This document shows positions 1-64,000 of a stretch of DNA of 64,000 nucleotides, piece after piece (the stretch's first letter is position 1; every line of letters begins with the position of its first letter). Source of the stretch: Sutcliffiella horikoshii. Its GTDB lineage: Bacteria > Bacillota > Bacilli > Bacillales > Bacillaceae_I. Both the position numbers and the translations under genes were made by a program. The stretch spans positions 2,666,001 to 2,730,000 of the forward strand of contig NZ_CP020880.1 of the NCBI RefSeq assembly GCF_002157855.1, written 5' to 3'. A model generated the notes under the pieces. It was not told where the DNA came from. It searched no databases and was given only the letters and a program-made list of their open reading frames with translations.

Positions 1-2
1 CA

Positions 3-65
3 GAACGTTCACGTGAAATGGGCGAAGAGTTGGCGGAGAAACTGAGGGAAATGGCATCAAATTGA
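3..65 (+). CDS. C-terminal tail of an unidentified protein (partial)
   Basis: The frame starting at base 3 is open to a TGA at 63-65 and encodes the last 20 residues of a protein whose start lies outside the window. The tail is charged and helical in character (Glu, Arg and Lys rich). A hairpin terminator follows at once, which supports a genuine gene end. The piece is too short to identify. Confidence 0.5.
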   Translation, partial: ERSREMGEELAEKLREMASN

Positions 66-85
66 CCCTCAACCCCACAAAAAAA

Positions 86-119
86 CAGCACTTGGAAGAG
101 GGTTTACTTCCAAGTGCTG
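86..119. terminator. bidirectional intrinsic terminator
   Basis: A 13-bp perfect stem (CAGCACTTGGAAG at 86-98 pairing with 107-119) lies between the plus-strand gene tail ending at 65 and the minus-strand gene ending at 126. An A-run precedes it on the plus strand, giving a U-run for minus-strand transcripts. Confidence 0.8.
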
Positions 120-125
120 ATAAAC

Positions 126-794
126 TTAATCTAAAACTTCGACTTCAAACATCATATCCTCATATTCATCCATACTTACAAGAATTTCGTTTACAATCAA
201 TTGCAACTTCTCAGTTGATAATTCACTTTTCCTATACTTCCTCACCTCGGCACTTAATTTCTTCTGCCACTCTTCTTTCATCACTTCATCATAGTAGCTG
301 TAGAAAGAGAGATATAAAGGAAGGCCTTTGGGCCGCTCTTCACTTATCGCATCAGCAAATTTCACAGCCATGCTCTGTAGCGCTTCAACCTCATATTCTT
401 TAGATGTGTGCTGCAAGTTAAATCTTATCGATTCATGGTCTTTTGTTTTAAAACGAAACTCCTCCCTAATGAACAAAGGGTCATTACTGAAGACGACCAG
501 GTCATCATCCGTTGTCAAGAGCCAAGCATCCTTTTCACCAACATCCTTGACCTCACCCTCACCTGTAATAATGAGGTCATTGCTCATCACACTAAATGAA
601 TCATAAGAATTATGAAGAGCAAAGATTGACATAATTGCAACTACACCAAGTCCTAATGAAATCAATCGCTCCAACCACTTCTTCTCAATCTTTTTCGTTA
701 AGAAAGTGTGAAGTGAATTTAATAAAAAAAGAACAATGAGTAATGTTGCAAGATTAAATACCACCTGCGCCCACCCTGGCAAAATAAAAGTCAA
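126..794 (-). CDS. hypothetical membrane protein, two N-terminal TM segments
   Basis: The 222-residue protein has two hydrophobic segments near residues 7-28 and 42-62 separated by a short basic loop (KKIEKKW), then a soluble acidic C-terminal region of about 160 residues. I do not recognise a family. The start is a TTG preceded by a GGGGGG ribosome site; the ATG just upstream runs into a stop after three codons. It converges on the partial gene at the window start and sits downstream of the Nudix gene. No catalytic motif is visible. Confidence 0.6.
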   Translation of the reverse strand: MTFILPGWAQVVFNLATLLIVLFLLNSLHTFLTKKIEKKWLERLISLGLGVVAIMSIFALHNSYDSFSVMSNDLIITGEGEVKDVGEKDAWLLTTDDDLVVFSNDPLFIREEFRFKTKDHESIRFNLQHTSKEYEVEALQSMAVKFADAISEERPKGLPLYLSFYSYYDEVMKEEWQKKLSAEVRKYRKSELSTEKLQLIVNEILVSMDEYEDMMFEVEVLD

Positions 795-819
795 ATTTTC
801 AGCCCCCCATTACCAAAAC

Positions 820-1368
820 TCATCCCCTATAAGGACTACCTAATTCATTGATACCAGTTACATTTGATACACGCCCTATATTTAAACTATCCTCTAAAAT
901 GGCTTGATAGACGATATTGTAGTTACTATAGTAGGTTGGTATATCGCTAGGTTCAATAAAAATTCTTTCAAATGATTCATACTCTGCCCTAAAACTATGA
1001 AGCTTCTTGATATCCATTCTATAAAAAACCTGATATTCCACTTTAGGATAAAGACTCTCTTCGCTCCAGTGTGGATTATTATGATGATCGACCACGATGG
1101 AACCGAGCAAGCGGCAATCTCCTTCCACATACCCCTCCTCCATTGCTTCCCTTTGAAAACACATCTCTGGAGTTTCATTGAGTTCAATATGCCCACCGGG
1201 AAAATCCCATCCTCTATCTCTGAGGTTGACCAGCATCAACTTACCCTGATAAAAGCAATAACCGTGAGTGCTGGTAATTAAATCTCTTGGCGGAAGTTGA
1301 GATTGCTTTTCCCAGGTTAATTGGACGATTGCATCGCCCCAAGTTACTTGTGTAGATGTCATGCGCAT
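820..1368 (-). CDS. Nudix hydrolase
   Basis: A Nudix box follows the GX5EX7REUXEEXGU pattern (GHIELNE...REAMEEGY, about residues 59-80 from this start), so the protein should be a Mg-dependent pyrophosphohydrolase of nucleoside diphosphate-linked compounds. Its substrate cannot be read from the sequence. About 182 residues is normal for a single-domain Nudix enzyme. Three in-frame starts lie close together (TTG 1371, ATG 1368, ATG 1362) behind an AGGAG site. I prefer 1368, but 1362 is possible. The C-terminal 50 residues are not typical of a named subfamily. Confidence 0.8.
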   Translation of the reverse strand: MRMTSTQVTWGDAIVQLTWEKQSQLPPRDLITSTHGYCFYQGKLMLVNLRDRGWDFPGGHIELNETPEMCFQREAMEEGYVEGDCRLLGSIVVDHHNNPHWSEESLYPKVEYQVFYRMDIKKLHSFRAEYESFERIFIEPSDIPTYYSNYNIVYQAILEDSLNIGRVSNVTGINELGSPYRG

Positions 1369-1442
1369 CAAACTCCTGTCAAATAAGCTACATTAATTTT
1401 AACATAATTAACCAATTAATAATGACTTTTCATCCAAAAAAG

Positions 1443-1462
1443 CAGTTATCTTCGGGTAACTG
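1443..1462 (-). terminator. terminator-like hairpin, minus strand, no obvious gene
   Basis: The stem CAGTTA/TAACTG, extended by two pairs around a four-base loop, is followed in minus-strand orientation by CTTTTTT. The only minus-strand gene upstream (ending at 1860) already has its own terminator at 1818-1853, so this one has no clear client. Confidence 0.45.
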
Positions 1463-1576
1463 TCAAGACGGGATTAAGCTCTCAGATGCTTTGAAATAAT
1501 GGCTGGTGCTTTCCTTAGTGCTTAATCTCTGACTGATTTAATGAAATTCATTGTCACCAAGGTCTTCATACCGGCG

Positions 1577-1784
1577 ATGAGGACTTCTCTACTCCTTTTT
1601 CCTCGTCACTCACGTCTTCATCACGTATATGAGAACCTCTCTTCTCCTTTTTTCTCGTCACTCACGTCTTCATCACGTCCATGAGAACCTCTCTTCTCCT
1701 TTTTTCTCGTCACTCATGTCTTCATCACGTACACGAGAACCTCTCTTCTCCTTTTTCCTCGTCACTCACGTCTTCATCACAACC
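1577..1784. repeat. tandem array A, four 52-bp units
   Basis: Four head-to-tail copies of a unit containing GAACCTCTCTTCTCC, CTCGTCACTCACGTC and TTCATCACG repeat with an exact 52-bp period; the same base recurs at 1579, 1631, 1683 and 1735. The gap between the Nudix gene and the M20 peptidase gene is almost filled by it. Short reading frames across the array simply reflect the repeats and show no ribosome site. Confidence 0.85.
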
Positions 1785-1817
1785 CCAAACAACTATTTCA
1801 CAATCCCTAAACAAAAA

Positions 1818-1853
1818 AGCCTGTCTAGAAAGACTACGCTCTCCAAACAGGCT
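1818..1853 (-). terminator. intrinsic terminator of the RocB-like gene
   Basis: AGCCTGT (1818-1824) pairs with ACAGGCT (1847-1853). On the minus strand the stem is followed by a T-run. It lies just past the stop of the M20 peptidase gene. Confidence 0.8.
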
Positions 1854-1859
1854 TACAAA

Positions 1860-3461
1860 CTATAAATTCTTCACAAAATCAGCCAATATCGGTGGAAACT
1901 CCTCAAAAGAAAACTTAACATTCAATCTCTCTGTCCATTGATGAGGATCCTTCCCCACAGGCCCCAAGTTGAACACAGGCATCTGCAATGCTTCCATCTC
2001 TGCAAAAGGCAGAGAATATGTCGCCCCGTAGACTGGAATATTGAAAGGCAGTCGATCTTTTGCAGAAAAATCCCCTTTGCCTATAAAACTCAAATCACAT
2101 AAACCCGAAAAATAGCGCTGCTCGTTGAATTCAACATCTGCATCTACTTTCCACTTCTGAATAAACGCTCGAGCTGAATCCAGTAATTCCTTATTGTCCG
2201 TCGCCACAGCAGGATAGTATGGTGGGGCAAAAAACAGAATGATCATCGGACCTAAATCCTTACATAAGGAGGCCACTTCTTCCACAACTTTAATGGACTG
2301 CTCCCTTTCATCTAAATGAGAGTTGGATACAATCACCGAAGAAATCCTCATGTCCATTTCCTGATCGCCATGAATGGCCTTTGCTTTGTTCAAAAGCTCT
2401 TCATAGGTATAGACCGCTACGTCCACAGGCATTTCTGTAAAAGATGTGAACCGTTTAAACTGGTCAGCTTTACCTTTGCAAAATTCATTGATATTCTTTG
2501 CCGCCTGCTTTGCGATACGAAGAAAATCTGCCTCCCAATCCGTCAACGATTTTTCCATAAATAAGACATTATATAACGTCACCGCGGTGTGAGGAATTTG
2601 TACGGAATACTCCGTTTTTAAATCTTTTTGGATTAAGCTCGTTGGAGGTGGTGTCACTTCTGCCCCTACCTGTTCACATAAATCCGTATTCCACTCCATA
2701 AGTTTTTGTATCTCTGAAACCATTAAATTAGCATTGAGGCCAGCCAAGGGCTCCCCGACATGTGTTTCTTTTCCGTAGCAGAAAAAGCCAGGCAATAGCT
2801 TTCCAATAGCTCCAGTATATAGATAGAGATTGTTATCTCCAGGGTATTTTTGAAACATTGGTTCTGAATTAACGCAAGCCTTAAAATTCAAATCATGTTT
2901 CGAAGCTAGATCACCCAAAGCTGGCAGTGCCTGAAGCATCCCTTGTGAGTTTACCTCTTCATCCGGAACCGCCAATAGGAGCAGGTTTACATCCCATTTT
3001 TCATCAATCGCTTTTTCCAGGAGTGACATTTGAAGAGCCAGTCCCGCTTTCATGTCCATGACCCCTCTCCCAAAGAGCCAATCGCCTGAAAGTAGGTGTT
3101 CTTTCGCTTCACCAGGAAGGGCATCTGCATGGTGCTCTAACTCTCGTGTCAGTTCAATCGGCTGGAAAGCAAGATCTTTCAGGAATCCGTAATCCTCCAC
3201 CCCTACTACATCAAAATGACTGACAAGCACAATCGTATCCTTCTTCTCAGATTGCTTCACTAAAGCGGTTACAAAAGAACGCCCATCCTCCATACGATGG
3301 AGCTCCAAATTACCAGGGTTCTCTTGGAAATAATCTAGATGATTCAATTGATAATAAATAAAAGAAGCCAAGCGCTTCTCTTCCCCGGATAATGTCACAC
3401 TTCCGTGCTGGACAAGGGATACAAGTAGATTTGTCAGCTGCTCTTTCGTTTGCCAGTGCAT
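1860..3461 (-). CDS. M20-family metallohydrolase, RocB/YqjN-like
   Basis: The 533-residue protein is a zinc-dependent M20 peptidase/deacylase homologue. Visible metal-site motifs in order are SHFDVVG near residue 81, GRGVMDMKAG near 131 and PDEEVNSQG near 166. Length and motifs resemble B. subtilis RocB and YqjN; YqjN sits next to namA in B. subtilis, as this gene does here. The family is linked to amino acid degradation, but the substrate is unknown. The ATG at 3461 follows a GGAGGATGGGAG ribosome site. A 10-bp inverted repeat lies upstream in the promoter region. Confidence 0.85.
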   Translation of the reverse strand: MHWQTKEQLTNLLVSLVQHGSVTLSGEEKRLASFIYYQLNHLDYFQENPGNLELHRMEDGRSFVTALVKQSEKKDTIVLVSHFDVVGVEDYGFLKDLAFQPIELTRELEHHADALPGEAKEHLLSGDWLFGRGVMDMKAGLALQMSLLEKAIDEKWDVNLLLLAVPDEEVNSQGMLQALPALGDLASKHDLNFKACVNSEPMFQKYPGDNNLYLYTGAIGKLLPGFFCYGKETHVGEPLAGLNANLMVSEIQKLMEWNTDLCEQVGAEVTPPPTSLIQKDLKTEYSVQIPHTAVTLYNVLFMEKSLTDWEADFLRIAKQAAKNINEFCKGKADQFKRFTSFTEMPVDVAVYTYEELLNKAKAIHGDQEMDMRISSVIVSNSHLDEREQSIKVVEEVASLCKDLGPMIILFFAPPYYPAVATDNKELLDSARAFIQKWKVDADVEFNEQRYFSGLCDLSFIGKGDFSAKDRLPFNIPVYGATYSLPFAEMEALQMPVFNLGPVGKDPHQWTERLNVKFSFEEFPPILADFVKNL

Positions 3462-3478
3462 CTCCCATCCTCCTCTAG

Positions 3479-3510
3479 ATAGTAGTATTTTGCTCCTATC
3501 ATACTACTAT
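3479..3510. promoter_or_regulatory. inverted repeat upstream of the RocB-like gene
   Basis: ATAGTAGTAT (3479-3488) and ATACTACTAT (3501-3510) form a perfect 10-bp inverted repeat with a 12-bp spacer. It ends 17 bp before the minus-strand start at 3461. No T-run follows, so an operator or leader hairpin is more likely than a terminator. Confidence 0.5.
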
Positions 3511-3534
3511 TTTCAAGAATTGAACACCTATCTT

Positions 3535-3563
3535 TTGGTGGGAACAAAAACGTTTGATATAAT
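3535..3563 (+). promoter_or_regulatory. putative sigma-A promoter of namA
   Basis: TTGGTG (3535-3540), a 17-bp spacer and a perfect TATAAT (3558-3563) lie 37 bp before the namA start. The -35 element is weak and the -10 element perfect. Confidence 0.55.
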
Positions 3564-3599
3564 ATTTTAGGAACTCGAAATATATAGGAGGAATCATTT

Positions 3600-4616
3600 A
3601 TGAAATCAGCATTATTTTCCCCATATACAGTTAAAGGTGTAACACTGAAAAATAGGATTGTCATGTCCCCAATGTGCATGTATTCCAGTCATAATGAAGA
3701 CGGGCATGTTCAAGATTGGCATATGACTCACTATGTATCACGCGCAGTAGGCCAAGTAGGGCTGATCATGGTGGAAGCAACCGCGGTCCAGCCACAAGGT
3801 CGCATTTCTCCACAAGATCTTGGAATTTGGAACGACGAACATATTCAAGGCTTCCAAGAATTAAATAGACAAATTAAGGTCCATGGCTCCAAAACTGCCA
3901 TTCAGCTTGCTCATGCCGGCAGAAAAGCAATGGTGGACGGAGACATCTATGCACCAACAGCATTGGCATTTAACGAAAAAATGAAAACTCCTGTGGAAAT
4001 GTCTACAGAAGACATAAAAGAAACAATCGCTGCGTTTGTGGAAGGCGCCAAGCGTTCCAAGGAAGCAGGATTTGACATTATTGAACTTCATGGTGCTCAT
4101 GGATATTTAATCAATGAATTCCTATCACCTCTTACGAACAAACGTGAAGATGAATACGGTGGAAGTACGGAAAATCGCTATCGCTTCCTTCATGACATTA
4201 TTGATGGCGTAAATGAAGTATGGGATGGTCCATTATTTGTCCGTGTATCTGCAAATGACTATCACCCTGAGGGATTAACAGCAGAAGACTATGTGACCTA
4301 TGCTAAATGGATGAAGGAGCAAGGGGTGGATCTAGTGGATGTCAGCTCTGGTGCGGTGGTGCCGGCAGCGATTGATGTGTATCCTGGCTACCAGGTTGGT
4401 TTTGCCGAAACCATTAAGTCAGGTGCTGCTATTGATACAGGTGCAGTTGGACTGATCACTTCTGGTTTGCAAGCGGAAGAAATTTTAAGAAATAACCGTG
4501 CAGATTTAATCTTCGTTGCTAGAGAACTATTGCGTGACCCATACTGGCCAAGAACAGCTGCAAAGCATCTTGGTGTAGAGATTGAGTCGCCAAAACAATA
4601 TGATCGTTCTTGGTAA
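3600..4616 (+). CDS. namA: NADPH dehydrogenase NamA (old yellow enzyme, YqjM type)
   Basis: The 338-residue FMN enzyme reduces activated C=C bonds and some nitro compounds with NADPH. Its length equals that of B. subtilis YqjM. Cys26 and Tyr28 (SPMCMYSS), which are substrate and flavin contacts in YqjM, are present, as is the ELHGAHGYL motif carrying the substrate-binding His pair near residues 164-167. The C-terminal [10 protein letters not shown] segment is typical. The ATG is preceded by AGGAGGAATCATTT. It is monocistronic, with its own promoter and a strong terminator. Confidence 0.95.
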
Positions 4617-4622
4617 AACAAA

Positions 4623-4645
4623 CGGCCACTCACGAGGAGTGGCCG
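4623..4645. terminator. bidirectional terminator between namA and the coiled-coil gene
   Basis: A perfect 9-bp stem, CGGCCACTC/GAGTGGCCG, has a 5-base loop and is followed by CTTTCTTTT on the plus strand. It serves namA and the convergent minus-strand gene ending at 4653. Confidence 0.85.
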
Positions 4646-4652
4646 CTTTCTT

Positions 4653-5594
4653 TTAATTTGAAGATTCAAGAAGGTTTTTCTTTTCTTCTTTAACAGAAAG
4701 CAACGCTTCTTCCATTTGGTTTCGCTGGCCTTTCAAACTTCCAAGCAACCTGGAAACTCTTCCGATAATCTGAGACGTCTGGTCATAGCTTTCCGTAATT
4801 TTCCCGTGCACCATCCAATCGACAATCAGGCCGTCAAAGAAGTAATCAGCAAAAGTCAACATCCCTCCCACTTCAATCGTGGAATCAAAGTGATGCTTGA
4901 TATCAAGTAATTCATCTTGAAAAACTCGTAGCTTATTTTGTGCTTGATGGATATGCGCTTTAGCCTCATCCAAACGGCTATGCTTCATCGCAGTGGATAC
5001 CATCCCGCCGCCGAACATATCAAATGTGGACCAGCCTTTTGCGGAATCTAAGGAAGATAACGCCCGCTCCAAAGCATGCAATGCCAATTGACCGGCATCA
5101 ATTGCTTCATCGTATTCATTCAGGTTCGTTTGAAGGTCTGCTTCTTTATCCGCTAGATCAAATAATTTTACACTCCATACCGAGTTAGAGTCGTGAATAA
5201 GCTTTTCCTTCTCCCGAATAATCTTCTCATATCTAACTGGAGCATTTGCCACTGGTGCAAGTAACGCTTGAAATTCAGCCAGTTCCTGTTCTACATCCTG
5301 TATCGTTTCAACAGCTTCGGTATATTTTAGTTTTGCAACTAGAGCTTCTTTCTGTTCTTGGTCAAGTTTCTCTAGCTTTTTGCCAATCATCGAATAGAAA
5401 ACACTCGTCAATGTAAAGCCTTCAAGACGTGCTACATCATCTTCTTCTTTTTCTAAAAGCGATTCCAACTGAATTTTTTTACGCTTTTCTTCTGCCAAAT
5501 ATGTACTCAGTCTTTCAATATGCTCTTCGTACTTTGCTTTCTTACGCAGGTTGTCTTTAACTTCTAGTAACTCTTGGTTTAAATCTGTGAACAA
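4653..5594 (-). CDS. hypothetical coiled-coil protein
   Basis: The 313-residue protein is soluble and mostly helical. A long charged coiled-coil stretch covers roughly the first 130 residues, with further coiled coil in the middle and at the C-terminus. A glycine-rich patch (DMFGGGMVSTAMKHS) lies near the centre. I recognise no enzyme motif or signal peptide. The start is a TTG with GGGGGAG six bases upstream; a longer in-frame start at 5654 has no ribosome site. A structural or phage-shock-like role is possible, but nothing here proves it. Confidence 0.65.
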   Translation of the reverse strand: MFTDLNQELLEVKDNLRKKAKYEEHIERLSTYLAEEKRKKIQLESLLEKEEDDVARLEGFTLTSVFYSMIGKKLEKLDQEQKEALVAKLKYTEAVETIQDVEQELAEFQALLAPVANAPVRYEKIIREKEKLIHDSNSVWSVKLFDLADKEADLQTNLNEYDEAIDAGQLALHALERALSSLDSAKGWSTFDMFGGGMVSTAMKHSRLDEAKAHIHQAQNKLRVFQDELLDIKHHFDSTIEVGGMLTFADYFFDGLIVDWMVHGKITESYDQTSQIIGRVSRLLGSLKGQRNQMEEALLSVKEEKKNLLESSN

Positions 5595-5673
5595 ACTAAC
5601 TCCCCCTTTTTTTCTTCCTAATACATTTACGAATGGAAATAGTTTTAGTTTCAATTAATTCAAACTAGCGTAT

Positions 5674-6372
5674 CTATTTAATTTTCATTAAACTCGTCCA
5701 TAAAAAGTCCTCACCAAACAATTCAGCTGGCTGTGAAACCTTTACCATTTCCCTCAATTCAAGGATAGTAAAGTTTTCTATGAAAAGACGTCTCAATCTT
5801 TCTTCCGAATAGCCAATGCCTCTGTTCATGCTTCCTTGTTCATAAACATCCCAGTCAGCAGTTTCTGCAGCCGCTTTTGTATTAAAACAAACTAGACCGA
5901 AGTGACCGTCTTTCTTTAGAGCTTCTTTTATTGTTTCTATATAGCTCAATCTGCGATGTGGAGCAAGATGATGGAACATGCCACTATCATAAACAAAATC
6001 ATAACTGTTGGGGTCGAATCCATACTCAAAAAGGGAGACGTGACGAAAATTAATATCCACCTTTTCAGATAAAGCCCTTTCTCTAGCCCAAGTCAATGCG
6101 TTTTCTGAAATATCAATAGCATCTACTGTACAGCCCATTTTTGCTAGATAAATTGCATTCCTCCCCGGTCCACATCCTATCTCTAACACCCGTTTAGGTA
6201 ACAGGCCATTCTCCAAATAGGAAACTAAATTTTCATCTGGACCATTCACCTTGAAAAATGGGATCTCCTTGTTTCTGTCCTTATAAAAGTCATTCCAGAA
6301 AGCCCCCGGTTCTCTTAGCAGTCCGTCTAACATTTCGTAAAGATCTTCATTATTGATAATTTCTTTAGCCAT
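5674..6372 (-). CDS. class I SAM-dependent methyltransferase
   Basis: The 232-residue protein has the SAM-binding motif I, VLEIGCGPGRNA, near residues 62-73, an acidic motif II (VDAIDIS) and the post-I segment YDFVYDSGMFHHL, all typical of class I methyltransferases. The methyl acceptor is unknown. The ATG has a GGGGGAGA ribosome site. It lies downstream of a 340-bp gap and is followed closely by the coiled-coil gene, so the two may be cotranscribed. Confidence 0.85.
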   Translation of the reverse strand: MAKEIINNEDLYEMLDGLLREPGAFWNDFYKDRNKEIPFFKVNGPDENLVSYLENGLLPKRVLEIGCGPGRNAIYLAKMGCTVDAIDISENALTWARERALSEKVDINFRHVSLFEYGFDPNSYDFVYDSGMFHHLAPHRRLSYIETIKEALKKDGHFGLVCFNTKAAAETADWDVYEQGSMNRGIGYSEERLRRLFIENFTILELREMVKVSQPAELFGEDFLWTSLMKIK

Positions 6373-6716
6373 CTTATCTCTCCCCCTTACCTTATATGTA
6401 ATATTGTACCAATCCCCTATCTTTCTATTGTTACAACACTTTTAAAGTTAGGTGAATTTAGCTAAAACTGGTAGCCGTTATTCCCCATTTAATCTCTTTC
6501 TACCGCAATTCTAGTACCCTATTCTCCTTTTAATAAGACTAATTGACCCATAGGCTAGGAACACTAAAAATGGTGTTCCACCCAACCTTAAATCATTCAG
6601 GCTAACGATGTATAATCCACTTACCCTCCACTCCTGTAACATTGGTAATGAAAATGTAACAAACAAACTAAAAGAACGATTACCTCGAAAGTAATCGTCC
6701 TACTCCATTGTGATTT
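6373..6716. other. gap with no gene; one hairpin and the rnz terminator
   Basis: No credible reading frame is visible in these 344 bases. GGAACAC (6558-6564) pairs with GTGTTCC (6573-6579) but no T-run follows. The terminator of rnz occupies the right end. Confidence 0.6.
6677..6697 (-). terminator. terminator of rnz
   Basis: CGATTAC (6677-6683) pairs with GTAATCG (6691-6697). On the minus strand TTCTTTT follows the stem, about 20 bases after the rnz stop. Confidence 0.7.
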
Positions 6717-7637
6717 TTATTTTATCGGAATTACATCAAAGTCGTTTACCACAACCGTGTTAGAAAATATCTCTTTTGCCTCTTCCATCAATGAGAGAAC
6801 ATCCTCTTGCTGATACCTCGCACTTATGTGCGATAAGAGCAATTGGTTCGCTCTTGCCTCCTTGGCAACCTGTGCCGCCTGGACAGTAGTGGAATGGAAA
6901 TACTCTCTTGCAAGCATTTCATCCTTTGCTGCAAAAGTCGCTTCGTGGATAAGGACATCCGCCTCTTCCGCCAACTCAACAGAAACAGGAGTATACCTTG
7001 TATCCCCAAGTATGGTGATCACCTTCCCCTTTTTAGGAGGACCGATATAATCTATTCCTTCAACTATTCTGCCATCAGACAAGGTAACGCTTTTCCCCTC
7101 TTTTAGTTCTTGAAGGTGTGGACCTGATGGGATATTGCTTTGCTTAACTTTGTCCATTAATAACGCACCTGGTAAGTCCTTCTGAACAATCCGAAAGCCA
7201 AATGAAGAAATTCCATGGACAAGTTTTTTCCCCTTTATGGTGAAATCCGCTTCTTCCAAAAGTAATCCTTCTTCTTCAAACTCTTTAATAATTAATGGAT
7301 ACTTCACATGTGTCATACTCACTCGTAAAGAGGTTTCAATATACTCTTTTATCCCTACCGGACCGTAAACCGTCAAAGGTGTTTCCCCACCTTGAAAAGA
7401 ACGGCTGCTCAACAGTCCAGGCAAGCCAAAGATATGATCTCCGTGTAAGTGGGTGATAAATATTTTAGAAATCTTCCTTGGTTTTAATGATGTATGTAAA
7501 ATTTGGTGCTGTGTTGCTTCCCCACAATCGAAAAGCCACACAGAACCCTCTTTATCATCTATATGTAATGCCAGCGAAGATACATTTCGGTGCTTTGCAG
7601 GAACACCAGAACCTGTACCCAAAAAAGTTAGTTTCAT
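6717..7637 (-). CDS. rnz: ribonuclease Z
   Basis: The 306-residue enzyme is a tRNA 3'-endonuclease of the metallo-beta-lactamase fold that trims the 3' trailer of tRNA precursors lacking encoded CCA. The metal-binding [14 protein letters not shown] motif lies near residues 63-76, GDTRYT and HEATF follow, and the HSTTVQAA and LSHIS motifs with metal ligands come near the end. Length matches B. subtilis RnzZ (307). The ATG at 7637 has GAGGAG nine bases upstream; the longer in-frame start near 7697 has no ribosome site. It is divergent from the HAD gene. Confidence 0.95.
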
Positions 7638-7744
7638 AATCATCCGCTCCTCTTGTTCCATTATACTCAAAAAAGAAATTTTCCATAATACAATCAATGA
7701 ATATAGTACAATGATAATATCACGGGAAAAGGAGAATAGACGCT

Positions 7745-8581
7745 ATGAATAACATTTCTACTATCGTATTTGACCTGGACGGTACACTTTATGAGGATAC
7801 ACACCACTTTCAGTATTACGCCGACCTTCTCAAAAACAAGTTACCAGCGGAAAAACAGACCACGTTTGAAGAAGACTATAAAGCTATTGAGGCAGGGACA
7901 CATACTCTTAAGATGGGTAGGGTGTATGATGCTAAAAAAGATTTAATTCTGGCCCATAATGATGGGAAGGTATCTAGAGGCTGGACTTGGGGCGGAGTGG
8001 AAGTATCACAAGAAGAACTTACTTCCTATTATCCCGAACCTCTTCAATTTGACCTGTTTGATATGCTAAGTATCGGGGATCTATGGTGGGTACCGGTTTC
8101 CATTGCCAAACACTACGGATTAAGTAGCGAGGAAGCATATGCGGCATTCCTGCAAACAAGAGAACATATGATGACAGATGACTTTCTATTAGAACCATTA
8201 GCAGAGTTTGCTAATGTATTAGAAAAGCTCCATAAAAAATATACATTAATTCTTATGACTAATAGCCCGCAGACAGACAGCGATGTCATATTGAAGAAAC
8301 TCGGATTCACTTCTTACTTTCATGATAAAATTTATGAAGCCAATAAACCGGTACATACAGCAGATCGTCTTTCATACATATCTAAGGAACACCATGTTCC
8401 TTACAGCCAAATGCTGAGCGTTGGTGATAACTATATTAACGAAATCCTTCCTGCTGCATTATTGGGTTGTAGTACAATTTGTATCGATCCTTTTAACCTA
8501 TTTAAAGAAAGCGAAGCAACCTATACAGTCTCTGGATTATCAGAGCTTTCTAAGCTATTAGATAAATCTTTTTTGAAATAA
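7745..8581 (+). CDS. HAD-superfamily hydrolase
   Basis: The 278-residue protein begins with the HAD nucleophile motif FDLDGTLYED (Asp10, Asp12). A TNS motif (LILMTNSPQTD) and the C-terminal GDNYINEILPA acidic motif follow, and a large helical cap lies between motifs I and II. This pattern fits phosphoglycolate phosphatase or 5'-nucleotidase-like HAD phosphatases; the substrate cannot be assigned. AAGGAGA lies upstream of the ATG. It ends in an intrinsic terminator that overlaps its stop codon. Confidence 0.85.
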   Translation: MNNISTIVFDLDGTLYEDTHHFQYYADLLKNKLPAEKQTTFEEDYKAIEAGTHTLKMGRVYDAKKDLILAHNDGKVSRGWTWGGVEVSQEELTSYYPEPLQFDLFDMLSIGDLWWVPVSIAKHYGLSSEEAYAAFLQTREHMMTDDFLLEPLAEFANVLEKLHKKYTLILMTNSPQTDSDVILKKLGFTSYFHDKIYEANKPVHTADRLSYISKEHHVPYSQMLSVGDNYINEILPAALLGCSTICIDPFNLFKESEATYTVSGLSELSKLLDKSFLK

Positions 8582-8609
8582 CACTTCACGGTGTTATTTT
8601 TTTTTTGAA
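8577..8609 (+). terminator. terminator of the HAD gene
   Basis: AATAACAC (8577-8584) pairs with GTGTTATT (8591-8598), followed by a long T-run. The stop codon of the HAD gene is inside the left arm, so the next operon is insulated from read-through. Confidence 0.9.
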
Positions 8610-8617
8610 TAAAACGC

Positions 8618-8666
8618 TTGCTTTTAGAACACTTGTTCTATTATAATAAAAACAGAACAAACGTTC
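8618..8666 (+). promoter_or_regulatory. SOS promoter with two LexA boxes
   Basis: TTGCTT (8618-8623), an 18-bp spacer and a perfect TATAAT (8642-8647) form the core promoter. GAAC-ACTT-GTTC (8627-8638) lies inside the spacer and GAAC-AAAC-GTTC (8655-8666) lies at the start of the transcript. Both fit the Bacillus LexA (DinR) operator GAACN4GTTC exactly. This arrangement predicts LexA repression and induction by DNA damage of the two small genes that follow. Confidence 0.85.
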
Positions 8667-8689
8667 TAAATACTAATGAGGTGATACTA

Positions 8690-8896
8690 ATGAAATTAAT
8701 CCAACAATCTTTCTACGTCATTTTTAAACTATTGGCTGTTTCCGGTTTTGCCATTCTTTTTTATGTCATGATGACAGATAAGACAAGCAATGCCCCTATG
8801 TTCATGCTCAGCTTGATGACTTCCCTTAGTTTAATTGCTATCCCTGGTATGAAAAATGTAATCAATAACTACGAAGAGACTCATCATGAATCCTGA
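8690..8896 (+). CDS. small two-TM membrane protein, predicted SOS-induced
   Basis: The 68-residue protein has two hydrophobic segments (about residues 8-27 and 37-54) joined by a short polar loop and a polar, acidic C-terminal tail. The ATG at 8690 has GAGGTGAT at good spacing; an upstream in-frame ATG overlaps the promoter and is not credible. It is the first gene of the LexA-box operon. I recognise no family. A checkpoint-type role such as that of the SOS protein YneA is conceivable by analogy only: unlike YneA it has no LysM-like domain. Confidence 0.75.
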   Translation: MKLIQQSFYVIFKLLAVSGFAILFYVMMTDKTSNAPMFMLSLMTSLSLIAIPGMKNVINNYEETHHES

Positions 8897-9083
8897 TTCT
8901 TCTTCCGTAACCAAGGAAACCGCCCTCAAAATTGCAAAAAGATTGGTTCATTATAATGTTACTAATGACTTGGATATTATTAGTTCTGTGGTGGATGTTT
9001 GTAAAGAAGATGTCGTTTCCTATCTGAAAAAGCCACCCAAAATAAAAAAAGCCCTGCAATCGAACATTACAGGACCGGGTTAA
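8886..9083 (+). CDS. small soluble protein, second gene of SOS operon
   Basis: The 65-residue basic protein starts 11 bases inside the previous gene, behind GAAGAG, so translation is probably coupled. It has a predicted helical core (ALKIAKRLVHYN, DLDIISSVVDVC, EDVVSYLKK) that could be a small helix-turn-helix-like bundle, but I do not recognise a family. It ends one base before the end of the convergent yunB. It may be a partner of the upstream membrane protein. Confidence 0.6.
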   Translation: MNPDSSSVTKETALKIAKRLVHYNVTNDLDIISSVVDVCKEDVVSYLKKPPKIKKALQSNITGPG

Positions 9084-9881
9084 TCAGTTATTATTCTTTT
9101 GTTCTTCTACTGGAATCTCAGGGATGATAACTGGTGCAACCCCTCCACCACCGCTTCCACTTTCATGATAATACATCGGAACTTTTCCTGGAATCACTAA
9201 ATCTCCTATTTTTACAGAGTTATTTATCTCCATTGGCTGTTCCACCAACGGAATGATAATGTTCATCTTCACACTCACATTTACATAGACCTCTATCACT
9301 GTATTATTTATTCCTGTTTCAATCACTTTTGTTTCCACATTCGAAATCACATCACCCAGTATTTCAAACCGCACTGGTATTTTCGGACCAAGATTGGAAA
9401 AAAGGGTCGTTTTAGTCGCCATCCCTAACGGAACTTTATACACGATTCCATTCTGCTTTTTTGATTCTTCGTAATCTATGTTCAAATCATTTTTATATGA
9501 TTCCATTCCTTCCAGATTACCTTCTTCAAGGAAGTCCAAATACCGTTGGACTCTTAACGTAGTTTCAGAAATCACCGTGTTCACTACTTTATGATTGGTA
9601 CTAAAAGCTACATGATCCGTACCTTCATTTAACACAATAATTAATTCCTCTGGATTTAGACTGTTTGCTATCTTCTTTGAGACGGCATCATTAATAGCTT
9701 GTGTTGCAATCTGACGTGCTTTCGTTTCTGCTATACTCCTTAAACTCGGTTCCAGGTTTTTATTGATGATAATCAAACTAAAAACCGTCAAAATATTAAA
9801 TAGAATAAACGTTATTAAAAACACGTACTTTAATGGCAGTGGCCCACTTTTCAATAGGGAAGTTCGGCGCATTTTTCTCAT
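9084..9881 (-). CDS. yunB: sporulation protein YunB
   Basis: The 265-residue protein matches YunB in layout: a basic N-terminus, one TM segment near residues 18-42, then an extracytoplasmic domain with AETKARQIATQAINDAV and the IVYKVPLGMATKTTLFSNLGPKIPV region characteristic of the family (quoted in parts). YunB is a sigma-E dependent mother-cell protein in B. subtilis. The C-terminal tail has a GSGGGG linker and ends in a Gln/Asn-rich stretch. The ribosome site GGGGGAGGAGG is strong. Its presence marks the host as a spore former. Confidence 0.9.
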   Translation of the reverse strand: MRKMRRTSLLKSGPLPLKYVFLITFILFNILTVFSLIIINKNLEPSLRSIAETKARQIATQAINDAVSKKIANSLNPEELIIVLNEGTDHVAFSTNHKVVNTVISETTLRVQRYLDFLEEGNLEGMESYKNDLNIDYEESKKQNGIVYKVPLGMATKTTLFSNLGPKIPVRFEILGDVISNVETKVIETGINNTVIEVYVNVSVKMNIIIPLVEQPMEINNSVKIGDLVIPGKVPMYYHESGSGGGGVAPVIIPEIPVEEQKNNN

Positions 9882-9962
9882 AGTTGCAATCCTCCTCCCC
9901 CTATATATATAAGTTTATAGGACAGATTATTAATCATTTTTTGAGTATTAAAAGACAAAAAA

Positions 9963-9987
9963 CCTGTAAACAAATGTTGTCTACAGG
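9963..9987 (-). terminator. terminator of dinB
   Basis: CCTGTA (9963-9968) pairs with TACAGG (9982-9987) and a T-run follows on the minus strand, just past the dinB stop. Confidence 0.75.
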
Positions 9988-9998
9988 CTAATAAATAC

Positions 9999-11252
9999 TT
10001 ATTCTAAAAAATCCTTCTGAAAACTAGTCGTTATTTTAGCCTTTGAACCTGCATCAGCAGTATTCTTATTCTTAATACCCCTTTTAATAATCCCCTTCCC
10101 AAATTTATCTTCTAGATCTTGAAGGGTTTTATGCAATGGCTCTTTCTTAGCATCTTCTTGAAACGTAAACAGATCAAGCTGTTTAACAGAATCATCTTTT
10201 TCCACAAGTTCTTGAGCAGTTACACCCAATAAGCGGACAGGTTCCCCGTCCCAATGCTTTCTAAGCAAAAACATAGCAGCTGCTTTAATAGCACTTTCAC
10301 CTTCTATTGGATTAGGTAGTTTTCGGCTCCTTGTCACCGTATGATGAATGCCATATCTGATCATTAGCTGAATGTTATGGCTGAGCACTGACTTTCTTTT
10401 CATTCTTGCACTCACAGAAGATGACAGTTTTTCGATGGTCTTCTCTAACAAACGTTCATCTTCTGAATCCTTTGGTAAAGTAGTAGAGTTTCCAATACTT
10501 TTAAATTCAGAGACACTATCGGGATCAACTGGACGAGTGTCAACTCCATTTGCTCGCTTTTTCAGCCGCTCTCCATTAATACCAAGCAGGTGTTTTAGTT
10601 GATAATCATTGCCTTTAGCCAATTCACCAATTGTTGTAATACTTATTGTCTTTAATTTTTCAGCAGTCTTGGCCCCTACACCATGCATTTCCCCCACATT
10701 CATAGGCCAAAGGATTTTCTCAATTTCTCTTTTTCGTAGGATAGTAATTCCCATGGGCTTTTTCATATCCGATGCCATCTTCGCCAAGAATTTATTCGGG
10801 GCAATTCCAATACTACAGGGCAACAAAAGTTCTTTTTGTAACCTCAATTGGATTTCCTCAGCAATTTGTAAAGGTGTTAGTGGTCCTGCATAATCTGTCA
10901 CATCCATATAACCTTCATCGATGGAAACCGGTTCAACTTGGTCTGTATACTCCCTTAGCAAATCAAACATGGCTTGGGAACTCTTCCTGTACCGGTCAAA
11001 GTTAGGCTTTCGCACAATAAGCTGGGGACATTTCTGTCTTGCTTCCCATAAAGGCATCGTTGTTTTCACACCAAAGGCTCTTGCCTCATAACTACAAGTG
11101 ACGATAATCCCTTTTCGTTCTTCTACATTACCCGCAATTGCTACAGGCTTTCCCTTAAGCAAGGGATCATAGGCCATCTCGACAGACGCGTAGAAGCTAT
11201 TCATATCTACATGAAAGATGACTCGATGTCCTTTTGTGATTTTTTCATTCAT
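9999..11252 (-). CDS. dinB: DNA polymerase IV (Y family, translesion)
   Basis: The 417-residue polymerase bypasses DNA lesions with low fidelity. FHVDMNSFYASVE carries the first catalytic Asp, and VSIDEGYMDVT carries the catalytic Asp-Glu pair. Helix-hairpin-helix and little-finger regions follow. KQLDLFTF near residue 375 is a sliding-clamp binding motif. The start ATG at 11252 has AGGGTG upstream. It begins 28 bases after ohrR, with no terminator between, so it is probably cotranscribed with the peroxide regulator. It corresponds to B. subtilis YqjH (PolY1). No LexA box is visible in the shared promoter. Confidence 0.92.
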   Translation of the reverse strand: MNEKITKGHRVIFHVDMNSFYASVEMAYDPLLKGKPVAIAGNVEERKGIIVTCSYEARAFGVKTTMPLWEARQKCPQLIVRKPNFDRYRKSSQAMFDLLREYTDQVEPVSIDEGYMDVTDYAGPLTPLQIAEEIQLRLQKELLLPCSIGIAPNKFLAKMASDMKKPMGITILRKREIEKILWPMNVGEMHGVGAKTAEKLKTISITTIGELAKGNDYQLKHLLGINGERLKKRANGVDTRPVDPDSVSEFKSIGNSTTLPKDSEDERLLEKTIEKLSSSVSARMKRKSVLSHNIQLMIRYGIHHTVTRSRKLPNPIEGESAIKAAAMFLLRKHWDGEPVRLLGVTAQELVEKDDSVKQLDLFTFQEDAKKEPLHKTLQDLEDKFGKGIIKRGIKNKNTADAGSKAKITTSFQKDFLE

Positions 11253-11280
11253 ACAATTCACCCTAAACTTCTCGCCTATT

Positions 11281-11700
11281 TTATTTAACAACCAGCTTTG
11301 TCAGAAGTTCGCTTAATGCTTTTAGTTCATCCGTATTTAATGATATTTTTTCTAGGAACTTGTTTGGGATACACTCTACCTCTTTATTTAAGGCTTTTCC
11401 TTTCGGGGTAAGAGTTATCACAACACTTCGTTCATCTTTTTTGGAGCGATTTCTTACAATTAATTGATTTGTTTCCATACGTTTTAACATTGGGGTTAAC
11501 GTACCAGAGTCGAGAATTAGTTTTTCACCTAACTCCTTCACAGAAATGGCATCCCTTTCCCACAGTACCAATAGGACGAGGTATTGAGAATATGTTATTC
11601 CCTGCTCATCTAAATACGATCTATATAATTTCATCATTTTCTTTTCTGCAGAGTAAATTTTAAAACAAAGTTGATTATCTAATTTTAAGTTGCTATCCAT
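11281..11700 (-). CDS. ohrR: organic hydroperoxide sensor/repressor OhrR (MarR family)
   Basis: The 139-residue winged-helix repressor has the OhrR signature LDNQLCFKIYSAEKKM, with the peroxide-sensing Cys at residue 12, and the DNA-recognition segment LDSGTLTPMLKRME. Oxidation of this Cys is known to release OhrR from DNA. The ATG at 11700 has AAAGGAG upstream; longer in-frame starts do not. It is divergent from ohr. A TTGTGT-N17-TACAAT promoter on the minus strand overlaps repeated TTRYRCAA sites, which suggests autorepression. Confidence 0.92.
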   Translation of the reverse strand: MDSNLKLDNQLCFKIYSAEKKMMKLYRSYLDEQGITYSQYLVLLVLWERDAISVKELGEKLILDSGTLTPMLKRMETNQLIVRNRSKKDERSVVITLTPKGKALNKEVECIPNKFLEKISLNTDELKALSELLTKLVVK

Positions 11701-11732
11701 ACATATATCTCCTTTAAATCTCAATAATACTA

Positions 11733-11775
11733 TTGTACAACTCACTTACCTTTTACACAAATACCTTTTGCACAA
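11733..11775 (-). promoter_or_regulatory. ohrR promoter with OhrR-type operator
   Basis: On the minus strand TTGTGT (11760-11755), 17 bp and TACAAT (11737-11732) form the promoter. The octamers TTGTACAA (11733-11740), TTACACAA (11753-11760) and TTGCACAA (11768-11775) overlap it. The last two are separated by 7 bp, the same arrangement as in the ohr promoter. Confidence 0.6.
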
Positions 11776-11783
11776 CTTATTAG

Positions 11784-11851
11784 TTGACTAAATAATTTAT
11801 ACGCGATAATATAGTGGAGAATTAAGTTTTGCGCAATATAATTTTACACAA
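11784..11851 (+). promoter_or_regulatory. ohr promoter with downstream operator pair
   Basis: TTGACT (11784-11789), a 17-bp spacer and TAATAT (11807-11812) form the promoter. TTGCGCAA (11829-11836) and TTACACAA (11844-11851), 7 bp apart, lie just downstream of the expected start site, where a bound repressor would block transcription. Confidence 0.65.
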
Positions 11852-11871
11852 TTTAAAGGAGTGGATTTTAG

Positions 11872-12294
11872 ATGGATGCATTATATACAGCGAAAGTTAC
11901 AGCCTCAGGTGGTAGAGCAGGAAAAATTCAAAGCGAAGATGGAACTTTAGATCTTGCACTTGCAATGCCAAAATCATTAGGTGGAACAGAAAAAGAAGGA
12001 GCAACTAATCCAGAACAACTATTTGCTGCCGGGTATTCCGCTTGTTTTGACAGTGCACTAAACCTTGTAGCACGTCAGGCTCGCCAGAAAATTGAATCAG
12101 AAGTTGTTGCAGAGGTTTCTATTGGTAAAGATACTGATGGTGGCTTTAAACTGGCTGTCGTGTTAAACGTTAGTATTAATGGAGTTACTCAAGAGGAAGC
12201 AGAGAAGTTAGTTAAACAAGCACATGAAGTTTGCCCTTATTCTAAAGCTACCAGAGGAAATATTGAAGTGGAACTAGTAACAAGAGCACAATAA
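11872..12294 (+). CDS. ohr: organic hydroperoxide resistance protein Ohr
   Basis: The 140-residue OsmC/Ohr-family peroxidase reduces organic hydroperoxides with a dithiol centre, here Cys58 (YSACFDSAL) and Cys121 (HEVCPYSKATRGN). The conserved ATNPEQLFAAGYSAC region is complete. The ATG follows AAAGGAG. It is divergent from its probable repressor ohrR and has its own terminator. Confidence 0.95.
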   Translation: MDALYTAKVTASGGRAGKIQSEDGTLDLALAMPKSLGGTEKEGATNPEQLFAAGYSACFDSALNLVARQARQKIESEVVAEVSIGKDTDGGFKLAVVLNVSINGVTQEEAEKLVKQAHEVCPYSKATRGNIEVELVTRAQ

Positions 12295-12304
12295 TTCAAA
12301 ATAT

Positions 12305-12333
12305 GACCACCCGCTAGAAAAAGGCTGGTGGTC
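12305..12333 (+). terminator. terminator of ohr
   Basis: GACCACC (12305-12311) pairs with GGTGGTC (12327-12333), followed by TTATTTTG. Confidence 0.7.
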
Positions 12334-12366
12334 TTATTTTGTATAGTAACTTAATATGTATTTTTC

Positions 12367-12834
12367 CTATATAGTAGAAGCTTCTACCGCATCCTTAATA
12401 TGATGGACTTTTTCAAGGCTTCCCACTAAGTTATTCGGATCAATAATTGCAATCAATCGACTATCAAGATTTACCATCCCGCTTATATACGGAGAAGACT
12501 GAAATGCCAACACATTTAAATCCTTAATAGCCTCTTTTTTCACATCCAATATTTCCTTTGCATCTTCCACTAATAACCCTACGGAAAGTTCCGATGTTTG
12601 CACCACAATTAAACGTGTTTTATCGCTCACTTCAATCGGTTCAGAAAATAATATATGCTTCACATCAAGAACTGGTATTAATTGTCCCCTTACTTTCATA
12701 AGGCCTTTTAGATAAGCTTCCATCTCGGGTAGAGCTGTAACAGTTCCAAGCTTTTCAATGGAAACCACATTTTCAACTGCTATGCCATACTCTTCTTCCT
12801 TTGTTTCAAAAATTACTAGTTTTTTGGATTCCAT
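12367..12834 (-). CDS. stand-alone CheW-domain protein
   Basis: The 155-residue protein is a single CheW domain: VENVVSIEKLG, LKGLMKVRGQLIPVLDVK and TRLIVVQ match the fold that couples chemoreceptors to CheA. No other chemotaxis gene is nearby and it diverges from the main B. subtilis CheW, so it may be an auxiliary coupling protein or serve a non-chemotactic signalling complex. It sits alone between ohr and the peptidase gene. Confidence 0.8.
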   Translation of the reverse strand: MESKKLVIFETKEEEYGIAVENVVSIEKLGTVTALPEMEAYLKGLMKVRGQLIPVLDVKHILFSEPIEVSDKTRLIVVQTSELSVGLLVEDAKEILDVKKEAIKDLNVLAFQSSPYISGMVNLDSRLIAIIDPNNLVGSLEKVHHIKDAVEASTI

Positions 12835-12886
12835 GACTATTCTCCTATTCGCCCTTTTTCTCTATTATAAAACAATGTATAAAAAA

Positions 12887-12910
12887 AAGCTTGGCAAATT
12901 CACCAAGCTT
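12887..12910 (-). terminator. terminator of the PepT-like gene
   Basis: AAGCTTGG (12887-12894) pairs with CCAAGCTT (12903-12910) and is followed on the minus strand by eight Ts. Confidence 0.85.
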
Positions 12911-12917
12911 TCCCATT

Positions 12918-14036
12918 TTATTTTGCTACTTCCTTCATGATACTTACAACCAATTCCGTTGTTTTAATCAATTCTTCAATGGGCATTCTTTCATTAGTCG
13001 TGTGAATTTCTTCGTACCCAACTGCTAGATTTACCGTTGGAACGCCAAATCCAGCTATAACATTGGCATCACTGCCTCCGCCGCTGCGTTGAAGTTCGGG
13101 GGTTCTTCCAATTTCAGTAACGGCACGCTTAGCCATTTCCACTACATGATCGCCATCAGCAAACTTGAAGCCTGGGTACATAACGTCTATTGTTACTTCC
13201 GCACGGCCACCCATGTCTGCTGCCACTGTTTCAAATGCATCTTTCATTTTTGCCACTTGCGCTTCCATTTTTTCAGGAACTAAAGAACGCGCCTCTGCTA
13301 ATATATCCACACGGTCGCAAACGATATTAGTCGGTCCGCCGCCTTCGAATCGCCCAATGTTTGCAGTTGTTTCTTCATCAATTCTGCCTAAAGGCATTTT
13401 TGCGATAGATTTTGCTGCAATTGTAATCGCAGAAATTCCTTTTTCCGGTGCAACTCCTGCATGAGCCGTCTTTCCGTATATCGTTGCTTTTACTTTAGCT
13501 TGTGTTGGAGCTGCTACAATGATGTTTCCAACTGTTCCGTCGCTATCTAGAGCAAAACCGAATTTCGCAGTTACTAAAGCTGGATCTAGCGCTTTTGCCC
13601 CTACAAGTCCAGATTCTTCTCCGACCGTGATGACAAACTCGATTTTTCCGTGTTCGATGTTGTTTTCTTTTAGAACTTTCACTGCTTCAAGCATTGCAGC
13701 AAGACCTGCTTTGTCATCTGCTCCAAGAATAGTCGTTCCGTCTGTGACAATGTAGCCGTCTTTGATCGATGGTTTGATTCCCTTTCCTGGAACTACTGTG
13801 TCCATATGGGACGTGAAATAAATGGTATCTACACCATCTTTTGTACCTTCAAGTGTACAGATTAGGTTTCCTGCACCATGTCCCGTCTCATTCATCGTAT
13901 CATCTTCTACTACTTGGACACCAAGAGCGGAGAATTTTTCTTTTAATACTTTGCAAATCTCTGCTTCGAATTTTGTTTCTGAGTCCACCTGGACAAGCTC
14001 TAAAAATTCTTCGACAAGTCTGTCTCTGTTAATCAT
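12918..14036 (-). CDS. PepT-like M20 peptidase (YqjE type)
   Basis: The 372-residue zinc peptidase has the M20 metal-site motifs TSHMDTVVPG (His, Asp), ILGADDKAG (bridging Asp) and VGEESGLVGA (general base and ligand Glu), plus a C-terminal metal-binding His (YEEIHTTNE). Length and sequence fit B. subtilis YqjE, annotated as peptidase T-like. It should act on short peptides in the cytosol. The ribosome site AGGAGGAACATAC precedes the ATG. It is at its B. subtilis position next to pccB and mce. Confidence 0.88.
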   Translation of the reverse strand: MINRDRLVEEFLELVQVDSETKFEAEICKVLKEKFSALGVQVVEDDTMNETGHGAGNLICTLEGTKDGVDTIYFTSHMDTVVPGKGIKPSIKDGYIVTDGTTILGADDKAGLAAMLEAVKVLKENNIEHGKIEFVITVGEESGLVGAKALDPALVTAKFGFALDSDGTVGNIIVAAPTQAKVKATIYGKTAHAGVAPEKGISAITIAAKSIAKMPLGRIDEETTANIGRFEGGGPTNIVCDRVDILAEARSLVPEKMEAQVAKMKDAFETVAADMGGRAEVTIDVMYPGFKFADGDHVVEMAKRAVTEIGRTPELQRSGGGSDANVIAGFGVPTVNLAVGYEEIHTTNERMPIEELIKTTELVVSIMKEVAK

Positions 14037-14110
14037 ATGTATGTTCCTCCTACTACTTATTGAATCCCATCCTATTATAACCTATTCATGCGATTTTTTC
14101 CTTGCTCAAC

Positions 14111-14599
14111 CTAATAATTCGGTAAAGTAGCGGTATCAAATTCTTGGATAGACCTTCTATATTCATCGTAACGCTCTGTAAAGGTATTACTTGTATATTC
14201 CTTGATTGTTTTTCTCCAAAAAGCCTGAGCGGGATAGTTATTTTCAATTTGGAAAATTTCCCATTTGCCAGGAAACATAGAAAACAGCTGTTGAGAAGCT
14301 ATTGTTCCCACCCCTTTTCCATGAAACTTCTTCAAGACAAAGAACTCTTCTATGACACTAGGAGAATCTCCGTGTCCCTGCTCTACAAAGGCAAACCCGG
14401 CAAGTTCTTCTCCAGAATGAATAAAAAATGCATGATACTCATTGTTATTCCAATACTTGTCTAAATCAAATGGTTTATACTTTCCATCCGTTTCTAATGT
14501 AATTTGCTTATTAAATCTTGTGAACTCGTAAATATAAAACTGAATTATATTATGAAGAACCGCTTCCTGATCTTGATTCACTTTTTTCAGATTAACCAT
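14111..14599 (-). CDS. GNAT-family N-acetyltransferase
   Basis: The 162-residue protein has the GNAT acetyl-CoA binding signature KFHGKGVGTIASQQLF and the upstream beta-strand EELAGFAFVEQG. The acceptor is unknown. The ATG at 14599 has GGGGAAGAA upstream. The start is only about 22 bases after a terminator-type hairpin ending the pccB transcript, so it either has its own weak promoter or relies on read-through. Confidence 0.8.
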   Translation of the reverse strand: MVNLKKVNQDQEAVLHNIIQFYIYEFTRFNKQITLETDGKYKPFDLDKYWNNNEYHAFFIHSGEELAGFAFVEQGHGDSPSVIEEFFVLKKFHGKGVGTIASQQLFSMFPGKWEIFQIENNYPAQAFWRKTIKEYTSNTFTERYDEYRRSIQEFDTATLPNY

Positions 14600-14626
14600 A
14601 TTATTCTTCCCCTTTTTAGTTAAAAA

Positions 14627-14653
14627 GATAGCAGGATTTTTCCACCTACTATC
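14627..14653 (-). terminator. terminator or attenuator between pccB and the GNAT gene
   Basis: On the minus strand GATAGTAGG pairs with CCTGCTATC across a 9-base loop, with one mismatch, and is followed by TTTTT. The position just before the GNAT ribosome site allows it to reduce expression of that gene. Confidence 0.7.
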
Positions 14654-14665
14654 TCTCGTCATGAA

Positions 14666-16219
14666 TTATAGTGGGATATTCCCGTGTTTTTTATATGGTC
14701 TTGATTCCTTTTTATTGCAAAGCATTTCTAGTGATTGAATCAATTTAATCCTTGTCTCTCTTGGATCAATCACGTCATCTACCATTCCTTGGCTTGCTGC
14801 CACATATGGGTTGGCAAACTTTTCGCGATACTCTTCAATTTTTTGGGCACGTGTCTCATCCGGATTATCGCTCTCATTGATTTCACGGGCAAAGATGATG
14901 TTTGCTGCTCCTTGAGGACCCATTACAGCAATTTCCGCATTTGGCCATGCAAAGACAAGGTCGGCACCGATGGATTTACTGTTTAAGGCTACATATGCAC
15001 CACCATAAGCTTTACGCAAAATTACGGTCAGCTTTGGCACTGTCGCTTCCGAATAAGCGTAAAGGATTTTGGCACCATGACGGATGATTCCACCGTGCTC
15101 TTGTTTTACGCCCGGGAAGAACCCCGTGACATCTTCAAATGTAATCAATGGAATATTGAAAGAGTCACAGAAACGAATAAACCTGGATGCTTTATCAGAA
15201 GAATCGATATCAAGTCCGCCTGCCATCACTTTTGGCTGATTACAAACTAGTCCAACAACTTCTCCCTTCAGCCTTGCCAATCCAACTACGATATTTTTGG
15301 CAAAATCCTTATGAACTTCCATAAACGACCCTTCATCCACTACCTGGTTGATTACAATTCGAACATCATAAGGTCTAATTGCGTCAAACGGAATGGCATC
15401 CGCTAAATCCGGACGGTAGTCGTCACCTTGTTCACAAGAAATTCTTTCCGGCTTTTCTTCATTGTTTTGTGGAAGGTAACTTAGCAGGTTTCGCACTTGT
15501 GCCAGTACCTCTTCCTCCGAAGAACTGGAGAAGTGAGCATTTCCGCTTATTGCGTTATGTACTTTTGCTCCACCAAGGCCTTCTGAACTGATCTTCTCTC
15601 CTGTTACCGTTTCAATTACCTTTGGTCCCGTGATAAACATCTGACTGGTCTTTTCCACCATGAAAACAAAATCGGTAATGGCCGGTGAATAAACAGCCCC
15701 GCCTGCACATGGACCCATAATGACCGAAATCTGAGGAATTACTCCAGAATAGATAGAGTTTCTGTAAAAGATGTGACCATATCCATCTAATGAAAGAACA
15801 CCTTCTTGGATTCGTGCTCCCCCTGAATCATTCAAGCCGACAATGGGTGCACCATTTTTTGCTGCCATATCCATGACATTGGCGATTTTCTTTGCATGCA
15901 TTTCTCCTAGGGCTCCACCAAATACAGTGAAGTCTTGTGAAAAAAGATAGATTGGTTTGCCGTTCACTTTTCCATAACCTGTAACGACGCCATCTCCAGG
16001 ACCTTTTTTTCCCTGCAGGCCAAAGTCATTGCAACGGTGTTCGATAAATGGATTAAGTTCTACAAAAGTCCCTTCATCCACAAGCAGTTCGATACGCTCT
16101 CTGGCAGTCAGTTTCCCTTTTTCATGCTGCTTGTCAATTCGATCGTCTCCACCGCCAAGTTCTACTTCGCGACGTTTGTCATAAAGCTCGTTTATTTTTT
16201 CATAAATATCAATTGTCAT
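14666..16219 (-). CDS. pccB: propionyl-CoA carboxylase beta / acyl-CoA carboxyltransferase
   Basis: The 517-residue carboxyltransferase subunit has the two crotonase-like halves of the family, including PIVGLNDSGGARIQEG, GPCAGGAVYSPA (an oxyanion glycine pair), and KAYGGAYVAL in the second half. It transfers CO2 from biotin to propionyl-CoA, giving methylmalonyl-CoA. No biotin carboxylase or biotin carrier gene lies in this window, so that half must come from elsewhere. Its ATG overlaps the end of mce by 11 bases, showing a coupled mce-pccB unit as in B. subtilis yqjC-yqjD. Confidence 0.9.
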   Translation of the reverse strand: MTIDIYEKINELYDKRREVELGGGDDRIDKQHEKGKLTARERIELLVDEGTFVELNPFIEHRCNDFGLQGKKGPGDGVVTGYGKVNGKPIYLFSQDFTVFGGALGEMHAKKIANVMDMAAKNGAPIVGLNDSGGARIQEGVLSLDGYGHIFYRNSIYSGVIPQISVIMGPCAGGAVYSPAITDFVFMVEKTSQMFITGPKVIETVTGEKISSEGLGGAKVHNAISGNAHFSSSSEEEVLAQVRNLLSYLPQNNEEKPERISCEQGDDYRPDLADAIPFDAIRPYDVRIVINQVVDEGSFMEVHKDFAKNIVVGLARLKGEVVGLVCNQPKVMAGGLDIDSSDKASRFIRFCDSFNIPLITFEDVTGFFPGVKQEHGGIIRHGAKILYAYSEATVPKLTVILRKAYGGAYVALNSKSIGADLVFAWPNAEIAVMGPQGAANIIFAREINESDNPDETRAQKIEEYREKFANPYVAASQGMVDDVIDPRETRIKLIQSLEMLCNKKESRPYKKHGNIPL

Positions 16220-16628
16220 GTTGTTTCGCCGCCTTTTCGCAGAATTCTACCAATACGCCATTGCTTGCTTTTGGGTGCATGAAAGCGATGTTCGCCCCGC
16301 CTGCCCCGACACGAGATTTCTTGTCTATCATAGGTATTCCCTTTTCAATCATTTCTTGAATTCTATCTTCTATGGATTCTACACTTAAGGCTACATGGTG
16401 AATGCCTTCCCCACGCTTTTCAATAAATTTGGCAACCGGACTATCAGGAGAAGTCGGTTCCAATAACTCCAGCTTACAATTCCCGGCATTGATGAATGCC
16501 ACTCTTACCCTTTGCTCCGCTACATGTTCCACAGCTTCAAAAGTCAACCCCAAAGCCTCTGTATAAAATGGAAGCGCTGTCTCAATTGAGTTTACAGCAA
16601 TCCCAATATGATTTACATTTTTAATCAT
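16209..16628 (-). CDS. mce: methylmalonyl-CoA epimerase
   Basis: The 139-residue protein has two vicinal-oxygen-chelate modules, with NHIGIAVNSIE supplying a metal-binding His and HHVALSVESIED the second. It interconverts (2S)- and (2R)-methylmalonyl-CoA, linking PccB with methylmalonyl-CoA mutase (mutA-mutB near 48-50 kb). The ATG at 16628 has AGGGGGATTGGC upstream; longer in-frame starts lack a site. It is first in the operon with pccB. Confidence 0.9.
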   Translation of the reverse strand: MIKNVNHIGIAVNSIETALPFYTEALGLTFEAVEHVAEQRVRVAFINAGNCKLELLEPTSPDSPVAKFIEKRGEGIHHVALSVESIEDRIQEMIEKGIPMIDKKSRVGAGGANIAFMHPKASNGVLVEFCEKAAKQHDN

Positions 16629-16722
16629 GCCAATCCCCCTTGTTGTATGTCCCCTAACTATGACTCTATAACAATTCGACTTTTTGTGCAAAATTCCTTC
16701 CTTTTTCGTCTAGAATCCTAAC

Positions 16723-16751
16723 TTGAGAAAGAATCGAAATCCATGTAAAAT
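16723..16751 (+). promoter_or_regulatory. putative sigma-A promoter of prli42
   Basis: TTGAGA (16723-16728), a 17-bp spacer and TAAAAT (16746-16751) lie 38 bp before the small ORF. Confidence 0.6.
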
Positions 16752-16788
16752 AGGGATAGTAGAATAAATGGGGAGTGAATGAACTCAA

Positions 16789-16884
16789 ATGATGAACCGC
16801 AAATTCCAAAAAGTTGTCGTCTATTTAATGATTGGCGTCATGCTAATCACGACACTATTAGCTGGAGCTTCCATGTTTTTTTAA
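16789..16884 (+). CDS. prli42: stressosome-associated protein Prli42
   Basis: The 31-residue peptide has a basic N-terminus (MMNRKFQKVVVY) and one TM helix rich in Leu, Met and Thr ending in ASMFF. This is the pattern and the exact length of Prli42, the mini-protein that anchors the stressosome to the membrane in Listeria and relatives. GGGGAGTG lies about 11 bases before the first ATG, slightly long spacing. A competing ATG at 16779 in another frame is too close to that site. A promoter and a terminator flank it. Confidence 0.75.
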   Translation: MMNRKFQKVVVYLMIGVMLITTLLAGASMFF

Positions 16885-16900
16885 TAGATTGGCAGACAAA

Positions 16901-16926
16901 AACGAGCCGGAGATACTTGGCTCGTT
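16901..16926. terminator. bidirectional terminator after prli42
   Basis: AACGAGCC (16901-16908) pairs with GGCTCGTT (16919-16926) with T-runs on both strands. It serves prli42 and the convergent membrane-protein gene ending at 16933. Confidence 0.85.
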
Positions 16927-16932
16927 TTTTAA

Positions 16933-17298
16933 TTAACTGTAAAGCTTTAAAAGGGAATCAATATTTAACAGAAAAACTACAAACACAACATTCATAAGCA
17001 GTGTAATAATAAATTCCTTAGATTCCTTAATATAAAGATATTGAATGATTGCCTGGAGGCAAAACAGAACTGTAAAAAAGATAACAAAGAGATGCTCTAT
17101 TTGAAGTACACCTGTTTCTATAACGGCCGGGTACGTAATAAAGACTAAAATGACACAAATAATCCTTCCGAGCACATCTATTTTCTTCCCTTTTGGATCT
17201 GTAAGCTTCGCACGTTTTATTCCCAGTAACTTTCTCACTGCTACATCCACGAATACAAGCGCTACTGCTATTGTTAACATCAACCACACAAAAGTCAT
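16933..17298 (-). CDS. four-TM membrane protein, DUF4181-like
   Basis: The 121-residue protein has four hydrophobic segments. The cytosolic loop VRKLLGIKRAKLTDPKGKKID resembles the signature of DUF4181 small membrane proteins common in Bacillus (loop quoted in part elsewhere: KLLGIKRAKLTD). No function is known. It follows the next membrane gene by 15 bases in the same direction, so they probably form an operon. The ATG follows GAGAGGGGTGTTGGC. Confidence 0.65.
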   Translation of the reverse strand: MTFVWLMLTIAVALVFVDVAVRKLLGIKRAKLTDPKGKKIDVLGRIICVILVFITYPAVIETGVLQIEHLFVIFFTVLFCLQAIIQYLYIKESKEFIITLLMNVVFVVFLLNIDSLLKLYS

Positions 17299-17313
17299 GC
17301 CAACACCCCTCTC

Positions 17314-17847
17314 CTATAAAACTCTACGAAATTGCGCTATTTGTACCAGCAGAACAATCTCCATGATAATGGAGAAAATTAGAGCAATAATTAATAAGAA
17401 TCCCAATACCTCTCCCACCATAAAGCCCACCAAAACAAAAATACTCACTCCCACATACATCGTGAGTCTAGTCCTAGCCTGTTGTGCTACTTCAAATTGA
17501 CCTTTGCTTTCTGCCACTTTAATCAGCCTACTGATGATGAGATACATCAGAATTAGGTGCAACACTCCAAGCCCTGTATAGTAAAGAGCGTTAAAAAAGT
17601 AATCCCCATTGTAACTCATTGGGTCTGCCGCATTGGCTTTCGGTATGAAAAAAGTGGGAAAAGATATGATTGCAATACCAACTGCCCAACTTCTCTCCTT
17701 CTCAAAATCAAGTTGCATCAACCCATATGCAATCATGGAATAACCCACAAAATCCGGTATTATATCTACATACTCAATGTTTATGTCTATTAATACAAAA
17801 AGTAATCCCCATAATATTTTTGTAAGTCCTCTATATGTATCATACAT
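17314..17847 (-). CDS. hypothetical multi-TM membrane protein
   Basis: The 177-residue protein has about five TM segments. The first third (KILWGLLFVLIDINIEYVDI, IPDFVGYSMIAYGL) has the pattern of small uncharacterised Bacillus integral membrane proteins with an amphipathic IPDFVGY motif. The start at 17847 has GGGGGGAT upstream. It is the first gene of a two-gene unit with the DUF4181-like gene. No function can be proposed. Confidence 0.65.
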   Translation of the reverse strand: MYDTYRGLTKILWGLLFVLIDINIEYVDIIPDFVGYSMIAYGLMQLDFEKERSWAVGIAIISFPTFFIPKANAADPMSYNGDYFFNALYYTGLGVLHLILMYLIISRLIKVAESKGQFEVAQQARTRLTMYVGVSIFVLVGFMVGEVLGFLLIIALIFSIIMEIVLLVQIAQFRRVL

Positions 17848-17933
17848 ATTATCCCCCCTCAAACAAAAAGTCTATTGCTTAGTAATACGTTTAAAAACTC
17901 CTGAAGTTTCAATATTTATTCCAAATAAAAAAA

Positions 17934-17952
17934 CCGAACCAAATGGGTCCGG
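17934..17952 (-). terminator. terminator of the 3-hydroxyanthranilate/TRAP cluster
   Basis: CCGAACC pairs with GGGTCCGG (one mismatch and a shift) and is followed by seven Ts on the minus strand, just past the DctM stop. Confidence 0.75.
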
Positions 17953-17959
17953 CATCTTT

Positions 17960-19240
17960 TTAGAAACCAAGCATCCTTGGAATAAACAACACAGCGTCTG
18001 CCCAATATGTAATAATCATCAAGATGAAAATTCCCATTAATAGAAATGGGGTGGTAGCCTTTATTAGCTTCTCGATTTTCACATCCGCAATGGAGGAGAC
18101 AACAAACAGGCCAGTTCCAACAGGAGGGGTTAAAAGTCCAATGGTCAAATTGATACAGATGATGACGCCGAAGTGGATAGGATCAATCCCAAATGCCACA
18201 ACAAGAGGCATCAATACAGGAATTAATATAATTAATGCGGCAATGCCGTCCAAAACCGCCCCGAGCAATAGAAGCATCAAATTCACCATCAATAAGAAAA
18301 CTAGCGGATTTTCTGAAATACTTAACATACCGTCAGCAACAAGTTGCGGGATTTGTTCAAACGCTATCATCCAACCAAAGATGTTTGCCATCGCAATAAG
18401 AAACGTTACGGTGGCGGTACTTATTACCGTGTTCATCAATAGCTTTGGAATGTTTTTCAGTTTCAATTCCTTATAAAGGAACATGCCTACTATCAGAGCA
18501 ACGAAACATGCTACCGCAGCCGATTCCGTCGGGGTAAATGCACCGCTTAATATACCAAAAATAATGATAAATGGAACGCTTAATGCAGGTATGACATACA
18601 AACCGTGATGTAGAATTTCTTTAAACGATGAACGTTCACTTTTGGGGAAATTGTACTTATAACCCATAAAGGCAATGAGACCTATAAAACCTAGACCATA
18701 TATGATTCCGGGAATTATTCCCGCCATGAATAACCCACCTATGGAGGTGCCAGAGAGAGTTCCATAAATGATAAATATCATGCTTGGAGGAATGATAGGG
18801 GCGACAATGGAGGAGGCAAGGGTGAGCGCAGAGGAAAACTCTCTTTTGTACCCTTCTCTTTCCATTTCCGGGACCATGACTTTACTCATCATCGCAGCTT
18901 GAGCATTTGCTGAACCCAATATGGACGCAATAAACATATTGGATATAATCGTAACATAAGCCAGGCCACCCCTCACGTGACCAATTAATGTTTTGGAGAA
19001 CTTTACGAGCCTTGTCGTAATTCCCCCGCTATTCATCAATTCGCCCGCGAGCATGAAGAGTGGGATTGCCAATAACCCGAAATTTTCTAACCCAGAATAC
19101 AAACGCATAGGTGTGGATTCCAGAAGCACCGGGCTTCCTACAAGTAAGAAGTACAAAACAGTTGTCATACCTAATACGAGAGAGATAGGAATACCAATGA
19201 GTAAAAATACAAAAAACAAGACAATTACTAGTATCGTCAT
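17960..19240 (-). CDS. dctM: TRAP transporter large permease (DctM family)
   Basis: The 426-residue polytopic protein is the ion-coupled transport subunit of a TRAP system. Its GLENFGLLAIPLFMLAGELMNSGG and SNMFIASILGSANAQAA segments are characteristic of DctM (quoted in parts). Last gene of the aromatic cluster, it overlaps dctQ by 4 bases (ATGA). Together with DctQ and DctP it should import a carboxylate. From context this is an aromatic or pathway acid such as anthranilate or 3-hydroxyanthranilate, but specificity cannot be read. Confidence 0.9.
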   Translation of the reverse strand: MTILVIVLFFVFLLIGIPISLVLGMTTVLYFLLVGSPVLLESTPMRLYSGLENFGLLAIPLFMLAGELMNSGGITTRLVKFSKTLIGHVRGGLAYVTIISNMFIASILGSANAQAAMMSKVMVPEMEREGYKREFSSALTLASSIVAPIIPPSMIFIIYGTLSGTSIGGLFMAGIIPGIIYGLGFIGLIAFMGYKYNFPKSERSSFKEILHHGLYVIPALSVPFIIIFGILSGAFTPTESAAVACFVALIVGMFLYKELKLKNIPKLLMNTVISTATVTFLIAMANIFGWMIAFEQIPQLVADGMLSISENPLVFLLMVNLMLLLLGAVLDGIAALIILIPVLMPLVVAFGIDPIHFGVIICINLTIGLLTPPVGTGLFVVSSIADVKIEKLIKATTPFLLMGIFILMIITYWADAVLFIPRMLGF

Positions 19241-19716
19241 TCTACTACTCCCTCCCGGAAAACAACTAGAAAGTTAGTCAAAATATGAAACGCTGCACAA
19301 GTTAGGCCGATTGGGACTGCGCTGTATGGTATCCACATGGGTAATAGAATACCACTTGATTTTTGCAAGGCAACATTGGGAGATAGTATCCAAGTATAGG
19401 TATAATAAAGAATGACGAAAAGAAATAAAAGCATACAAATATGACCGATTAAGGTTAATACCTTTCTGATATTTGTTGGCACATACTCCAGGAATATCGA
19501 AACAGAAGCCTGGGACTTATATTTCAGTCCCAAGCTACCTCCAATAAAGCTGATCCAGATTAATAGAAAGATTGATACTTCCCCGGCCCATGACAAGGGG
19601 GAGTTTAGGAAGTATCGGAAGGCTACTGATAATGTTATGATAACCGCCATGCACAACATTAAAAATGCAGCGAGAATTTTCTCGACTTTGGCTATTCCTT
19701 CACTGATTCTCATCAT
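19237..19716 (-). CDS. dctQ: TRAP transporter small permease (DctQ family)
   Basis: The 159-residue protein has four TM helices with the DctQ features SPLSWAGEVSIFLLIWISFIGG and the K-rich loop after it (quoted in parts; length normal). It forms the membrane complex with DctM. GGGGGAAG precedes the double ATG. It lies between dctP (24 bases upstream) and dctM. Confidence 0.88.
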   Translation of the reverse strand: MMRISEGIAKVEKILAAFLMLCMAVIITLSVAFRYFLNSPLSWAGEVSIFLLIWISFIGGSLGLKYKSQASVSIFLEYVPTNIRKVLTLIGHICMLLFLFVILYYTYTWILSPNVALQKSSGILLPMWIPYSAVPIGLTCAAFHILTNFLVVFREGVVE

Positions 19717-19740
19717 TCTTGTGACTTCCCCCTTTAAATC

Positions 19741-20748
19741 TTATTTTCTATACGTATCAATAAATTCTTTAATTAGAGGATCTGAATCTTTGTATTTTGC
19801 ATCAAACTCTGCAATCTGGTCTGCAAATGCATCTGCTGGGATATCATAAATTTTCATTCCATTGTCGCTTAATGTTTGCCTGAATTCTTCTTCCTGACCA
19901 GAGCGAGTATTTACTGCAAAATCGGTGGCTACTGTTAGTGCATCACGAACTAACTTTTGGTCTGCTTCTGACATTCCTTCAAATGTGGATTTATTTACGA
20001 TGGCAACGGATGGCCAAACCATATGGTTGGTAACAGCTCCATATTTTACGACTTCATAATATTTATTAGTGATGGCAGCATCCAAATCCATGTCCATCCC
20101 GTCAATTACGCCTGTTTGAACAGCTGCGTAAACTTCAGGAAGGGGCAATCCTTCAGGCGAGGCGCCTGCAGAACGATAAAAATCTTGCATCGGAGGACTT
20201 GGCGTTACACGTAATTTTAAACCTGCCATATCTTCTGGGGAAGTCACTTCCTTGTCTTTGAAAAGCATGACACGTTGACCAGCAAACAGATAATCCAATC
20301 CAACAAGGCCTTGCTCATCCAATGTAGCCAAAATCTTTTTAGAAACCTCAGAGGTCCTAGCTTCATGTGCTGCATTGATATCTTCAAATGCATATGGCAT
20401 AAACCATGCGGCAAAAGAAGGAGAGCGGGAACTCATATAAGCTGCCGTGATCAATCCAAAGTCTACGGATCCTGCCTCAATCTGTTGAACCATATCTGCC
20501 TCTGTTCCAAGCTGGCTTGCGGGATAGATTTCCACTTTCATTCTTCCATCGGACTTATTTTCTAGTTCTTCTGCAAATTTTTCCGCAGCCTGATGCCACA
20601 TATGGTTGGTTGGGGTAATATGTGCTAATTTAAAGGAATATGTCTTACCTGATTCATCTCCGCTTGCTTCGTCTCCTCCACATGCTGCGAGCAACAGTAA
20701 TAGTGACATGACCATCATCATAACTATACTTCGAATCACCTTTTTCAT
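19741..20748 (-). CDS. dctP: TRAP substrate-binding lipoprotein (DctP family)
   Basis: The 335-residue protein has a signal peptide with the lipobox LLAAC (Cys23), so it is a membrane-anchored extracellular binding protein. KLAHITPTNHMWHQAAEKFA and the LRVTPSPPMQDFYRSAGASP region with the ligand-carboxylate binding Arg are typical of DctP proteins. Placed between the catabolic genes and the permease subunits, it probably binds a substrate of the pathway. Confidence 0.9.
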   Translation of the reverse strand: MKKVIRSIVMMMVMSLLLLLAACGGDEASGDESGKTYSFKLAHITPTNHMWHQAAEKFAEELENKSDGRMKVEIYPASQLGTEADMVQQIEAGSVDFGLITAAYMSSRSPSFAAWFMPYAFEDINAAHEARTSEVSKKILATLDEQGLVGLDYLFAGQRVMLFKDKEVTSPEDMAGLKLRVTPSPPMQDFYRSAGASPEGLPLPEVYAAVQTGVIDGMDMDLDAAITNKYYEVVKYGAVTNHMVWPSVAIVNKSTFEGMSEADQKLVRDALTVATDFAVNTRSGQEEEFRQTLSDNGMKIYDIPADAFADQIAEFDAKYKDSDPLIKEFIDTYRK

Positions 20749-20770
20749 CGTTCTCCCCCTTTATTTTTCC

Positions 20771-20962
20771 TTATTCATCAAATTGTGCCTTTGTAACACC
20801 GCCTGTGCCCCAATTTTCCTTAGGTACCTCCATGAGCAAAACCCTAACTTGTTCAGGGGAGGTTCCAAGGGTATTAGTGATCGCTTGAGTGACACTTCGA
20901 ATCAATTCTTGCTTTTGTTCAACACTTCTACCTTCCAACAAATGAATGTGAGTGATCGGCAT
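20771..20962 (-). CDS. 4-oxalocrotonate (2-hydroxymuconate) tautomerase
   Basis: The 63-residue protein begins MPITHIHLLEGRS; after removal of Met, Pro1 is the catalytic base of the tautomerase superfamily. A conserved RVLLMEVPKENWG segment carries the later active-site Arg. It isomerises the enol 2-hydroxymuconate to the keto form used by the decarboxylase encoded just upstream. AAAGGAGTACCTAT precedes the ATG. Confidence 0.9.
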   Translation of the reverse strand: MPITHIHLLEGRSVEQKQELIRSVTQAITNTLGTSPEQVRVLLMEVPKENWGTGGVTKAQFDE

Positions 20963-20974
20963 ATAGGTACTCCT

Positions 20975-21748
20975 TTACAACTCGACGTACAATTTCAATG
21001 TTCCTAACTGATCATAGTGAACCTCTATTACATCCCCGTTATAGACATTAATTGCTTCCGTAATTCCACCAGCAAGAACCACCATTCCAGGTTTGACTGA
21101 AAAGCCTTCGCGGTCCAACATTTTCACCAATTCCACAATAGACTTTACGGGGTGATCCAATACTGCCGCTCCCACTCCTGATTGAACCGTCTCTCCGTTC
21201 CTCGCCATGGATACTCCAACCTTATCCCAAGAAGTGAAGTATGGAGAGAATGCTTGATTTCCTAGAATGAACTTAGAAGAAGATGCATTGTCTGCCACCA
21301 CATCCTCTAGCGTAAAGGAGAAGTTACGATATCTGCTGTCAATCACCTCTATGGCAGGGAAGATGCATTCTGTTGCCATCCAAACATCACGAACGGTAAT
21401 TTGATCTCCTTTCAGTTCTTTGTTAAGAATAAACGCAAATTCAGGCTCCACCCGCGGATGAATGAGATTGCCAATATGTAAGGTGGGCTCCGTCAATTCC
21501 ATAGAAGATGTTAATCTACCATAAATAGCTTCTTCCACTCCCACTGACAATTGTTTTGCCTTACTGGTCAATCCCATTTTCCAGCCAATTAATCTGTCTC
21601 CATTGTTGATAGCTTGGTCCATGCTCAACTTTTGAATTTCATAGGCATGCTCCACATTCATATTCGGATGAGAGAGAGAAATTTTATCCATCTCTTGTCC
21701 ATTTTTTTGGTGATCTGCCACATGTTTTGCAATTTGAAGTAAGTCCAA
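20975..21748 (-). CDS. nbaG: 4-oxalocrotonate decarboxylase
   Basis: The 257-residue protein belongs to the hydratase/decarboxylase family. Sequence details (GWKMGLTSKAKQ, HPRVEPEFAF, VIDSRYRNFSF, VVADNASSS, AGGITEA) agree with XylI/DmpH/NbaG rather than with the hydratase branch, so it should decarboxylate 2-oxo-3-hexenedioate to 2-oxopent-4-enoate. A paralogue of the hydratase branch lies at 23714-24493. The start is TTG behind AGGAGGATCTATA. Confidence 0.85.
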   Translation of the reverse strand: MDLLQIAKHVADHQKNGQEMDKISLSHPNMNVEHAYEIQKLSMDQAINNGDRLIGWKMGLTSKAKQLSVGVEEAIYGRLTSSMELTEPTLHIGNLIHPRVEPEFAFILNKELKGDQITVRDVWMATECIFPAIEVIDSRYRNFSFTLEDVVADNASSSKFILGNQAFSPYFTSWDKVGVSMARNGETVQSGVGAAVLDHPVKSIVELVKMLDREGFSVKPGMVVLAGGITEAINVYNGDVIEVHYDQLGTLKLYVEL

Positions 21749-21762
21749 TATAGATCCTCCTC

Positions 21763-22776
21763 TTAAGCTTTCACGGTCTTTTTGGCCATTTCAGCAGCAA
21801 TATCGACAATCATGTCTTCTTGTCCGCCGACTACTTTTCGTTTGCCTAATTCTATTAATATATCTTTTGCATCTACCTTAAACTGTTTTGCCGCTTTGTT
21901 TGCATGAACCAAGAAACTAGAGTATACGCCTGCATATCCAAGCAGCAGTCCTTCCCTTGTGATTTCTTGCGGCTTCTGCAAAATAGGCGCGACAATTTCC
22001 TCGGCCACATCCATCATTTTATATACATCAATACCAGTCTGAATATTTAGCCTGTCTAGTACAGAGACCAGCACTTCTGTCTGTGTATTACCAGCCCCGG
22101 CCCCAAGGCAACGAATGCTTCCATCTATTCTGGTTGCCCCTTGTTCAATAGCTACTAACGAATTGGCCACCGCTAATGAGAGATTGTTGTGAGCATGGAA
22201 CCCAATTGGTACATCCAAACTGTTTCGCAAACAATGAACTCTTTCTTTTACTTGATGTGGTAAAAGAGCCCCCGCAGAATCAACTACATAAACGACATCC
22301 GCTCCATAGCTTTCCATCAAGCTTGCCTGTTCAAGCAATTTTTCTGTTGGCGCCATATGAGACATCATCAGAAAACCAACAGCTTCTAGGCCAAGCTCTT
22401 TTGCAAAAGATATATGCTGCTTAGATACATCCGCTTCCGTGACATGAGTAGCAATTCGGGCTACTTTGGCACCACGGCTTGCCGCTTCTTTCAAATGCTG
22501 AACAGTACCTATCCCGGGAAGCAACAAAACGACTATTTTCGCTTTGGTCACAACTTCTGTTGCGGCGCTGATCAAATCCATTTCATTTGTATGCGACAAT
22601 CCGTATTGAAGGGAAGATCCTCCGAGTCCATCACCATGGGACACTTCAATAACAGGAACATCCGCATCATCCAATGCTTTGGCAACTTTCCTCACTTGAT
22701 CCACGGTAAATTGATGACTGATAGCATGACTGCCATCCCTTAAAGCAACCTCAGTAATCCATACATCACGTTTCAA
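21763..22776 (-). CDS. nbaI: 4-hydroxy-2-oxovalerate aldolase
   Basis: The 337-residue HMGL-like TIM-barrel aldolase has the N-terminal metal motif EVALRDGSHA and GFHAHNNLSLAVANS with the two metal-ligand His residues. It cleaves 4-hydroxy-2-oxovalerate to pyruvate and acetaldehyde and normally channels acetaldehyde to its dehydrogenase partner, encoded immediately upstream. The start is TTG with GGGGAGG upstream. Confidence 0.93.
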   Translation of the reverse strand: MKRDVWITEVALRDGSHAISHQFTVDQVRKVAKALDDADVPVIEVSHGDGLGGSSLQYGLSHTNEMDLISAATEVVTKAKIVVLLLPGIGTVQHLKEAASRGAKVARIATHVTEADVSKQHISFAKELGLEAVGFLMMSHMAPTEKLLEQASLMESYGADVVYVVDSAGALLPHQVKERVHCLRNSLDVPIGFHAHNNLSLAVANSLVAIEQGATRIDGSIRCLGAGAGNTQTEVLVSVLDRLNIQTGIDVYKMMDVAEEIVAPILQKPQEITREGLLLGYAGVYSSFLVHANKAAKQFKVDAKDILIELGKRKVVGGQEDMIVDIAAEMAKKTVKA

Positions 22777-22795
22777 CCTTTTGGCCTCCCCTCTC

Positions 22796-23695
22796 TTATG
22801 TAGCTTTAACTGCTTTAGTTCTTTTTCCTGCCAATCTATTTGCTTTTTCTTCTCCTACTTTTACAGCTGCTGCAGTCATGATATCCAGATTACCTGAGAA
22901 ATCTGGCAGGTAATCCCCCGCTCCCTTTACTTCTATGAAAATACTGACCTTATCTCCATCAAAAATCGGTTCTGTGCGAAGTCTATAACCTGGTACATAC
23001 TCTTGAATTTCTTCTACACGTCTAGCTATCGCGGCACTTATTTGTTCTTCTTTTCCTTTCGCATTTTGCACTTGGCAGTAAACCGTATCTCTCATTAAAA
23101 TCGGTGGTTCTGCAGGATTCAGAATAATGATCGCTTTACCATTTTTAGCTCCACCTATTTTTTCCATGGCACGGGCTGTAGTAGTAGTAAATTCATCTAT
23201 ATTCATACGTGTCCCAGGACCAGCACTTTTACTTGCAATAGTTGCAACAATTTCCGCATACTCCACTTCGCACACTTGACTGACAGCATGAATGATTGGG
23301 ATGGTAGCTTGTCCACCACAAGTAACCATGTTCACTACAGGTTTATTTATGTGCTCCAACAGGTTTACGGTAGGGACGACAAATGGACCGATAGCTGCGG
23401 GAGTAAGATCGATCAGATGTTTTCCCGTCTTATTCAGAGCCTCTGCATGCCTGTAATGGGCTTTAGCAGAGGTTGCATCAAAAAGGATGTCTGCAAGATC
23501 CGGCTTTTCTAGAAAACCATCCACTCCATTCATAATTATGGTATGACCGTAAGCCTTTGCACGTCTAAGGCCATCTGAGTGAGGATCTATGCCAATCATG
23601 GCCGTCAGTTCCAGGGACTTGGAACGATGAAGTTTAAGCATTAGATCTGTACCGATGTTTCCTGAACCAATAATCGCTACTTTCACTTTCCCCAA
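22796..23695 (-). CDS. nbaJ: acetaldehyde dehydrogenase (acylating)
   Basis: The 299-residue enzyme oxidises acetaldehyde to acetyl-CoA with NAD and CoA. The Rossmann motif [17 protein letters not shown] is at the N-terminus and the catalytic Cys lies in [12 protein letters not shown] near residue 125. It forms the aldolase-dehydrogenase complex with the downstream gene product. The start is TTG behind GGAGGAGTACGCT. Confidence 0.93.
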
Positions 23696-23713
23696 AGCGT
23701 ACTCCTCCTCTCT

Positions 23714-24493
23714 TTATTCAAACTTTACTTTTACCTCTCCGAGTGTTTGGAATTTGGCCACGAATTCGTTGCCCTCTTCTGCTTTAACTGCCGCGGATAA
23801 GGCACCTGAGAGGATTACTTCATTCGCTTTCAATGTAATTCCAAACTCAGCTAGTTTATTAGCAAGCCAAGCGACACAATAGGCTGGATCTCCTAAAGCC
23901 GCTTTCCCGACACCTTCATTCATTAATTGTTGATTCTTATAAAACGACATCTTCTCTTCCTTAAGGTTAATTTGATGCGGCTGGAGCTTTTTATCCCCTA
24001 ACACGTACAGGCCAGAAGAAGCATTATCCGCTATCGTGTCACATAGTTTGATTTTCCATCCTGCTACGCGACTGTCCACAACCTCTAATGCAGCAACAAC
24101 ATATTCTGTCGCATCCAATACATCCTCCACCGTCACATTGGGACCAGTTAAGTCCTTTTTTAAAAAGAATGCTATTTCTCCTTCCACTTTCGGTTCGAGA
24201 AGTTGCCGGCGTGAAATAACCCCACCATTTCTCACTTCCATTGATTGAAGAAGGTGACCATAGTCGGGTTCGTCTACACCAAGAAGCTGTTGCATGGCCA
24301 GTGACGTAAGTCCGATTTTTTTCCCACTGATTGTTTCTCCATTTTCTAGCTTCACCTGAATGTTATCCATTTGAATGTTGTATGCTTCTTTCACTGTTAA
24401 GTCCGGGTTCATATTCGTTAAAGGCGATACACCTTTTCTTGTTTTTTCAGCGTTCATCAACAGGTCTGAAAACTCTCTCGTTTGAATGGTCAA
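23714..24493 (-). CDS. nbaH: 2-oxopent-4-enoate hydratase
   Basis: The 259-residue protein is a paralogue of the decarboxylase at 20975-21748 but matches the hydratase branch (KKIGLTSLAMQ, EPDYGHLL, LCDTIADNASSGLYVLG, LSGALSAA). It adds water to 2-oxopent-4-enoate, giving 4-hydroxy-2-oxovalerate for the aldolase. The start is TTG behind GAGAGGAGTTCC. Confidence 0.87.
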   Translation of the reverse strand: MTIQTREFSDLLMNAEKTRKGVSPLTNMNPDLTVKEAYNIQMDNIQVKLENGETISGKKIGLTSLAMQQLLGVDEPDYGHLLQSMEVRNGGVISRRQLLEPKVEGEIAFFLKKDLTGPNVTVEDVLDATEYVVAALEVVDSRVAGWKIKLCDTIADNASSGLYVLGDKKLQPHQINLKEEKMSFYKNQQLMNEGVGKAALGDPAYCVAWLANKLAEFGITLKANEVILSGALSAAVKAEEGNEFVAKFQTLGEVKVKFE

Positions 24494-24515
24494 TTATAGG
24501 AACTCCTCTCTAGCA

Positions 24516-25991
24516 TCAAAGTTTTACCGTAACATTCGACAATTCACTGTAAAAATCAAAGCTGTGCATGCCGCCTTCCCTGCCAATACCGCTTTGCTTC
24601 ATCCCACCGAATGGAGTCCTTAAATCTCTTAAATACCAAGTATTGATCCAGATGATTCCCGCCTCAATTTCTCTTGCAACACGATGTGCACGGCGAAGAT
24701 CATTCGTCCAGATTGTTGCACCCAGCCCATAATGAGTATCATTAGCTTGCTCCAATACTTCTTCTTCTGTTTCAAACGGAATAACGGTGACGACAGGGCC
24801 GAAGATTTCTTCTTTGACACATCTTGCATGTCTATCTAGTCCAACGACAATCGTCGGTTCAATGAAATACCCTTTATCAACAAAGTCAGGTCTCCCTCCA
24901 CCTGTCAAAATGGTCCCGCCTTCTTCTTTCGCTATTTCAATATAGGAGAGGACCCGTTCGTAGTGTTCTTTACTGATCACTGCACCTACTTTTGTAGCTG
25001 GATTAAAAGGATCTCCGGTTTGTAGTTCTTTAGTTCTGGCAGTGAACTTTTCAAGAAACGATTCATAGATTGCACTCTCCACATAGATTCTTGAACCACA
25101 AAGGCATACTTCCCCTTGGTTCATGAAACTCGATTTGAGCGTTGTATCAATAACCTCATCCAAGTTGGAATCCGCAAAGATGATATTTGGATTTTTCCCA
25201 CCTAGCTCATAAGATAACTTTTTAAGCGTAGGAGCTGCCGCTTTCATGATTGCAGATCCAGTTTTGGTTTCCCCTGTAAAAGTAATTGCATCCACACCTG
25301 GATGCTCGGTTAATGCAGAACCGGCCGAATCAGCTCCAAAACCATGCACGAGATTAATGATCCCATCTGGTACACCTGCATTTTTGCAAATTTCCGCCAG
25401 AACAGTTGCTGTCATTGGGGACCATTCCGCAGGCTTCATGACCGCAGTATTACCTGCCGCAAGACATGGGGCTAATTTCCAAGTCAATAAGAGTAAAGGT
25501 AGATTCCAAGGATTGATCATCCCAACGACTCCTACCGGTCTTCTAATAGAATAATGAAGCGCCACATTATCTTGTTGGTAGGATTCTCCTCCCATAGATG
25601 TTAAAAAGTCTGCGAAAAAATAAAAGTTGTAAGCAGATCTGGTGATGTCCATTTCAAGAGCCAATTCGTATGGCTTGCCAGTATCCATAGACTCCAAGAC
25701 AGCTAGTTCTTCTTTTCTCTCTAAAATTCCATCTCCTATTCTTCGCAATAAATCTGACCGCTCTTTGGTGGTATACTTTTTCCAAGGACCTTTTAACGCT
25801 TTTCTTGCAGCAGTAACCGCACGATCAACTTCCTCTTTCCCCCCTTCCGCCACTTTACCGATCACTTCTTCTGTTGCAGGATTTATATTATCGAAGGTTT
25901 TCAAGTTAATAGAATCGATGTAATCGCCGTCGATAAAGTGCCGACAATCTATCGGCTTGATTTTCCCAGGAATAAACTCTTTAACTTGCAT
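24516..25991 (-). CDS. nbaE: 2-aminomuconic 6-semialdehyde dehydrogenase
   Basis: The 491-residue NAD-dependent aldehyde dehydrogenase has the catalytic Glu motif YELGGKNPN, the catalytic Cys in NQGEVCLCGSRIYV, and PWNLPLLLLTWKLAPCLAAGN (read in parts) in the cofactor domain. Next to HAO, ACMSD and the deaminase it should oxidise 2-aminomuconate semialdehyde to 2-aminomuconate. The ATG at 25991 has AGGGTGGG upstream, while a longer TTG form would include that ribosome site. Confidence 0.9.
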   Translation of the reverse strand: MQVKEFIPGKIKPIDCRHFIDGDYIDSINLKTFDNINPATEEVIGKVAEGGKEEVDRAVTAARKALKGPWKKYTTKERSDLLRRIGDGILERKEELAVLESMDTGKPYELALEMDITRSAYNFYFFADFLTSMGGESYQQDNVALHYSIRRPVGVVGMINPWNLPLLLLTWKLAPCLAAGNTAVMKPAEWSPMTATVLAEICKNAGVPDGIINLVHGFGADSAGSALTEHPGVDAITFTGETKTGSAIMKAAAPTLKKLSYELGGKNPNIIFADSNLDEVIDTTLKSSFMNQGEVCLCGSRIYVESAIYESFLEKFTARTKELQTGDPFNPATKVGAVISKEHYERVLSYIEIAKEEGGTILTGGGRPDFVDKGYFIEPTIVVGLDRHARCVKEEIFGPVVTVIPFETEEEVLEQANDTHYGLGATIWTNDLRRAHRVAREIEAGIIWINTWYLRDLRTPFGGMKQSGIGREGGMHSFDFYSELSNVTVKL

Positions 25992-26051
25992 CAGACAACC
26001 CACCCTTTCCAAAATGAAGACTCCCTCTCATCCAAGAGAGAGAAGGAGTCG

Positions 26052-26513
26052 TTACTCTGCAACTTCAACAATCAATTCTATTTCGATGGCCGTATTGTTA
26101 GGCAGTTGTGCCATGCCTACTGCAGAACGGGCATGTTTTCCTCTATCACCGAATACCTCAACCAATAAGTCTGATGCCCCGTTCATCACCTTAGGCTGAT
26201 CAGTAAAATCTTCTGTGCTATTGACAAAGCCCAACATTTTAACGATTTTTTTCACCCTACTTAATTCACCTAGCTCATGCTTTAAAACACTTAATAGATT
26301 TAGCATCGACTGGCGGGAAGCAAGGTACCCTTCTTCAATGGTAAAGTCTCTGCCCAATTTGCCATGATATTGATCTACCCCTTGGCCTGCGGTGAAAATC
26401 AGATTACCTACTTTGACATGACTGACATAGTTACCGACTGCCGGACGTATATCTCTTAACTCAAGACCTAATTGTTTCAGCTTTTCCTCTGGAGTCATCA
26501 GCTTTTGTTCCAT
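26052..26513 (-). CDS. nbaF: RidA-family 2-aminomuconate deaminase
   Basis: The 153-residue protein has the RidA/YjgF fold signature (VGNLIFTAGQG, ASRQSMLNLLSVLKHELG, ARSAVGMAQLPNNTAIEIE) with the conserved Arg that binds the substrate carboxylate. In this pathway it converts 2-aminomuconate to 4-oxalocrotonate plus ammonia. AAAGGAGACCGACT gives a clear start at 26513, which lies 53 bases inside the upstream ACMSD gene, an unusually long overlap. Confidence 0.88.
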   Translation of the reverse strand: MEQKLMTPEEKLKQLGLELRDIRPAVGNYVSHVKVGNLIFTAGQGVDQYHGKLGRDFTIEEGYLASRQSMLNLLSVLKHELGELSRVKKIVKMLGFVNSTEDFTDQPKVMNGASDLLVEVFGDRGKHARSAVGMAQLPNNTAIEIELIVEVAE

Positions 26514-27510
26514 AGTCGGTCTCCTTTATATTCAAAAATTCCAAAGCATTCTTTCCTAACAGCAGTTTTTTGTCCGAATCAGATAAATCCTCTATCTCAT
26601 CTACTACTTTTCCAGGTGCAATTTCTCGTAATAGGAAAGGATAGTCAGAACCCATAATCACTTTATCGATACCAAATCGTTCAATCAGATATTTCATCGT
26701 AAGCGCATCATAGTTCAAGGAGTCAAAATAGAACTTCTTAGCATAATGACTAGGAGGATGTGTTGTAAGCCGAAGATGCGGCCATACTTCCCACCCCTTG
26801 TCCAAGCGCGGTAAAATATAAGGAAACGAGCCTCCGCCATGGGCAAAACAGATTTTAAGGTTCGGAAACTTTTCCATTACCCCACTCCAAATCAAACTTG
26901 CGGCTGCAAGAGCTGTCTCGCTTGGCATTCCGATCGTGTACATAAAATTGTGTCTTGGGGTACGGTCTTTCGCCATCGTTTCCCAAGGATGAATAAAGAG
27001 AGGTACATTCCACTCTTCAGCCATCTTAAAGAACTCTGTTAAATGAGGCGAATCAAGATTTTCCCCATTTACATTAGTTCCGATTTCTATTCCGGCAAGC
27101 TTAAGATCATGCATACACCGATCCATTTCCTGAATGGCAACAACCGTATCTTGAAGAGGTACGGTTCCTAGACCAATAAATCGGTTAGGATATTCTTTAA
27201 ACGTATCCGCGATAAAATTATTTTGAAGCTGCGCCATTTCTAGTGCAGCCTCTTTGTCCGCCCAGTAAGAAAATGTCACAGGAATTGGGGATAGTACCTG
27301 TATGTCCACACCCTCTCTGTCCATGTCCTGAATACGCTTATGCGGACACCAAACTTGGTCGGTCACTTCCCGAAAGACCTTTCCTGCAACCATTATGTTT
27401 GCGCCACATGTACAAGTCTGATCTAGCGTTGGCCAGCGGTCTCCGCCATATTTTTCTGCAAAGTCCGGAAACTCCTTTGGAATGATGTGAGTATGAAAAT
27501 CTATTCGCAT
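26461..27510 (-). CDS. nbaD: 2-amino-3-carboxymuconate-6-semialdehyde decarboxylase (ACMSD)
   Basis: The 349-residue amidohydrolase-fold decarboxylase has the zinc motif FHTH at residues 5-8, further His ligands in FIHPWE and FAHGGGSFP, and Asp in GSDYPFLL. It removes CO2 from the HAO product and diverts it from spontaneous quinolinate formation. The start ATG overlaps the end of the HAO gene by 10 bases and has no strong site of its own, so translation is probably coupled. The last 20 or so residues (GTKADDSRGKAETIRS) extend over the start of the deaminase gene. Confidence 0.92.
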   Translation of the reverse strand: MRIDFHTHIIPKEFPDFAEKYGGDRWPTLDQTCTCGANIMVAGKVFREVTDQVWCPHKRIQDMDREGVDIQVLSPIPVTFSYWADKEAALEMAQLQNNFIADTFKEYPNRFIGLGTVPLQDTVVAIQEMDRCMHDLKLAGIEIGTNVNGENLDSPHLTEFFKMAEEWNVPLFIHPWETMAKDRTPRHNFMYTIGMPSETALAAASLIWSGVMEKFPNLKICFAHGGGSFPYILPRLDKGWEVWPHLRLTTHPPSHYAKKFYFDSLNYDALTMKYLIERFGIDKVIMGSDYPFLLREIAPGKVVDEIEDLSDSDKKLLLGKNALEFLNIKETDYGTKADDSRGKAETIRS

Positions 27511-28040
27511 TTCCACACATCTACTTCCTCTGGCATTACATGGCCGCAATGGTCACAAGTGCGCAGTTCTTCGCTTCCATTGAACTCCTCTATCGCTCCT
27601 TTTACCTGCGTTTCAATATTAGTCAATTGAACCGTCACCCTGTGCATTTCCTCATTACAGTTGTCACAGAACCAAACAAAGTCCTCAAGCTCCCCTTTGT
27701 CCCTCTTTCTTTCCAAAACAATGCCATACGTATCCGCCACACGGTGAGGGGAATGGGGAACATTTGCAGGCAGCATAAACATTTCCCCTTCTTTAACCGT
27801 TACTACTTCACGCTCTCCATTTTCATTGATACATTCCACATAACAGTCACCCTTCACCTGATAAAAGAACTCGTCTGATGGATCAACATGAAAGTCCCTT
27901 CTTCTATTCGGCCCGCCAAGCAGCATCGCGATAAATTCAGAATCCTCCCAAAGAACTTTATTATTAACCGGAGGCTTCAATAGATGTTTATTGTCCTCAA
28001 TCACTTTCATAATGTTCATAGATCTCGTTTTCAATGCCAT
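27501..28040 (-). CDS. nbaC: 3-hydroxyanthranilate 3,4-dioxygenase
   Basis: The 179-residue cupin extradiol dioxygenase opens the ring of 3-hydroxyanthranilate. Fe ligands His51 and Glu57 (FHVDPSDEFFY) and His96 (PANVPHSP) are present. The C-terminus has two CxxC pairs, Cys125/128 (FCDNC) and Cys162/165 (TCDHC), which form the rubredoxin-like second iron site of the bacterial enzyme. A perfect cre sequence lies between its start and the end of iclR. Confidence 0.96.
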   Translation of the reverse strand: MALKTRSMNIMKVIEDNKHLLKPPVNNKVLWEDSEFIAMLLGGPNRRRDFHVDPSDEFFYQVKGDCYVECINENGEREVVTVKEGEMFMLPANVPHSPHRVADTYGIVLERKRDKGELEDFVWFCDNCNEEMHRVTVQLTNIETQVKGAIEEFNGSEELRTCDHCGHVMPEEVDVWKCE

Positions 28041-28062
28041 AGCTAATTCCTCCTCATAATTT

Positions 28063-28076
28063 TGTAAGCGCTGTCA
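28063..28076. promoter_or_regulatory. CcpA cre site before the dioxygenase gene
   Basis: TGTAAGCGCTGTCA fits the cre consensus TGWAANCGNTNWCA at all 14 positions. It overlaps the iclR stop codon and lies 23 bp before the HAO start, where a bound CcpA would act as a roadblock inside the operon. Confidence 0.7.
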
Positions 28077-28823
28077 AATTGCGCTAATATAACCAAGCTC
28101 TTTTGAAATTTGCCTGGATGTCCGCAAAACACTTTGAATGATGGCCTGTTTTTGCTCCCCTTGCATATAAGAAATGGGACCAACCATATTCAGAGCGGCT
28201 ACAGTTTGCCCAGTATAAGAATGGATCGGAGCAGCAATACCGTATAACCCAAGCTCATTTTCATTATTACTGATGGCGTAACCTTGTTCTCTTATTTCAT
28301 CCAATTCTTTTTTTAACTTTTTCACACAAGTAATGGTATTTGGCGCTCTTTGTAACAGACCTTTAGAAATAGTAGGCTGGATGAATGATGGATTGAAAGA
28401 CAATAATATTTTCCCTGTACTCGTACAATAAGCAGGTTTGCGGGCGCCGACAAAAGTCGGAACAGGCACTGAATTTTTGGCAGAAACCTTTAGGACAAAA
28501 CGCACCTCCCCGGCATCAAACATACCGATATGGACCGTTCCATTATACTGTCGGACAAGGTCCTCTACGATGGGGATGGCTTCACTGTATATGTCCTGCT
28601 GATACATGACATGGTTACTCCACTCAAGCAATTTCCAGCCGAGCCGATATTTTTTTCGGCTGTCCTGTATCAAAATTCCTTCATGGCATAGCGTACTGAC
28701 AATATGATGGACCGTACTTACATTCATCCCTAACTTCTCTGCAATTTCCTGGTTACCCAAAACTGGCTCATTCCCTGTAAAACAGTCCAGAATCTTTGCT
28801 ACTTTCAGCACAGAGGATATCAT
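28074..28823 (-). CDS. IclR-family transcriptional regulator
   Basis: The 249-residue protein has the N-terminal winged helix (EIAEKLGMNVSTVHHIVSTL) and a C-terminal IclR effector domain with CTSTGKILLSF and the GIAAPIHSYTGQTVAALNM segment. Position between the monooxygenase gene and the ring-cleavage genes, in the same direction, makes it the likely local regulator, with anthranilate, 3-hydroxyanthranilate or a later acid as possible effector. A 33-bp imperfect palindrome lies directly upstream. Confidence 0.9.
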   Translation of the reverse strand: MISSVLKVAKILDCFTGNEPVLGNQEIAEKLGMNVSTVHHIVSTLCHEGILIQDSRKKYRLGWKLLEWSNHVMYQQDIYSEAIPIVEDLVRQYNGTVHIGMFDAGEVRFVLKVSAKNSVPVPTFVGARKPAYCTSTGKILLSFNPSFIQPTISKGLLQRAPNTITCVKKLKKELDEIREQGYAISNNENELGLYGIAAPIHSYTGQTVAALNMVGPISYMQGEQKQAIIQSVLRTSRQISKELGYISAI

Positions 28824-28856
28824 GTCTTCGCCCCTTTTTCATCAAAGTTCTACAAT

Positions 28857-28889
28857 AAATATCAGAATATAACTAATATTCTAATATTT
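28857..28889. promoter_or_regulatory. palindrome upstream of iclR (candidate operator)
   Basis: Left half AAATAT-C-AGAATAT and right half ATATTCT-A-ATATTT are inverted copies around a 5-bp centre, a 33-bp element in the 93-bp gap between the monooxygenase stop and the iclR start. It has no T-run, so it is a better operator than terminator. Confidence 0.5.
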
Positions 28890-28916
28890 ATACAAAGAAC
28901 GCCATTTCCCTTTATT

Positions 28917-30392
28917 TTAAATGAGATTTTTTTCTGGTTTAGTTGTATCCTTCAGAGCTTGTTCTGCCATTTCGAATTTACTCTTTCGCTTGTATTGATT
29001 ATAAAAAATTGCTCTCTTTCTGATTGGATCCCCTGTATAATAGCGTTCATATTGCAATAAGCGTTGTCCGAAAGCTTCTCCGCAAAGGTCCCATGCAAGC
29101 TTAAATATGCGAACACGTTCTTCTGCTGACACTCCTTCTCTTCCTCCAAAATACTTGTCCAAATCCGGTCGTAATTCTGTATTTTCAAAATCGGCACCTG
29201 TAGGAGACATTAGCAAACCACCTGCTCCAATAATCTGCATAACTTCAATTGCCCGTGGGTACATTTTCGGTAGTAGACCTCTGATGGTTTCAAGCGGTGC
29301 CGGTGCCGGACGGTATTCTCCATCCTTTGTCACTTCATACTCATATTCGGATACACGTAGTAATGCCCGAATTGTTTCCACTGCTTGAACGAGCTCACCA
29401 AGATCATTTTGCACATTCAAAAATCCATCTACTCCGATGGAATCCGCTACTTTACATGCGACCTCTGTTGCAAAGGCTAGTTTCACATATCCTCTAACTC
29501 CTGACTGATGGGCAGGCTGCTGGGCAATTCCTGTCATTGGATATAAGGAATTGGCCGCTTCCACATTGTTATACATAAATACTCTGTCCCATGGCACCGA
29601 TACATCGTCAAACGCAAGAATAGCATCCATTTCTTCGTACCTAGAAGCCAGTGGATGATCGAATACAGAACGTTTTCCATCCTGCATCGGTTCACGGCAA
29701 ATAATCCGTAATCCCGGGGTATCAATAGGAATGGCAAATGCAAGCGCATATCTCTCATCACCAGGTTGGAATCCCGGGAAAGAATAGATAATCACCTCAT
29801 CTGTGATAGGAGCTAATGTTGCCAACATTTTGGCACCTCTAACCACTAACCCATCCTTTGTTTCTTTTACCGTCCCTAAATGAGTAAACAGATCTTTTTG
29901 TTCATAGGAAGCTTTACTTCGATCATTTTGTGGATTAATGATTGCATGTGTTAAAAATAAATCATTATCCCTGATGTGACGGTAGTAATTTCGTATATTC
30001 ACGGACCAATCCGGATTGTATTTATCCAAAAACCAAGAGTTGCTTGCCATGGAAGTGACCACTACATTCAGGAAATCGGGGGTTCTTCCCATAAGGCCGA
30101 AAGTTGCACGAGCATAAGTCTCAAACAATCTACTGCGGGCCATAAGATCTTCGTGAGATCTTGGGACAAGAAACGCGTTGTTCACCCGTTCCCCTGTTTC
30201 TTCACACATATGCGTTATCTTATCCTGATACTCGGGATCAAACTGCATATCATAAAGTTTGGCAATTTCATGAATTGGCTGCTTGAACACATCTTCGCTA
30301 TATAAATCCTCCACTTTCCGACCACCAAGCCAGACTTCAGGCTTTCTGGCCCTTAAAGAGTTAATGTATTGCTCACCTGTCCTGATTCCCAT
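28917..30392 (-). CDS. HpaB-type flavin monooxygenase, probable anthranilate 3-monooxygenase
   Basis: The 491-residue protein belongs to the FADH2-dependent 4-hydroxyphenylacetate 3-monooxygenase family (MRTGEQYI-like N-terminus [25 protein letters not shown]-type loop, CREPM and [10 protein letters not shown] segments). In Geobacillus thermodenitrificans NG80-2 a monooxygenase of this type, encoded with the same pathway, was shown to convert anthranilate to 3-hydroxyanthranilate. The gene here is first in an equivalent cluster, so the same reaction is inferred. No flavin reductase is in this window. ATG at 30392 with AGGGGGAAATGGA upstream. Confidence 0.85.
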
Positions 30393-30410
30393 TCCATTTC
30401 CCCCTTTTGT

Positions 30411-30424
30411 TGAAATCGCTTTCA
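30411..30424. promoter_or_regulatory. CcpA cre site in the monooxygenase leader
   Basis: TGAAATCGCTTTCA fits the cre consensus at all 14 positions and lies 19 bp before the monooxygenase start, downstream of the predicted promoter. Confidence 0.7.
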
Positions 30425-30485
30425 TTTTTATGCACCCTGTCTCCAAAAATATGTAGTTTCACCTCCATACAAACTATCTTCCTAA

Positions 30486-30538
30486 ACTATAGGCCGAAAG
30501 ATTTACCAAAACAATCAGAAAATTTCAAATAGTGAAAT
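30486..30538 (-). promoter_or_regulatory. putative promoter and upstream operator of the aromatic cluster
   Basis: On the minus strand TTGTTT (30514-30509), a 17-bp spacer and TATAGT (30491-30486) form a sigma-A-like promoter. ATTTCA-AATAG-TGAAAT (30522-30538) is an inverted repeat just upstream of the -35, a position used by activators such as IclR-family proteins. Confidence 0.55.
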
Positions 30539-30550
30539 CTCCGCAAAAAA

Positions 30551-30582
30551 AGTCAGTTCTTTTTGTTTAAAAAGAACCGACT
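30551..30582 (-). terminator. terminator of the L,D-transpeptidase gene
   Basis: A 14-bp stem (30551-30564 with 30569-30582, one mismatch) is followed on the minus strand by a T-run. It insulates the aromatic cluster from upstream transcription. Confidence 0.85.
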
Positions 30583-30614
30583 TCTCGTTTATAACAATAA
30601 AAATAGCCACTACT

Positions 30615-31121
30615 TCACTTCAAAACACCTTTCTCTCTCCCAAGCTCCTCAAAGGTTTTACCTGTCTTCACAATCCATATTTTTGTCCCCACAGGCACTC
30701 TGTCGAATAATGCTTCCACATTCTTATTTTCCAAACGAATGCAACCTTGTGTCACATATCCCCCGATGGAATAGGGATTGTTTGTCCCGTGAACACCATA
30801 GGTCCTGCCATCGGTATCTTCAGCGTCAAATCCAATCCACCTTGTTCCAAGCGGATTTTTTGGATCGCCCCCAGCGATATCTTTTTTGCGATAGTATGGG
30901 TTAATTGCTTTTACGGTGATCGTGAATTCACCCTCAGGTGTAAGTTCTTTAGACTTTCCAGTGGCTACCGTATGCACCTCTTTCAATTCTTCTCCTTGAA
31001 AGTAGGCAAGTTGATTTGTCTGTTTATTCACGATAATATATGGATCGCCTGGAAGCGGATTTGGTCCAAGCGGCCAAAGTGGTGATGTCACCAATGCAAA
31101 GATCAAGGAAAAAATGAACAC
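30615..31121 (-). CDS. L,D-transpeptidase (YkuD domain)
   Basis: The 168-residue protein has an N-terminal hydrophobic export signal and a YkuD domain ending in HGTNNPYSIGGYVTQGCIRL, the catalytic His...Cys motif (Cys about 139). It should make 3-3 or related cross-links in peptidoglycan. No LysM domain is present, unlike B. subtilis YkuD. The start is GTG behind AGGTGG. An 11-bp stem formed by the leader includes this ribosome site. Confidence 0.87.
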   Translation of the reverse strand: MFIFSLIFALVTSPLWPLGPNPLPGDPYIIVNKQTNQLAYFQGEELKEVHTVATGKSKELTPEGEFTITVKAINPYYRKKDIAGGDPKNPLGTRWIGFDAEDTDGRTYGVHGTNNPYSIGGYVTQGCIRLENKNVEALFDRVPVGTKIWIVKTGKTFEELGREKGVLK

Positions 31122-31161
31122 CTTCCAACCACCTGCCTTTTAGGTATAGTGTGGTTGAAAG
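31122..31161 (-). promoter_or_regulatory. leader hairpin covering the L,D-transpeptidase ribosome site
   Basis: 31151-31161 and 31122-31132 can pair over 11 bp with one G-U pair, leaving an 18-base loop. The downstream arm ends at the base before the GTG start and contains most of the ribosome site. Confidence 0.4.
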
Positions 31162-31178
31162 ATGTCCATTCCATTCGT

Positions 31179-32144
31179 CTACTTCTTCGTTTTCAATCCA
31201 ATAAAATCACTTTTAAGTATTAAATATTGTTCAAATTCTTTAAGGAGATGACGAAGTGCCGCTCTCGTCTCAAACTCTTCCCGGGACTGTGGCAGCGGCA
31301 TTTCCTGAAAGGCGTCATGCATTTCGCGCAAGCGTTGTAAGAAGAGATAAGCGGTATTGCCTGCATGTATGGCATGTTCAAGGTCCTCTATGAAATCTGC
31401 TACCATGTTGGCCTGTTCCACATTATGTTCTATCGTAGCTACTATAGGAAGCATCCGTTCCATGACATCCAGCTGCTTTTCCCTCATTTTAAAATAAAAA
31501 TAATAATGATTTTCCTCTCGTCTGAAGTGGTTCTCCACATCACGGAAGGCCAGACTTTTAGCTTCTTTTAATATTTTATTTGTTTCCGGTATCTCTTCCC
31601 CACTCCAACCACGATCTCCATGGCGAAGGAAATAGGCTATTTCGGAAAACACCTTATGAAAATTTTCTTCCACCTGTAGCTGGTAGTTTTTTAGTTCTTT
31701 TTCTACACTCGGCATGTATGTGTTCAAAATAAGTGCTACACCTATCCCGATGGAGATGATACTTAACTCATTGACTACTAGTCCGATTGAATAACTCTCA
31801 ACTGAATAGACGTGAAGAAGAATAACTGAACTGGTTGCTATACCCTCTGTTATCCTGAGCATAACAGTAACCGGTATAAAAAATAACAATAATAATGCGA
31901 TGGATACCGGATTGTACCCTAACAGCTCAAAAAACACAAAGCCGAATAAAAGGCTTAAGGAACATGCGATAAAGCGGGCAGTTGCCACTTTCCAAGACTT
32001 TCTTACTGTATTCTGAATACAGAGGATTGCAATGATCCCAGCGGATGCGTAAAAGTCCAAGTTCAATAACTGAGCGATACTGATTGCAATCCCTGTACCA
32101 AGGGCCGTCTTTGCTGTCCGGTATCCAATTTTAAATTTTCTCAT
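31179..32144 (-). CDS. aromatic acid exporter family protein (ArAE, YqjA-like)
   Basis: The 321-residue protein has about five to six TM helices in the first 150 residues (KTALGTGIAISIAQLL, AGIIAILCIQNTVRKSW) and a cytosolic helical C-terminal half. This is the layout of the DUF939/ArAE-1 family that includes B. subtilis YqjA, and the chromosomal position agrees. Export of aromatic carboxylates is the family assignment and is not demonstrated here. GGGAGAG precedes the ATG. Confidence 0.8.
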   Translation of the reverse strand: MRKFKIGYRTAKTALGTGIAISIAQLLNLDFYASAGIIAILCIQNTVRKSWKVATARFIACSLSLLFGFVFFELLGYNPVSIALLLLFFIPVTVMLRITEGIATSSVILLHVYSVESYSIGLVVNELSIISIGIGVALILNTYMPSVEKELKNYQLQVEENFHKVFSEIAYFLRHGDRGWSGEEIPETNKILKEAKSLAFRDVENHFRREENHYYFYFKMREKQLDVMERMLPIVATIEHNVEQANMVADFIEDLEHAIHAGNTAYLFLQRLREMHDAFQEMPLPQSREEFETRAALRHLLKEFEQYLILKSDFIGLKTKK

Positions 32145-32239
32145 CCATAAAACTCTCCCGACTTTCGTTTGTTCAATATATCACATAGTACTACTATACA
32201 TGAAAATTGTAGGGAGTTGTTTACTTAATTTTAGGGCTG

Positions 32240-34117
32240 TCATTTTAATAGCTCCTCAAATTCATCTACCAGCTCTTCAAACCGTTTTAACGATTCCTCA
32301 ATCGGTTCTTTTTTACTCATATCCACTCCCGCGCGTTTCAAAATATCAATCGGCGGTAGGCTGCCACCTGAAGAGAACAGCTCTTTTACTATCTTGTTCT
32401 GCGCCTCAGACCCGCCTTCTTCGAGTTGTTCTGCAAGGGCAGCGGAAGCGGCAAAACTTGTTGCATATTGATACGTATAGAAACTGGAATGGAAAAAGTG
32501 TGGAACCCTGGCCCATTCCATCGCAATTTCCTTATCCACTTCCATGTCCTTCCCATAATACTTTTTATTGAGATCATAATAGACCCCTTTAATAGCCTCT
32601 GCATGTAAAGTCTCTTCGTTTTGTCCCATTTCATGAATAATCTTTTCAAACTCCGCAAATTGTGTTTGACGGAATAACGTTACCCGGAAATCCTCTAAAT
32701 ATTGATAGAGAGCATGAATCTTTTCTTCCTTCGTCGTTGCTTCATCCATCAATTGCTTATGAAGAAGATGCTCTTGCAAGGTAGAGGAAACTTCCGCCGT
32801 AAACGTCACATATCTTGCATCTTGATAAGGCTGATTTTGATTGGAAAAATAAGAATGCATCGCATGTCCCATTTCATGCGCAAGCGTCAACACATCACTT
32901 GGAAGTCCCTGATAATTCAATAATACAAATGGATGGGAATCATATGATCCAATTTGATATGCCCCTGTCGCTTTACCCGGAGTGTTATAGACATCCACCC
33001 AATTGGAAGAAAGCCCTTTTGATAGTGTTTTTAAATAAGCCTCTCCTATCGGTGATAATCCTTTTATGACTATTTCCTTCGCCTCCTCATATGGAATCTT
33101 GTCCTCTTTTGTAAAAGGAGACGGAGCAGACAAATCGTACATGTGCATGGACCCGTCAATGCCAACATATTTCTCTTTCAATTTAAGGTATCGATGAAAT
33201 AGCGGAAGGCCTTCTTCAACGGTGTCAATGAGCTGTGTGTAAACTTTCGGATCAATATCGTTTCTCTCTAAATGAGCTTCTAACGAGGAAGGATAGTTCC
33301 TCGTTGTGGCAAAAAAGTTATTCGCCTTAACTATATTGGCAAGCATCGAAGCAAAAGTGTCTTGGTAATTTCCAAGAGTCTGGTAATACGTTTCGAATGC
33401 AGCCTTCCTCACTTCCCTATCCTTGCTAGACATATAGACAGAATATAAAGGTGCGGACATTTCATAAACTTTATCCTTTACCGTAAAACTAGGAAGCACA
33501 AGGTCTTTAGACATCATTGTAAAAAGCTCACTTGGTGCGTTAACTATCGGCATCGTTTTAATTAACATCTTCTCCATTTCGGGAGGGAGTGAATGCACTT
33601 TATCCTCATACGTATCTTTCAAATGGGTGTAGTATGGCTTAAGTTTTGGGCTTTCGAGGAGCTTCTCCCACTTTTCCTTCTCAATTGCCTGCAGTTCATT
33701 CGAGAACCATGCGGTCCGCTCCACCACATAAATCATCATATTTTGACCTTCATCCGATAATCCTTGAGCAGAGGTGTTGCTAATATCCACGTCCAGGTTG
33801 ATTCTTGAATAAACAAAGATCTTTTCCATTAAGCGAAACAATTCAAAATAGTCTTCTAAAAGGGTGAGGATTTGCTTATCACTGTCCAACTTTTCTTCTT
33901 TTTTGGCAAAACGGTCTGCCAGCTTTTTGGCTTTATACACATCCTGTTTCCATTGGGTTTCATTCTTATATAGAGTCTGTAGGTTCCATTTATATTCGGC
34001 TGGAATATCAGCGCGCGATTTATAGGTTGGGCTTTCTGCATAGGTTAGCGTTGACGCGAAACTTAAAATGGCGGTTATTAAAAGTGATGCGAAGATTCGT
34101 GTGGTTTTCATAGTCAC
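32240..34117 (-). CDS. pepF: oligoendopeptidase F-like M3 metallopeptidase with signal peptide
   Basis: The 625-residue M3-family enzyme has the zinc motif HEMGH at 414-418 and the downstream ligand Glu in FTAEVSSTLQE. Residues 5-27 (RIFASLLITAILSFAS then TYAES) form a typical signal peptide with a probable cleavage after AYA-like TYA, so this enzyme is predicted to be exported, unlike most PepF proteins. The GTG start at 34117 follows GGGAGG by six bases; ATG two codons later is possible. Confidence 0.88.
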   Translation of the reverse strand: MTMKTTRIFASLLITAILSFASTLTYAESPTYKSRADIPAEYKWNLQTLYKNETQWKQDVYKAKKLADRFAKKEEKLDSDKQILTLLEDYFELFRLMEKIFVYSRINLDVDISNTSAQGLSDEGQNMMIYVVERTAWFSNELQAIEKEKWEKLLESPKLKPYYTHLKDTYEDKVHSLPPEMEKMLIKTMPIVNAPSELFTMMSKDLVLPSFTVKDKVYEMSAPLYSVYMSSKDREVRKAAFETYYQTLGNYQDTFASMLANIVKANNFFATTRNYPSSLEAHLERNDIDPKVYTQLIDTVEEGLPLFHRYLKLKEKYVGIDGSMHMYDLSAPSPFTKEDKIPYEEAKEIVIKGLSPIGEAYLKTLSKGLSSNWVDVYNTPGKATGAYQIGSYDSHPFVLLNYQGLPSDVLTLAHEMGHAMHSYFSNQNQPYQDARYVTFTAEVSSTLQEHLLHKQLMDEATTKEEKIHALYQYLEDFRVTLFRQTQFAEFEKIIHEMGQNEETLHAEAIKGVYYDLNKKYYGKDMEVDKEIAMEWARVPHFFHSSFYTYQYATSFAASAALAEQLEEGGSEAQNKIVKELFSSGGSLPPIDILKRAGVDMSKKEPIEESLKRFEELVDEFEELLK

Positions 34118-34295
34118 TGTGGTCCTCCCTTAGTTTTCTGCTAAGGGTTAGTGTTTGTTTTCCAGCTTTTTCTATACATGGGGTAGGTAATACAAGGACT
34201 ATATTGAAAATTAACTTAGGAAAAGACTTTGAAGGGGATAAAGACATTTTCCAGCTGTGTTTCGTTTTGAAAGCGTCTTTTGGAGGTGGTTGAAG

Positions 34296-34556
34296 GGTTC
34301 TATTGGACTGAAGGGGGTCTTTTACTTGTGCTTCGGGCGTATAGAAGCGCTCTATTTGACCGAAGGGGAGCTTTCACTTGCGCTTCGGGCGTATAGAAGG
34401 CCTCTATTTGACCAAAGGGGAGCTTTCACTTGCGCTTCGGGCGTATAGAAGGCCTCTATTTGACCAAAGGAGAACTTTTACTTGTGCTTCGGTCGTATAG
34501 AGGGGCTCTATTTTACCGAAGCAATGCTTTCACTTGCGCTTCGGGCGTATAGAATT
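34296..34556. repeat. tandem array B, five 52-bp units
   Basis: Units containing TCTATTTGACC, GGGGAGCTTTCACTTG and CGCTTCGGGCGTATAGAA recur with an exact 52-bp period (TCTATT at 34299, 34351, 34403, 34455, 34507). The array fills most of the gap between pepF and the msrA-type gene. Each unit has CCGAAG/CTTCGG and ATAGA/TCTAT inverted pairs, able to form short hairpins. Reading frames over it have no ribosome site. Confidence 0.85.
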
Positions 34557-34642
34557 ACTGGATGAATACACTTCCGGGTTAAAATCCCGATTAAAAGTAC
34601 TTTCATCCTTTTATCTAAAGATCAATCAGCATGCAAACCCAT

Positions 34643-35275
34643 TCACCATCTTAACTCACTCACCAACGATATTAACTCGGCTGCGTCTTCACTCTCCCAT
34701 TGCATAATCTCTTCCTTCAAGGAAGAAAGTGTCCCATATCCTTTTACAAAGCTGTTTAACCTCGCTACCAAAGTTGCATCTGTAAATGCCTCTTCAGTTT
34801 GGAAGTACTCTCTTAGTTTTTTTGTAGCATTAGAATATCTTTTCAGGTAATATTTCTGGTGTTTTTCTTCAGCCAGTGTGAATTGATCTAGTGGTGCAAT
34901 TTCTGTTCCTATTGATTGTGAGTTTGTATTTTGGATTTCTTGCTTAATCTTTTCAATAGCTTCTTTTTGATTGATATCATGGTATAAAATTATCGATAAG
35001 TATTGCCTGCCCTTATAGTTCCCACGATTAGAATTGTGGGAGTTCCAAAAATGACGGGCAATCTCATCAAAAGTTATCTGGGTAGGATCAAAATCAATTT
35101 GTAAGCACTCAGTGTGATCTCCCATTTGTTTGTAGGTAGGCGTCTGAGTGGTTCCACCTGCATAGCCTACTCTTGTTCTAATGACTCCTTTTAAATACCC
35201 GAACCGGGCATCAGTTCCCCAGAATCAGCCCATGCCGAGAGTGACGGTTTGGAGATTGTGATCGTAATTGGTCAT
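34643..35275 (-). CDS. msrA: MsrA with in-frame TGA at the catalytic site; candidate selenoprotein
   Basis: From ATG 35275, behind GAAAGGAGCACAACA, the frame reads MTNYDHNLQTVTLGMG, then TGA (35225-35227), then FWGTDARFGYLKGVIRTRVG and on without a break to the stop at 34643, 210 residues. MsrA enzymes have GCFWG here, so the TGA replaces the catalytic Cys (residue 17) and nothing else. The downstream half is a full MsrA (VGYAGGTTQTPTY, GDHTE, KGRQYLS). Reading TGA as selenocysteine would give an active peptide methionine-S-sulfoxide reductase. The alternative is a pseudogene with one point mutation. No resolving Cys is seen near the C-terminus. Confidence 0.75.
35195..35211 (-). promoter_or_regulatory. 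SECIS-like stem-loop downstream of the in-frame TGA
   Basis: On the minus strand AUGCCCG and CGGGUAU form a 7-bp stem (one G-U) with a GUU loop. The loop begins 20 bases after the UGA and its first base is G. Known bacterial SECIS elements have the apical loop about 16-37 bases after UGA with a G among the first two loop bases, so the geometry fits. Confidence 0.5.
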
Positions 35276-35359
35276 TGTTGTGCTCCTTTCTATGGCAAGA
35301 GTTATTTTATTTGTTAGTTTAAAGTTAGCATGATTAATTATGTATGGGAAGTTGCTGTA

Positions 35360-35713
35360 TGAGGACAATGTTTCCGTTTTTCCGCTTACTTTGTCCTCAT
35401 TCAAGCCCTACGAGGACAATGTTTCTGTTTTCCCGCTTACTTTGTCCTCATTCACGCCCTACGAGGACAATGTTTCCGTTTTCCCGCTTACTTTGTCCAC
35501 ATTCACCCTCTACGAGGACAATCTTTCCATTTTCCCGCTTACTTTGTCCTCATTCATGCCCTACGAGGACAATCTTTCCATTTTCCCGCTTACTTTGTCC
35601 TCATTCACGCTCTACGAGGACAATGTTTCCGTTTTCCCGCTTACTTTGTCCTCATTCACGTCCTACGAGGACAATGTTCCTCCTTCTTCTGCTAACTTTG
35701 TCCTCATTCAAAA
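35360..35713. repeat. tandem array C, seven 51-bp units
   Basis: GAGGACAATGTTTCCG, then TTCCCGCTTACTTTGTCCTCATTCA (read in two parts) recur at 35361, 35412, 35463, 35514, 35565, 35616 and 35667, an exact 51-bp period. Every unit carries GAGGACAA and TTGTCCTC as inverted arms, so each can form a hairpin. Because 51 is divisible by three, all frames stay open, but there is no ribosome site and the translations are pure repeats; I do not call it coding. Confidence 0.88.
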
Positions 35714-35757
35714 CAAAGAAAACCAGCTCCCCCATAAGAGCCGGTTTCCCCTCATTC

Positions 35758-36480
35758 CTACAACATCTTCTCCAAAAACACTTTCGCTCGCTCGGTCTTC
35801 GGAGCTGTAAAAAACTCTGCAGGCGGCGCATCCTCTACCAACATTCCATCATCAAGGAACAATACGCGGTCTGCCACTTCACGGGCAAAGCCCATTTCAT
35901 GTGTCACAATGGCCATCGTCATCCCTGTATGCGCCAGTGCTTTCATTACTTCAAGTACCTCTTTTACCATCTCCGGATCCAAAGCGGAAGTTGGTTCGTC
36001 AAACAACATAACCTCCGGATCCATCGCAAGAGCTCGGGCAATCGCAACACGTTGCTTCTGTCCACCAGACAGGCGATTAGGATATTCCTTCGCTTTCTCA
36101 GCTAGCCCCACTTTTGCGAGCAAGTCCATTCCTTTCGCTTCCGCTTCCTTTTTCGACACTCCTTTTACAGAAACCGGAGCATACGTTAAGTTTTCCAGAA
36201 CCGTCTTATGAGGGAAAAGATGAAAGTGCTGAAATACCATTCCCAAATTTTGACGTACTTTATTGATGTTGGTTTTCTTATTTGCAACATCCTGGTCTTT
36301 AATCCAAATGTGACCGGAAGTTGGCTCTTCCAATAGATTCATACAGCGAAGCAAAGTGGATTTCCCAGACCCCGAAGGCCCGATGATGGCCACTACTTCC
36401 CCTTCTTTAATTTGTGTAGAAATCCCCTTTAACACCTCCAGCTTGCCAAAGGATTTATGCAAATCTTCTATTTTAATCAT
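35758..36480 (-). CDS. artR: amino acid ABC transporter ATP-binding protein (ArtR type)
   Basis: The 240-residue ATPase has Walker [10 protein letters not shown], the signature [15 protein letters not shown], Walker [15 protein letters not shown] and the switch His in [15 protein letters not shown]. It is of the polar amino acid (GlnQ/HisP) family. Position beside brxB and yqjA matches artR (yqiZ) of B. subtilis, part of a high-affinity arginine importer. It overlaps artQ by 8 bases. Confidence 0.92.
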
Positions 36481-37141
36481 AGCGTCTCATTCTCCTTTCA
36501 ATGAGCTTGCCAATTAACGTGAGTATCATTACTAACACATAATAAATAAGTCCAGCGAAAATGAATGCTTCCAAATATGCATAAGTACTCGATGCTGTCA
36601 TAAAAGAACGCCTCATAACGTCCATTACCCCGATAACTGTAACAATGGCTGATTCTTTAGTAAGTGTAATATATTCATTCATAAGTGCTGGTAAAATGTT
36701 TTTCAGTGCTTGCGGTAAAATGATGTCTTTCATCATTTGGCGATAGGGTACGCCAAGTGCCATGGCTGCTTCTCTCTGCCCTTTGTCAACCGCCATTATT
36801 CCTGCACGGATAACTTCCGAGATATAGGCCCCAGAGTTTAACCCGAAAGCTAGAATGGCAGCAGTGACCGGTTCAAGCGTGATGCCAATTGCTTGTGGTA
36901 ATCCAAAAAATATTAGCATTAATTGAAGAACAAGCGGTGTTCCTCGAAATATGGATGTATAAATATCCGCTAAAATTCTAAGTAGTTTAATTCTACCAAT
37001 CTTACATAAAGCCAATAGCGTTCCGATGATAAAACCTAGTATCCCTGCAAGTGATACGACTTGAAGCGTTACCTTCACACCCGCAAGAATAAAATCCATC
37101 GAACCCGTTATGGCGCTAAAGTCTAAGAAGTCGATCGTCAA
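36473..37141 (-). CDS. artQ: amino acid ABC transporter permease (ArtQ type)
   Basis: The 222-residue permease has five or so TM segments and the polar amino acid EAA motif region ([28 protein letters not shown], quoted in parts). [14 protein letters not shown] follows. The start is TTG with AAAGGA upstream. It lies between artP and artR in the usual order of transcription artP-artQ-artR. Confidence 0.9.
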
Positions 37142-37218
37142 GTACTACCAGTCCTTTCTGTCATATTAACAAGAAAATCAAAAGGGCGGTTACTGCACCC
37201 TTTTGATTTCGTTAAATC

Positions 37219-38010
37219 TTATTCTTCTTCTCCACCAAACCATTTGTTGATTAACTTTTCCATCTCACCGTTCTCTTCCATCTCTTTTAGAACACGGTTG
37301 AACTCCTCCGTTAATTCGCTGCCTTTTGGAAGGGCAATGGCAGATCCTTCTTCATCAGACTCAAGTGTAAAACCAGTAAGGTCTTCATCTTTTTCCATAA
37401 AGCCTTTCATAACTGTATCTTCAATGATGGCTGCATCAAAACGGCCCGTTTTTAAATCTTGAACAATTTGTGGGATGCGGTCTCGGTTTTCAATAGTAAT
37501 ATTCACTTCTTCCGCAATTTCTTCCGCTTTATCATACTGGATGGATCCCATTTGAACCCCAACCGTTTTACCTTCTAAATCTTCCAAACTAGTAATATTG
37601 CTATCTTTCAATGAAACAATCATGTGATTCGCTGTATAATATACATCTGTAAAATCAACTTGCTCAGCACGCTCTTCTGTCGGTGTCATACCAGCCAAGA
37701 TAAGATCGATGTTACCTGATTTCATCGCGGTAATTAAACTTCCAAAGTCCATATCTTGAACTTTCAATTCGTAACCAAGTTCTTCTGTAATAGCTTTTGC
37801 AAGATCCACATCAAAACCGATAATTTCTTCTCCAACTTCCGTATCAATGTACTCAAATGGAGGGTAGTCAGCGGAAGTTCCCATTACCAGTACTTTCTTT
37901 CCATCTTCACCTTCTCCACTCGTTTCATCTCCATTACCGGATGTTCCACAAGCTGACAATAAGCCTACTACTAAAATACTAATTAATGAATACAAAAACC
38001 ATTTTTTCAC
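37219..38010 (-). CDS. artP: amino acid ABC transporter substrate-binding lipoprotein (ArtP type)
   Basis: The 263-residue protein has a signal peptide with lipobox LLSAC (Cys21) and an SBP3 domain (DYPPFEYIDTE, IIGFDVDLAKAI, FGSLITAMKSGNIDLILAGM, read in parts). It is first in the operon and should present an amino acid, probably arginine, to ArtQ/ArtR. The start is GTG behind GGGGGAAATTATT. An ArgR-like box overlaps the predicted promoter. Confidence 0.9.
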   Translation of the reverse strand: MKKWFLYSLISILVVGLLSACGTSGNGDETSGEGEDGKKVLVMGTSADYPPFEYIDTEVGEEIIGFDVDLAKAITEELGYELKVQDMDFGSLITAMKSGNIDLILAGMTPTEERAEQVDFTDVYYTANHMIVSLKDSNITSLEDLEGKTVGVQMGSIQYDKAEEIAEEVNITIENRDRIPQIVQDLKTGRFDAAIIEDTVMKGFMEKDEDLTGFTLESDEEGSAIALPKGSELTEEFNRVLKEMEENGEMEKLINKWFGGEEE

Positions 38011-38122
38011 AATAATTTCCCCCTGTTCTTTTTTCAGAAAAGTTAAAAATTTAATCTAATTATGAAACAAACCTACATTTAAATCAAGTATTATTATGAT
38101 GTATGTTTATTCGGATAAATGT

Positions 38123-38150
38123 ATTTTAACACAGGTTAATATTTATGCAA
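38123..38150 (-). promoter_or_regulatory. putative artPQR promoter with ARG-box-like sequence
   Basis: On the minus strand TTGCAT (38150-38145), a 16-bp spacer and TAAAAT (38128-38123) form a promoter. TGCATAAATATTAA (38149-38136) matches the ARG box core TGAATWWWWATTCA at 12 of 14 positions and overlaps the -35, consistent with ArgR/AhrC repression. Confidence 0.45.
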
Positions 38151-38278
38151 TATAGTTAATAAAGATAAATAAAGTTTTTATATTTTTATTATTCTGAAAT
38201 ATACGCTTTTTGTTATAGTTCCATCAGTCTAGGTTCATGTTATAATTACAATGAACTAGAAAAAGGAGGTGATATAAG

Positions 38279-39180
38279 ATGATTACGGATGCTAAATTGG
38301 ATTTGATTCTAAAAGGATGTTGGATTTTAAGGTTGAAATGAAAAAAGAATTAAGTGAATTGAACAGTAAAACTTCCACCCTGTCTGACAATCAAGTGCTT
38401 ATGAAAGATGAGATCAAAGGTCTTAACGATAAAACCTCCACACTCGCTGACAATCAGATACTGATGAAAGATGAGATTCGAGGTCTTAACCAAAATACCT
38501 CCACACTCGCTGACAATCAGATACTGATGAAAAATGAGATCAAAGGTCTTAACCAAAAAACCTCCTCACTCGCTGACAATCAGTTGCTTATGAAAGATGA
38601 GATCAAAGGTCTTAACCAAAAAACCTCCTCACTCGCTGACACTCAGTTGCTTATGAAAGATGAGATCAAAGGTCTTAACCAAAAAACCTCCTCACTCGCT
38701 GACACTCAGTTGCTTATGAAAGATGAGATCAAAGGTCTTAACGATAAAACCTCCACGCTCGCTGACAATCAGTTGCTTATGAAGGATGAGATCAAAGGTC
38801 TTAACGATAAAACCTCCACGCTCGCTGAGAATCAGATTCTAATGAACGATGAGATTCGAGGTCTTAACCAAAAAACTTCCACACTCGCTGACAATCAGAT
38901 ACTGATGAAAGATGAAATCAGCGGCCTTAGTGAAAAGACATTCATGCTTTCTGCAGGACAGCACCAGATAAAAGAGGAACTCCATTCTTTAACAAATACA
39001 ACTAGCACACTTCGTGAGGAATTCTACTTATTCAGGCATGATGTGAACGACCGCTTTAATGAAATCAATGCTACATTATCAAGGATAAAAGAGGATCAAA
39101 CGAAGGATATTGAAGCGATTCTTGAAGAAATTTCTGCAAAACTGGATGAAAGAGATCAACGTGATTTTGAATCAACATAA
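38279..39180 (+). CDS. repetitive coiled-coil protein, possible N-terminal frameshift
   Basis: The main frame from 38317 encodes 287 residues with nine near-identical and two degenerate 21-residue repeats (three heptads, for example KTSTLADNQILMKDEIKGLN), then a coiled-coil tail. The only good ribosome site, AAAGGAGGTGAT, serves an ATG at 38279 in another frame, giving MITDAKLDLILK then a quick stop. One extra base in the A-run at 38311-38314 would join the two frames into one coiled coil. So this is either a frameshift mutation, slippage, or start at 38317 without a ribosome site. Function unknown; no TM segment is seen. Confidence 0.6.
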
Positions 39181-39259
39181 TTAATTCCCTTAAATATACC
39201 CAATGGAGTTTGTCCTCGTAAGAACTTCTATAATAAAACACAAATTCCTATTCAAAAAA

Positions 39260-39296
39260 GTGCAGGGAGCACTTTTACACAAAGTGGTCCCTGCAC
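39260..39296 (-). terminator. terminator of the ECF sigma operon
   Basis: GTGCAGGGA and TCCCTGCAC plus the inner CACTTT/AAAGTG arms form a long stem, followed on the minus strand by TTTTTT. Confidence 0.85.
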
Positions 39297-39311
39297 AAAT
39301 ATAATATCCCC

Positions 39312-39818
39312 TTATGCACTCAACTCTACAGCCATGCGTTCTTTTAATTTCCTTCTAGCTCTATGGATCTTTGATTTCACTGTAGCTGGATTCATTTCCA
39401 AAGCATTAGCAATTTCCCGCTCCTTTAATCCTCTTTCCATTTTAAGGACGAGCAGTTTCTTGTCTTCCTTTGAAAAGTCTTCCATCTTTTCATCTAGAAT
39501 TTCTTTCAGCAATTTCACTTCCACTTCTGCTGCAACATTATGAACTGCTTCTTTTCCTAGACAATCTAACACATCTAACTCCATCGGACATCCTCTGTTT
39601 TTTCTCTCTCGTCTAACAAAATCAATCGCTGTTCTCGTTGCAATCACGCAAAGCCAAGCACCAACTTTATCACCATCTTGCAAACTATCCATCTTCTTAT
39701 ACGCCTTAATGAAGGTTTCCTGCACAATGTCTTCAGCCAACTGACGGTCGCGAATAACGGCGAAACTCACTTGAAACACTCTGTCATAATGCACCTTATA
39801 TAATGTCGTGAAATCCAC
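39312..39818 (-). CDS. ECF-type RNA polymerase sigma factor
   Basis: The 168-residue protein has sigma region 2 (DRQLAEDIVQETFIKAYKKM) and region 4 with the helix-turn-helix (KEREIANALEMNPATVKSKIHRARRKLKERM, read in parts). It is an ECF sigma factor without a neighbouring anti-sigma gene. The GTG start follows the kinase stop codon directly, so the two are translationally coupled. The sigma factor therefore appears to be controlled as part of a two-component operon. Which promoters it reads is unknown. Confidence 0.88.
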   Translation of the reverse strand: MDFTTLYKVHYDRVFQVSFAVIRDRQLAEDIVQETFIKAYKKMDSLQDGDKVGAWLCVIATRTAIDFVRRERKNRGCPMELDVLDCLGKEAVHNVAAEVEVKLLKEILDEKMEDFSKEDKKLLVLKMERGLKEREIANALEMNPATVKSKIHRARRKLKERMAVELSA

Positions 39819-42053
39819 CTAATCCACCACTCTCAAACAGATATTGACTTTAAATAAATCCCCGTCCGTTTCAATGTCGAGACTGCCTTCATGAAGATCG
39901 ATGATGGATTTAGCAATTGCAAGGCCAAGGCCAGATCCTTCCGTATTCCGTGAAGTATCTCCTCTTTTAAAGCGTTCGTATAATTCCTCGCTTTGATCAT
40001 TCAATTCGTATTTTGATACATTTTTAAACGTAATTTTTGCTTTATCATTAAACTGTTGGACTTGAATATATACACGCGAGTTTTCCAATGAATACTTCAC
40101 AATATTTCCTATCAGGTTATCAAACACTCGCCACATTTTCTGTCCATCCACTAATGCATATAGTGGCTTATCCGTGTTTGTAACTCGAAATTGTAAATTA
40201 GATTCTTTCAACGAACTATCATATTCCGCCAAGGCTTGTTGAAGAAGCTGATTTAAATCTACACGCTCTTTTACAAGCTCGATATTGCCGCTTGCCATTT
40301 TGGATACTTCAAATAGATCTTCAATTAACCCTTTTAAACGTTGTGACTTTCTATCAATAATCTCCAGGTACGCGGACCGGTCCTCAGCAGTTAGTTCGTT
40401 TTTCTTCAGCAGTTCCGTGTAAGTGATGATGGATGTCAACGGTGTGCGAAGATCATGACTGACATTTGTTATAAGCTCCGTTTTAAGACGCTCACTTTTT
40501 GCCTGCTCGTTTAAAGACACTTTTACCCCTTGATTCAATACATTTAGGTTTGCCGCCATTTTAGAAAGAACGGAATTCCCCTTAATTTCTATTGGCTCTC
40601 CTAATTTACCTGATGCCATCTCTTCAGTTTTGATGGAGATCTTATTGAAATAACCGACACTTTTTACTAAAAGAATGAACGTCGGCACTCCTATTAAAAC
40701 AGCGAAGAGGAAATATAGCAGGAAGAAAGCTATATCAATGAAAATCATAAAGAAACCAAAGCCTAGTCCAAAGACGATTGCAAGAAGAATAAATACTTGG
40801 ATGCCTGTAGCTGTATTTAGGAAGGCCTCCTTAATAACTTGATAAATGCGTTGGTATACTTTTTTACAGTTTTTAAAAATAATGAAGAACAAACTACTCT
40901 TCCATAGTTCTCTTAAATCAGTTATATGCCTCAAACTAGTAAACAAATAACGTAACTGGACGTAAGTGAGTAAACATAATACAGTTGATATAAATATACT
41001 TATAACAAATTCAGTGAGATACATAGTGGAGTTATATGTTAGCTGATTAATACAATCATGCACCCACATTAGACTGAATAGGAATATTAAAGTTGATATT
41101 CCCAACACAACTACGCTTAAATCAACTGGAATCTTGGCATAGAGATTTTGCCATTTCCCTCGTTCTTTTGGTATGGAAACTACTTTAATCATCGAAACAA
41201 ACCAAATCAATAAAGCAATCAATGATGCTATTCCAAGTCTCCAAAACCACATTCTATTATCTTCATAACCAATTTTTGCAATCATTAATTCGCTATCCGA
41301 AGCTAGTCCTTTTGGAACACCTATAATCCCTTCAAAGTCCCCTCTCACTTCTGCTATTGTTTGGTACAACCAGTCCTCATAAGGCCAATTAGTGGAATGA
41401 AAATAGTCTCCTGATATTTTATATTTGGTAACGTACAACATATTGCTCTCATTGAATACTTGATTTAATGAAGTTTTTTTAACAGTAATATTTGTAAAGC
41501 TCTCTTCACCTTGTTCAAAAAAATATTGGAAGTCGTCATAAAATCTTGAAGGATACGAATTAAAGTTTGAATCTTTAGCGAAATACTCTTCCACTATTTT
41601 TTCTTTTTCTGCTATTATTTTCTTCTCTACATGCTCATCACTTGAGAAGTTTTTTTGAATATCTTCTAATTTGGTATCTCTTTCAGCAATTACTTCTTTT
41701 GGATCCTCACTAGAATCACCATCCTCTGCCAATTGAATTCTCTCTTCATATTGATAGCGAATGTTATCAAGCTGAGCGTCCAATGAACCATATTCATATC
41801 GATGTTCTTCTATTTCTTCCCTCGTAACCGTAATCTTTTCTTTTACACTTTCCACTGATATGTTTCCAAGCTCATTTGCAAGCAAATAATTGGCATATTC
41901 TTGTAACTCATTCTGAAATTCTTCTGTCTTAAAATAACTTTTCTGATTAAACCTATCTAAATTGTAAATAAAATAAAAGCTTCCACTTAACGCACAAACA
42001 AAAACTAGTGCCATTAAAACAGCTATTACTCTATTTCTCCATCTTGTACCCAA
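39819..42053 (-). CDS. membrane sensor histidine kinase
   Basis: The 744-residue kinase has one TM near residues 10-30, a roughly 235-residue external region rich in charged coiled coil, then about five further TM segments (272-460), a HAMP-like linker, the HisKA box NVSHDLRTPLTSI (His533) and HATPase_c boxes DNLIGNIVKYS and GSGLGLAIAKS. The gene overlaps the response regulator by 23 bases. The TTG start at 42053 is uncertain because its ribosome site is too close; ATG codons farther in are possible. Confidence 0.88.
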   Translation of the reverse strand: MGTRWRNRVIAVLMALVFVCALSGSFYFIYNLDRFNQKSYFKTEEFQNELQEYANYLLANELGNISVESVKEKITVTREEIEEHRYEYGSLDAQLDNIRYQYEERIQLAEDGDSSEDPKEVIAERDTKLEDIQKNFSSDEHVEKKIIAEKEKIVEEYFAKDSNFNSYPSRFYDDFQYFFEQGEESFTNITVKKTSLNQVFNESNMLYVTKYKISGDYFHSTNWPYEDWLYQTIAEVRGDFEGIIGVPKGLASDSELMIAKIGYEDNRMWFWRLGIASLIALLIWFVSMIKVVSIPKERGKWQNLYAKIPVDLSVVVLGISTLIFLFSLMWVHDCINQLTYNSTMYLTEFVISIFISTVLCLLTYVQLRYLFTSLRHITDLRELWKSSLFFIIFKNCKKVYQRIYQVIKEAFLNTATGIQVFILLAIVFGLGFGFFMIFIDIAFFLLYFLFAVLIGVPTFILLVKSVGYFNKISIKTEEMASGKLGEPIEIKGNSVLSKMAANLNVLNQGVKVSLNEQAKSERLKTELITNVSHDLRTPLTSIITYTELLKKNELTAEDRSAYLEIIDRKSQRLKGLIEDLFEVSKMASGNIELVKERVDLNQLLQQALAEYDSSLKESNLQFRVTNTDKPLYALVDGQKMWRVFDNLIGNIVKYSLENSRVYIQVQQFNDKAKITFKNVSKYELNDQSEELYERFKRGDTSRNTEGSGLGLAIAKSIIDLHEGSLDIETDGDLFKVNICLRVVD

Positions 42054-42723
42054 TCCCCCATACCACCTTTAAATATCTTGGATTTTTTGGATCTATCTCT
42101 ATCTTCTCTCTAATTTTCCGAATATGGACCGCTACAGTATTTTCCGCATTGTAGCCAGGCTCTTTCCATACCCGCTCGTATATATCATTGATGGAAAATA
42201 CCCGTCCGGCATTGGTCATCAACAGTTCTACTATTTTATATTCAATCGGCGTCAACTTGACAGGATCTCCCTGAACCGTTACTTCCTTCGATTCCTTATC
42301 AATGGTCAGTCCGTTCAAATCAATAACTTTCTTGATTCCTTCAAACGTTCCAAGTGTGACATACCTCCTGAGCTGAGATTTCACTCTCGCGACAAGCTCC
42401 ATCGGATTAAAAGGCTTTGTTACGTAATCATCAGCTCCCACTTGCAAGCCAAGGATTTTATCGGTATCCTCACTTTTTGCGCTTAAAATTATGATTGGAA
42501 TGTTCTTCTCCTCGCGAATTCTGTGCGTCGCAGATATCCCATCAAGCCTTGGCATCATCACATCTAGTAAAATTAGGTGCACTTCATTTTCATGAAGGAT
42601 TTCTAACGCTTCCACCCCATCTTGAGCCTTTAAGACCTTCACACCTTCATTTTTCAAATAGATTTCAATCGCATCTCTTATTTCTTTCTCATCATCCACT
42701 ACCAACACTGTATAGTTCGCCAT
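42031..42723 (-). CDS. OmpR/PhoB-family response regulator
   Basis: The 230-residue regulator has a receiver domain with DDE at 10-12, phospho-acceptor Asp54 (LLDVMMP) and Lys in YVTKPF, and a C-terminal winged helix (LTPIEYKIVELLM, NTVAVHIRKIREKI). It resembles VanR/PhoP-like cell-envelope regulators. It is first in an operon with its kinase and an ECF sigma factor, ending at the terminator at 39260-39296. Confidence 0.92.
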   Translation of the reverse strand: MANYTVLVVDDEKEIRDAIEIYLKNEGVKVLKAQDGVEALEILHENEVHLILLDVMMPRLDGISATHRIREEKNIPIIILSAKSEDTDKILGLQVGADDYVTKPFNPMELVARVKSQLRRYVTLGTFEGIKKVIDLNGLTIDKESKEVTVQGDPVKLTPIEYKIVELLMTNAGRVFSINDIYERVWKEPGYNAENTVAVHIRKIREKIEIDPKNPRYLKVVWGIGYKMEK

Positions 42724-42894
42724 CTCTCACCCTTCTCCCACTTACCATTCTTTCTCTATGTACACATCATATATGGTAAATCTTAAGTATTATTGAAGTA
42801 TTTTCTTAAGAATTTCTTAAGTTACTAACCTATTATATAATTCTTGGGAAGTGGGAAACATAGGTAATCGCAATTAATTCGGCGGAATACAAAA

Positions 42895-42921
42895 AGGCAC
42901 GCTAGTATTAATTGCGTGCCT
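42895..42921 (-). terminator. terminator of the GH18 gene
   Basis: AGGCACGC pairs with GCGTGCCT; TTTTTG follows on the minus strand just past the stop codon. Confidence 0.85.
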
Positions 42922-42929
42922 CCCATTCC

Positions 42930-44444
42930 TTATTTATTAAGTTCTTTATAAATTTGATTTAAAAGTACTCTGTCTGGATCTTGACTCAACTCCCACATCA
43001 TTGCCCCACCAAGATCATTCCTTTTTAAGAAATCGGTCTTCTTCGCAATAGATTTCTCGTCATCATAACTAATAAACGTCTCCCCATTATACAGAACTGG
43101 CACTTGGGTTTTTTCCATCCAATGACGTTCAAATCCGTTTTTTTCAATATACTCTTCTGCTAGCTTTCCATAACTTAACGAAGTACCTCCATTAAAGGCT
43201 TGGTACAATCCATTGTTATTAGCCTTAGCTTCATGGAAAACCCTTCCGTAAAAAGGCATTCCCATCACCAGTTTATCTGAAGGCACCCCACTAGCGATAT
43301 ATGTTTCAATGCCGTCTTTTACACTCCACTGCCAACTGAATGCACTATTAGGATCTTTATACAATGGCGCGTTCAAACCGGTCAATTCATCCCATTCTCC
43401 ATTGATATCATAGGTCATTAACTGTATATAATCGACATATTGATGCAACTCTGATAATTCCATGTTTGCAGCATGTGACTCACTCGCTCCCGCTGCGATT
43501 GTTAGCAAGTACTCTTTGCCATCCTTCTTTTCTTGTTCGTTTAAGGTTTCCCTGATTTTTTTAAGTAAAAGGGTGTAATTTCGCTTGTCCTCAGGGCGGT
43601 TTACATTATCAGGATGTCCCCCACTCACCGGGTACTCCCAATCCAGATCCACGCCATCAAAACCATTTTCCAAAATAAATCGACGAACACTCTCTGCAAA
43701 TTTGGTTCTAGAATCTTCAGAAGCAGCTGCATCAGAAAAATTCTTCGACCAAGTCCAACCACCAACAGAAATCATTGTTTTCAGATGAGAGTGCCGCTTC
43801 TTTAGTTGTAGCATTTGCTTGAAATTTTCATAGTAGCTTGCTGGGTCACCCACAATAATTTCTCCATCTTCTGAAATATTAGCAAATGCATAGTTTATAT
43901 GTGTCAATTTACTAGCATCAATTCTGGAAACGTTGTATCCCGAATAACTGGACCAACCTGCATAATAGCCGATCATTTTGTAGTCCGCTTCCGGCTCTAG
44001 TTTATTTTCTACGGTTACATTTTTCGTTGCTTCCGCCTTTTGTCCGGCAGTATCGTAAACAACCACTTTCAATATCTGCTCCCCATTTTCCACCCATGGA
44101 TCGGTCGACCAATTGATCGTGTATGGCGCTTCTGTCTTTTCGCCAATCAAGTAGTCGCCATTGCTAGAATAAAATTCAACCTTTCTGATTGAGTTATCAT
44201 CCTTTGCTTCTAATTGGAGTTCTACATCCCCACTTACCAAAGAATCTTCCTCCTCATCTGAAGAAGTATATGTGAAATTAAAAATTTCAGGTGGGTTGTC
44301 AGTTAGTTCCTCCACGACTTCCGGTTTCTTTTCTGTGTTTAAATTAGATACTGGCTTTGTGGAATTAATTAAATATATAGTTATGGCACTACCTATAACT
44401 AGGAGAGCTATAAGAAAAAACGTAAGTTGCCGTCTAAGTTGCAT
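42930..44444 (-). CDS. membrane-anchored or exported GH18 family glycosidase with Ig-like domain
   Basis: The 504-residue protein has an N-terminal hydrophobic segment (residues 8-26) with no clear cleavage site, an Ig-like domain (about 70-148, VELQLEAKDDNSIRKVEFY) and a GH18 catalytic barrel from about 155. MISVGGW and the catalytic motif DGVDLDWEYP with Glu270 are intact, so it should be an active chitinase or related endo-N-acetylglucosaminidase. It is monocistronic. Confidence 0.88.
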   Translation of the reverse strand: MQLRRQLTFFLIALLVIGSAITIYLINSTKPVSNLNTEKKPEVVEELTDNPPEIFNFTYTSSDEEEDSLVSGDVELQLEAKDDNSIRKVEFYSSNGDYLIGEKTEAPYTINWSTDPWVENGEQILKVVVYDTAGQKAEATKNVTVENKLEPEADYKMIGYYAGWSSYSGYNVSRIDASKLTHINYAFANISEDGEIIVGDPASYYENFKQMLQLKKRHSHLKTMISVGGWTWSKNFSDAAASEDSRTKFAESVRRFILENGFDGVDLDWEYPVSGGHPDNVNRPEDKRNYTLLLKKIRETLNEQEKKDGKEYLLTIAAGASESHAANMELSELHQYVDYIQLMTYDINGEWDELTGLNAPLYKDPNSAFSWQWSVKDGIETYIASGVPSDKLVMGMPFYGRVFHEAKANNNGLYQAFNGGTSLSYGKLAEEYIEKNGFERHWMEKTQVPVLYNGETFISYDDEKSIAKKTDFLKRNDLGGAMMWELSQDPDRVLLNQIYKELNK

Positions 44445-44549
44445 GTCCTGTTACTTCCTCCTATTTAACTGCCTAACTATTATTGTAATATGCTATTGGT
44501 GGAGGATGTAGCGGTAAATATTAGCTTTATAAGCTACAACAAAAAAATG

Positions 44550-44582
44550 CCAATCCCATAAAAATGGAACCGGCATTTTTTA
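44550..44582. terminator. terminator of brxB, probably bidirectional
   Basis: TGCCAATCCCAT and ATGGAACCGGCA form an interrupted stem around an A/T loop, with T-runs on both sides. Confidence 0.7.
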
Positions 44583-44589
44583 TTACTTT

Positions 44590-45027
44590 TTATAGCTCTT
44601 CACAATGCTCTTCAAAATACCCTTGAAGCTTTGTGATGACAGACATTGGCGCATGGCCTTCGATTTCGTGTCTTTCTACCATCGTTACAATCTTGCCGTC
44701 TTTTAATAAAGCAAAAGAAGGAGAGGATGGCGGATAGCCTTCAAAATATTCGCGTGCTTTCTCCGTCGCTTCTTTATCTTGACCAGCAAAAACAGTAACT
44801 AAGTGTGTTGGGCGCTTGTCATAATGCACCGCATGCGTTGCAGCTGGACGTGCGATACCGCCTGCACAACCACATACAGAGTTAACCATTACAAGTGTCG
44901 TCCCTTTACGTGCAAATGCTTCTTCAACATCTTCTACAGTTCTAAGTTGCTCATAGCCAGCGTTATCCATTTCTTCTCTGGCAGTACGAACAACATCATT
45001 CATAAACATATTAAAATCGATATTCAT
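44590..45027 (-). CDS. brxB: bacilliredoxin BrxB (YqiW/YphP family)
   Basis: The 145-residue thiol protein has the CGC active site (Cys52 and Cys54, NSVCGCAGG) of bacilliredoxins, which remove bacillithiol from mixed disulfides on proteins. Length and neighbourhood (art genes, bkd) match B. subtilis YqiW. AAGAGGTGATACAAC precedes the ATG. Confidence 0.94.
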
Positions 45028-45164
45028 GTTGTATCACCTCTTCTTAAACTATCTCTATCATACCAATTTTTTTCAAATAATAAAATAAAAAAGGTTTATT
45101 TTCTAAGTTGGCGGGTATTATATCAGTAACATCTAGATATCCATACCCCTATACTCCCTAGATG

Positions 45165-45198
45165 AAGGAAAGTGATATGCTCACTTTCCTTTTTTTGC
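45165..45198 (+). terminator. plus-oriented terminator with no plus-strand gene
   Basis: AAGGAAAGTGA (45165-45175) pairs perfectly with TCACTTTCCTT (45181-45191) and TTTTTTT follows on the plus strand. Flanking genes meaB and brxB are both on the minus strand, where the stem lacks a T-run. It might still end meaB transcripts weakly. Confidence 0.6.
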
Positions 45199-45205
45199 AC
45201 TTTAA

Positions 45206-46225
45206 TTACTGTCTGTAACTTCCAATTAACTTCTCCACAGCCAAAGATACAGAAACTTCATTTTCCCCAACTTGCTTCTCTAGCACCGGCAACTCTTTTC
45301 TCACCTTTTCATCTTCAAAAAACATACGCTCAATCTGATCCTTCAAAGAGGTATAGAACCACGTCTTCTTTTGTGCATTCCTTCGCTCATCAAAAACATC
45401 TGATTTCTTCGTGCTTTTCACAAACTCTTGAACAATCCTCCAAGTCTCATCAACATTCACATTATTCAAAGCCGAGCAAGTAAACGTCTTCGTCTCCCAG
45501 CCTTCTGTTGCCGGCTGCAAGAAATGAAGAATTTGTTTGTATTCATGAGCAGTTTTCTCTGCTCTTGCTTTATTGTCTCCATCCGCCTTGTTCACCGCAA
45601 TTGCATCCACAAGCTCCATAATCCCTTTTTTCATGCCTTGCAATTCATCGCCTGCACCCGTTAGAACAAGCAGTAAAAAGAAATCGACCATATCCCGGAC
45701 TATGGCTTCACTCTGACCGACTCCTACTGTCTCTACTAAAATCACATCATAGCCAGCAGCCTCACATAAAAGAATGCTTTCACGCGTTTTCCTATGAACT
45801 CCGCCCAATGTGCCACTGGAAGGAGATGGCCGGATGAATGCTCGCGTATGCCTTGCGAGTTGTTCCATCCTTGTTTTGTCTCCAAGGATACTACCACCTG
45901 TCTTAGAACTGCTCGGATCGACTGCAAGCACGGCGACTTTGTGTCCTTGCTCACACAAATACAATCCAAATGCTTCTATAAATGTACTCTTGCCGGCACC
46001 TGGTACACCGCTTATCCCTATCCGAACAGAGCGTCCAGTTGAAGGCATAATTTCTTGAATGATTTCTTGGCTTCTATGAAAATGTCGAGTTGCATTGCTT
46101 TCTACAAGCGTGATGGCCTGAGCGAGGTCAGAGCGGACTCCCCCATGGATACCTGATATGATATCCACTGTACTCCGCTCCTCCTTTTTGAGCACCTTTT
46201 TTCGCGGTTTACGCTCTTTAGTCAT
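45206..46225 (-). CDS. meaB: methylmalonyl-CoA mutase-associated GTPase MeaB
   Basis: The 339-residue G3E-family GTPase has the P-loop GVPGAGKST and the NKADGDN guanine-specificity motif. MeaB protects and reloads the B12 cofactor of methylmalonyl-CoA mutase. The ATG at 46225 overlaps the end of mutB by 8 bases behind GGAAGAG. A longer in-frame extension into mutB has no start support. Last gene of the mutA-mutB-meaB operon. Confidence 0.92.
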
Positions 46226-48395
46226 GCGTCTCTTCCACTTCCTCATAGCCGAGGCGTTCGTAAATCTCATCCAGAACCTTTTCGGCTGCACGCGGGATGA
46301 CCGTACCAGGTCCGAAAATAGCGGAAGCGCCTTTACTATATAGGAATTCATAATCCTGCGCTGGGATTACCCCACCAATTACAACGATGATGTCTTCACG
46401 GTTCAATTTCTTCAGTTCTTCTACGAGTTGTGGTAGAAGTGTTTTATGCCCAGCTGCAAGGGAACTGATGCCGATAACATGCACGTCATTTTCCACAGCT
46501 TGCAGCGCCGTTTCTGCAGGCGTTTGGAAAAGAGGTCCGATATCCACATCAAATCCAAGGTCGGCGAATGCGGTGGAAATGACTTTTGCCCCTCTGTCAT
46601 GACCATCCTGCCCCATTTTCGCAATCATAATTCTTGGACGTCTTCCTTCGAGCTCCAAGAATTCTTCGATTTTATCCTTCACGGCCTTCATCTCCTCCTC
46701 ATTGGAGAATTCACTGCTGTACACGCCACTAATAGAACGGATGACAGCGCGATGGCGATTGGCTACTTTTTCAATGGCATCAGAAATCTCACCCAGACTT
46801 GCACGGGCACGGGCAGCGTCCACTGCTAGCTCGAGAAGATTACCTTTCCCTGTGCGAGCCGCATCTGTTAGTGCTTCTAGTGCAGAAATAACTTCCGTTT
46901 CATCTCTGTTTTCACGAAGCTCTTGCAAGCGAAGGATTTGCTTTTTACGAACTTCCGCATTATCAATATCCAACACATCAATAGCCATATCTTCTTTTTC
47001 CAAACGGAATTTGTTCACGCCAATGATGGATTCTTTCCCTGAATCGATTTTTGCTTGACGGCGTGCAGACGCTTCTTCAATTCTCATCTTCGGCAATCCT
47101 GTTTCAATTGCTTTTGCCATGCCTCCAAGCTCTTCAATTTCTTCAATATGTGCCCAAGCTTTATCAATCAATTCCTTCGTCAACGTTTCCACATAATAGG
47201 AACCAGCCCAAGGGTCAATGACTTTGGTAATCTCCGTTTCTTCCTGCAAATACAACTGCGTATTGCGGGCGATACGTGCGGAAAAGTCCGTTGGCAAGGC
47301 AATCGCTTCATCCAATGCATTGGTGTGTAAGGATTGCGTATGTCCATTGGCAGCCGCTAGAGCTTCAATACATGTGCGCGTCACGTTATTAAACGGATCC
47401 TGTTCTGTTAAGCTCCAACCGGACGTTTGAGAATGGGTCCTTAAAGCCATGGACTTTGGATTTTGTGGTAAGAACTCCTTCATCATCTTCGCCCAGATAA
47501 ATCGAGCAGCCCGCATTTTCGCCACTTCCATGAAAAAGTTCATTCCGATTGCCCAAAAGAATGATAGTCTTGGCGCAAACTTATCAATATCAATCCCCGC
47601 TTCAAGTCCTGTTCTCACATATTCGAGTCCGTCTGCAAGCGTATAAGCAAGTTCAATATCTGCCGGTGCCCCTGCTTCTTGCATATGATAACCAGAAATA
47701 CTGATGCTATTAAACTTTGGCATATGCTGGGACGTGTAAGCAAAAATATCGCCAATGATTCTCATGGACATCTCAGGAGGATAAATATACGTATTACGAA
47801 CCATATACTCTTTTAGAATATCATTCTGAATGGTTCCGGAAAGTTTCTCTGGACTGACCCCTTGTTCCTCAGCCGTAACGATGTAAAAGGCCATAATCGG
47901 AAGGACCGCACCATTCATTGTCATGGATACAGACATTTTATCCAATGGAATGCCATCAAATAATACCTTCATATCAAGAATGGAATCAATGGCAACTCCA
48001 GCTTTTCCAACATCCCCTTCTACACGAGGATGATCAGAGTCGTATCCACGGTGTGTCGCAAGGTCAAAGGCAACAGACAATCCTTTTTGTCCCATTTCTA
48101 AGTTTCTTCTATAAAAAGCATTGCTCTCTTCGGCTGTGGAGAAACCAGCATACTGACGGATCGTCCATGGACGGTTCACATACATCGTCGGGTAAGGCCC
48201 ACGCAAATACGGAGCAATACCAGGAAGAGTTCCCAGGTGATCGGCTCCATCCAGGTCGGCCTTTGTGTAATTGGCTTTCAATTTAATCTGTTCATTTGTT
48301 TCATAAAATAGTTCTTCCACCGCTTCGTTGGATAATGGCACTTGGGTAGCTGTAGTTTCCTTGTTTAATGTTCTCGTAGAAAAATCAGGCTTCAT
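46218..48395 (-). CDS. mutB: methylmalonyl-CoA mutase large subunit
   Basis: The 725-residue B12-dependent mutase has the TIM-barrel domain ([23 protein letters not shown] region, read in parts) and a C-terminal B12 domain with the cobalt-ligand motif DGHDRG. It converts (2R)-methylmalonyl-CoA to succinyl-CoA. The start overlaps mutA by 11 bases. With mce and pccB about 32 kb away in the same direction, it completes the propionyl-CoA to succinyl-CoA route. Confidence 0.95.
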
Positions 48396-50244
48396 TGTCG
48401 GTCAACCCCATTTCTTGATGTATCACTAGTAATTGTTCATAACAATTGGAGCGCATATGAATAAAATCACTTACCCCTATTTCCTGCAACGCTTTTTGAC
48501 GAGTTGCTTCAGGCAATCCCGCAACCAATACTTTTCGGTTAGGCGAATTAACAGCCATAACCGCAGCATTTAGTAGCTCTTCGTAAGTGTCATCACTGCC
48601 ACAAATGCATACATATCCAGTTATGTTTTGAAGAGAGACCCACTCCACTATTTCTTTCGCATTTTCAAAGCTTGGACTGACGACAGGTTGAAGACCTCCT
48701 ACCTGGAAAAAGCCTGATGAGAAGTCAGTCCGTGGCTTGTGTGTTGCTAATGAACCAAGATTGATCAAGGTAACTTTTGGCGGGGTTCCCTGTTTTTCCT
48801 GATACACCTTCGCTTGGTAACGCAGGCTTTCAAAGGCTTCAGATAATCTTAACGGTTGAATAGCCTGTACTTTTACTGAAGCATGTTCATTTTCTTCGAT
48901 AGCTGTAGTGCTTATTTGCTGCTTTAGCTCCTCTTGAAGATTTGCATACATATTGGTACCGACCAACACTTTTTTCCTGTTTTGGACATCCTTAAGTCGC
49001 TTTTCTTTTACCTCGGCAATACGGTCCTGTAAGAAATTTGATCGCATAGCTTCCACGATCCCGCCAAGCTTGTCCAGCTCCTGAAACAGCTTCCATGCCT
49101 CATCAGCCAATTGATTTGTCAGATTTTCCACATAGTAAGAGCCTGCTGCTGGATCCACCACCTTATCTAAAAAGCTCTCTTCTTTTAGAATATAATGGGT
49201 ATTTCTTGCAATTCTTCGTGAGAAAGCATCCTTGCCTTGCTGATAACTGTCCACATTGATACTGTCTGCTCCACCAATTGCAGCAGAGAATGCCTCAGTT
49301 GTCGAACGGAGCATGTTGACATACGGATCAAGATTAGATTTAGTAAACATAGAGGTTGTAGCATGCACGTTCATCTTCTGTGCTCTTTCATTTCCCCCAA
49401 AAGCCTCCACGATATTTGCCCATAACACTCTTGCCGCTCTCAGCTTGCTGAGTTCCATGAAAAAGTCACTTCCGACAGGGAAAGTGAATGCTATTTCCTG
49501 GGAAGCTTCCTCAATGGTCAAACCTCTATACATCAGTTGTTGCAAATATTCAACGGCCGTTGCCATGACAACTGCAAGCTCCTGCACGGCATTGGCTCCT
49601 CCGCTATGATAAGCATTGGACTGCACCCAAACTGTTTTAAGGAACGGAGCATTGTTTTCTTTCCACTCTATATTGGATTTCATTTCGTTATAATACTGCT
49701 CCAATGGCTGACTCAGCTTGCCTGTTGCTGCAAGCTCCCCAACAGGATCCGCTCCGATAATGCCGTGCAGGTTCTTTGTTTCTATATCACTATCAATCAA
49801 TGCATTGATGAACGTTGTGGCGCTGGCTCCTGCATGTACTTGGAGAGCTATGTCATCTAATGAAATCTCTTTTAGTAAAGTCTTAAGGTCTGTTGGTTTT
49901 TTTATCAATAAGGCCTTAGGTTCTGTTGATGGAAAAGTGGCAAAACGAATGGATTGCAAGCCACTTTCTAGTTCCAGTTTCAGTTGAGCATTCATTTCCT
50001 CAAATGAAGTTGATGCATAAAGTTGCTGGCTGACTGCCCAATCAGACTTTTCTATAAGATTCTTAGATGCAAGCTCACTTCTATCGTTTTCTGTATATAC
50101 CGGTTTACGTGTAATGCCTTCATATGTAACGGTGTTGAGCTTGGAAACAGGCTTCCCCTTTAACGCTTTCTCTGCCTGTTCCACCCACTCTTCCATTGTC
50201 ACTTTCGGGAAACTATTGTTCTTCATTTCTTTCAATTTACTCAT
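48385..50244 (-). CDS. mutA: methylmalonyl-CoA mutase small subunit
   Basis: The 619-residue protein is homologous to the barrel of MutB, but its C-terminal domain lacks the DxHxxG cobalamin ligand motif, as in known small subunits. It forms the heterodimer with MutB. The ATG at 50244 has GAGGGG at six bases; the ATG two codons earlier abuts the site. A near-consensus cre site lies about 25 bp upstream of the start. Confidence 0.92.
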
Positions 50245-50269
50245 CTTCATCCCCTCGTTCCCTCAATTG

Positions 50270-50283
50270 CGTAATCGCTTACA
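50270..50283. promoter_or_regulatory. candidate cre site upstream of mutA
   Basis: On the minus strand TGTAAGCGATTACG fits TGWAANCGNTNWCA at 13 of 14 positions. Position between the promoter region and the mutA start would permit CcpA repression. Confidence 0.5.
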
Positions 50284-50382
50284 AATTTAAATTTTTCAAA
50301 AGTTCATATATTTATTTTAATATAGTTATGTGGGCACGGCAAATAAAGAAAGCATTGGAATTACTTATTTTTCGGTGGTATT

Positions 50383-50434
50383 CCTTTTTAAGAAAAACTA
50401 TACTTATTATATAAATGATAGTTTCTTAAAAAGG
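50383..50434. promoter_or_regulatory. long inverted repeat spanning a promoter region
   Basis: The left arm (50383-50401, beginning CCTTTTTAAGAAA) and right arm (50418-50434, ending TTTCTTAAAAAGG) are inverted copies, identical apart from two extra A residues on the left. The AT-rich centre (TTATTATATAAAT) contains likely -10 sequence for the following gene. Confidence 0.6.
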
Positions 50435-50449
50435 TAGTGATTTGTAGCG

Positions 50450-50878
50450 ATGTTATACACATGGAATATTGAAAACATAATTAAAGAAACATTAGAGGAA
50501 CTTAATTTAGACATTAATTTTGAATTTGATAATAACTTAAAAGCACCGATGAGTTTTAACATCTCGACTAACACGATCAAATTCAATTATTTGCAGATTA
50601 ACGGATACAAAGCGAAGATTAACAATAAAATTAGAGAAACTGACGAAAACTTTGTGAAACTCATACTCTTTCATGAAGTCGGCTATTACTTGGATTTTAA
50701 AAAGAACAAGCACGACTTGAGGATATTGATGTATGGCGGAGAAGATGAGAAGAAAATCTTGATGCGTCAAATTGAAAAAAATGCGTGGGTATTCGGAAGG
50801 ACGGTCGTACCTGAGTATCTCTTGCAGGCTTATGATAAGATGCGGGAGTTAGATGGGATGTTTTTGTCGAACAGATAA
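50450..50878 (+). CDS. orphan protein with degenerate HExxH-type motif
   Basis: The 142-residue protein has LILFHEVGYYLDF at about residues 71-83, which resembles the HELGHYLDF zinc motif of ImmA/IrrE-type or phage metallopeptidases but has Tyr in place of the second His. A C-terminal helix (NAWVFGRTVVPEYLL) also fits the ImmA/IrrE pattern in which a Trp/Ala helix follows. No helix-turn-helix is present. The ribosome site is weak. It is alone on the plus strand, which suggests a horizontally acquired or phage-derived gene. Catalytic activity is doubtful. Confidence 0.65.
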   Translation: MLYTWNIENIIKETLEELNLDINFEFDNNLKAPMSFNISTNTIKFNYLQINGYKAKINNKIRETDENFVKLILFHEVGYYLDFKKNKHDLRILMYGGEDEKKILMRQIEKNAWVFGRTVVPEYLLQAYDKMRELDGMFLSNR

Positions 50879-50891
50879 ACAGAATAACAGG

Positions 50892-50926
50892 AGAGTGTAT
50901 GAAAACATAGCGATTTCATACACTCT
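50892..50926. terminator. bidirectional terminator
   Basis: A perfect 13-bp stem (AGAGTGTATGAAA with its complement) with T-runs separates the convergent orphan gene and the oxidoreductase gene ending at 50931. Confidence 0.9.
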
Positions 50927-50930
50927 TTTT

Positions 50931-51905
50931 TTAATTGTATATTGTTTCTAAAGCTTCATCGATAACAACCCCAACATTCCCTTTCTTATGTCCCTTTTCC
51001 ACATAGCTGTGAGCAACTGATAATTGTTCCATCGGATAGCACTTATCGATAACTGCTTTATACTTTCCTTTTTCTATCAAATCTTTCAGGAACTTGATAT
51101 CGTCTTCTTTTTCCAAGGCAAGACCTGAAAATATTTTATAGCCACGTGTCATGCCACTCCAATACCCCTGCACCATCTGAGTAACTCCTGCTGCACCTAA
51201 AATCCAGGTTCCTTTTTTCTTAAGCGTTTTCTTTACTGCTTCATAAGGGATTTTCCCAACCGTATCAAAAATGACATCATAATTTTCCCCATCGATTTCT
51301 TCTTTGGTATAGTCAATTACTTTATCTGCCCCTAACGACTTCACCATTTCGATATTGGCTGTGCTGCATACCCCTGTAACCTCAGCACCGTATAATTTGG
51401 CAAGTTGAATGGCTGCTGTACCGACTGCACCTGATGCCCCGTAAATGAGAATTTTTTGCCGATTTTGGATATTTGCTTTCCTTAGAAAATGCATAGCAGT
51501 GTGCCCTCCAAACGGAACAGTTGCCGCCTCTACATAGCTTAAATTTTGTGGTTTTAATGCTATAATTCCTTTTTCAGAGAGACATATATATTCTGCGTAA
51601 GCACCTAAGCTCATCCCTGTAGATCCAAAAACTTGGTCCCCTGCTTTAAATCGCATAACTTCACTTCCTACAGATTCAACTATTCCTGCCAGGACTCCTC
51701 CTAGAATGGACTTCTTGGGACGTGTCAGCCCAAAGAACAATTTCACTGCAGCTGGATCCGCTTTTCGCAATCGCCAATCTGCTGCATTGACAGCTGTCGC
51801 CACTATTTTAACAAGTATTTCATTATCTTTCGGAATTGGTTTATCGACCTCTTTTAAATGGAGTACTTCTGGTGGACCGTATTTGGTGTATACAACAGCT
51901 TTCAT
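50931..51905 (-). CDS. zinc-independent MDR alcohol dehydrogenase/quinone oxidoreductase
   Basis: The 324-residue medium-chain reductase has the GroES-like N-terminal domain (VNAADWRLRKADP) and a Rossmann domain with the NADPH-binding motif IYGASGAVGTAAIQLAK. Cys/His zinc ligands are missing, which fits the quinone oxidoreductase branch. The substrate is unknown. GGGGGCAAGCCC precedes the ATG. Confidence 0.85.
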   Translation of the reverse strand: MKAVVYTKYGPPEVLHLKEVDKPIPKDNEILVKIVATAVNAADWRLRKADPAAVKLFFGLTRPKKSILGGVLAGIVESVGSEVMRFKAGDQVFGSTGMSLGAYAEYICLSEKGIIALKPQNLSYVEAATVPFGGHTAMHFLRKANIQNRQKILIYGASGAVGTAAIQLAKLYGAEVTGVCSTANIEMVKSLGADKVIDYTKEEIDGENYDVIFDTVGKIPYEAVKKTLKKKGTWILGAAGVTQMVQGYWSGMTRGYKIFSGLALEKEDDIKFLKDLIEKGKYKAVIDKCYPMEQLSVAHSYVEKGHKKGNVGVVIDEALETIYN

Positions 51906-52032
51906 GGGCTTGCCCCCTGTGTGAAAGTTTTTTTATTTGCCTGCAATCATTGTATGTTGATCCACGAGAAAATACGTCCACCTGTTTGTAGAACATTTTG
52001 AACGTCCGTCCAAAATGGCGGTCAAACCGTTT

Positions 52033-52162
52033 CGGGCGATTCTTGATGTCTTTCGGGCGATTTTTCGAAAAAACGGGCGATTATTTAAATTTACAGGCGA
52101 AAATTGAAGGCAATCGGGCGAAAATTTGATTTTACGGGCGATTTTCACGAGTAATCGGGCGA
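52033..52162. repeat. array D, seven CGGGCGA heptamers at 20-21 bp
   Basis: CGGGCGA (once CAGGCGA) starts at 52033, 52054, 52074, 52094, 52115, 52135 and 52156, i.e. steps of 21, 20, 20, 21, 20 and 21 bp, separated by AT-rich variable sequence. The heptamers therefore lie on one face of the helix. It sits in the gap between the oxidoreductase gene and the bkd operon terminator. No gene is visible here. Confidence 0.8.
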
Positions 52163-52171
52163 ACACAAAAA

Positions 52172-52213
52172 AAGACCGACAAAGTCATCCATTCGAGGAG
52201 GACTTTATCGGTT
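52172..52213 (-). terminator. terminator of the bkd operon
   Basis: GACCGACAAAGTC and GACTTTATCGGTT form a long stem (with inner CATCC/GGAGG partial pairing), followed by TTTTTTT on the minus strand, just after bkdB. Confidence 0.85.
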
Positions 52214-52225
52214 TGTTCCAAACTA

Positions 52226-53581
52226 TTAATAAATCGACGTATTCTCTTTAGACATTTTTTCGATAATTTCTTTAACGCGCGCTAGGAAGCGTCCGCATAC
52301 AAGACCATCAAGAACACGGTGGTCAAGAGACATACATAAGTTTACCATGTCGCGAACAGCGATCATTCCGTGGTCCATGACTACTGGACGTTTCACGATG
52401 GATTCCACTTGCAGGATGGCTGCTTGTGGGTAGTTGATGATGCCTTGTGATTGTACAGAACCGAATGAACCTGTGTTGTTGACAGTAAATGTTCCACCTT
52501 GCATCTCTGCAGATGTTAGTTTACCAGCGCGAACCTTGTTGGCAAGTTCTGTGATTTCACGTGCGATACCTTTGATAGTTTTTTCATCAGCGTTGCGGAT
52601 AACCGGCACATAAAGTGCGTCGTCTGTTGCAACGGCGATGGAGATATTGATGTCTTTCTTTTGGACGATCTTATCGCCTGCCCACATAGAGTTGATTTGT
52701 GGGAATTCTTTCAAAGCTTGCGCTACCGCTTTTACGAAGAATGCGAAGAAAGTAAGGTTGTAGCCTTCTTTTTTCTTGAACTCGCCCTTCAAGGAGTTGC
52801 GGTATTCTACAAGGTTTGTCGCGTCCACTTCTATCATCGTCCAAGCATGTGGTGCTTCTTGTTTACTGCGCAGCATGTTTGCAGCGATCGCTTTACGTAC
52901 GCCTGTTACAGGGATTTCGATGTCTCCTGCTTCTACGGGTACGTTTACTGGTTGAGCCGCTTTTGGAGCACTTGCTGCTGCCGGTGCAGATGGAGCCGCC
53001 GGTGCTGCAGACGCCGCTTTAGGAGCTTCCGACGCTTGCGCTTGAGTAGCTGCCGGCTTGGAATCAGCAGATGGGATGTTACCAGAATCGATCACCGCTT
53101 GGATGTCTTTTCTTGTAATACGTCCGCCTGCTCCGCTTCCTTTTACTTGCTCAAGATCTACATTGTTTTCTTGTGCAAGACGAAGAACTGCTGGAGAGTA
53201 GCGACGTTTGTTTGGTGCGTCTGCATCCTCTTGTGCTGATGGTGCAGATGGCGCTTTGGATTCTGTTGCAGGTGCAGATGCAGATGCTGGTGCACTTTCC
53301 TCTTTCGGTGCCTCAGCAGTTGCATCTGCTTCTCCGCCACCTTCTGTTTCGATATAGCAGATGATTTCTCCTACTGCTAGTGTGTCACCGTCTTCTGCTA
53401 CAAGTTCTTTGATTGTTCCTGTAAAAGAAGATGGGATTTCTGCGTTAACTTTATCTGTCATGACCTCTGCTAGAGGGTCGTATTTGTTTACTTTGTCGCC
53501 TACGCTTACGATCCAGCGGCTGATTGTTCCTTCAGTTACGCTTTCCCCAAGCTGTGGCATGGTAATTTTTTCTACTGCCAT
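52226..53581 (-). CDS. bkdB: branched-chain alpha-keto acid dehydrogenase E2 (lipoamide acyltransferase)
   Basis: The 451-residue E2 has a lipoyl domain with Lys44 (EVMTDKVNAE), an Ala/Pro-rich linker, a peripheral subunit-binding domain (YSPAVLRLAQENNVDLEQ), a second Ala/Pro linker and a catalytic acyltransferase domain ending in SLDHRVLDG with the catalytic His. It transfers the branched acyl group to CoA. The ATG at 53581 has AAAGGAGG. It is last in the operon and separated from bkdAB by an interspersed palindromic repeat. Confidence 0.95.
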   Translation of the reverse strand: MAVEKITMPQLGESVTEGTISRWIVSVGDKVNKYDPLAEVMTDKVNAEIPSSFTGTIKELVAEDGDTLAVGEIICYIETEGGGEADATAEAPKEESAPASASAPATESKAPSAPSAQEDADAPNKRRYSPAVLRLAQENNVDLEQVKGSGAGGRITRKDIQAVIDSGNIPSADSKPAATQAQASEAPKAASAAPAAPSAPAAASAPKAAQPVNVPVEAGDIEIPVTGVRKAIAANMLRSKQEAPHAWTMIEVDATNLVEYRNSLKGEFKKKEGYNLTFFAFFVKAVAQALKEFPQINSMWAGDKIVQKKDINISIAVATDDALYVPVIRNADEKTIKGIAREITELANKVRAGKLTSAEMQGGTFTVNNTGSFGSVQSQGIINYPQAAILQVESIVKRPVVMDHGMIAVRDMVNLCMSLDHRVLDGLVCGRFLARVKEIIEKMSKENTSIY

Positions 53582-53619
53582 GATGAGAACCTCCTTTAAT
53601 CGGTGGGCTCTGTTGAACT

Positions 53620-53753
53620 CTGCAGTTAATCTCCGTTCCAGGAGCTTGCTTTCCGCGGGCAATCCGGGGGCCTCCTCAGGCTTCGCCTTACGAATCTACC
53701 ATGGCCCTTCCTCCCGCAGGAGTCAAGCTCCTTCCTCTACAATCAACTGCAGG
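53620..53753. repeat. interspersed palindromic repeat, copy 1 (bkdAB-bkdB gap)
   Basis: A 134-bp element with terminal inverted arms CTGCAGTTAAT and ATCAACTGCAG and an internal GC-rich core (GCTTTCCGCGGGC, GGGGCCTCCTCAGGCTTCGCC in two parts, CCTCCCGCAGGAG). Copies 2 and 3 at 55861-56045 and 59871-59997 share the core and order. Confidence 0.8.
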
Positions 53754-53798
53754 AAACTCAACATTACCATTTGTTCACTCTTCCACTTATATCAGAAA

Positions 53799-54782
53799 TT
53801 AGTATTGAGCTAGCTCACGCATCGCTTTTTCTACTTTGTCCGGGTTAACCATGAAGTATTTTTCCATCGTCGGTGCATATGGCATTGCAGGTACATCAGG
53901 TCCAGCAAGGCGCATGATTGGTGCATCAAGATCGAATAAGCAGTTTTCTGCAATGATGGCAGATACTTCACTCATGATACTTCCTTCTTTTGTATCTTCC
54001 GTAAGTAGAAGAACTTTACCTGTTTTAGAAGCCGCTTCCATGATAGCTTCTTTATCAAGCGGATACACTGTACGCAAGTCAAGAATGTGAGCGGAGATTC
54101 CGTCTTGTGCAAGACGCTCTGCTGCTTGTAGTGCAAAATGTACGCAAAGACCGTACGTGATAACGGTGATGTCTTCTCCTTCGCGTTTCACGTCTGCTTT
54201 ACCGATTGGTAATACGTAATCATCTGTTGGTACTTCACCCTTAATTAAACGGTAGGCACGTTTGTGCTCGAAGAATAGAACCGGATCTTCATCACGAATA
54301 GCTGCTTTCAGTAATCCTTTTACATCATAAGGAGTAGAAGGCATGACAATTTTTAAACCAGGTTGGTTCGCGAACACTGCCTCAACGGATTGTGAGTGGT
54401 AAAGTGCACCGTGAACTCCCCCTCCGTATGGAGCACGAACAACTAATGGACAAGTCCAATCGTTGTTGGAACGGTAACGGATTTTGGCTGCTTCGGAAAT
54501 GATTTGGTTAACTGCAGGCATGATAAAGTCTGCGAATTGCATTTCTGCGATTGGACGCATACCGTACATTGCTGCACCGATAGCAACACCAGCGATTGCT
54601 GATTCTGCAAGAGGAGTATCGATAACTTTATCTTCACCAAATTGATCGTAAAGGCCGTTAGTCGCTTTGAATACTCCACCTTTTCTTCCTACGTCTTCCC
54701 CAAGTACAAATACTTTAGAATCACGTTCCATCTCTTCTCGGATGGCCATTGTAACTGCATCTATATAAGAAATAACTGCCAT
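53799..54782 (-). CDS. bkdAB: branched-chain alpha-keto acid dehydrogenase E1 beta
   Basis: The 327-residue transketolase-like subunit (VFVLGEDVGRKGGVF, PLAESAIAGVAIGAAMYG, VVRAPYGGGVHGALYHSQS) pairs with BkdAA to decarboxylate branched 2-oxo acids from Val, Leu and Ile with thiamine diphosphate. It starts 12 bases after bkdAA. Confidence 0.95.
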   Translation of the reverse strand: MAVISYIDAVTMAIREEMERDSKVFVLGEDVGRKGGVFKATNGLYDQFGEDKVIDTPLAESAIAGVAIGAAMYGMRPIAEMQFADFIMPAVNQIISEAAKIRYRSNNDWTCPLVVRAPYGGGVHGALYHSQSVEAVFANQPGLKIVMPSTPYDVKGLLKAAIRDEDPVLFFEHKRAYRLIKGEVPTDDYVLPIGKADVKREGEDITVITYGLCVHFALQAAERLAQDGISAHILDLRTVYPLDKEAIMEAASKTGKVLLLTEDTKEGSIMSEVSAIIAENCLFDLDAPIMRLAGPDVPAMPYAPTMEKYFMVNPDKVEKAMRELAQY

Positions 54783-54794
54783 GATAGTTCCCCC

Positions 54795-55787
54795 TTACTC
54801 TGCGTAGACATGCTTCATTGCGGATTCAGCATCTGCGTATGGAGCATTTTCTGCGTATTCTGTTGCTTCGTTAACTTCTTTTGCAATTTTATCGTTAATT
54901 TCTTTTTCTTTTTCATCTGTTAACACGCCAACCTCTTTTAAGTAAGCTGCAAAGCTGATGATTGGGTCATTCGCTTTAGCTGCTGCCACTTCGTCACGCT
55001 CACGGTATGCACGATCATCGTCATCACTGGAGTGAGGTGTTAGACGGTAGGAAATAGCCTCTACAAGAGTAGGACCTTCGCCACGACGTCCACGGTCAGC
55101 TGCTTCTTTCACCGCTGCATATACTTCAAGCGGGTCATTTCCGTCAATCGTGATACCAGGCATTCCGTATCCTAGTGCACGGTCTGAGATTTTCTCACAT
55201 GCCACTTGTTTTTCATAAGGAACTGAGATTGCATATTTGTTGTTTTCACACATGAAGATAACTGGCAACTTGTGAACTGCTGCATAGTTAGCGCCTTCAT
55301 GGAAGTCCCCTTGGTTGGATGAACCTTCACCAAATGTTACAAATGTGCAAAGGTCTTTTCCTTCTAAACGGCCACCAAGTGCTACTCCAACTGCGTGTGG
55401 TACTTGTGTTGTTACAGGGGAAGAGCCAGTTACGATGCGGTTTTTCTTTTGACCGAAGTGACCTGGCATTTGACGTCCACCTGAGTTTGGATCTTCCGCT
55501 TTTGCAAAACCGGAAAGCATTAATTCCGTTGCTGTCATGCCGAATGTAAGTACAACACCCATGTCACGGTAGTATGGTAGTACGTAGTCTTTTTCACGGT
55601 CTAGAGCGAATGCCGCTCCTACTTGTGCTGCTTCTTGACCTTGGCAAGAGATTACGAATGGGATTTTCCCTGCGCGGTTTAGTAACCACATGCGCTCGTC
55701 AATGCGGCGAGCTAGTAACATTGTTTCGAACATTTCTAATACGTTTTCATCTGTAAGCCCTAGAGCTTGGTGACGATTTTCTGCCAT
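54795..55787 (-). CDS. bkdAA: branched-chain alpha-keto acid dehydrogenase E1 alpha
   Basis: The 330-residue subunit has the thiamine diphosphate motif beginning GEGSSNQGDFHEG and ending ENN (GDGX25-30NN type) and the phosphorylation-loop region YRLTPHSSDDDDRAYR of E1 alpha proteins. It forms E1 with BkdAB. AGGAGGTAAACTTAA precedes the ATG. A repeat element separates it from lpdV. Confidence 0.95.
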   Translation of the reverse strand: MAENRHQALGLTDENVLEMFETMLLARRIDERMWLLNRAGKIPFVISCQGQEAAQVGAAFALDREKDYVLPYYRDMGVVLTFGMTATELMLSGFAKAEDPNSGGRQMPGHFGQKKNRIVTGSSPVTTQVPHAVGVALGGRLEGKDLCTFVTFGEGSSNQGDFHEGANYAAVHKLPVIFMCENNKYAISVPYEKQVACEKISDRALGYGMPGITIDGNDPLEVYAAVKEAADRGRRGEGPTLVEAISYRLTPHSSDDDDRAYRERDEVAAAKANDPIISFAAYLKEVGVLTDEKEKEINDKIAKEVNEATEYAENAPYADAESAMKHVYAE

Positions 55788-55860
55788 TTAAGTTTACCTC
55801 CTATATGTAGAGAGTTGGGAGCGTGTAGCTCCTCTAACAATTAAATTCAATATGATGTAG

Positions 55861-56045
55861 GCTGTTGATTTCCGCTGCAGGCACTCGCTTTCCGCGGGCG
55901 GTCCGGGAGCCTCCTCAGGCTTCGCCTTCCGGGGTCTCCCATGTCCCTTCCTCCCGCAGGACAAGGAATGCTTCGACAGCAAGACATCGCACGAAGAAAA
56001 TGCGTAGCATTTTCGAGGAGTCTCGTGCCTTCCGGTTCAATCAAC
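55861..56045. repeat. interspersed palindromic repeat, copy 2 (lpdV-bkdAA gap)
   Basis: A 185-bp copy bounded by TGTTGATT and AATCAAC with the shared core GCTTTCCGCGGGC...CTTCCTCCCGCAGGA, and an additional internal segment of about 50 bp (around ACGAAGAAAATGCG, itself an inverted repeat with CGTAGCATTTTCG) not found in the other copies. Confidence 0.8.
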
Positions 56046-56062
56046 GTTCCTTCTTACATTTT

Positions 56063-57487
56063 TTAAGAATGTATCGCTTTTCCATCAACTGCAAGGGCTG
56101 CTTCGCCGATTGCTTCGGATAGAGATGGATGCGGGTGGATGGTGTGTCCGATTTCCCAAGGTGTTGCATCAAGTACTCTTGCAAGACCAGCTTCAGAGAT
56201 CATGTCTGTAACGTGTGGGCCGATCATGTGAACACCTAAAATGTCATCGTTTTCTTTGTTCACAACAAGTTTCACAAAGCCATCAGACTCGCCGTAAACA
56301 AGTGCTTTTCCGATTGCACGGAAAGAGAATTTGCCTGTCTTTACGTCGAAGCCTTTTTCTTTTGCTTCTTCTTCTGTGTATCCAACAGATGCGACTTCAG
56401 GACTTGAGTACACACATTTGGAAATCATGGAGTAATCAATTGGCGCAGGATTTTCGTTTGCCATATGTTCCACTGCTACGATTCCTTCGTGAGAAGCAAC
56501 GTGTGCAAGCTGTAAACCGCCGATTACATCTCCGATTGCGTAGATGTGGGACTCTTTTGTTTGGAAGCGATCATTTGTTGTAATAAAACCTTTTTCTACT
56601 TGAATCTCTGTGTTCTCAAGACCAATGCCCTCTACGTTAGCTTGACGACCAACGGAAACTAGCATTTTTTCTGCAGTGAAGGATTTCTCTTCTCCTTTAT
56701 GCTCGGCTTTGATTGTTACAGATCCATCTGCTTTTTCAAGTGTTTCTGGAAGCACCTTCGCACTTGTTACTACTTTGATGCCGCGTTTTTTCAACAGTCG
56801 TTGCATTTCTTTGGACACTTCTTTGTCTTCTGTTGGCAATACACGATCTGCATATTCAAGGACGGTTACTTCTACACCAAAGTCATCTAACATGGATGCC
56901 CACTCGATACCGATTACGCCTCCACCTACGATGATGATTGATTTTGGAAGTTCCTCGAGTGATAATGCTTCATCAGAAGTCATGACTTGTGTGCCGTCAA
57001 TTTCAAGTCCAGGAAGAGAACGTGGACGAGATCCTGTTGCGACAATAACGTTCTTCGGAATTAACATTTCGTTCTCGTCACCATTTTCGAACTCCACAGA
57101 GATCGTACCAGGCATTGGAGAGAAAATGGAAGGTCCTAAGATACGTCCTGTTCCGTAGAACACATCGATCTTCCCTTGCTTCATTAAATGCTGCACACCG
57201 CCGTGAAGCTGGTCGATGATTTTTTGTTTACGCTCTTGCACTTTGAAAAAGTCCAGCTTCACTTCTCCTGAAATTACGCCGAATTCTTCACTGTTTTTCG
57301 TTTGAGCAAAGACTTCTGCACTGCGAAGCAATGCTTTACTTGGGATACACCCTGCATGAAGGCAAGTTCCACCGATTTTCTTCTTTTCTACTACTGCTGT
57401 TTTTAAGCCAAGTTGAGATGCACGAATAGCCGCGACATACCCGCCTGTTCCGCCACCTAGGATGACTAAATCATATTCTTGTGCCAT
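56063..57487 (-). CDS. lpdV: dihydrolipoyl dehydrogenase (E3, branched-chain complex)
   Basis: The 474-residue flavoprotein reoxidises the E2 lipoyl group. FAD motif LGGGTGGYVAAIRASQ, redox-active disulfide GGTCLHAGCIPSK, NAD motif VGGGVIGIEWAS and the C-terminal HPHPSLSE with the catalytic His are all present. It lies between buk and bkdAA, as in B. subtilis. Confidence 0.95.
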   Translation of the reverse strand: MAQEYDLVILGGGTGGYVAAIRASQLGLKTAVVEKKKIGGTCLHAGCIPSKALLRSAEVFAQTKNSEEFGVISGEVKLDFFKVQERKQKIIDQLHGGVQHLMKQGKIDVFYGTGRILGPSIFSPMPGTISVEFENGDENEMLIPKNVIVATGSRPRSLPGLEIDGTQVMTSDEALSLEELPKSIIIVGGGVIGIEWASMLDDFGVEVTVLEYADRVLPTEDKEVSKEMQRLLKKRGIKVVTSAKVLPETLEKADGSVTIKAEHKGEEKSFTAEKMLVSVGRQANVEGIGLENTEIQVEKGFITTNDRFQTKESHIYAIGDVIGGLQLAHVASHEGIVAVEHMANENPAPIDYSMISKCVYSSPEVASVGYTEEEAKEKGFDVKTGKFSFRAIGKALVYGESDGFVKLVVNKENDDILGVHMIGPHVTDMISEAGLARVLDATPWEIGHTIHPHPSLSEAIGEAALAVDGKAIHS

Positions 57488-57503
57488 TATTCCTTGCTCC
57501 CTT

Positions 57504-58616
57504 CTAGCTCTGTACTACTTTGGTGTCAACGACTGTTCCAGGGTATTCTTTTGCTCCTTCTTCCCCACGTAATACGCGAAGTGCTCCTTCTGTAAGAGCT
57601 TGCAATTCGTTTTCGCCTGGTTGTACGATGACGTCTGCTATCCAGCTAATACGCTCGGAGATTTGTTTTACAAATCCTTTTCCATAAGCAAGTCCACCAG
57701 TCAAAATGATGGCATCTACTTTACCTGCCAGAACTGCACTCGCTGAACCGATTTCTTTTGCAACCTGATAAGCCATTGCATCAAATATTAAAGCGGCCTT
57801 TTCATCGCCAGCCTCTATCATTTGTTCGACTTTAACTGCATCGTTCGTTCCAAGGTAACCTACGAGACCACCTTGTCCGACTAACTTTTTCATAATCTCA
57901 TCACGATAATAGTCACCTGAAAAGCACAGGGATACCAGCTCACCTGCAGGCACTGTTCCTGCACGCTCTGGACTGAATGGACCGTCACCATGAAGACCGT
58001 TATTTACATCGACTACTCTACCGCCAATGTGCGTGCCTACTGTGATACCTCCGCCCATATGGGTAACAATCAGGTTAAGATCTTCATATTTTTTGCCAAG
58101 ATCTTTCGCTACTCTTCGTGCAACTGCTTTTTGGTTTAACGCATGGAAGATACTTTTGCGCTCGATTAGTGAAAATCCTGAAATACGAGCAATGTCAGAC
58201 AGCTCATCCACTACCACCGGGTCCACGATGAAAGACGGGATATTCAAACCAGTAGCAATTTCGTAAGCGATGATTCCACCAAGGTTAGATGCGTGCTGGC
58301 CTGCATAACCGATTTTCAAGTCATGGAGCATTTCTTTATTTACAGCGTATGTTCCGCCTTCGATTGGACGAAGAAGTCCACCGCGGCCACACACTGCACT
58401 AAGTTTTGATATATTGATGCCTTCTTGATCCAATGTTTCAAGAATGGTCGTTTTTCTGAATTCATATTGATCATAGATACTTGCAAAGGAATTAATCGTT
58501 TCGCTATCGTGACGTAATGTTTTCTCAAATACAGAGCGTTCATTATCAAATACGCCGATTTTCGTTGATGTGGATCCTGGATTGATGACAAGTATGCGAT
58601 ATTCCTTTTCTAACAC
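57504..58616 (-). CDS. buk: butyrate kinase
   Basis: The 370-residue acetokinase-family enzyme ([29 protein letters not shown]) transfers phosphate between branched acyl phosphates and ADP, giving ATP. The GTG at 58616 has GGAGG eight bases upstream; an ATG at 58631 includes that ribosome site and is less likely. It works with Ptb. Confidence 0.93.
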
Positions 58617-58708
58617 TGTTGAAACCTCCATTTCAGACGGACGGCAAACGAGCGAAATTCCTTTTCATCCCGTTTGCCCCCTTCTGAGAAACTTAATATT
58701 TATTTATA

Positions 58709-59812
58709 TTAGCGTCCGTTACGACGGCTTAAAATATGATGTCCGTTTTGTAAAAATTGGCTGCGAGAGTTTTTCATTCTCTCGATACGCTCTTCAGCAA
58801 GACGATCTGCTGCACGGTAAGTCGGGATACCGTCACGTTTTGCAATCTCGATAACTCTTTCAATGTTGTCGTAGATTCCTTCTACTTTTTTCATTGCGCG
58901 CTCACGGTTGTAACCGTAAAGCTCATCCGCTACGTTAATTACTCCACCAGCGTTGATTACATAGTCTGGAGCGTAAACGATACCCATTTCGTGGATGATA
59001 TCGCCGTGTTTTGTATCAAGCAATTGGTTGTTCGCTGCACCAGCAATAACTTTTGCTTTTAATTGAGGAATCGTTTCATCGTTGATTGTCGCGCCAAGTG
59101 CACATGGTGCATAGATATCGCAATCAACACTGTAGATGTCGTTGATGTCTACTGCTCTTGCACCGAACTCTTCAACTGCACGATTAACCGCTTCTTTATT
59201 GATATCTGTTACGATAAGTTGCGCGCCTTCTTCGTGCAAGTGACGGCAAAGGTTGAATGCCACGTTTCCTACACCTTGAACTGCTACCACTTTACCTTCT
59301 AATGAATCTGTTCCAAATGCTTCTTTCGCTGCAGCTTTCATTCCGCGGTATACACCAAATGCTGTTACAGGAGATGGATTACCGGAAGAACCGAATGCAG
59401 GAGATACACCTGTTACATAGTCTGTTTCTTCATAGATTAAGTCCATGTCAGCAACAGTTGTTCCAACATCTTCTGCTGTGATATAGCGTCCGTTTAATCC
59501 TTGGATGTAACGGCCGAAAGCACGGAACATTTCTTCATTTTTGTCTGTGCGTGGATCACCGATGATAACTGTTTTACCGCCACCAAGGTTTAATCCAGCT
59601 GCTGCGTTTTTATAAGTCATTCCTTTTGCAAGGCGAAGTGCATCTTCAATTGCTGCACCTTCGTTTGCGTATGTCCACATGCGTGTTCCACCAAGTGCTG
59701 GTCCAAGTGTAGTATCGTGAATGGCAATGATTGCTTTTAGTCCAGATTGTTTGTCTTGGCAGATCACCAGTTGCTCGTAGTCGTAAGTCTCCATATATTT
59801 GAAAATTTCCAT
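58709..59812 (-). CDS. bcd: branched-chain amino acid (leucine) dehydrogenase
   Basis: The 367-residue Glu/Leu/Phe/Val dehydrogenase has [10 protein letters not shown] and the catalytic Lys region [20 protein letters not shown], and a Rossmann segment [17 protein letters not shown]. It deaminates Leu, Val and Ile to the keto acids used by Bkd. The ATG at 59812 follows GGGGAGG. A repeat element separates it from ptb. Confidence 0.95.
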
Positions 59813-59870
59813 TATAAAATTCCTCCCCAAGATAGTAAATGATTTTTAGTTTAGAAATTTGTTCTACACC

Positions 59871-59997
59871 GCTGTTGATTTCCGCAAAAGGCTTCGCTTT
59901 CCTAGGGGCGCTGCTGGAGCCTCCTCGGCAAGCCTGCGGGGTCTCCACCAAACGCTATCTCCCTCAGGAGTCTACGCCTTTTTCTCCAATCAACAAC
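59871..59997. repeat. interspersed palindromic repeat, copy 3 (ptb-bcd gap)
   Basis: A 127-bp copy bounded by TGTTGATT (59873-59880) and AATCAACA (59988-59995), with CGCTTTCC, GGAGCCTCCTCGGC, GGGGTCTCC and CCCTCAGGAGTC in the same order as copies 1 and 2. Same orientation as the other two. Confidence 0.75.
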
Positions 59998-60020
59998 TAT
60001 GTTTTTGAATGAACTTTGAT

Positions 60021-60920
60021 TTATTTAACAGAACAAACTGCAAGTGCGAGTGAGTTTAGCTTACTCTCGGCTGAGTCTGCTCTGGATGTTAATACAATTG
60101 GTGCTTTTGCGCCGGCGATGATAGCTCCGACTTTTGCATTTGCAAAATAGATCAATGATTTATATAGGACATTACCAGCTTCAATGGTCGGTACGAACAG
60201 GATGTCTGCCTGCCCTGCCACATCACTTTGAATTCCTTTGTGCTCAGCAGCAAGCGCTGATACGGCATTGTCCAAAGCCAGCGGGCCATCAATGATGCAA
60301 TCCTTTATCTGACCTCTATTATTCATTTGTGTAAGAAGTGCTGCGTCAACAGTTGCTTGCATAGCTGGGTTCACAACCTCCACTGCCGCTAGTGGCGCCA
60401 CTTTCGGAAGTTCTATTCCTAGTGCTCTTGCAACTTGAACAGAGTTTTGAACAATTTGTACCTTTTGTTGTAGGTCAGGTGCTACATTCATTGCAGCATC
60501 TGTTACAAAAATTAATTGTTCATACCCAGGCACTTCGAAAGCTGCAACATGTGATAAGACATTCCCGGTACGCAAACCATATTCCTTATTCAACACTTCT
60601 TTTAGAATGGTTGCCGTCGGGACATTTCCTTTCATCAGCACATCCGCTTCACCGCCGGAAACAGCTTTCACTGCAAGTTCTGATGCCTTTTTGGCACCAT
60701 CAGCAGCTACAATTTTCAATGCTGGGTGTGATGCATCCACATTATGTTCTTTAAGTAATGCTATTATTTTTTCCTCATGTCCAAACAATATAAAGGAAGC
60801 CAACTGTTTGTCTAATGCATGAGAAACCGCTTCGATCACTTCTTCATCTTCAGCTGCAGCAATGGCTACTACTTTAGAAGTGAGCTGGGTTGCTTTGGTG
60901 ATAAGTTCCTCTAGTTTCAT
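60021..60920 (-). CDS. ptb: phosphate butyryltransferase
   Basis: The 299-residue phosphotransacylase (AVSGGEADVLMKGNVPTA, FVTDAAMNVAPDL) converts branched acyl-CoA and phosphate to acyl phosphate for Buk. It is first in the bkd operon, behind a sigma-54 promoter. AGGAAGGGTTGAGAA precedes the ATG. Confidence 0.94.
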   Translation of the reverse strand: MKLEELITKATQLTSKVVAIAAAEDEEVIEAVSHALDKQLASFILFGHEEKIIALLKEHNVDASHPALKIVAADGAKKASELAVKAVSGGEADVLMKGNVPTATILKEVLNKEYGLRTGNVLSHVAAFEVPGYEQLIFVTDAAMNVAPDLQQKVQIVQNSVQVARALGIELPKVAPLAAVEVVNPAMQATVDAALLTQMNNRGQIKDCIIDGPLALDNAVSALAAEHKGIQSDVAGQADILFVPTIEAGNVLYKSLIYFANAKVGAIIAGAKAPIVLTSRADSAESKLNSLALAVCSVK

Positions 60921-60955
60921 TTTCTCAACCCTTCCTTTCTACTCCAATATTCTAT

Positions 60956-60973
60956 ATGCAAGAAGCGTGCCAA
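60956..60973 (-). promoter_or_regulatory. sigma-54 (SigL) promoter of the bkd operon
   Basis: On the minus strand TTGGCACG-CTTC-TTGCAT has the invariant GG and GC pairs 12 bp apart and matches the -24/-12 consensus TGGCAC-N5-TTGCAT exactly. It lies 36 bp before the ptb start. Confidence 0.92.
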
Positions 60974-60974
60974 C

Positions 60975-61007
60975 TTCATTTTAATGAAAACGCTTTATTT
61001 TAGCGTT
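60975..61007. promoter_or_regulatory. inverted repeats upstream of the sigma-54 promoter
   Basis: AACGCT-N7-AGCGTT (60989-61007) is a perfect inverted repeat, and TTCAT-N4-ATGAA (60975-60988) lies next to it. They are just upstream of the -24 element; the first is a candidate BkdR site although close to the promoter. TGAAAACGCTTTAT here is also a 12/14 cre match, so CcpA binding is another option. Confidence 0.45.
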
Positions 61008-61055
61008 CAACAACAAGCAAGTTTCTTCATAGTGTGCAGTTTTTTGCATGCAAGC

Positions 61056-63107
61056 TCAATCAATCATAAACTTTTCCATTTTGTAATAAAGATTTCTTAT
61101 GGAAACACCGAGTTCTTTTGCCGTCTTTGTTTTATTGCCTTTATTCTTCTTCAATGTCCTCTGAATTATTTTCGCTTCGTATCCTTCCAACATTTCCGCC
61201 AAAGTGTAATCACTTGCAACAGCTTCGGTAGAATCCTGGACAATCTTGTCTCCGCTCGTCGCCAAGTCCGGAATATGCTCCGTATCAATAAACACTTCAT
61301 TGAATTTCATAAAAATAATGGCTCGACCAAGGACATTTTCAAGCTCTCTCACATTGCCTGGCCAATCGTATGCAGCAAGGTGATTGATTGCACGAGGGGT
61401 TAACCCATCCACATTTCTACCGTAGTCTTGGTTTATTTTTCTTATAAGGTGTTCACTTAATGCCTCTATATCCTCTTTTCTTTTCCGAAGAGGCGGGATG
61501 TGAATCGGCATTCTATTTAAACGATAATAAAGATCCTCACGGAATGAGCCATCTGCAATCCCTTTTTCAAGATTAACATTTGTGGCAGCAATGACCCTGA
61601 CATTGATGGAGATTGACTTGGTGCCACCTACCCGTATAATTTCACTTTCTTGTAAAACCCTTAATAGTTTTGCTTGAGTATTGGCAGATAATTCTCCAAT
61701 CTCATCAAGGAAAATACTACCGTTGTTCGCTTCTTCAAAAAACCCTTTTTTACCGCCTCGCCTGGCACCAGAAAAGGCACCTTCTTCATATCCAAAAAGT
61801 TCACTTTCAAGTAAAGACTCAGAAAGGGCCGCACAATTCACTCTAATGAATTTGTTATACTTACGGCTGCTGGCGTTATGAATAGCATGAGCAAAAAGTT
61901 CTTTTCCTGTACCAGACTCCCCGCGTAACAATACAGTTGCCGGAGTTTTCGCTCCAAGTTTGGCCTGTTCAATAGCAAGGCTCATCTCTTCTGAGGAACC
62001 AATGATATCCTCAAAAGAATACTTGGCTTCAAGCGTTCTGATAATCTGCCTTGCACGGTCCAACTCAGTGGTAAGCGTTTGTATTTCAGAGACATCGTGG
62101 ATAACACCCACACTCCCCTTTAACTTGCCGTCCACAATAATTGGCGCAACGTTTACAATGACTTCCTTCTTGGAAGGACCAACTTTCAAGTTCACACCGC
62201 GTACAGCTCTCCTGGTTTCCAGCACTTTCATATGCATACTGTCACCTTCATAAATGTCCGCTGTAGCTGGCTTGCCAATGATTTGTTGTTCTTCCAGTCC
62301 TGTCAGCCTTGAATATGCAGGATTTATCATCAACCCCCTACCAAATTCATCCACTACGGAAATGGCTTCATCGGAGGATTGAATGATTGCTTCAAGCATG
62401 GTTTGTATACCTTTTAAGTTTGTTACTTCTTCTGCAAGGTTCATCACTTCTGTAATGTCTTTGAACACAGCGAAAGCTCCAATTACCTTCCCATCTTCAT
62501 CTATAAGAGGAGATCTTGTGGTAATGATTTTTTTGCCATTTTCCAGGAGCATCTCTTTGTTCTTTTCTACTTTTTGCGTATGTATCACATCTTGCAGTCT
62601 GCTTGTCGGCACATTTTCTAAGATATGTTGTCCAAGCATATGCGCTTTTTTTATTCCTACTATTTTTTCGGCACTTTTATTGTAGATAATTACCTTCCCG
62701 TGTTGATCAACCACCATCAATCCATCATGCAAAAGATTGAAAATGAGGTCGCGTTTATGGGATTCGTATTTCATTTTTGCAATCAGTTCTTCTTTTTCTT
62801 CTACCAAAGTTGCAGTAATGTGAGCTACCGTTCCTGGTACGAGAACCGTCTTAGGATTCTTCGCCTCACGAATTTCAAGAAACACCTCATCAGAACCAGT
62901 CGCTTCAATAATGATGTCAACCTTCTCCGATAAGAAATCCTTCCAATCACGTCCAACTGGAATCCCCATTTCCTCAGCAAGTTCCAAGCCAGGTGCCGCC
63001 TGATTAACATCAACTACAGCAAGCAAATGGAACATTCCTGAATGCGTTAACATTTTTAAAATCGCAGAGCCACCTTTACCAGCACCAACTACTAATACAG
63101 TCTGCAT
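61056..63107 (-). CDS. bkdR: sigma-54-dependent activator BkdR
   Basis: The 683-residue regulator begins with a Rossmann-like domain ([17 protein letters not shown], about 1-115), followed by two PAS domains (about 120-225 and 235-345), an AAA+ domain with Walker A GESGTGKE, the sigma-54 contact loop GAFSGA and Walker B FLDEIG, and a C-terminal Fis-type HTH ([19 protein letters not shown]). Length is close to B. subtilis BkdR. It should activate ptb-bkdB in response to branched-chain amino acids. GAGGAG precedes the ATG. Confidence 0.94.
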
Positions 63108-63296
63108 AAAAAACTCCTCTACACCTGATACGTATATTTCTCTTACGATAGGTAAATTGAAAGAAAATTCACAGTCTTCTATAAAAGGTATGAAATTTCT
63201 TGCACACTTTTATCTTAAATCTTTTTTCTCTTCTATGCAAGGTTATTTCTGCTATAATGGAAACCGAAAGCTTTGAAAGTGAGGCCAACAATTGAT

Positions 63297-63539
63297 ATGC
63301 AACGTATAATCGCTTTAATTATTTTATTGATTCCTGGAATAATTGCTGTATATGGAATAAAATTGATGCGCGACATGGTTTTTAACATTGCGCACCCATT
63401 AATCCCTTCATTAACCTTACAATTCATCATCGGATTATTATTCTTCTTAATCGGTTTATGGTTTGTTGCCGGATTTATTTTTCACCGCGACCGCAAGCGG
63501 AACAATGTACAAAAAAGATTTCAAAAGAGAGAGAAATAA
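63297..63539 (+). CDS. yqzF: DUF2627 small membrane protein (YqzF)
   Basis: The 80-residue protein has two TM segments (IIALIILLIPGIIAVYGIKLMRD and QFIIGLLFFLIGLWFVAGFI, each read in parts) and a basic tail. This is the DUF2627/YqzF pattern, and the place between bkdR and yqiK agrees. Function unknown. ATG 63297 has GTGAGG at rather long spacing; a TTG eight codons upstream overlaps it. TATAAT at 63253-63258 is a likely -10. Confidence 0.85.
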   Translation: MQRIIALIILLIPGIIAVYGIKLMRDMVFNIAHPLIPSLTLQFIIGLLFFLIGLWFVAGFIFHRDRKRNNVQKRFQKREK

Positions 63540-63540
63540 G

Positions 63541-63569
63541 AAAACCGGCTGTATATGGCAGCCGGTTTT
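63541..63569. terminator. bidirectional terminator between yqzF and yqiK
   Basis: A perfect 11-bp stem, AAAACCGGCTG (63541-63551) with CAGCCGGTTTT (63559-63569), serves the two convergent genes. Confidence 0.9.
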
Positions 63570-64000
63570 AATTTTGATATTTTATTTGCACAGCTTTCTT
63601 CGGGTAGTCCGTGAAAAATCCTGCACATTCTTCTGCAAACAGTCTCTTCATCGTCTTCTCATCATTTACCGTGAAAGGCCTGACAGGTACTCCCGATTGT
63701 TGAGAACGGTGAATGATACTGGCAGTTGCTGCCTTGATATGGGGATGAATTCCGCTTCCGCCGACCCATTTTGTATAATCCCACGGTTTGTAAATCCCTT
63801 CCATATATAGAACTGCTTTTTCTATTTTCGGCGCTAATGTATTTAAACGAGCTATGCTGTAGTGGTTAAAGCTTGAAAAGATAATCAAATGAGCCATCTT
63901 ATGTTTGTCTACTAGCTCCAGCACTTTCTCTTCCATGCCTGCATAAGGAAGGATACTGTTCTTTAGTTCAATATTGACTATCGTCTGCTTTCTGGAAGCC
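63568..64000 (-). CDS. yqiK: glycerophosphodiester phosphodiesterase, C-terminal part (YqiK-like)
   Basis: The frame is open to the window edge, so the gene is cut at its 5' end by the window; an internal Met at 63936 is not its start. The visible 143 residues include VNIELKN, a metal-binding motif of the GDPD family, then the barrel strands HLIIFSSFNH, PVRPFTVND and GFFTDYP with the usual C-terminal order. It should hydrolyse glycerophosphodiesters to glycerol 3-phosphate. Place next to yqzF and bkdR is as in B. subtilis. Confidence 0.88.
   Translation of the reverse strand, partial: ASRKQTIVNIELKNSILPYAGMEEKVLELVDKHKMAHLIIFSSFNHYSIARLNTLAPKIEKAVLYMEGIYKPWDYTKWVGGSGIHPHIKAATASIIHRSQQSGVPVRPFTVNDEKTMKRLFAEECAGFFTDYPKKAVQIKYQN

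Follow-up and report, generated by a model that had tools for sequence, protein, structure and literature searches.

The msrA gene and its in-frame UGA

The window, by which we mean the whole stretch of 64,000 nucleotides analysed here, corresponds to C1:2666001-2730000 of the Sutcliffiella horikoshii genome (4.30 Mb, 2 contigs, completeness 100). Its minus strand carries a predicted msrA selenoprotein gene at 34643..35275, with 211 codons that include a UGA at codon 17 and the terminal TGA. A ribosome binding site (GAAAGGAG, 35283..35290, minus strand) stands 7 nt ahead of the ATG at 35275, and AAAGGAG is also found ahead of the msrA ATG in the 9 nearest congeners (L019-L027). The ATG is followed by 16 codons, the in-frame TGA (35225..35227, minus strand), FWG and, after the TGA, 193 open codons, which is the layout that the first-pass annotation had described. 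Codon 17 is predicted to encode selenocysteine (Sec) as the catalytic residue of the motif G-U-F-W-G, and homologues (L037, L052-L055 and others) have Cys at this place. The terminal stop is a TGA as well (34643-34645, minus strand). One relative (L028) shares this true stop, and 27 of the 29 orthologues end on TAA or TAG.

When translated through the UGA, the product scores 143.3 bits against PF01625 (cut-off 23.7, E 9.3e-42, residues 10-148) and, with the UGA read as Sec, 117.9 bits against TIGR00401 (cut-off 108.1). The score over the curated PF01625 cut-off, together with the G(C/U)FW motif, makes the window protein a member of MsrA. Five genes of the host genome match PF01625, and an inner stop occurs only in the msrA of the window. 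The mechanical ORF list contains only a truncated frame of 160 aa (34643..35125, minus strand), which starts with the ATG of an internal Met and lacks the active site, just as the first-pass annotation had expected of ordinary gene calling. An NCBIfam scan gave no selenoprotein model at cut-off, the nearest being NF041383 with 38.8 bits against 275, so automatic annotation may well miss Sec-MsrA.

Several repeats were also observed in the window. Tandem arrays flank msrA at 34292-34554 and 35361-35710, with units of 52 nt and 51 nt in 5.1 and 6.8 copies, respectively, and another array of 52-nt units lies at 1577-1780. An ORF on the plus strand (38317-39180) contains a 63-nt repeat in 8.8 copies, and its matches are weak, several of them being to coiled-coil type families. 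At 45127-45196 (plus strand), there is a match to sbrA (RF01489), a named Listeria sRNA, with 57.1 bits against a gathering score of 45.

Conservation of the UGA and the selenocysteine machinery

Orthologues were surveyed in 150 genomes, the host included, and a match at E <= 1e-20 was obtained in 81 of them. Twenty-nine orthologues were full-length or nearly so, the copy in G026 is one more in two pieces, and the other matches, at about 101 bits or less, were treated as other MsrA subfamilies. TGA stands at codon 17 in 28 of the 29 full-length orthologues, and the only exception is G029, which has TGC at the aligned codon. Downstream of the UGA, comparison with 9 congeners gave a dN/dS of 0.10-0.19, indicating purifying selection past the UGA, as in a translated gene. 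The earlier remark that the fall of the stop exactly on the catalytic codon is notable is borne out by both results, which speak for more than chance. The msrA UGA is thus in frame, aligned with the Cys of homologues and kept across species, as looked for in a bacterial selenoprotein.

The presence of TGA goes together with that of selA, which exceeded its cut-off in 79 of the 150 surveyed genomes. SelA is present in all 28 genomes with the TGA form and absent from G029 with its Cys form; the chance of this co-occurrence is 1e-9 uncorrected for kinship, and because the surveyed genomes are related, the co-occurrence and the codon counts given below are not independent and p-values are only indicative. 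Within the genus of the host (16 genomes, host included), all 13 SelA-positive genomes have a TGA-bearing msrA, and the three SelA-negative genomes (G003, G006 and G014) have no Sec-MsrA orthologue, G003 showing only an MsrA subfamily match (2.9e-22).

A scan of named contigs, which is not a census since it used two patterns and one of them is biased towards Cys forms, yielded at least 80 loci. Among the 80 named loci listed, TGA occurs in 12 and Cys in 68, of which 67 were called by script and L082 by eye. Four of the 12 are copies of genes already counted, which leaves 8 further TGA forms: those from Evansella, Texcoconibacillus, Bacillus solitudinis, Alkalihalobacillus, Bacillus sp. FJAT-44742 and Salsuginibacillus kocurii, and two from metagenome-assembled genomes (MAGs), one of Spirochaetales and one of Synergistaceae. 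In a tree of 96 rows, whose bootstrap had not settled, whose long branches were flagged and which does not fix the direction and number of Sec switches, the Sec label has to change at least 6 times, 2 of these changes being imposed by well-supported branches, and a Sec-only group unites the 13 rows of the genus with G016 (support 99/91). In a plasmid search, 1082 records had MsrA relatives, every one of them below 60% identity.

The components on which the Sec reading depends, selA, selB, selD and tRNA-Sec(UCA), were looked for in the host genome, as the first-pass annotation had advised, and all of them are present, which is the set expected where bacterial selenoproteins are made. selA (E 6.5e-169), selB (E 9.3e-108) and selD (E 5.9e-114) lie in one 20-kb stretch (L048), and the tRNA-Sec with anticodon TCA reaches 57.5 bits against RF01852 (threshold 47). 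selD itself (L048:14969-16120, minus strand) has an in-frame TGA near the N-terminus in KAG-U-GCK, presumably the usual Cys/Sec site of SelD, and is a second likely selenoprotein. Together with msrA, at least two genes of the host therefore have a UGA at the active site.

The hairpin behind the UGA and the alternative readings

A bSECIS-type hairpin of 8 bp lies just 3' of the UGA (35194..35212, minus strand), with a GUU loop at 35202-35204 and a UGA-to-loop distance of 20 nt, and it is indicated by the fold, by covariation, by a Cys control and by codon constraint. Starting at the UGA, a piece of 48 nt folds with -16.2 kcal/mol (z -3.2), an energy equally low in 1 of 200 shuffles, and the 22-nt hairpin piece folds at -9.1 kcal/mol, equally low in 2 of 200. 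As excerpted, the published bSECIS model sets a loop of 3-9 nt, a stem of 4-16 bp, a G in the first two loop positions, a UGA-to-loop distance of 16-37 nt and an MFE of <= -7.5 kcal/mol (PMC13188914), and the msrA hairpin agrees with all four criteria of that excerpt. Of the 36 TGA forms, 32 fold the triloop hairpin (the other four, L039, L046, L063 and L075, lack the exact triloop), versus 11 of 55 Cys forms, a control that consists of 54 of the 68 named Cys loci plus L037 and leaves out L082 and the last 13 rows (L116-L128). The mean energy of 25-nt pieces is -9.4 in TGA forms and -5.1 in Cys forms. The Sec-MsrA of the Spirochaetales and Synergistaceae MAGs (L099 and L110) have the same hairpin type, with ALG-U replacing GMG-U.

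Covariation was evaluated over 31 distinct TGA rows, in which 91.5% of cells pair and double-sided changes occur in 4 of the 8 pairs (columns 18-32, 19-31, 20-30 and 23-27). None of 500 shuffles reached the observed covariation score, the cells paired or the cells with double change, 3 reached the number of pairs with double change, and 48 reached the further pair types, a weak measure. Slid structures pair in 26-49% of cells, and the +3 slide keeps 3 pairs with double changes. Codon usage points the same way. GGG is used at Gly26 in 32 of the 36 TGA forms versus 5 of the 55 Cys forms; in the 28 whole-genome TGA genes, it stands at codon 26 in 26 of 28 and at other Gly codons in 48 of 387, and CGG stands at Arg24 in 20 of 20 and at other Arg codons in 27 of 291. 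By these counts, the predicted stem fixes codons (Gly26, Arg24) that are otherwise uncommon. The machinery in the genome, the SelA-positive background of all TGA orthologues and the conserved, covarying bSECIS-type hairpin thus support the first-pass proposal, and judged from sequence, UGA17 is almost certainly read as selenocysteine.

Three other readings of the UGA were weighed. A nonsense mutation, which would have destroyed the catalytic codon of a Cys-type msrA and left a pseudogene, would take a single step from TGC or TGT, might be tolerated in a genome with four other PF01625 genes, and has a parallel in the SelA-positive relative G026 (L047 and an upstream piece), whose copy is indeed broken, with the TGA kept and the frame lost further down. 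However, the same TGA is shared by 36 separate genes (28 from whole genomes, the host's own included, and 8 from named contigs), and these exclude the point mutation from Cys to TGA that the first-pass annotation had named as the alternative; with purifying selection past the TGA, SelA in all 28 TGA genomes, and the hairpin and its codon constraint also against it, a pseudogene is exceedingly improbable. We likewise find it very hard to credit that a shorter protein starts at the internal ATG (35125), the upstream part being a remnant or leader. This start does give the sole ORF of msrA in the mechanical list, but its product would have neither residue 17 nor FWG nor the initial strands of the fold, residues 1-50 hold 18 of the 43 columns that are invariant in the orthologue alignment (A1), and the ribosome site sits at 35283-35290. 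Finally, there is next to no probability that suppression or a changed code lets the UGA be read as Cys or Trp, because the same ORF uses TGA as its terminal stop, the full Sec machinery including tRNA-Sec(UCA) is present, SelD has its own in-frame UGA, and UGA forms have the bSECIS-type hairpin far more often than Cys forms do. We thus keep to selenocysteine at codon 17.

Proposed function of Sec-MsrA and comparison with known systems

With every cis and trans part in place, decoding would proceed by way of SelB, recruited with Sec-tRNA(UCA) by the hairpin just 3' of UGA17, and Sec would be inserted. By MsrA chemistry, Sec17 would then attack Met-S-sulfoxide, so that Met is set free and a selenenic acid remains. 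In the part of the 28 TGA forms that was examined, no conserved second (resolving) Cys was seen; 17 of the 28, the window protein included, have a Cys 40 residues after Sec (the place of C57), and 8 of the 28 have none. An outside thiol or reductant is therefore likely to reset the oxidised enzyme. This could be a protein resembling glutaredoxin, as it is for the C. oremlandii enzyme, or, more speculatively, bacillithiol/bacilliredoxin, since Bacilli use bacillithiol. Candidate reductants in the host genome comprise 5 PF00462 matches and 2 matches to PF06491, which we take to be the bacilliredoxin/YphP type. The PF06491 gene at 44590..45027 (minus strand) is a possible reductant of Sec-MsrA, and naming bacilliredoxin as the partner is a guess. 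Sec-MsrA would work beside the four other PF01625 genes, probably as the faster repair enzyme when selenium is available.

Another question is what the Sec machinery serves. FdhA and SelD have been credited with maintaining Sec decoding (as excerpted from PMC1794560), and the excerpt of an earlier survey puts Fdh-alpha and SelD first among selenoproteins in breadth of distribution, with MsrA outside its top-20 table (PMC5029168). In the host genome, we found no match to Fdh-alpha (TIGR01591) at E 0.001 and none to the molybdopterin oxidoreductase family PF00384, and across the genus, none of the 16 genomes matched Fdh-alpha at E 1e-100. None of the host's matches to AhpC-TSA (PF00578, 12), HesB-like (PF01521, 3) and glutaredoxin (PF00462, 5) has an inner stop, and the 7 frames with one TGA in the 20-kb sel stretch (L048) include none that can be supported as a selenoprotein. 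This client search covered few families, and SelD with MsrA makes up a minimum set of known clients and not a proven whole. Among the 79 SelA-positive genomes, at least 15 have a one-TGA Fdh-alpha (among the matches listed, which go to about E 2e-121), 28 have Sec-MsrA, and 4 have both. Up to 40 of the 79 (G018, G019 and G020 among them) lack both Sec-MsrA and a listed Fdh-alpha with TGA, and other selenoproteins are therefore very likely in the order and may exist in the host. In the genus, the Sec machinery may have MsrA as a main client. A wider proposal, that the genus keeps the Sec apparatus for methionine repair and not for Fdh, with Sec-MsrA (and SelD) as its main client, joint gain and loss of machinery and msrA, and bacillithiol/bacilliredoxin replacing glutathione/glutaredoxin in the reset, is tentative, and we consider it rather doubtful. 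The genus, in which no Fdh-alpha was found at E 1e-100, is a natural test of the use of selenium in such bacteria.

Bacterial Sec-MsrA is a known family (as excerpted from PMC9312934 and PMC13188914). In the excerpt of an earlier census, three selenoproteins from three families had already been counted for Bacillales, and an MsrA selenoprotein is listed for Syntrophobacter (PMC1794560); the excerpt of a Bacillus cereus Msr paper names a selenoprotein only for C. oremlandii (PMC8161402). Among the literature matches listed, which cover the main text of open-licence papers, no Bacillaceae Sec-MsrA is described. The window gene belongs to the Bacillaceae branch of the known C. oremlandii-type Sec-MsrA, and what emerges is a coherent Sec-MsrA family across Bacillaceae genomes whose conventional ORF is without the catalytic residue. 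The tree shows several changes of label, and its matched orthologues with Sec or Cys offer a direct test of what Sec contributes to a one-centre MsrA.

The host's other four PF01625 genes score over the family cut-off, have no inner stops and stand apart in the tree, one of them on a very long branch; their translations, judged by eye, show GGCFW or GGCLW and do not have the C-terminal domain of the window protein. Cys-type MsrA of the same subfamily is found in Planococcus, Sporosarcina, Paenibacillus, Carnobacterium and haloarchaea, with Cys where the window has UGA, and this catalytic Cys is often the sole Cys. Their alignment reaches residue 208-210 in full-length Bacillota and about 180-209 in haloarchaea.

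The nearest known system is the MsrA of C. oremlandii (CoMsrA; PDB 4lwj, 4lwk, 4lwl, 4lwm, 4u66 and 4w8c), which the window protein matches in sequence and predicted fold over its whole length. The profile built from 20 orthologues (A1) aligns its residues 3-205 with residues 8-209 of 4lwj (E 1.1e-70), and the predicted model, made with Cys in place of Sec (mean pLDDT 89.8), has 4lwj (CoMsrA U16C) as its best PDB match (TM 0.83, 203 columns, 42% identity). Both profile and model contain the C-terminal helical domain that marks the CoMsrA type, at about residues 146-210 (34646..34840, minus strand) by the limits excerpted for CoMsrA (PMC4333827). Like CoMsrA, the window protein has about 210 aa and its Sec near the N-terminus in GUFWG, at position 17 here and 16 there (excerpts of PMC4333827 and PMC4479559). 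The window protein has one Cys (C57) besides Sec17, whereas CoMsrA, in the excerpt of its description, has one Sec and no Cys; the same excerpt gives CoMsrA a catalytic and a C-terminal helical domain, an activity 20-fold higher than that of its Cys form, and reduction by glutaredoxin, not thioredoxin (PMC4333827). E56 of the window protein is invariant in A1 and, from the offset of one, probably corresponds to E55 of CoMsrA. Unlike CoMsrA, which comes from an anaerobic Clostridium, the msrA of the window has a host among the Bacillaceae. We have very little doubt that it would encode a Sec-containing peptide methionine-S-sulfoxide reductase of the C. oremlandii type, with a catalytic and a C-terminal helical domain.
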